Shown here piece after piece: positions 1 to 20,803 of a stretch of 20,803 nucleotides of DNA (position 1 is its first letter; each line of letters starts with the position of its first letter). Position numbers and translations under genes: made by a program. Origin of the DNA: a virus. The DNA lies in the IMG/VR virus record IMGVR_UViG_3300045412_000405, positions 1-20,803 of that record; one strand, given 5' to 3'. A model generated the notes under the pieces. The model searched no databases and had not been told where the DNA came from. It saw only the letters and a list, made by a program, of their open reading frames with translations.

Positions 1-2
1 AA

Positions 3-146
3 TTGCTTAATGGGGTAGCGATAGAAGCTAACGGAGTCTTGGAACTAGCTGATTTGATATTAGAAACAGGCGACTCTATTAAAGCCTCGGCAGCTACGAC
101 CACAGGGGCTAAAATAACCCTTTTTGGGCAGGAGTTTGCTGCGTGA
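3..146 (+). CDS. C-terminal end of a phage tail/fibre-associated protein (partial)
   Basis: This open frame enters from the left edge and runs 47 codons to a TGA. The visible part alternates small hydrophobic and polar residues (for example NGVAIEANGVLEL, then LETGDSIKAS and a terminal LFGQEFAA). That is the texture of a beta-rich tail or fibre accessory protein, and I cannot name a family. Its stop overlaps the GTG start of the next gene in a GTGA arrangement, so the two are probably co-translated. It lies on the strand opposite to the main morphogenesis cluster. The N-terminus and total length are outside the window. That it is coding is fairly certain from the overlap and clean frame; its function is a guess. 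Confidence 0.6.
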   Translation: MLNGVAIEANGVLELADLILETGDSIKASAATTTGAKITLFGQEFAA

Positions 147-907
147 TAATTCGTACCCTTGATTACACTTCTAAATTTTTGAGACGTAACCTTAGAAGAG
201 GAGGAAACGCCGTTGACCCTATTACCTATCCCATTAATTCCGTTAGAAGTCCTTTTGTAAATAGTGATTTTTTGTGCTGGTATGAAAGAGGGAAAAATTT
301 TGCTAATAATAACGCTATTAATGGGATGTCTTTAAGCTACGGGGCTTCTAGTAACGGACAAGCTCCTTCAATGGCATTTAATAACACAACGTTACAATTA
401 AATAATTCGACAGATTTTAGCTTTAATCAGGATAGAGGCATTAGTTTTTGGCTTTATAATAACACCACTTCAAATAATTATCAAGCAATACTTAATAAAT
501 ACCAATCTACTAGCAGTGGGAAAGAATGGGTTATTTACTATATTAATGATTCAGGACATCCAGCTTATCAAAAAATATATCTACAAATACTTAATAGTTC
601 GGCATCGGAGATTTTCTCAATAACAGGTGCTTCTAGTATTCTGACGTGGGAACACTGGACTTTTAATTATACTAATTCCACTAAGACGGTAGAAATGTTT
701 AAAAATGGGAGCTTTAGTGCTTCAGGGAGTTTTGTTGGCACTCCCGCCATTCATCCCGCAGCCTTAATTCAATTTGGCGGAATAGTAGGAACAAGCGTTA
801 ATAACGCAAATTGTTTTTTGTCTCAGGTGATTTTGGCTAATCGCACTTTTACCTCCAGTGAAGTATCTACTCTTTACAATTCGGGAAGTGGCTACTTTAC
901 GATATAG
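143..907 (+). CDS. LamG/concanavalin A-like lectin-fold protein, probable receptor-binding or fibre component
   Basis: A 254-residue protein. The start is GTG at 143, chosen because GGAG at 131-134 lies eight bases upstream and the codon overlaps the previous stop. From about residue 60 the sequence has the pattern of a LamG/concanavalin A-like jelly roll: a FTLQL-type strand (here TTLQLNNSTDFSF), then ISFWLYNN, a WVIYYI strand, TWEHWTFNY followed by a MFKNGS turn, and a closing SQVILANRTFTSSEVSTLYNSG. The last segment is typical of LamG ends, where the position of the lectin domain within the molecule is described by a helix. Such domains in phages usually bind surface glycans. The 55-residue N-terminal part (basic, RRNLRRGG) may be the attachment to the virion. 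It converges with the DUF2460 gene, overlapping its 3' end by 11 bases. Fold confident; role inferred. Confidence 0.75.
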   Translation: MIIRTLDYTSKFLRRNLRRGGNAVDPITYPINSVRSPFVNSDFLCWYERGKNFANNNAINGMSLSYGASSNGQAPSMAFNNTTLQLNNSTDFSFNQDRGISFWLYNNTTSNNYQAILNKYQSTSSGKEWVIYYINDSGHPAYQKIYLQILNSSASEIFSITGASSILTWEHWTFNYTNSTKTVEMFKNGSFSASGSFVGTPAIHPAALIQFGGIVGTSVNNANCFLSQVILANRTFTSSEVSTLYNSGSGYFTI

Positions 908-919
908 TCCACGCTTCCC
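883..919. other. Imperfect inverted repeat across two convergent stop codons
   Basis: GGGAAGTGG at 883-891 can pair with CCACGCTTCCC at 909-919, leaving a two-base bulge and a loop of about 17 bases. The structure spans the ends of the convergent LamG and DUF2460 genes, where a shared terminator would be expected. No T tract follows on either strand, so this is not a standard intrinsic terminator and may be fortuitous. Confidence 0.3.
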
Positions 920-2210
920 ACCGAATACTTCCAGTAAAATAACAAGGTCCTGCACTATCTTGGATTACTATCGCGTTAAAACTTTTGCCAGTACCAATAA
1001 AGTAATTACCGCTATAAGTACCTAAAGTATTGTTAGAAAAGAGGCCAAGAATAGCTCGGTTGTCCCAAGACGCCTGAACTAAATAAGCTTTAATTTGAAG
1101 GTCAGAATAGCCGTCAAATTGAGAAGGGGCGGTGATAGTAAAAGGGTAAATTCCGTTAGGGGGATTAGGCTCTACCGTATCTTTAAAGGCAACGGTTCTA
1201 GATTCTATTAAACTACCGTAAATAACTAAGGATTGAATTAGAGGAAGTCCAGAAAGATTAAATAATTTTTCTCCGACTTCCTCTGAGGTAGCCGCATCAA
1301 ATCTAAAATCAAGGGAATCCGCTTCAAACCTGACAGGTATTTCTATCTCGGTTTGGTGATCGTAGTACCTAAATTGTACAGCCCCGCCTCGGGCAACTCT
1401 GAACAAAGCAATCAGTTCCTCTAACTCGGAAACGTTGACGACTCTATCCCCAACTTGGAACTTTTTGAGGGGGACTGACCAATTTTGTATTCTTCTTTCA
1501 AATCCCCCCCGATTAGGCAGGATTTGAGTAGAAAAAGAAGTACCCCCGATAGTCTCAAAATCGTAATTGAGAGGAATCAGCCCAAGACTATCGGGGATTT
1601 GATTCGCTAGAGGTAATTCTTCTTTAATTCTAACCTCAACGATAGAAAGCGCGTCTAATTGAAAAAGGTTTTTTGCCACAAACCGAAAATTAATAGAATC
1701 CTGCTCAAATCTGACTGGAACATCAAAAGTACCTACGGCGGTAATGATGGCATCCTCAGCAGGAGGATTATCAAAGGTCACTAGCCCCGTGGAGAAATCA
1801 ATTTCTAAATCTTCTTCCTCTACCCCGTCAACTAAAATACTGAGTCCTGTTACTGGTTTGGTTATTGGCCTCTTTACTGAATCAGTACCAAAAGTGTAAA
1901 GTTTATAAAGTTGATACTCCGTAATTGTCCCATCCCCTACCCCAATTGAATTATTAATCTTATAATCTGCCCAATCTTTGAATCGAAATCCCTCTAAGCT
2001 TCCCTTCCTTGCGGCGTGAAAGCCGAGGAAATAATCAATCTCTGCTCTGGTCAGGGTTCTTTGTCCTAGTTGCCACCGGCCTAGTGGTTGCGCCCAATTG
2101 ATAATTCTGGTCTGCTGCCCCGCCCCATCAACCACTACCGAGGTCAAGAATCGAGGTCCCCCAATAGTGCCGTAGTCATACCCAAGGTTTAATCTGGTCT
2201 CGGCAAACAC
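897..2210 (-). CDS. Tandem DUF2460 (GTA gp12-like) distal tail protein with extra C-terminal domain
   Basis: A 437-residue protein starting at GTG 2210, with GGAG seven bases upstream and one base of overlap with the preceding stop. DUF2460 proteins (RcGTA gp12 family, usually about 200 residues) sit at the tail tip. Here the domain occurs twice. Copy 1 covers about 4-198 (NLGYDYGTIGG, INWAQPLGRWQLG, then VPVRFEQDSINFRF). Copy 2 covers about 209-336 (PLNYDFETIGG, IQNWSVPLKKFQVG, then IPVRFEADSLDFRF). Copy 2 lacks the roughly 75-residue insert seen in copy 1 at about 86-160. Residues 337-437 are a separate beta-rich, aromatic-rich tail, possibly for carbohydrate or receptor binding. It is the last minus-strand gene, after the NlpC/P60 and DUF2163 genes, which matches a GTA-like tip set in shuffled order. 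Family assignment is firm; the role of the C-terminus is inferred. Confidence 0.85.
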   Translation of the reverse strand: MFAETRLNLGYDYGTIGGPRFLTSVVVDGAGQQTRIINWAQPLGRWQLGQRTLTRAEIDYFLGFHAARKGSLEGFRFKDWADYKINNSIGVGDGTITEYQLYKLYTFGTDSVKRPITKPVTGLSILVDGVEEEDLEIDFSTGLVTFDNPPAEDAIITAVGTFDVPVRFEQDSINFRFVAKNLFQLDALSIVEVRIKEELPLANQIPDSLGLIPLNYDFETIGGTSFSTQILPNRGGFERRIQNWSVPLKKFQVGDRVVNVSELEELIALFRVARGGAVQFRYYDHQTEIEIPVRFEADSLDFRFDAATSEEVGEKLFNLSGLPLIQSLVIYGSLIESRTVAFKDTVEPNPPNGIYPFTITAPSQFDGYSDLQIKAYLVQASWDNRAILGLFSNNTLGTYSGNYFIGTGKSFNAIVIQDSAGPCYFTGSIRWEAWTIS

Positions 2211-2392
2211 TATTTACTCCTCGCATTAAAAAAGATTGAATTCAGAAGAGTTAACCCTGCCCCTCCTAAAGCCCAAACAATACTCATTCTGTCCGCAGGA
2301 GATACCCACTGAGGAGGGAAATAGAACACTATTCCTGCCCACGCTAGGCAGAGAAGCCCAAATAAATCACTTTTGTTTATCTTATTAAACAT
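2210..2392 (-). CDS. Small two-helix membrane protein, holin candidate
   Basis: A 60-residue protein with two hydrophobic segments, about residues 11-25 (FGLLCLAWAGIVFYF) and 38-55 (SIVWALGGAGLTLLNSIFF), joined by a short polar loop and ending in a basic tail (NARSK). The start at 2392 overlaps the end of the NlpC/P60 gene by 8 bases, and the stop overlaps the DUF2460 start by one base, so it is tightly coupled. Size, two membrane passes and charged C-terminus fit class II holins, but no endolysin is adjacent apart from the tail-tip peptidase. Other small phage membrane proteins look similar. That it is a membrane protein is clear; holin function is inference. Confidence 0.7.
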   Translation of the reverse strand: MFNKINKSDLFGLLCLAWAGIVFYFPPQWVSPADRMSIVWALGGAGLTLLNSIFFNARSK

Positions 2393-2840
2393 TTTCTGCT
2401 TTCGGGAAATCGTACACCCCTACTATTTTATTCTCCCACCAATCCCCTAAAAGGTGTTCTACTACTTGGCTCGGGCTTCTTCTTTCCCCCCGCCGCTCCT
2501 CACTGGGCCCGTAAGCATGAATTACCGAGGGTTGCCCATCTATTCTACTTTCAATCCCACAGTGGTTAGGCAATTTTCTTGTAGCAAAGATTAGGATAGC
2601 CCCCTCTCCCCTCTCACGGGGTTGACACTGTTCTCCAAATTCTTGAAAAAGGTTCAGCCCTGTAGCGTAGCGGCTGTAAGTCGGTTTATCCCTTACTGGT
2701 AGCCCTAGCTCTTGAGCTACACAAATCACTAACCCAAGGCAATCAATTCCTACTCCCTTAATTCTCCCGAGGTGGTGGTAAGGGGTGTCAAGGTAAGAGC
2801 GGGCTATCCTAATTATTTCCGTAGTTTTCGGACTATCCAT
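2385..2840 (-). CDS. NlpC/P60-family cysteine peptidase, tail-tip cell-wall hydrolase
   Basis: A papain-like peptidase of the NlpC/P60 type (GTA gp14/lambda gpK-like), expected to cut peptide cross-links in peptidoglycan when the tail reaches the wall. With the ATG at 2840 it is 151 residues. The signature is GIDCLGLV with the catalytic Cys at 34, the His probably in LPNHCG at 93, and a third polar residue near VIHAYG at 108. The segment before the Cys (ARSYLDTPYHHLG) is the usual N-terminal helix and substrate loop. An in-frame TTG at 2873 has an AGGA eight bases upstream and would add 11 residues. I prefer the ATG because homologues normally begin close to the first helix. It follows the DUF2163 hub gene, which is the canonical order. 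High confidence in family, moderate in the start. Confidence 0.9.
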   Translation of the reverse strand: MDSPKTTEIIRIARSYLDTPYHHLGRIKGVGIDCLGLVICVAQELGLPVRDKPTYSRYATGLNLFQEFGEQCQPRERGEGAILIFATRKLPNHCGIESRIDGQPSVIHAYGPSEERRGERRSPSQVVEHLLGDWWENKIVGVYDFPKAENV

Positions 2841-2926
2841 AAACCTAGCACTACGGTTATTAATAACCCGCAAACAGTAATTCCTACAAGTAATCCTAAA
2901 AGAACTTCTATCAAATCCGCAACCAT
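2813..2926 (-). CDS. 37-residue single-pass membrane protein overlapping the NlpC/P60 start
   Basis: A short frame between the DUF2163 stop and the peptidase start encodes 37 residues. An acidic N-terminus (MVADLIE) is followed by an unbroken hydrophobic helix at about 8-31 (LLGLLVGITVCGLLITVVLG) and a basic end (RKLRK). It overlaps the peptidase gene by 28 bases from the ATG at 2840 and fills the apparent gap. I see no clear Shine-Dalgarno sequence before the ATG. The helix with a positively charged C-terminus is unlikely in random DNA. The function is unknown; it could be a holin-like or tail-associated membrane peptide. Confidence 0.55.
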   Translation of the reverse strand: MVADLIEVLLGLLVGITVCGLLITVVLGLWIVRKLRK

Positions 2927-2949
2927 TTCGTATTTGATAGCATTTTAGC

Positions 2950-3804
2950 TTACTGATACCCCGCTAGGTATTCATCTACTCCGGGAATATCTGGCTCTCC
3001 TCCAAAGTTGAGGATATTAGAGAAGCTTTTACAGGCTTCTCTAGTTTTATTGCAGCCAGCTACGGCTTCAAATTGATCGCCATCCGCAATATTCCACGGC
3101 GCCGCCTCAAATAGGGTAATCGAATTAGTCAAATTTCCACTGATAGATAGTTTTTTCCCTGCCCCTACCCCCGAGCTAAAAATAAGGTAGCCATATTTAT
3201 ACTTGTCGGGTGTCAGGGTCTCTACCGTGGTAATAGTTTGATTATCCCCCGCCGCGTCTACGGTCAGGGTATCGGTGTAGGAAGCAAGATTAACGGTACA
3301 GTTATCATCCCCAAAGTCGTAACGGCAAAAGGGGCTGGTTAACTGACTTTTCTTTTGAATCAAGTATTGAGTGAAAGACCTAAGCTCTACGCTAAACCCT
3401 TTATCCGTGCTAGTTATCTGTCCTAGCGTGCCTTCTAATAAGGCAATATGCTTGTAGGGTTGACTTGTTAAATTAACTGGCAAGTCTAAATAATCGACAA
3501 GGAACATCTGTACTTTAGCGTAGTCGTAAAGCCCTAGCAATATATCGGCTTCCGATATTCCATCAGAATCTAGGAAAAAACTGACTAAGGAAATATTGGA
3601 AACCTCTAATTTATTGTTAACTTCGGCGGCGGTGGGGGCTATCCCACTACTGGCTTTATAAGTAATGCCGTCAATAATCAAATCCCGATCATAGCTAGTA
3701 AAGCCTAGGATCGTCCCGTCAGTCCGTTCTAATCTCCAACAGTAGGCAAGTGACTGGACTGATTTAAAGAGTTTGGCGATTGCATTAACGTCTAAAAATT
3801 TCAT
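2950..3804 (-). CDS. DUF2163 / BR0599-type tail hub protein (GTA gp13, lambda gpL-like)
   Basis: A 284-residue protein. The N-terminal part has the DUF2163 pattern (YCWRLERTDGTILGFTSYDRD, GIAPTAAEVNNKLEVSN, then TLGQITSTDKGFSVELRS). The C-terminal part has the BR0599-type ending with NFGGEPDIPGVDEYL. Four cysteines are at residues 160 and 169 (FCRYDFGDDNC) and 251 and 258 (GCNKTREAC). In lambda gpL and the GTA hub protein, four cysteines in the corresponding region hold an iron-sulfur cluster. All four are present, so the same is expected here. The protein should form the ring at the tail tip between the tape measure channel and the peptidase. Its start lies inside a small upstream frame; the ribosome site (GGA, four bases from ATG) is weak, which suggests coupling. 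Confidence 0.9.
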   Translation of the reverse strand: MKFLDVNAIAKLFKSVQSLAYCWRLERTDGTILGFTSYDRDLIIDGITYKASSGIAPTAAEVNNKLEVSNISLVSFFLDSDGISEADILLGLYDYAKVQMFLVDYLDLPVNLTSQPYKHIALLEGTLGQITSTDKGFSVELRSFTQYLIQKKSQLTSPFCRYDFGDDNCTVNLASYTDTLTVDAAGDNQTITTVETLTPDKYKYGYLIFSSGVGAGKKLSISGNLTNSITLFEAAPWNIADGDQFEAVAGCNKTREACKSFSNILNFGGEPDIPGVDEYLAGYQ

Positions 3805-3943
3805 TTTGTCCGTTGGTAGGATTTAATATTTTTAAAGTCATGTGATTTACCTTATTTATTAGAAACTGGACTGCAACAACAGAAATCGTGAAAAAACACA
3901 AAATTGCGAAAGATAACAGTTGATTTTTGTGATTTGTGTGCAT
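3785..3943 (-). CDS. 52-residue single-pass membrane protein overlapping the DUF2163 gene
   Basis: A 52-codon frame lies in the AT-rich gap between the 78-residue protein and the DUF2163 gene. It begins with a polar N-terminus (MHTNHKNQ), has one hydrophobic helix at about 9-29 (LLSFAILCFFTISVVAVQFL), and ends in a polar tail. The last 20 bases overlap the DUF2163 start, whose own ribosome site is poor, so translation of this frame could deliver ribosomes to it. No strong Shine-Dalgarno precedes the ATG. A TATAAT on the minus strand (3961-3956) lies just upstream, but without a recognisable -35. The function is unknown. Confidence 0.5.
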   Translation of the reverse strand: MHTNHKNQLLSFAILCFFTISVVAVQFLINKVNHMTLKILNPTNGQNEIFRR

Positions 3944-3989
3944 TTGTTAAATGAAATTATAATAAGGCCTACATTATTTACTCGGGTGA

Positions 3990-4226
3990 TTATTTAGATT
4001 TTATGGATTCTAAGTCCCTAAGACGGGCTTCAAAATCTTCGGATTTTCTAAAAGTCTCTTCTAGCCGTGATTCAAGCTTAGTAAACCGATTTTCTTGAGC
4101 AATCGTATTTTTGCTAAAAGAATCGTACAGCCCCCACAAAGCTAGTAATAAGGCTGCCGCCCCCGTTAACAGAGAGAGGGGGATGTAGATATCTGAAGCA
4201 CGTCTGTTAGGTTCGTTAAAGGACAT
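3990..4226 (-). CDS. Small membrane protein with C-terminal coiled coil (XhlA/spanin-like)
   Basis: A 78-residue protein with a near-consensus ribosome site (AGGAGG, about seven bases before the ATG at 4226). After a polar start (MSFNEPNRRASD) comes one membrane helix at about 13-33 (IYIPLSLLTGAAALLLALWG), then a charged heptad-like region at 40-78 with regular Leu/Phe spacing (RFTKLESRLEETFRKSEDFE). The order, helix then coiled coil, differs from classic XhlA proteins, where the coiled coil comes first. It resembles a membrane-anchored inner spanin or a small phage hemolysin-type protein. Its place directly after the tape measure gene is unusual for a lysis gene in lambda-like phages. That it is real is well supported; its role is unproven. 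Confidence 0.75.
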   Translation of the reverse strand: MSFNEPNRRASDIYIPLSLLTGAAALLLALWGLYDSFSKNTIAQENRFTKLESRLEETFRKSEDFEARLRDLESIKSK

Positions 4227-4254
4227 TAGTTAACCTCCTGTTTTAGTTTAGTCC

Positions 4255-7200
4255 CTAAAGTCTAGAAATTGTTCTACGAATCATTTCGGCTGCTTCCTTG
4301 CCTATCTGATGCTCGGATTTGTTAAAGCTGTCAGCGTTCGGCGTGGTTACAGCAATATTTACTGTAGCAGCGCGGTTGTAGGTTTGAGATTGAGATTGAA
4401 TAGGTAAATCTGAAAGGTTAAGCCGTGGTACTCTTCCTTGATTGAGGTCATTGAGGAGATGAACGCCGTAGTTGCGAACGGCGGCGGCGGTGAACACAAA
4501 CTCCCCATTACTGAGGAAAGCAGGGATAGAGTCACTTGTCCCGGTACCAGGGCCTGTAATTAGTCCCCCACCAGCAGCAGCCACTACCCCAGGTGTTGAG
4601 GGGAATCCTGAGAGAGTAGTTGCCCCTCCTCCTCCTCCTCCAAAGCCTCCCCCAAAACCCGTAAATAGTTGCACGGCTTTTAAAATCAGGAATTGCACGA
4701 TCATCTTAGCGATAGTCGAGAGGATTAATTTCCCAAAGTCGGCAAAGGCTTCCCCTGCGGTTTTAGAGCCAGAGATTAGGTCGTCAAATATTTGCACAAA
4801 GCCATCTGCAACTACTCCCCCGATAACTTCCCCAAGGCTCTGGAATTGGCCGTTAATCTGGTCAAGGTTGATTTCGTTTAGTTGCCGCGCCTTGCTAATC
4901 ATCTGGTTCAGTAAAGCGGGTTGGTTGCCATAGGTAGCTTGTAAGTCGAGAATTTGCTGTTCAAATCGTAGATTTTCCTGCCTGATTGCTACGTCTTTTT
5001 GAATTGCGTCAGCCCCGTAGGTATCCCCCTGCCTTCTCAACTTGTCAGCACGTCCAAGGTCGATTTGAGATTGCAAATCTTCTAAACCCCTTGTCTGGTC
5101 TAGGTTTTGCTGTCGGGTCAACAAGTTGATTTGCTCTCTTGCTTGGTTTTCTTCTTGCCCCCTCAGTTGATTTAATTGCTCGTACTTTTGGATTAAATTA
5201 TCTAGCTGCTCCTCCTCAAGGTCGGTATCCTGCCCGAGGGATTGCTTAAATTCGATTAGGTCTAAAAGTGCTTTCCGTGCCGTGTCTAGCTGTTCGGTAT
5301 AATTTTCGTATTTATCGGCGATTTCCTCGATAGCCCTCTCCTCGAATCCTTGCTGCTCTAGATTGGATTGCAGTCCAGAGATTAATTCCTCTACGCTCTC
5401 TAGCTGCTCGGTATAAGCTTGACTTCGTTGGGCGATAGCCTCTACAGTGCTAGAGGTGGCTATCTGCTCCTCTAGTATCTGGGTTTCTTCTAGTCTGGTT
5501 TTCCGCAGTTCTAGCAGTTCAATCTCTGCGGTGATATCCCGTCCTGTGCTGAGTTCCCCTGTTAGTTTTAGTTTTCTTTCGGTTTGCAGATTAGTAATTG
5601 CCTGTTCAATTGCGAGTGATTCCCTTTGTAGGGATAGCTGCCTCTCTAGGGCTTCTCTCTGAATAGCCCGAGCGTCTTTTTCGCCCCCTTGGGGAAGTTG
5701 GGCGGTTTCCGCGTCAAATTCTTTCACCTTTAACGCTTGCTCCTGCTCTAATCGTTGCAGTTCTAGCCCCTGTTCTTGTCGGGTTCTTTCGGTTGCTCGG
5801 GCTTTGGCTTCCTGAGCTAATCGTTGCGCGTCTAGGGCTTGGGTTATTTGTTTTTCTACCCCGAAGCTTTCCGCTAATTGCTGCTTCCGTTCGGTGAGCA
5901 GTTGGATTTCTAGGGAGAGGTCTTTTGTTGTTGCTTCTCGCCCCGCCTTTATATCCTGCTCTTTGCGTTTCCTCTCCTCTAGAAGTTGGGAGAGGGTCTG
6001 GTCAATTCTTAGGCTTTCCTGTTTAAATTGTTGCTCCCTGATCAGTTCGGCGCGGCGTTGCTCCCTTGATTCTCGTTCTTGGAAAGGAAGGTTGGCCGTG
6101 CCAAGGTCAAATTGCTGTAGCTCCCTGCGCTGTACAGCTTCTAGTCGCTGTCGGCTGGCCTCTTCTCGTTGCCTAGTTTGTTCGTCTCTTCGGCTTCGGG
6201 CTTCGGCAATAATCTTCTCAGCCTTTTCTTTGTCCTCTTCTTCTTTTAGTTTGGCTTGGGTTTGGGCTTGGGGGATTATCGCCCCCGCTAAAAATTTCTG
6301 CGCATTGATATAGTGAGGCTTCCCCTCGGCAATCTGATTCTGAAAAGCTGAGTAGGCACTCGTACCGAATTTGTCCTTAGCGTGAATATTGCCCCTCGGA
6401 CTGCCTGTAAGCACCGTGGCGTAAGCTTCAAGGACTCCCATCCCCTCCTTAAAGCCGCGTTCCTTAAAGTAACTGACGACTGATTTCTCTACCTGCTCCT
6501 CAAAGGATTGCCCAGGGTAAACCCCGTGGGCGCGTCTCTCGGGCGCACCAAACTGGATTAATCCCCGATACCTGTTCCCCTCCCCTCCCACCTTGTCAGG
6601 GTTAAATGTCCCACCCGTCTCAAAACTAATAATGGCGGCAAGTTCTTCGGGCTTCAAGCCGATTTTATTTGCTGCTCTGATTAGGGCTTGCTGCTTGGAA
6701 CTGGCACTAGCAGAAGCACGAGCCTTTTCTAAAGTGTTTAAATTTCTAAGCCCGAAATCTGAGCTTTCATTTATTATTGTCTGCCCCCTGAGTCTGCTTA
6801 ATTCGGCGGCTAGGGCTTGCCTCGCTATCCCTTGAGTTCGGTCAATATTAAAAGCTTGGTCGGTAATTGAACCTTTCCTGACCTCGGTTTGAATCTCGGC
6901 TAAAACCCTTTTTACATCTGCGTCCGTTCCTCCTGCCCCCCTAATCTGCTCCTCGATTTTTTGAGGGGACAGGGTGCTACCGACTTCCTGCCCGATTACC
7001 TTAATTAAATCCCCTATTTTCCGCCAGCCTTCTAGGGCAGAATTAATCAATTTTACGAATTCTGCCATTACCCCGACAAGCACTTGCAGGTTTTTGATTG
7101 TCTCCTCAATCGCGGTGGGGTTCTCCTGTAGGAATCTCAGGATTTGTTCGGCGGTGGTCGCTACCGCTTGCGCCGCACTCTGCACCCCGTTTTTTAATTG

Positions 7201-8433
7201 GTCGGCTAAGGCTTTAGCCAATTGGGGATTTTTTTGTAGAAACTGCTGGAATTTTTCTGCTTCTTCTTTAATCGCAACAAACAAATCCTTTTGCTGTCCT
7301 AGGGGGTCAAGAATCCCGATGGCTACCTTGATTACTGCGTCAAGGGCGGGTTTGATTGCCTCAAATAAAAGCCCATAGATTTGATTCAGGGCATCGGTCA
7401 GGTTGGAAAGTTGTCCCTCGGTAGTTTTTGCTCTTTCATTCATGCCCCCAAAAACACCCTCTAGCTCGGAAAAACTTAGAAGGGCTTGATAAATAGCATC
7501 ACCGCTTGCCTCTACCGTTTTCTTAATTCCCCTAAAAGTGAAAGTGACTTTATCCCCTGACTTTTCTGCCTGAATACCGAATTCTTTTAATCGCTCGTTT
7601 TCCCCCGTCATCGCGTCTAGGATTGCCTCTACATATTGCTGTAGTCCCTTTTGCTGACTTCCTGCCAAATCTCCAATCTTTCTCAGTTCAGCCTCGGTTG
7701 GCTTGATTCCACGGTTGGCTAAACTAACGTAGGCAGCTGTTACTTGCTGCAACTCGAAAGGTGTCTCCTTGGCAAACTTAGCAATTTTCTCGTAGGCTAC
7801 CGTAGCCGTTTCTGCGCTCCCCTCAATTGTTTTTAATTGTGCCTTAGTATTTTCGGTGGCTATCCCTGCCTGATATACCGCAGTTTTGAGGCTATTCACC
7901 CCGTTGGTAATCGCTCCAATAAAATTCTGCACCGCATTGGTGGCGAGGTTGGCAAAAAAGTTGGCAAAAAAGCCTGTAGTCAATTGGGTTTGTTGCCCAA
8001 GGCTTCGCATTCCCTGCCCCGTCTGGTCAAGTTGCCCGTCTAAATCTGCTAGTCGTTTAGTCAGGGCGGCTTGAGCGTTGGCAATATCCTGAGCAGAAGC
8101 CACCCCTGAATTTTTAAGGGCGTTGAAGGCACTAATTGCCTGTTTCTTCAAGTCATCTATTTCGGCAGTGCTTTTTACCCGTAGCTCTCGATAGGCATTG
8201 CTTATAGCCGTCCGTACTTTTTTGGCGGCGGCTTCTTGGTCTTTTTGCGCTTCCAGAAATTTAGCTTGGTCGCCTGATTGCAGTGCATCCTGAGCAGCTT
8301 GCGCCGCAGCTTTGGCGGCTTCTTGGGCATTTTTTAGGGCTTCGTCAAATGCTAAACCCACCCCCCGCATCGATTGGATTGCCTGTTGGTAGCCCTCGGT
8401 CGTGTATTTTATCGCCAGTGTCTTCTGCGCCAT
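4255..8433 (-). CDS. Tail tape measure protein with internal lysozyme/transglycosylase-like domain
   Basis: A 1392-residue tape measure protein, which sets tail length and passes into the host envelope on infection. Layout: helical Ala/Gln/Lys-rich start (1-150); a conserved tape measure core at about 185-350 (KFAKETPFELQQVTAAYVSLANRG type); helical spacer to 570; a lysozyme-fold/SLT-like domain at about 577-717 with the expected catalytic Glu605 in ISFETGGTFNP and a GLIQFG segment; Gln/Glu/Arg-rich coiled coil at 723-1200 with imperfect repeats; a hydrophobic segment at 1233-1258; a glycine-rich linker; and the usual C-terminal block GPGTGTSDSIPAFLSNGE. The internal enzyme domain would help the tail cross peptidoglycan. 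The start overlaps the T frame of the tail chaperone by 89 bases, as gpH follows gpT in lambda. Very confident. Confidence 0.95.
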   Translation of the reverse strand: MAQKTLAIKYTTEGYQQAIQSMRGVGLAFDEALKNAQEAAKAAAQAAQDALQSGDQAKFLEAQKDQEAAAKKVRTAISNAYRELRVKSTAEIDDLKKQAISAFNALKNSGVASAQDIANAQAALTKRLADLDGQLDQTGQGMRSLGQQTQLTTGFFANFFANLATNAVQNFIGAITNGVNSLKTAVYQAGIATENTKAQLKTIEGSAETATVAYEKIAKFAKETPFELQQVTAAYVSLANRGIKPTEAELRKIGDLAGSQQKGLQQYVEAILDAMTGENERLKEFGIQAEKSGDKVTFTFRGIKKTVEASGDAIYQALLSFSELEGVFGGMNERAKTTEGQLSNLTDALNQIYGLLFEAIKPALDAVIKVAIGILDPLGQQKDLFVAIKEEAEKFQQFLQKNPQLAKALADQLKNGVQSAAQAVATTAEQILRFLQENPTAIEETIKNLQVLVGVMAEFVKLINSALEGWRKIGDLIKVIGQEVGSTLSPQKIEEQIRGAGGTDADVKRVLAEIQTEVRKGSITDQAFNIDRTQGIARQALAAELSRLRGQTIINESSDFGLRNLNTLEKARASASASSKQQALIRAANKIGLKPEELAAIISFETGGTFNPDKVGGEGNRYRGLIQFGAPERRAHGVYPGQSFEEQVEKSVVSYFKERGFKEGMGVLEAYATVLTGSPRGNIHAKDKFGTSAYSAFQNQIAEGKPHYINAQKFLAGAIIPQAQTQAKLKEEEDKEKAEKIIAEARSRRDEQTRQREEASRQRLEAVQRRELQQFDLGTANLPFQERESREQRRAELIREQQFKQESLRIDQTLSQLLEERKRKEQDIKAGREATTKDLSLEIQLLTERKQQLAESFGVEKQITQALDAQRLAQEAKARATERTRQEQGLELQRLEQEQALKVKEFDAETAQLPQGGEKDARAIQREALERQLSLQRESLAIEQAITNLQTERKLKLTGELSTGRDITAEIELLELRKTRLEETQILEEQIATSSTVEAIAQRSQAYTEQLESVEELISGLQSNLEQQGFEERAIEEIADKYENYTEQLDTARKALLDLIEFKQSLGQDTDLEEEQLDNLIQKYEQLNQLRGQEENQAREQINLLTRQQNLDQTRGLEDLQSQIDLGRADKLRRQGDTYGADAIQKDVAIRQENLRFEQQILDLQATYGNQPALLNQMISKARQLNEINLDQINGQFQSLGEVIGGVVADGFVQIFDDLISGSKTAGEAFADFGKLILSTIAKMIVQFLILKAVQLFTGFGGGFGGGGGGATTLSGFPSTPGVVAAAGGGLITGPGTGTSDSIPAFLSNGEFVFTAAAVRNYGVHLLNDLNQGRVPRLNLSDLPIQSQSQTYNRAATVNIAVTTPNADSFNKSEHQIGKEAAEMIRRTISRL

Positions 8434-8707
8434 TCAACTGCTCCATGTACTTGGTTAAATCGGCTTGGTATTTTTTTATATCCTTGCTCGTTCCCTGTCC
8501 TCCCAAGGCAATTGCCGATAAATTAAATAGTTGTTGTTCTGTCGCCAGATAATTAGCTGCTTTCAAAAATGCTTTTAACTGGCCTTGGCTATAGTTTTGG
8601 ATTTCGCTCCAGTTGTGGCCTGCGGCAATAAGTCGGGCGATGAGAATTGCCCAGCCTTCTGGATTGCGGTGGCTATGCTGGTAGCCCCCGCCGTTATCCT
8701 GCGGACG
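8345..8707 (-). CDS. Tail chaperone T extension, reached by -1 frameshift from the G gene
   Basis: This frame is open from just after the slippery site to the stop at 8345 and gives 120 residues. It contains NPEGWAILIARLIAAGHNW, then YSQGQLKAFLKAANYL, a pattern typical of the C-terminal part of phage G-T tail chaperones. This conserved stretch begins upstream of any start codon in the frame, and a -1-frame TGA lies directly before the slippery site, so the frame should be entered by frameshifting from the G gene. The G-T product would be 104 + 120 = 224 residues. A TTG at 8566 could start a shorter protein but would drop the conserved block. The 3' end overlaps the tape measure start. In lambda, G-T binds the tape measure and tail tube proteins and is not part of the finished tail. 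Confidence 0.8.
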   Translation of the reverse strand, partial: RPQDNGGGYQHSHRNPEGWAILIARLIAAGHNWSEIQNYSQGQLKAFLKAANYLATEQQLFNLSAIALGGQGTSKDIKKYQADLTKYMEQLNGAEDTGDKIHDRGLPTGNPIDAGGGFSI

Positions 8708-9018
8708 AAAAAATCAGCGTTTACCTCAAAAACCTTGAAAAATAAATTAACAGCATCCTCTCCCTCTAATTCGTCTAGCCATTCACGGTCGCAGTCAACG
8801 CAAAATAACGTCAAGGTAACCAAGGCTTCAATGGCATCTTCTCCGTTGGCTAATAAAGCTTTTACCCAATCGTTAGGTTCAGACGCAAAAACGTTAGCAT
8901 ACCTTTGAACAATTTCAAGTACCTTTTTAAAGTGACCAAAACGAAATGGTTTAACTTCAACAAGTGTTTCCCCTATTCTAATGTGTCGCTCTGGGAAAAG
9001 AGCTTCTAAATCGTTCAT
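8575..9018 (-). CDS. Tail assembly chaperone G
   Basis: A 147-residue protein with a strong ribosome site (AGGAGG before ATG 9018) inside the end of the preceding gene. It sits between the tail tube region and the tape measure gene, the standard place for the lambda G/G-T pair. Residues 1-104 (ALFPERHIRIGETLVEVKPF, then ALVTLTLFCVD) form the shared chaperone domain. After a TTTTTTC heptamer at codons 102-104 most ribosomes would continue in frame to an Ala/Thr-rich end, and a minority would shift to the T frame. Assignment rests on synteny, the frameshift signal and the T sequence, because G proteins diverge quickly. Confidence 0.8.
   Translation of the reverse strand: MNDLEALFPERHIRIGETLVEVKPFRFGHFKKVLEIVQRYANVFASEPNDWVKALLANGEDAIEALVTLTLFCVDCDREWLDELEGEDAVNLFFKVFEVNADFFVRRITAGATSIATAIQKAGQFSSPDLLPQATTGAKSKTIAKAS
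8707..8713 (-). promoter_or_regulatory. Programmed -1 frameshift heptamer TTTTTTC
   Basis: On the minus strand the zero frame reads GAT TTT TTC, giving a T_TTT_TTC heptamer that fits the X_XXY_YYZ rule with re-pairing on TTT TTT. It overlaps Asp102-Phe104 of the G gene. The -1 frame has a TGA immediately before it and stays open after it for 120 codons of chaperone-like sequence. A second possible site, a five-G run at 8685-8689, fits the rule less well. Confidence 0.75.
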
Positions 9019-9600
9019 TTAGCCTCCTCCTAAAAGTCTGGCAATTTCTTTAGGGATTGTATTTGCTAGTTTTTCGGCTGTATCAAAAAAGCTCAATTTT
9101 TTGGGAACAGTCACCTGTTTTTGAATTTTATAAATAGGGATTGTCGCCCCTGTTTTATCCACGATTGCGATTACCTGACCATCGCTTACAGGTATTATTT
9201 TGGCTCTTTTTTGAATGCGATTCCATACCGTAGCCCAAGTATTACCTTTAGTAATCCTTCTAAATCCTAAAGCCGCCCCCTTGGGAAGAAGAATAATTAA
9301 ATTAGGTTTCCCCTGAATAGTCGCGCCTTCTTCAAAAGCACCCATGAAAGGAACGCCTAATCTAACGATTTCGGCTAAAGGTAACCCACCCTTGGGCGGC
9401 AACTCTTTAACCTTGACGGCTTTTTGGAAAGAACCGTTAGAACTTGGACCCTTTTTAAAGGTTCGTAGCTGTTTGGTTACTTCTCGTTTTAGGGCGGCGG
9501 CGGTTGAACGTAAGGCGGCTTTATTGGCTGCTTCAAACCCTTTTAGTTCGGAGCGGAAAAAGTCACGCGTAGCTCGGTTCTGCTCGGCTAGAGTAATCAT
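9019..9600 (-). CDS. Conserved-type phage minor tail protein of unknown function
   Basis: A 193-residue basic protein between the tail tube and the G chaperone genes. The start ATG overlaps the tail tube stop by four bases (ATGA). The N-terminal half is helical and Ala/Lys-rich (AALRSTAAALKREVTKQLRT). The middle has the pattern LPLAEIVRLGVPFMGAFEEG, then IILLPKGAALGFRR, which recalls minor tail or HK97 gp10-like proteins, without a diagnostic motif I can name. Its position, immediately before the chaperones, suggests a role in tail tube assembly or termination. It contains no membrane segment, signal peptide or cysteine. Coding status is certain from overlaps on both sides; function is unknown. 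Confidence 0.7.
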   Translation of the reverse strand: MITLAEQNRATRDFFRSELKGFEAANKAALRSTAAALKREVTKQLRTFKKGPSSNGSFQKAVKVKELPPKGGLPLAEIVRLGVPFMGAFEEGATIQGKPNLIILLPKGAALGFRRITKGNTWATVWNRIQKRAKIIPVSDGQVIAIVDKTGATIPIYKIQKQVTVPKKLSFFDTAEKLANTIPKEIARLLGGG

Positions 9601-10355
9601 CCAATATACCGCACTCGGAAATAATTACCGTCTATACCCGTATTCGAGTACAGCATATCACCCTCGATGTCCATTGCTGATAGTTCGGTATCAATTAAAG
9701 ATAATTCAGTCATTGGATTAAATGTTACTTTGAAGACCTCGACTATTACGGGGCGGTCAGAATCCACTGTGTTCAGCCCTTCAAATCTGAGATAATAATT
9801 TTTTCTTGTCTCGGTGAAACCTGTTATTTTTTTGTGCGAACCATAGGTATACGTACACAGGCACGTAGCATTATTAACTAGTGCGGAACTGGCGGGGGTA
9901 GCTTCAAAAGTTATCATGCCCGAGTTTAGATTTACCAAATAGTTACCCGTGGCTGCAATGGTTTGGATAATGCCGTTTTGAATTCTTAGGCTGGTAAATT
10001 CCGTCAAGTTGATATTTTTGAGGGGTACGGAAAACCCTAACTTAGCGACAATCGGCTCAGAGGTTGTCGTTCCTCCAGTAATTATGCTGGCTGTACCAAA
10101 TGATGCCAGAGCAAAATTTTCTTTAGAAAAATCTTCAAGTCTCATTTTAATATTGCCACTCAACACATTATCGATTATTAAATCTACTGATTGCCTTCCC
10201 GAGGTGCTTTCGCGGTGTTCGGCAGGTTGGGTTTCTAGTCCGAGCATCAACTGCGGGACGTTCCCAATAAACCGAAACCCACTCTCTACAACGTCCGAAC
10301 TCGATAGATTGGCGAAGTAAACTTTTCCCTGTCCTCTAAAATAGTAGTTTTGCAC
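9597..10355 (-). CDS. Major tail (tube) protein
   Basis: A 252-residue beta-rich protein. The N-terminal pattern YYFRGQGKVYFANL, FRFIGNVPQLMLGLETQPAEHRES and the following TSGRQSVDLIIDN match the start of many siphovirus tail tube proteins. A second half with YYLRFEGLNT and VIVEVFKVTFNPMTELSLID is the closing beta-sheet. Many copies would stack to form the tube around the tape measure. The start is a GTG at 10355 with AGGA about nine bases upstream. An ATG five bases farther up is in another frame. It follows the tail terminator gene and precedes the minor tail and chaperone genes, the usual order. Confident from both sequence and synteny. Confidence 0.88.
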   Translation of the reverse strand: MQNYYFRGQGKVYFANLSSSDVVESGFRFIGNVPQLMLGLETQPAEHRESTSGRQSVDLIIDNVLSGNIKMRLEDFSKENFALASFGTASIITGGTTTSEPIVAKLGFSVPLKNINLTEFTSLRIQNGIIQTIAATGNYLVNLNSGMITFEATPASSALVNNATCLCTYTYGSHKKITGFTETRKNYYLRFEGLNTVDSDRPVIVEVFKVTFNPMTELSLIDTELSAMDIEGDMLYSNTGIDGNYFRVRYIG

Positions 10356-10386
10356 AGCATTAATCCTAGTAAGTATTTACTCAATT

Positions 10387-10827
10387 CTACCCTACAGACC
10401 ACTTTGGTATTCTATACTGTACCGCTAAATTTAAAATTACACTGACCGCGCTGCGTCCTGCGGTCTGAAAAGACTTGACAATAGAGCCGCTCGGGACGAA
10501 CGCCGTTATCATAGCGTCTACCTTCGTCCAATTTAGATTTTTACTTACCAGCTTAATCAAATCTTCCTCTAAATTACACCCTGCTTCTATCAGGTTGTCG
10601 GCAAAAGTTATAGCTTCTATTTCTATTTCTACATCGTATTCGTGGAAAGTATTATTTTCTGTAATATTGCAGTTAAAATCTCTGAAAGTCACCCCTTCGG
10701 TGTCCCACTCTTGATTTATATCCCTTGCGTAGGCAGCGTCTAAGCCAATGTCGGTTAAATATCCGTTAGCTGTAGTTATTGTTTGAAGTTGACTGAGAAT
10801 AAGTTCTAAAAAAGTTTTTTTAATCAT
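10387..10827 (-). CDS. Tail terminator (gpU-like) protein
   Basis: A 146-residue protein directly upstream of the tail tube gene. The pattern (FLELILSQLQTITTANGYLT, then YDVEIEIEAITF and a C-terminal SVILNLAVQYRI strand) matches small gpU/tail-completion type proteins: an N-terminal helix, a mixed beta sheet and a helix with a Leu/Ile face. These form the hexameric ring that stops tube growth and joins it to the head. The start overlaps the preceding stop by four bases. A minor possibility is that it is the Z-like head-tail completion protein. Assignment is mainly by position and size, with modest sequence support. Confidence 0.65.
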   Translation of the reverse strand: MIKKTFLELILSQLQTITTANGYLTDIGLDAAYARDINQEWDTEGVTFRDFNCNITENNTFHEYDVEIEIEAITFADNLIEAGCNLEEDLIKLVSKNLNWTKVDAMITAFVPSGSIVKSFQTAGRSAVSVILNLAVQYRIPKWSVG

Positions 10828-11099
10828 AACTTTAATATTAGGTCGGTTATTTTTCCATCCCCTTGCGGTTCTATTCCGACTATTTTATAGAGAATTGTTG
10901 CAATCGTAATTGTGTCGCCGTGGCGTAGCCCAGTAAAGTCAGAGGTTTTTCCTGTAAACGTAATATTCCTGCCCTCGGCACCCATCTCCATAGCTAGGAA
11001 CTCTTGGTCAAAAATTCCGTTGATTTTGACTTCGCTGGCTAGAGTTGCCTCTACAGCGAAATCAGAAAGCCGAAAAAACACGTCTAAATTTTCGTCCAT
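10824..11099 (-). CDS. FII-like head-tail joining protein (small beta-barrel)
   Basis: A 91-residue protein from the ATG at 11099. A TTG at 11105 could add two residues and overlap the previous stop. The sequence is nearly all beta: FFRLSDFAVEATLASEVKIN, then GIFDQEFLAMEMG, ITFTGKTSDFTGLRHGDTI and a final LYKIVGIEPQGDGKITDLIL. This is the lambda FII/Gifsy-2 family pattern, in which a barrel protein sits at the head vertex and receives the tail. Its place between the capsid group and the tail terminator agrees. The stop overlaps the terminator's start by four bases. Confidence 0.78.
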   Translation of the reverse strand: MDENLDVFFRLSDFAVEATLASEVKINGIFDQEFLAMEMGAEGRNITFTGKTSDFTGLRHGDTITIATILYKIVGIEPQGDGKITDLILKL

Positions 11100-11101
11100 T
11101 T

Positions 11102-11467
11102 TCAATTGAACAGCGCGGTTATTTTATCTTTAAAGGCAGTAATTTGGTCAGGACTAATCGCCTGAATCATATTGATAGCGGTCTGGACTTGCAGTAAAGC
11201 TGATTCAGCAGCATTTTCGGCACTGCCTAACTCTTTAAGCTGAATTTCTAGAGTTAGTTTTTGCTCCCGTAGGGCTTCTATTTGGGTGTTTAATCTTTTA
11301 ATGTTTTCGTTAATTTCAGGCAACTTTTCGCCTTCGTCTTCAGAGTTTTCTAGCTTGAGAGCTTTACCGTGGTATTCCGCTGTACTGGAATCTAACTCAA
11401 TAATAGAGCCTGGCTCATAGATTTTGCCTAGGTGACTGATCGTTGTAAGAACAATGTATTTTTTCAT
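11102..11467 (-). CDS. Post-capsid coiled-coil protein, paralogous to the SAP-domain protein
   Basis: A 121-residue protein. Residues 1-45 form a small beta domain (KYIVLTTISHLGKIYEPGSI) of a kind often found just after capsid genes. Residues 50-120 are helical and heptad-like and close with QAISPDQITAFKDKITALFN. Residues about 63-120 are almost the same as residues 29-86 of the protein encoded on the other side of the capsid gene (see the 181-bp repeats). The stop leaves two bases before the next ATG, or overlaps a TTG. The start overlaps the stop of the 54-residue gene in ATGA fashion. It could be a head completion or decoration factor; no function can be read from sequence alone. Confidence 0.65.
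   Translation of the reverse strand: MKKYIVLTTISHLGKIYEPGSIIELDSSTAEYHGKALKLENSEDEGEKLPEINENIKRLNTQIEALREQKLTLEIQLKELGSAENAAESALLQVQTAINMIQAISPDQITAFKDKITALFN
11105..11285 (-). repeat. 181-bp direct repeat, copy A (downstream of capsid gene)
   Basis: This segment aligns without gaps to 13949-14129. I count 19 differences by eye, about 90% identity. Both copies are in the same orientation and encode the same protein segment (LREQKL, GSAENAAESAL, QAISPDQI). Together they flank the capsid gene at a spacing of about 2.8 kb. Confidence 0.9.
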
Positions 11468-11628
11468 AGTGTTTCAGACGATGCTTTAGTATTTTTGACA
11501 ATTAATTCAACTTGATGGGCAATTAAATCGTATTCCTCGGATGTACAATCAAATTCTACACCCTCGGCAAAAATACGAGTTGGGGCAAGTTGAACGTTGA
11601 AGTTTTTTCTAACTCTGACTTTTTTCAT
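11464..11628 (-). CDS. 54-residue protein directly after the capsid gene
   Basis: A 54-codon gene that fills the apparent gap after the capsid gene. It starts two bases after the capsid stop (TAATCATG), and its TGA overlaps the next ATG in ATGA form, so it is very likely translated by coupling. The sequence (MKKVRVRKNFNVQLAPTRIF, then FDCTSEEYDLIAHQVELIV) has a basic start, two short strands and a helix. It is distantly like the first 45 residues of the next protein, which shares the MKK start, a strand, a turn and an E-Y pair. The two may be diverged tandem copies of one small domain. The function is unknown. Confidence 0.75.
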   Translation of the reverse strand: MKKVRVRKNFNVQLAPTRIFAEGVEFDCTSEEYDLIAHQVELIVKNTKASSETL

Positions 11629-11630
11629 GA

Positions 11631-13400
11631 TTAGGTAGTAGTCATGTCGGTAATAGCGGCAAAACTTTGGGGATAGCGCACAGCGATGTCTATTGTCTGC
11701 ATTGCGCGAATGGTCACATTACCAGCGGCATACCCTGCCCCGTAGGGGTTCGCCAAGATTTCTAGCACGCCCCACTCACCAATAATTAAATCACTCCACG
11801 TCCCAAGAATTAAAGCACTGAGGTTAGTCCCAGAACCTTTAGTTAGGTTAGAAGGTACTTGATTAGTAGAGAGAAACGGATAACCACAAAGGCTAGTCCC
11901 TGGGTCTGCTAGGATAAAGTTCCCCTCTATCCCCGAGGATTGCTTAGGAGTCGTCATGAGCTTGGCTTCAACCGCAGGATTAGCCATAAAGCGCATGGCT
12001 GTAGTATCGGCATTATCTATTGCAATTTCTCTTTTTAAATTAACGATGCTTTGCCACGTAGGTACACCGCCATTAGTACCGAGAGCTACTGAGCCAATAC
12101 CCGAAGTATTCAAAATCCCCCTTGGTTGGTTATCAACTGCTGTACCAGCAATAGCAGCTGAATCGATACCAATCGCCATAATTCGAGCGAAATCATTTCT
12201 GATAAATTGCTCAATATCGATTGAGGGCTGTAGTAACATCAAGCGGCTAAATTCGGATAAAACGCCCACCGTTTTTGGTTTTAAGGTAACGTGGGTAAAC
12301 GTTGCCTCACTTTGAGTAATTGCCTCGCCTTCATCTACCCAGTACACGGTTGTGGAGGTGGCTTGCTTAGGGATGGCTACAGGACCTTGAAGTCCAGTAA
12401 GCATCATTGCCCCTGCCTGAATTACCATAGCTTTGTTCCTTAAAAGCTCGATAAAGTTTTGGGCGAGTAAATCCGTTTGAACTAAATTACCTCCAGTTTC
12501 TGGCGCCCCTACTGCGTAGGGAGCGCGGTACTTTAAATCACGCGTGGGGACGTAAAAGCCCTTGGGTTCTCTGTTAGCACGTTGGGCGATCTCCTGACTG
12601 CATTCTCTCTCAAATCCTGCTTTAGACCAGTCGTTATTAATGGCCGCATTAATCGCCCGAACAATACTGTAGGTTTTTTCCTCCTTAGCAGATAGGCCTA
12701 GGGGGTCAACGCCTTGCGCTACAGGGGTTTGGGCGTTGCTGAGACGGTCAAGGATAATGGATCTTACCTCTTCTATCGATTTACCCCCTTCTATCAAGGG
12801 TTCAATTAAATCCTTAAATCCGTGGCGAGTACACGCATTTGTAATCGCCTGTACCCTTTCCCGTTCTTGACGTATAATGTCGCTTTTGTCTAGCGTTGTT
12901 TCCATATAAATTCCTTTAAAGTTCCTATGTTCCATATTAGCAAGAAAAACGCGATTGATCCCCACAGTAGGATCAGCAGGTACTGCTACTAAGGAAATTT
13001 CGTAAGGAGTCCACCGAGTTACGGTATAGCTGCCTCTCTCTGGGACTCCATCTCGTACAGTTTCTACCGAGTACCCCAAGGAGACGTTTGAGATAATCCC
13101 GTCCTCAACTTCGGCTCTGACGGCTTGGGCTTGCTCAGATTTAGACCACCGTACTTCACAATATCCTTTTCCCCGTTCTATCCAAACCTTTTCGACTTTA
13201 CCTAACACCTTGTCCCAGTTGTGATTCCAGAGCAAAGGCGCGTTTTGGCACCGCTCTAAATTAACTGCCTCGGGGCTGTGAGAAAGAATTTCGTTACCAA
13301 TCCCCCGGTTAACGGGGGTTTCTGAGGAGAAAGAAAAAGTCAGACGATCCGAGTCGGTTTGTGGAGTAATTTTTTGATAGCGGGTAAAATAATTTTCCAT
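11631..13400 (-). CDS. Fused prohead protease (S78) and HK97-fold major capsid protein
   Basis: A 589-residue protein with two parts. Residues about 20-150 are a caudovirus prohead protease of the S78 type: LLWNHNWDKVLGKV carries the probable catalytic His60, ISNVSLGYSV the probable Ser107, and YEISLVAVPADPTVGI the closing strand. Residues from about 166 on are an HK97-fold capsid protein: a charged helical start (RQERERVQAITNACTRHGF, delta-domain-like), then DLKYRAPYAVGAPETGGNLV, FSRLMLLQPSIDIEQFI and the C-terminal QTIDIAVRYPQSFAAI. The protease would cut the scaffold/delta domain during maturation, and the capsid part forms the shell. The ATG at 13400 has no visible Shine-Dalgarno, while an in-frame ATG at 12905 has a good one. 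I see no frameshift or stop between the domains. Confidence 0.9.
   Translation of the reverse strand: MENYFTRYQKITPQTDSDRLTFSFSSETPVNRGIGNEILSHSPEAVNLERCQNAPLLWNHNWDKVLGKVEKVWIERGKGYCEVRWSKSEQAQAVRAEVEDGIISNVSLGYSVETVRDGVPERGSYTVTRWTPYEISLVAVPADPTVGINRVFLANMEHRNFKGIYMETTLDKSDIIRQERERVQAITNACTRHGFKDLIEPLIEGGKSIEEVRSIILDRLSNAQTPVAQGVDPLGLSAKEEKTYSIVRAINAAINNDWSKAGFERECSQEIAQRANREPKGFYVPTRDLKYRAPYAVGAPETGGNLVQTDLLAQNFIELLRNKAMVIQAGAMMLTGLQGPVAIPKQATSTTVYWVDEGEAITQSEATFTHVTLKPKTVGVLSEFSRLMLLQPSIDIEQFIRNDFARIMAIGIDSAAIAGTAVDNQPRGILNTSGIGSVALGTNGGVPTWQSIVNLKREIAIDNADTTAMRFMANPAVEAKLMTTPKQSSGIEGNFILADPGTSLCGYPFLSTNQVPSNLTKGSGTNLSALILGTWSDLIIGEWGVLEILANPYGAGYAAGNVTIRAMQTIDIAVRYPQSFAAITDMTTT
12903..12917 (-). 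promoter_or_regulatory. Internal ribosome-binding site and ATG at the protease-capsid junction
   Basis: AAAGGA (12917-12912) is followed after six bases by an in-frame ATG (12905-12903), codon 166 of the fusion. This is exactly where protease sequence gives way to the helical capsid N-terminus (METTLDKSD). Starting here would give a separate 424-residue capsid protein. The upstream start at 13400 has no comparable site. Confidence 0.6.
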
Positions 13401-13450
13401 AGATAAAAAAATAAGATTGAGATACTTCTATCTTAATCCTATTTTTAATA

Positions 13451-13582
13451 TTATCTTTCCGTTAGCCCTCCGCAAAAGGGGCAGCACCTAAAAATATTAT
13501 AATCGATTGCTGAGGCGGGGGATACAGGGAAAAGGATAGTCGAAACGAACAAGACAACTGCAAAACAAATTCCAAATTTTAT
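13451..13582 (-). pseudogene. Possible small exported Cys-rich peptide with non-standard or lost start
   Basis: A 43-codon open stretch lies in the gap before the capsid gene. It reads as a typical signal peptide: KFGI, a hydrophobic core (CFAVVLFVSTILFPV) and a cleavage-like SPASA, then an 18-residue mature part with CCPFC. The position where a start is expected is ATA (13582-13580). AGGA lies six bases upstream of it, a normal spacing. Either ATA is used, the ATG has been lost by one base change, or the pattern is fortuitous. A TTG ten codons farther in lacks a ribosome site and would truncate the signal. No stop interrupts the frame. Confidence 0.35.
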
Positions 13583-13595
13583 TTTTTTTCCTTAA

Positions 13596-13611
13596 GCCCC
13601 CCGTAGGGGGC
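13596..13611 (-). other. GC-rich hairpin between scaffold-position and capsid genes
   Basis: GCCCCC (13596-13601) and GGGGGC (13606-13611) form a six-pair stem with a four-base loop, just after the stop of the SAP-domain gene. On the transcribed minus strand it is followed by an A-rich run, not T, so it is not an intrinsic terminator. It might protect or mark the 5' end of a processed capsid message. Confidence 0.4.
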
Positions 13612-13618
13612 ATTACTA

Positions 13619-14206
13619 CTATTTACTAACGGTTGAGATTACTACGTCAGCTTGTAGAAGCCCCCAGTCAACAAGACGGGTTATAAGCTCGGCTTTTGTG
13701 CCATTACTGTCAAGTTTACGCTCTTGGCACAGCTTCTGCAGTTTGGCTACGCTTAGGCGTTTAATCCACGCAGGATGTCCGTTAGTGGTGGTTTTGGTGT
13801 ACTCCTCTTTCAGTAGGTCAGCAATGGTGGGGCTGTCATCCTCTACCATATTTTCTAGGGTTGGTTCAAGAATTATGGTATTTTCTTTAAGGGTGGGGTT
13901 CTCAGGTTCAGGATCAGGGGTGACAGGGGGGAGGATTGGTAATTTGGTATTGAACAGCGCGGTTATTGCATCTTTAAAGGTGGCAATCTGGTCAGGACTA
14001 ATCGCCTGAATCATACTGATAGCGGTTTGGACTTGAACTAGGGCAGATTCAGCAGCATTTTCGGCACTGCCTAACTCTTGAAGATGGGTTTCTAGAGCTA
14101 ATTTTTGCTCCCGTAGGGCTTCTATTTGGCGGCTTAAATCTTCAATAGTTGCGTTGATTTCGGAAACTTTCGTGTTGAGTTGGTTGATTTTATTTTGGAA
14201 AAGCAT
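13619..14206 (-). CDS. Coiled-coil plus SAP-domain protein in the scaffold position
   Basis: A 195-residue protein. Residues 1-65 are helical and heptad-like, residues about 67-86 repeat the QAISPDQI segment, and 88-140 is a Pro/Glu-rich linker (LPPVTPDPEPENP). Residues 151-184 are a SAP domain (LSVAKLQKLCQERKLDSNGT, then KAELITRLVDWGLL), a helix-turn-helix module that usually binds DNA or helps chromatin attachment. The gene stands just before the protease-capsid gene, where scaffold genes normally lie. The coiled coil would suit a scaffold, and the SAP domain is an odd addition that might contact DNA or the portal. AGAGG nine bases before the ATG is a good ribosome site. SAP call confident; role inferred. 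Confidence 0.72.
   Translation of the reverse strand: MLFQNKINQLNTKVSEINATIEDLSRQIEALREQKLALETHLQELGSAENAAESALVQVQTAISMIQAISPDQIATFKDAITALFNTKLPILPPVTPDPEPENPTLKENTIILEPTLENMVEDDSPTIADLLKEEYTKTTTNGHPAWIKRLSVAKLQKLCQERKLDSNGTKAELITRLVDWGLLQADVVISTVSK
13949..14129 (-). repeat. 181-bp direct repeat, copy B (upstream of capsid gene)
   Basis: The partner of 11105-11285, in the same orientation, gap-free and about 90% identical by eye count. It lies inside the SAP-domain gene and encodes its coiled-coil and QAISPDQI region. Confidence 0.9.
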
Positions 14207-14207
14207 T

Positions 14208-14324
14208 TTAATTTACCTCTGTAGCGTGTAGTGGGGATTTTGTGGCGTTTGTTTTCCCCTTTCTGTTATTAACATAGCTTGCATCAATACAATAAACATC
14301 CGTAATTCCACGGATATTTTTCAT
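14208..14324 (-). CDS. 38-residue small protein of unknown function
   Basis: A 38-codon frame that exactly fills the gap between two genes. Its TAA is followed by one base and then the ATG of the SAP-domain gene, and an AAGGA lies very close upstream of its own ATG (two-base spacing). The sequence begins MKNIRGITDVYCIDASYVNN and ends in a basic, polar segment. It has no membrane helix and one Cys. The fit between neighbours and the ribosome-site match support it as a gene; the function is unknown. Confidence 0.5.
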   Translation of the reverse strand: MKNIRGITDVYCIDASYVNNRKGKTNATKSPLHATEVN

Positions 14325-14346
14325 TTCCTTTTTTAGTTAGCCCGTA

Positions 14347-14553
14347 CTATGCGACTTCAGGATTTTCCATCCATATCTCAATATCATTTGCATCTCGATC
14401 TGGATAGATTTTTACATTAAGAACCTTGTTTCCATCTTGGAATTTATTCACGATATTCCCATCTTCGTCCAATAAAGGGACACCAATAGCGTCAACCCCA
14501 TCCTTATATACAGACTCGACAATTTCAAGATTAAGCTGTTGTTCTTCAGTCAT
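14347..14553 (-). CDS. 68-residue acidic phage protein of unknown function
   Basis: A small acidic protein (MTEEQQLNLEIVESVYKDGV, then PLLDEDGNIVNKFQDGNKVL and a final DIEIWMENPEVA). It has no cysteine, membrane segment or recognised motif. The start overlaps the preceding stop as ATGA and has a strong site, AAAGGAG seven bases upstream. Both neighbours are head genes of unknown role. I cannot assign a function; size and acidity would allow a capsid assembly helper or a small DNA-mimic-like protein. Confidence 0.65.
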   Translation of the reverse strand: MTEEQQLNLEIVESVYKDGVDAIGVPLLDEDGNIVNKFQDGNKVLNVKIYPDRDANDIEIWMENPEVA

Positions 14554-14864
14554 GACACTGCTCCTTTAGGGGGAAAATCGGAGTCTGCTTTCATTTCTGG
14601 ATTAATAGAGATTAGGGTAAAGGCCTTTAAATTCGGCATAGCAGCCTGTAGGTCTAGATTGGTAACTCTCTTAAAATTTATTAGGTGTCCGTAATGGCCG
14701 TAAAGACCCTCTTCTTCCTGCTTTAGCTTTGCAAGAATAAGTTTCTCCGCTTCAGGCGGTTTTACTTTGAAGATTACACCAGTTTCCTGTTGGGGGTCAT
14801 CGTGTTCGGTGGTTAAAGTCACAATTACGTCTTGCAAATCGTTGTAGCTTAAAGTTACTAGCAT
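14550..14864 (-). CDS. 104-residue phage head-region protein of unknown function
   Basis: A 104-residue protein with AGAGGA seven bases before its ATG. It is beta/helix mixed (MLVTLSYNDLQDVIVTLTTE, then IFKVKPPEAEKLILAKLKQE and GHYGHLINFKRVTN). There is a Pro-Glu-Ala-Glu helix start and no cysteines or membrane segment. It is translationally coupled to the next gene by a four-base overlap. Its position between the metallopeptidase protein and the scaffold-position gene suggests a head role, but the sequence gives no motif to name. Confidence 0.65.
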   Translation of the reverse strand: MLVTLSYNDLQDVIVTLTTEHDDPQQETGVIFKVKPPEAEKLILAKLKQEEEGLYGHYGHLINFKRVTNLDLQAAMPNLKAFTLISINPEMKADSDFPPKGAVS

Positions 14865-14920
14865 TAATTTTCCTCTGATGTTATCTGTATGGTATCACAG
14901 ACTTTGCCCTTTGTCATCCC

Positions 14921-16246
14921 TTATTTAGGCGGCTTCTGCCCTCTAGCGGCTAAAATGCCAATTACAAGCTCTAGGTGTTCCCTGTCTACTCTTTTTAACT
15001 CATTAAAATCTTTAAAGCTCGCTAAACTTTGTACTCCCATAGAAGTCACTTCAGTGCTAAAAAGTCTTGCCCCATCGCCGTCTAAAAATACCTCTTTAAT
15101 GCTGCCATCGTTGTAGTATTGACTTAATTTTGTCCCATACACTTTACCTACGTAGGCATTCGTAAATTTGTCTCGGTAGGCTAACTCATCATCATCATAG
15201 CCGTTGTTATTGGTTATTACACTTAATTTTTCGGGCATTATTTCAGTCGGGAAAGTTATCGGTGTGTTAAATCTAGAATTTCTCCAATCAGACGCTGCTT
15301 TTAAAGTCGCCTCATCGTCAAATTCAAGATGATGGGCAACTTCGTGAAAGATTGCTCCTCGTTCATCAGCTTTTTGTAAAGCAATTAAATTGTTTTTACT
15401 GTCGGCATGAGGTCTTTTCTCTTGAAACTCTACAGTTTCTAAAGTGGCTATCTCACCCGTCAACGCATAAATATCATTCAAATGTCCCCGAACGGTCTTA
15501 ACGTCAGATTCGTCAGGGGAAAATGGGTCATCTTTTTTACTATCTACAATTCTAATCTTATTAACTAATTCCTCTGGGGTTTCGCTTGAGCGGCTCGCTA
15601 CCCGCGCTTTTAATTCCTTCAAAACATTTTCATAGGCAACCTCGTCAAGGTAGTTGCTGCGCCGTTGTTGAGCATTCCATAATCTATCATTAAGCTCTAG
15701 CCTATCAAAATCCACGTCAAACTCAAAAGCAGCTTTTTTCTTCTTGCCTTTTTTCTTATCGTACTCAGCTAGAGCCTCTTTTGCTGCCTCTTCTTCAGCA
15801 ATAACCTCCGCAAGGAGAGCTTCCCGCGCCTTCTCGTCTTTAGGAACGGCTTTATCAAGTATTTCTTTCCCAAGGGCTAATACTTGTCTAAAATCTGCTC
15901 GGTCTATACCAGCGTAGCCTGTAGTGGTAGAAGTAAGTTCAGGTTCAGGGATAGGCTTCTTATTGCTGATTTTTTTCTTAAGGGTTTCCTTGGTTTTCTT
16001 TGCCGTAGCGTCTAAAGTCTTTCTGCAGGTTTTAGTAGCAGCAATACAGGCGTTACCGCAACTAATCCCTTTTTTGCAGTTCTTCGCTTTTTGAGTCCTA
16101 AAAAATTCAGGTACTAAAGTAAACCCTCTATCTAAAGCCGCTGTTTTATTTTCTTCGGAAACATACTGTAAATTACCCGTAAAACTAGCATATTTAAGTT
16201 CGTCCAACACGCGGGCTTTTTCTTGAGGAGTCAATATCTCTAACAT
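14921..16246 (-). CDS. Cys-module and HEXXH metallopeptidase-like minor head protein
   Basis: A 441-residue protein. I take the ATG at 16246, with GGAGG seven bases upstream and a TGATG junction with the portal stop. A GTG one codon earlier is possible. Residues 57-74 hold a cysteine motif C-x5-C-x3-C-x6-C (NCKKGISCGNACIA core). A Lys/Glu-rich helical region follows (about 75-225). The C-terminal part has IFHEVAHHLEF with a zinc-type HEVAH at 301-305. TEVTSMG near 398-404 places Glu399 as a plausible third ligand, a layout seen in phage and toxin-associated metallopeptidases. It may process a head protein, or be carried in the particle and act in the host. It shares its Cys module with the portal. 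Metallopeptidase call is good; substrate unknown. Confidence 0.72.
   Translation of the reverse strand: MLEILTPQEKARVLDELKYASFTGNLQYVSEENKTAALDRGFTLVPEFFRTQKAKNCKKGISCGNACIAATKTCRKTLDATAKKTKETLKKKISNKKPIPEPELTSTTTGYAGIDRADFRQVLALGKEILDKAVPKDEKAREALLAEVIAEEEAAKEALAEYDKKKGKKKKAAFEFDVDFDRLELNDRLWNAQQRRSNYLDEVAYENVLKELKARVASRSSETPEELVNKIRIVDSKKDDPFSPDESDVKTVRGHLNDIYALTGEIATLETVEFQEKRPHADSKNNLIALQKADERGAIFHEVAHHLEFDDEATLKAASDWRNSRFNTPITFPTEIMPEKLSVITNNNGYDDDELAYRDKFTNAYVGKVYGTKLSQYYNDGSIKEVFLDGDGARLFSTEVTSMGVQSLASFKDFNELKRVDREHLELVIGILAARGQKPPK
16041..16078 (-). repeat. Cys-module DNA repeat, copy in the metallopeptidase gene
   Basis: A 38-base segment that matches 17369-17406 at 36 positions and encodes the CKKGISCGNACIA core. 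The surrounding DNA is not similar to this degree, so conservation or recent transfer is focused on the module. Confidence 0.85.
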
Positions 16247-18939
16247 CACTTAACCTCCATAATTACTAATTTTTTAATTTCTTCAAAAATCTCATCTTCA
16301 ACTTTTTTAGCTGATTCCCCCTTAAGTATTCTATCTGCCCCATCGTTTAAGGTTTTTGAGATTGGTCCCGATAGGTTTTTGAGTTGATCAAAAATCTGTA
16401 AGGTTGTCGCGGCTTCCTTAGAAATTTCTTTGCTTGCTGTTTGGTTGATTAAATTTCCTGCCTTCTGTAGCTCAGTCGCGGCTTTCGACTTTGCTACTAC
16501 CCCAAACAACCGTTTTTCCCGTGCCAATCTTTTTTTGACTTGGGCTTGCAAGTGTGATTTTTCAATAGCTGTAGAGCCAACTATCTCATAATTACCAAAT
16601 AAATCGGTTTCAAAAGAGATAGACTCTTCTGAAGATTTTACAGTATCTGCAAGCTCTTTCAGGAAAATATCAGAGACGTTCCTACGTTTACCCTCTTTTT
16701 CTGCCAGTTCCCACAACGCTTTTTGTTTAGGGCTATCTAAACCAGAGCCTCCAATAATTGCCCCTTGATTTAAGCTGATTTCGCCGTCAATAACCCGCCT
16801 AAATAGACTGGCTTCTAGTTGGGCTAACCTTATCCCGTCCTCCGCTACAGCTTCACGCATAGGAATGCCTTTTTTATTCAAATCTTCTCGGGTTAACCCA
16901 GTATCCTTAAAAAACTTAGCCGCGTCTAAAGCGGTACCTCGCCCCTCGGCAATATTGGTTATAGCCCCGACCGCTCGGGCTTCTTTGTCTGAGGCAACAT
17001 CCAAGTAGCGTACAGCTACCTTTTCCGCCCCGAGTTTTTTAGCTAAATCTAACCTGTTATGCCCGTTGACTACGTAGGTTTTGCCGTCCGCTGGATCTTG
17101 CCACACCTGCAAGATACCCGCTAGGTTGGGATCGTATTTTCTGACACCTGCTAAACTACCCACCGAGCCAGTAGCGGTCTGTTCTCCGATAATTTTATAT
17201 TGAAATCGTTTGGGATCTACTAAAATTTCTGCAGGATCGATTTCTGTTATAGTGCCAGCTTTTTTAGTCGATTTGTAAACTAGAGGTTTTTTAGCGAGCT
17301 TTTTAACTAATTTCTTTTTATTTTCTTTTTGTTCAGGGGGTAATGACTGCTTGCAAACCCTATCCTTAGCAATACAGGCATTTCCGCAACTAATCCCTTT
17401 TTTGCACTGTTTAGCCCTAATTGCCCGTTTGTAAGAGCGGAGAGGGGTTAATCCTTCGGCGATGGGTGCCGATTCCTCCCCTTCGGCTGGCTGCTCCTCT
17501 TCTCCCCCTGCGGCGATGGTCGTATCAAATCCGAGTTCTAAGGTTTCGGCTAAATCTAATTCCCTGCGGCGCTCTTTAAGAATATCCTCTAAATCGCCCC
17601 CAGTTTGGGCGATTACCTGCGTGATAGAGGTAAATCCTGCTTTTATGGCCTCCTTGTGCGCAGCTACCTCATTTTGCGGGTCGACCCACTGCCACCCCCT
17701 CGCCGTAAACTTTTCTCTGTGGTAGTGGGCAGGGTTCAAGTCATAATTTTTTAGGGCAAGCCGCCCCGACAAAACGGCGGTCTGCAACCAGATTTTATAA
17801 ATCCTTTTGTGCAGGTTTTTGATTAGCCAATCCTGCAAAATTCTATAGTTATCGCGCTCCTCAATTAAACTTGTCCGGGCTGAAGAATACGAAGTATTCG
17901 AGTAGTCGCGGCTTAAACTTTCGTAAGAAAGCCCGAGACTTGCCGCAACACCGCGCAGCATCATTCTTACAAACGGGTCAAAACCCTGATTAGGTCTGGT
18001 CGGGGCAAATCCCGAAAAAGTCTCCCCTGGGGCTAAAATTTCTATAGCCCCAGGTTCCAAATTGTACAATCGATTGCCCGCTTCAACCCCTTGGGATAAA
18101 GTATCGCCATCCGAAGTTTGGATAAATCCCATTACGGCTGCTTGCGCTCGGGCGGCAATTAGTTCGGCTTCTTCGTAGCCCCCCATATTTCGCATTCGCA
18201 TCAAAGCGGCGTGAAACCACGGAATCCCTCGGGTTTGCCCTGGGCGATCGCACAAAAACAAGTGCAAAATCTCCTCAGCAGGGATTCGGAGCAATCGACT
18301 ATCGGCGTAGCTTTGACTAAATTGGTAATCCCCTGGATGATACGGGTAAAGCCAATAGGCAAGCGGTCTTTGCCAATCATCTACCTCTACCCCCATCCTG
18401 ATTTTCCCTACCGTTCCCTGCCCGACTGAGTAATCGTCACAAAGTTGGTCGGCTTCAATTATTTCTAGAGCCAGAGGCACTGGGCTACCCCAAAAAGACT
18501 TTTTTACAATCCTGATTAAAACTTCTCCCGATTCTACTAGGGAGCGCATTACTAATCTCTCAATATCACTAAAGCACAACCGACCTGCGGTGTGGCAATA
18601 ATAAGCGTCGTTCCACTCCAGCCAAGCCTCTTCAATTAATTCGTTAATACGGTCATCATAGGCTTGGCCACGTTGTTTTCTTACTTGAGACTGGAGTTTA
18701 ATCCCCTGCCCAACTACGTTGTTGACAATGGTGCGCACCGCTCCTTTAGCGTAATCGTTGTTGCGGCAAAGGTCGCGGCTTCGATTTCTTAAGGGGCGCA
18801 GGGCGGTTAGAATTTCGGAATCGGCAGAGGCACCAGAAACCAGCCAATCAGAATTAAGCCGATTAAATACTGCCCCTTGATAAGCTCGGGTTTTAGGTTT
18901 TTCTTTTCTTCCTCCTCTTAACCAATCCCACAAACTCAT
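16246..18939 (-). CDS. Lambda-type portal protein fused to Cys module and ParB-like domain
   Basis: An 897-residue protein. Residues 1-465 are a lambda gpB-type portal (RNRSRDLCRNNDYAKGAVRT, VESGEVLIRI, AEEILHLFLCDRPGQTRGIP, SYSSARTSLIEER), the dodecameric ring through which DNA enters and leaves the head. After a Glu/Ala-rich linker comes the motif C512-x5-C518-x3-C522-x6-C529, then a Lys-rich stretch. Residues about 565-690 are a ParB/sulfiredoxin-like domain (IDPAEILVDPKRFQYK, then TYVVNGHNRLDLAKKLGAEK, with NGHNR at 625-629). A helical 200-residue tail ends the protein. Normal portals of this family are about 500-550 residues, so roughly 350 are extra. The ParB-like part may be a nuclease or nucleotide-using enzyme carried with the portal. 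Reading frame is continuous across the join. Confidence 0.9.
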   Translation of the reverse strand: MSLWDWLRGGRKEKPKTRAYQGAVFNRLNSDWLVSGASADSEILTALRPLRNRSRDLCRNNDYAKGAVRTIVNNVVGQGIKLQSQVRKQRGQAYDDRINELIEEAWLEWNDAYYCHTAGRLCFSDIERLVMRSLVESGEVLIRIVKKSFWGSPVPLALEIIEADQLCDDYSVGQGTVGKIRMGVEVDDWQRPLAYWLYPYHPGDYQFSQSYADSRLLRIPAEEILHLFLCDRPGQTRGIPWFHAALMRMRNMGGYEEAELIAARAQAAVMGFIQTSDGDTLSQGVEAGNRLYNLEPGAIEILAPGETFSGFAPTRPNQGFDPFVRMMLRGVAASLGLSYESLSRDYSNTSYSSARTSLIEERDNYRILQDWLIKNLHKRIYKIWLQTAVLSGRLALKNYDLNPAHYHREKFTARGWQWVDPQNEVAAHKEAIKAGFTSITQVIAQTGGDLEDILKERRRELDLAETLELGFDTTIAAGGEEEQPAEGEESAPIAEGLTPLRSYKRAIRAKQCKKGISCGNACIAKDRVCKQSLPPEQKENKKKLVKKLAKKPLVYKSTKKAGTITEIDPAEILVDPKRFQYKIIGEQTATGSVGSLAGVRKYDPNLAGILQVWQDPADGKTYVVNGHNRLDLAKKLGAEKVAVRYLDVASDKEARAVGAITNIAEGRGTALDAAKFFKDTGLTREDLNKKGIPMREAVAEDGIRLAQLEASLFRRVIDGEISLNQGAIIGGSGLDSPKQKALWELAEKEGKRRNVSDIFLKELADTVKSSEESISFETDLFGNYEIVGSTAIEKSHLQAQVKKRLAREKRLFGVVAKSKAATELQKAGNLINQTASKEISKEAATTLQIFDQLKNLSGPISKTLNDGADRILKGESAKKVEDEIFEEIKKLVIMEVK
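17369..17406 (-). repeat. Cys-module DNA repeat, copy in the portal gene
   Basis: The partner of 16041-16078, with two mismatches in 38 bases, coding for C512 to C522 of the portal fusion. Confidence 0.85.
18244..18251. other. Single HIP1-type palindrome GCGATCGC
   Basis: GCGATCGC is very frequent in many cyanobacterial chromosomes. I found only this copy, inside the portal gene. One copy in 20.8 kb is weak evidence for a cyanobacterial host and would equally fit a phage with little HIP1 enrichment. Confidence 0.5.
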
Positions 18940-19509
18940 CTACCTAAACCTCACGTATAACTTTCTTGAATCTCCAAACCCTTGGGCAAGGCTTTCGGCG
19001 GCTTTTTCTCTAGATAGTTCTACCTTTAACTGGTCGCGAACGGACATCAATTCACTCATACTCATTCTAGCAAGATTTCTCCCTTTAATGCTGTAGGATT
19101 GCACAGCCCCACCGTCTAGGATTGTTTGGATAGCTGCGTTAACTGCGTCTAAAAGTTTTTGTGTACTTGTTCGGGCATCGGTGGTGTCGGAAATTTCAGC
19201 AACTACTTTTAGCGTGCCAGCAAAAATAAATTTAGTGTACCCTCCTACTGTGGCGTGAAGGTGGTAGTAGTAGTCTCCTGCGCTCAGGGCTTGGGTAGTG
19301 GCACTATCAAGGACAGTCAAAAAGTCGCTATCTGATTGTGTTGAGATTACCTGAAAATCATCCCCCTCTCTACCAAATTTCCAAGTCAAAGTATCTACGG
19401 CAGGGTCAAGGGTTATTGCTTTGCCCTGCGCATCAGTAATAAAAATATCCCTAGATATCCACGCAACGTGATCGCCGACAACAATTTGAAAGGGAATGTT
19501 TAACAGCAT
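18940..19509 (-). CDS. gpW-like head-tail connector with extra N-terminal beta domain
   Basis: A 189-residue protein between the large terminase and portal genes, the position of gene W in lambda. Residues about 115-189 (LLDAVNAAIQTILDGGAVQS, then YSIKGRNLARMSMSELMSVR and a Lys/Glu helix) match the gpW/phage connector pattern of helix, short sheet, helix. Residues 1-105 form a separate Ig-like or beta-sandwich domain (FQIVVGDHVAWISRDIFITD, then TLTWKFGREGDDF and AGDYYYHLHATVGGY) that ordinary gpW (about 68 residues) lacks. AGGTG eight bases before the ATG supports the start. gpW plugs the portal exit after packaging. The extra domain could be on the particle surface. Connector call moderate to good. 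Confidence 0.75.
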   Translation of the reverse strand: MLLNIPFQIVVGDHVAWISRDIFITDAQGKAITLDPAVDTLTWKFGREGDDFQVISTQSDSDFLTVLDSATTQALSAGDYYYHLHATVGGYTKFIFAGTLKVVAEISDTTDARTSTQKLLDAVNAAIQTILDGGAVQSYSIKGRNLARMSMSELMSVRDQLKVELSREKAAESLAQGFGDSRKLYVRFR

Positions 19510-19545
19510 AATAATACACCTGTTTATTTTAGCTTAACATCTTGC

Positions 19546-20803
19546 TTACCATCTCTGAGCAAAATTATTTCTAGAGCGATTAGCATTAATCCACTTCTTA
19601 GGCGTCTCGGGTTGGACTTCGGGTTCTTTGTCTTTAGAAACCAGACTATTAAGTACAGCTTTAAAATTATACCGAGCTAACCCCGCCCCAACCGCAGCAG
19701 CATAGGCATAGACAAGAGCGTCAAGGGCTTCGTTACGTTTCTTAACTTTAATCCACTCTTGCTTAGGATACCCTTTCACATAGCGAGTAATCTGCTTTTC
19801 TGCGGTTAGCTGATCGTAAAATTCCTCTGGTATTCCCAAAGGAAAATGCACGTAACCCGCCCCCTTGACAGTAATCCTGAGCCGCCCGTAGAAGATTCCC
19901 TTAATTACGTCAGTTCCTATCGGCCACAACCTAACCCCTTTTTTAATTTTCTGCCCTTTATAGTTGACTTCTTGGTAAGTAGGAGTTCCTAAAATAGGTC
20001 GTCCTGGGGTACTCATTCCCTTTACGGCAAAAAGGTTTTTAGCTGAATTCCGAACATAGTTATAGACGGCTTGCGGCTTAAAGCCCGTATCAATTGCGGC
20101 GGCGGTAATTTTTAGGTCAAATCCTAGGGCATGGTGATAATCGCCATCTAGGATTAAATCCAATTGCTTCCAGACCTCCTCTGCCTCTGGGTCGCCATAG
20201 AGTTCAATCCAGTAAATCAGCCAGCTTTCCTCTCCCTCCCCAAAAGCCCATACTGCCACCGCCAGCCTATCGGCTTGCACATCTACCCCCGCCGTCAGCA
20301 GCAACCCGCCCTCTGGTACGGTCAAGACTTGATAGGGTTCTGCTCGGGCGGCAAGCATGTGCCATTCTAATTGATTCCCCTCTTGCTCCTCAAAGGTTTC
20401 GCCTAAACTGGTATTAGTCCAGACTTTAAGTAACTCGGGGTTGTCTTTGGCTTTGATAAAGTCAGTTACGACTTCCCCAAATTTTCTCCACGGAGAATAC
20501 AGTTCATTAAGATGGAATCCTGCAATATTGCTTTCCGCTGTAGCTACCCACCTCCCCCGCTTGAGCAGGTCGGGTTTGTCGCCGTTCTCGATTTTGCCTT
20601 GGCACGCCTCGCACTCATACCAAGCCGTCTCTGGATGATTTTTTTCCCATTGCACTTGCCGCCATTTTAAATACTGTTCTTGTCCGCAGTGGGGGCAGGG
20701 GACAAAATACCGCCTTTGGTCACTCTTCTCAAACCAATATTCTATTCTACTAGCCCCCTTAATTGTCGGGGTAGATACGATTAATATCCTTCGATTCCAA
20801 AAG
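19546..20803 (-). CDS. Terminase large subunit, GpA family (5' end missing)
   Basis: The C-terminal 418 residues of a lambda GpA-type packaging motor; the frame runs to the right edge, so about 200 residues with the Walker motifs are outside. Visible parts are the coupling motif STPTIKGASRIEYWF, the metal-binding pairs CPHC (36, 39) and CEAC (64, 67), and the nuclease domain with acidic residues in GVDVQADR (Asp174), AAIDTGF (Asp238) and EALDALVYAYAA (Asp361). SDQRRYFVPCPHCG is highly characteristic. A GTG at 20655 lies inside the conserved region and is not the true start. It cuts and translocates DNA into the prohead through the portal encoded two genes later. Very confident. Confidence 0.95.
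   Translation of the reverse strand, partial: FWNRRILIVSTPTIKGASRIEYWFEKSDQRRYFVPCPHCGQEQYLKWRQVQWEKNHPETAWYECEACQGKIENGDKPDLLKRGRWVATAESNIAGFHLNELYSPWRKFGEVVTDFIKAKDNPELLKVWTNTSLGETFEEQEGNQLEWHMLAARAEPYQVLTVPEGGLLLTAGVDVQADRLAVAVWAFGEGEESWLIYWIELYGDPEAEEVWKQLDLILDGDYHHALGFDLKITAAAIDTGFKPQAVYNYVRNSAKNLFAVKGMSTPGRPILGTPTYQEVNYKGQKIKKGVRLWPIGTDVIKGIFYGRLRITVKGAGYVHFPLGIPEEFYDQLTAEKQITRYVKGYPKQEWIKVKKRNEALDALVYAYAAAVGAGLARYNFKAVLNSLVSKDKEPEVQPETPKKWINANRSRNNFAQRW

Follow-up and report, generated by a model that had tools for sequence, protein, structure and literature searches.

Results

A protease and a capsid protein share one reading frame

The DNA analysed here, referred to as the window, is the whole stretch of positions 1 to 20,803 of the 20.8-kb IMG/VR virus record IMGVR_UViG_3300045412_000405. 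Its minus strand carries a head module of terminase, portal, protease-capsid fusion, connector and tail genes. The fusion gene has the following layout:

11631..13400, minus strand: fused ORF (589 aa, 64.5 kDa) of prohead protease, linker, delta (scaffold-like) region and HK97-type capsid protein
12954..13352, minus strand: predicted protease domain, Peptidase_S78 (aa 17-149), folded in the AlphaFold2 model
12888..12953, minus strand: disordered linker (aa 150-171, pLDDT < 50 in the AlphaFold2 model)
12495..12905, minus strand: delta (scaffold-like) region (aa 166-302), mostly helical in the AlphaFold2 model
11634..12494, minus strand: mature capsid protein (aa 303-589, 30.4 kDa), by homology to PDB 8gta

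A preliminary description of this DNA had held that the protease and the capsid protein lie in one frame, and this is the case: the ORF at 13400..11631 on the minus strand is a single frame throughout, with matches to both Peptidase_S78 (PF04586; aa 48-149, 35.9 bits against a Pfam cut-off of 21) and Phage_capsid (PF05065; aa 303-584, 134.8 against 24.2 bits). The HK97-type capsid profile TIGR01554 was also passed (121 against 27.5 bits), while the score for the stricter NCBIfam S78 profile, TIGR01543, was 39.4 bits, below its cut-off of 59. The PHROG 617 major head protein profile covers aa 13-586 with an E value of 1.9e-135; PHROGs have no curated cut-off, and membership in PHROG 617 means here a full-length profile match. 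Within the predicted S78 protease, H60 and S107 are invariant across alignments of 16 and 30 sequences. In the AlphaFold2 model (mean pLDDT 75.7), helices begin after the linker at aa 172 and are followed by a second disordered stretch, 289-314, and then by the HK97 fold.

The best match among solved structures is the capsid protein of Dinoroseobacter phage vB_DshS-R4C (PDB 8gta), which belongs to the same family as the window protein (profile E 2e-87) and forms a T=7 shell of 415 capsid proteins (PMC10276861). Only the mature R4C capsid has been solved; within its 629-aa ORF the solved chain begins at residue 362, equivalent to aa 303 of the window protein. By homology to R4C, the delta region at aa 166-302 is expected to be removed on maturation.

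Two further features of the module were observed. A 220-bp direct repeat (11098-11317 and 13942-14161, 85% identical) forms the coiled-coil part of two ORFs that lie close to the capsid gene on either side, a 121-aa ORF downstream and a SAP-domain ORF upstream. Additionally, in the portal protein (16246-18939, minus strand, 897 aa) the lambda-type portal domain (aa 26-369) is followed by a long C-terminal extension; this extension includes a stretch that by eye resembles a ParB/Srx-like nuclease, with no strong family match.

A candidate internal start in the linker

The linker contains the elements of a possible second translation start, from which a shorter product would be made:

12912..12917, minus strand: AAAGGA, Shine-Dalgarno (SD)-like site of the candidate internal start, identical in sequence in the nearest relative, L002
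12903..12905, minus strand: internal ATG, codon 166, in the disordered linker; proposed start of a free delta-capsid protein
12933..12935, minus strand: a further linker ATG, codon 156, with no SD; also present in relatives L002-L004
11631..12905, minus strand: proposed short product (aa 166-589, 45.7 kDa), predicted from the initiation signals

The coding-strand sequence of the linker is aatATGgaacataggaactttAAAGGAatttatATGgaaaca, where codon 166 (12905) is the second ATG. The arrangement noted at first sight, AAAGGA followed by six bases and an ATG at the protease-capsid junction, was confirmed on the minus strand (ttt AAAGGA atttat ATG gaa aca); from this ATG, the first helix of the delta-like region begins six residues further on. 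The upstream ATG lacks such a site, as had also been proposed: the duplex energy against the 16S anti-SD is +2.7 kcal/mol at 13400 and -5.6 at 12905. Of the window's other gene starts, 17 were scored and 12 of these fall between -3.8 and -11.5; thus the phage does use SDs. Taken alone, however, the site in the window is weak, because 4 of the 23 ATGs of the gene, counted in any frame, reach -5.6 or better. The window by itself cannot decide whether the site is there by chance; its weight comes from position and conservation, and we rejected chance on the family data presented below.

The linker ATG is constant among relatives

Relatives were drawn from viral contigs, genomes and named phages, and 109 fused ORFs were aligned, with the linker bounded by the conserved protease end VPADxTVGxGR and the conserved delta-region motif ERxRV. 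An in-frame linker ATG was present in all 109. Among sequences of <80% identity it was found in 70/70, where the frequency of Met in the rest of these proteins predicts 45.5 (log10 P about -13.8, a rough value because the rows are related by descent); at <60% identity the count was 41/41 (26.4 expected), and at <45% it was 18/18 (11.7 expected). The linkers otherwise differ freely in residues and in length, from 12 to about 90 residues, and the Met is therefore their one constant. The family extends to laboratory coliphages such as HeidiAbel_Bas97 and ECO1230-10.

Two loci were left out of this evidence. L037 (1408-3133) has no linker and encodes its protease and capsid parts in different frames, which may reflect a defective copy, an error of assembly or a natural split. 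L008 (2911-4077) is a protease-free capsid gene whose product belongs to the same family (51% identity over aa 239-589); the gene adjoins an 860-aa primase/ATPase-like ORF and is possibly part of a satellite element. L008 shows only that a free capsid form exists in the wider family.

Linker ATGs carry initiation signals

In the 48 sequences with a single linker ATG, the mean SD energy is -5.14 and 67% reach -5 or better. Other in-frame ATGs (n = 868) give -1.85 and 9% (p 1e-9 against the linker ATGs), and other codons from these linkers (n = 1900) give -1.93 and 12%. In a scan along the sequence, anti-SD complementarity was near zero upstream, peaked in segments whose end lies 0 to 6 bases 5' of the ATG and was gone after it. 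Furthermore, G occupies position -9 at 71% of linker ATGs, and the Met is mostly followed by E, T, S or D. For comparison, most linker sites score better than two known starts, those of lambda Nu3 (-2.7) and HK97 gp5 (-3.7).

Much of this signal could stem from the Glu/Lys/Arg-rich residues that precede the Met. When codons were randomised with the protein kept, strong SDs (-5 or better) fell from the 61% observed to 40%, with a maximum of 51% among 300 sets; the residues thus carry much of the signal and codon choice adds more. The idea that the SD is a mere by-product of acidic residues is accordingly true in part, and it is exceeded by what is observed. RNA structure around the linker ATG is also weak (-7.7 versus -16.0 kcal/mol), mostly through base composition, and we give this little weight as independent evidence.

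The preliminary description had proposed that one frame may yield both a fusion and a free capsid protein, and had named absence of the junction site from relatives with the same fusion as a finding that would speak against it. The comparison supports dual production and shows the site retained, with the ATG in every relative and a correctly spaced SD before most of them. The SD is the less constant element: most relatives have it, but the ATG is kept without one mainly in cyanobacterial members (the three Synechococcus phages S-LBS1, S-CBS1 and S-CBS3, and L013) and in L003 and L004.

The upstream start and its hairpin

Immediately 5' of the fusion gene lie the following features:

13398..13400, minus strand: upstream ATG, start of the fusion, with no SD as judged by anti-SD duplex energy
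13407..13446, minus strand: hairpin with a U-tract directly 5' of the upstream ATG, its shape kept in L002 and L003

The sequence 5' of the upstream ATG at 13400 is ttatttttttatct, and that of the hairpin with its U-tract is UUAUUUUUUUAUCU. L002 has a 10-bp perfect stem in the same place and L003 a stem of different sequence, so the shape of the hairpin persists while its sequence changes. This suggests a terminator-like element or a brake on the start of the fusion. A terminator at this position, or a promoter in the protease region, might mean that free capsid protein comes from a separate transcript and not from a second start on the same mRNA, and the conserved hairpin is in keeping with such an arrangement. 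We nevertheless consider it very improbable: no promoter-like site was found on the coding strand between 13400 and 12905, relatives L005 and L006 have a strong SD before the upstream ATG, and an internal start would still be needed on the separate transcript.

In both the window and its nearest relative, L002, the upstream ATG lacks an SD and the internal site has one. In this respect the original proposal of a rare fusion and an abundant capsid protein fits these two, and is plausible for the window on the strength of its start signals. The family as a whole does not follow this pattern. In 19 annotated phages, upstream and internal starts have equal SD energies on average (-4.95 and -4.99), and we therefore rejected a general rule that the upstream start is the weaker. 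The upstream SDs of L005 (-11.5, against -6.4 at its internal site) and L006 (-10.8) are stronger than the internal ones, and strong upstream SDs also occur in the annotated phages L018 (-12.0) and L028 (-9.3).

Upstream SDs that equal or surpass the internal ones, as in L018, L028 and L005, are what would be seen if the fusion were the main capsid subunit and the product of the internal start had another role, for example as a minority, scaffold-like delta-capsid protein. The upstream starts without an SD in the window and L002 argue against this, as does the resulting load of about 415 proteases per head, since HK97 needs far fewer. We regard such a division of roles as unlikely.

Other protease-capsid fusion families

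Two further families of fusions were sampled: NF045541, represented by Stenotrophomonas S1, Microcystis yong2, Bordetella PBb002, Pseudomonas LPPA33 and 80 contigs, and NF045540, represented by F10 and 80 contigs. The window protein scores 150.5 bits against NF045541, below the cut-off of 525, and matches only the first 284 of its 634 positions. Like the window gene, both families have protease and capsid protein in one ORF and, in the members checked, a linker ATG with an SD; unlike it, these members have another type of capsid domain, and those of NF045540 also a ClpP-like protease. Among representatives of <85% identity, all 27 of NF045541 and all 11 of NF045540 have an ATG in or beside the linker with an SD of -5.4 or better; the linker ATGs of the NF045541 members L274 and L275 have SDs of -7.3 and -7.6. 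The three fusion families are not fully independent, since NF045541 and NF045540 share a capsid type and NF045541 and the window share a protease type.

These data bear on the published reading of such genes. Single-gene protease-scaffold-capsid proteins have been described as one polypeptide in phage MD8 (PMC8508860) and in the related phage Murka (PMC10892653); neither "internal" nor "start codon" occurs in the MD8 text, and our literature search, which found descriptions of such proteins, turned up none that mentions an internal start in their genes. If only the fusion were made, each capsid subunit would bring one protease, which would cut itself off at maturation, and the ATG and SD would be relics of two genes that were once separate, or by-products of an acidic linker. 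The members without an SD and the strong SDs that survive codon randomisation are compatible with this. Against it, the Met has never been lost in 109 sequences even though the linker diverges freely in sequence and length, the spacing of the SD is kept and SDs exceed the codon-randomised controls. Moreover, a linker ATG with an SD is seen in three fusion architectures. A relic should have decayed. In our judgement exclusive production of the fusion is quite improbable.

Discussion

A model with two starts in one frame

We consider it highly probable, from comparison of the genes, that two starts in the same frame give a protease-delta-capsid fusion and a delta-capsid protein, which co-assemble so that the fusion carries in a limited number of proteases before proteolysis. 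Initiation at 13400 would give the 64.5-kDa fusion, and initiation at 12905, directed by AAAGGA, the 45.7-kDa delta-capsid protein. The two would co-assemble through their shared capsid domain, and proteases would thereby enter the procapsid in limited number, as part of the fusion. The protease would then cut off the delta regions as well as itself, and the mature capsid protein left behind would be of ~30 kDa, an end point supported by the start of the solved R4C chain. We infer from the sequences the synthesis of both products, their co-assembly and the ratio between them.

By extension, the protease-capsid fusions of tailed phages, in all three architectures, are probably dual-product genes in which the linker start sets the protease-to-capsid ratio and whose second product has gone unrecorded. 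It would follow that hundreds of "single fusion protein" records each lack a second product, the actual capsid precursor. If true, this would explain how a single protease-capsid gene avoids one protease per capsid subunit, and it would reveal where the capsid precursor really begins in a large set of tailed phages that includes cyanophages, roseophages, Jilinvirus, Hapunavirus, Foxunavirus, R4C and F10-like phages. It would also correct the annotation, as databases may lack the very precursor from which most of the head is built.

Comparison with known systems

NCBIfam already names such proteins fusions, and nested protease/scaffold genes, as in lambda C/Nu3, are classical. R4C has the same protease-linker-delta-capsid layout as the window gene and a linker ATG, at codon 189, preceded by GGAGG (SD -9.5); the words protease and cleavage are absent from the main text of its description (PMC10276861). 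HK97 genes 4 and 5 encode an S78-type protease, a delta-like region and the HK97 capsid fold in the same order, but as two genes with separate starts, whereas the window has one frame with a candidate internal start. In herpesvirus UL26/UL26.5, a protease fusion that is rare shares its frame with a shorter assembly protein that is abundant; the two forms come from separate transcripts, and the short product is a scaffold. Lambda C/Nu3, like the window gene, has an N-terminal protease, an in-frame internal start and a shared stop (annotated in NC_001416), and the window's candidate in-frame start has initiation signals and is conserved in relatives. In lambda a shorter C-terminal product drives assembly, as the proposed short product of the window gene would. 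They differ in what that product is: Nu3 is a separate scaffold, the lambda capsid protein E being encoded by another gene, whereas the short product of the window gene contains the capsid domain and would be the capsid protein itself.
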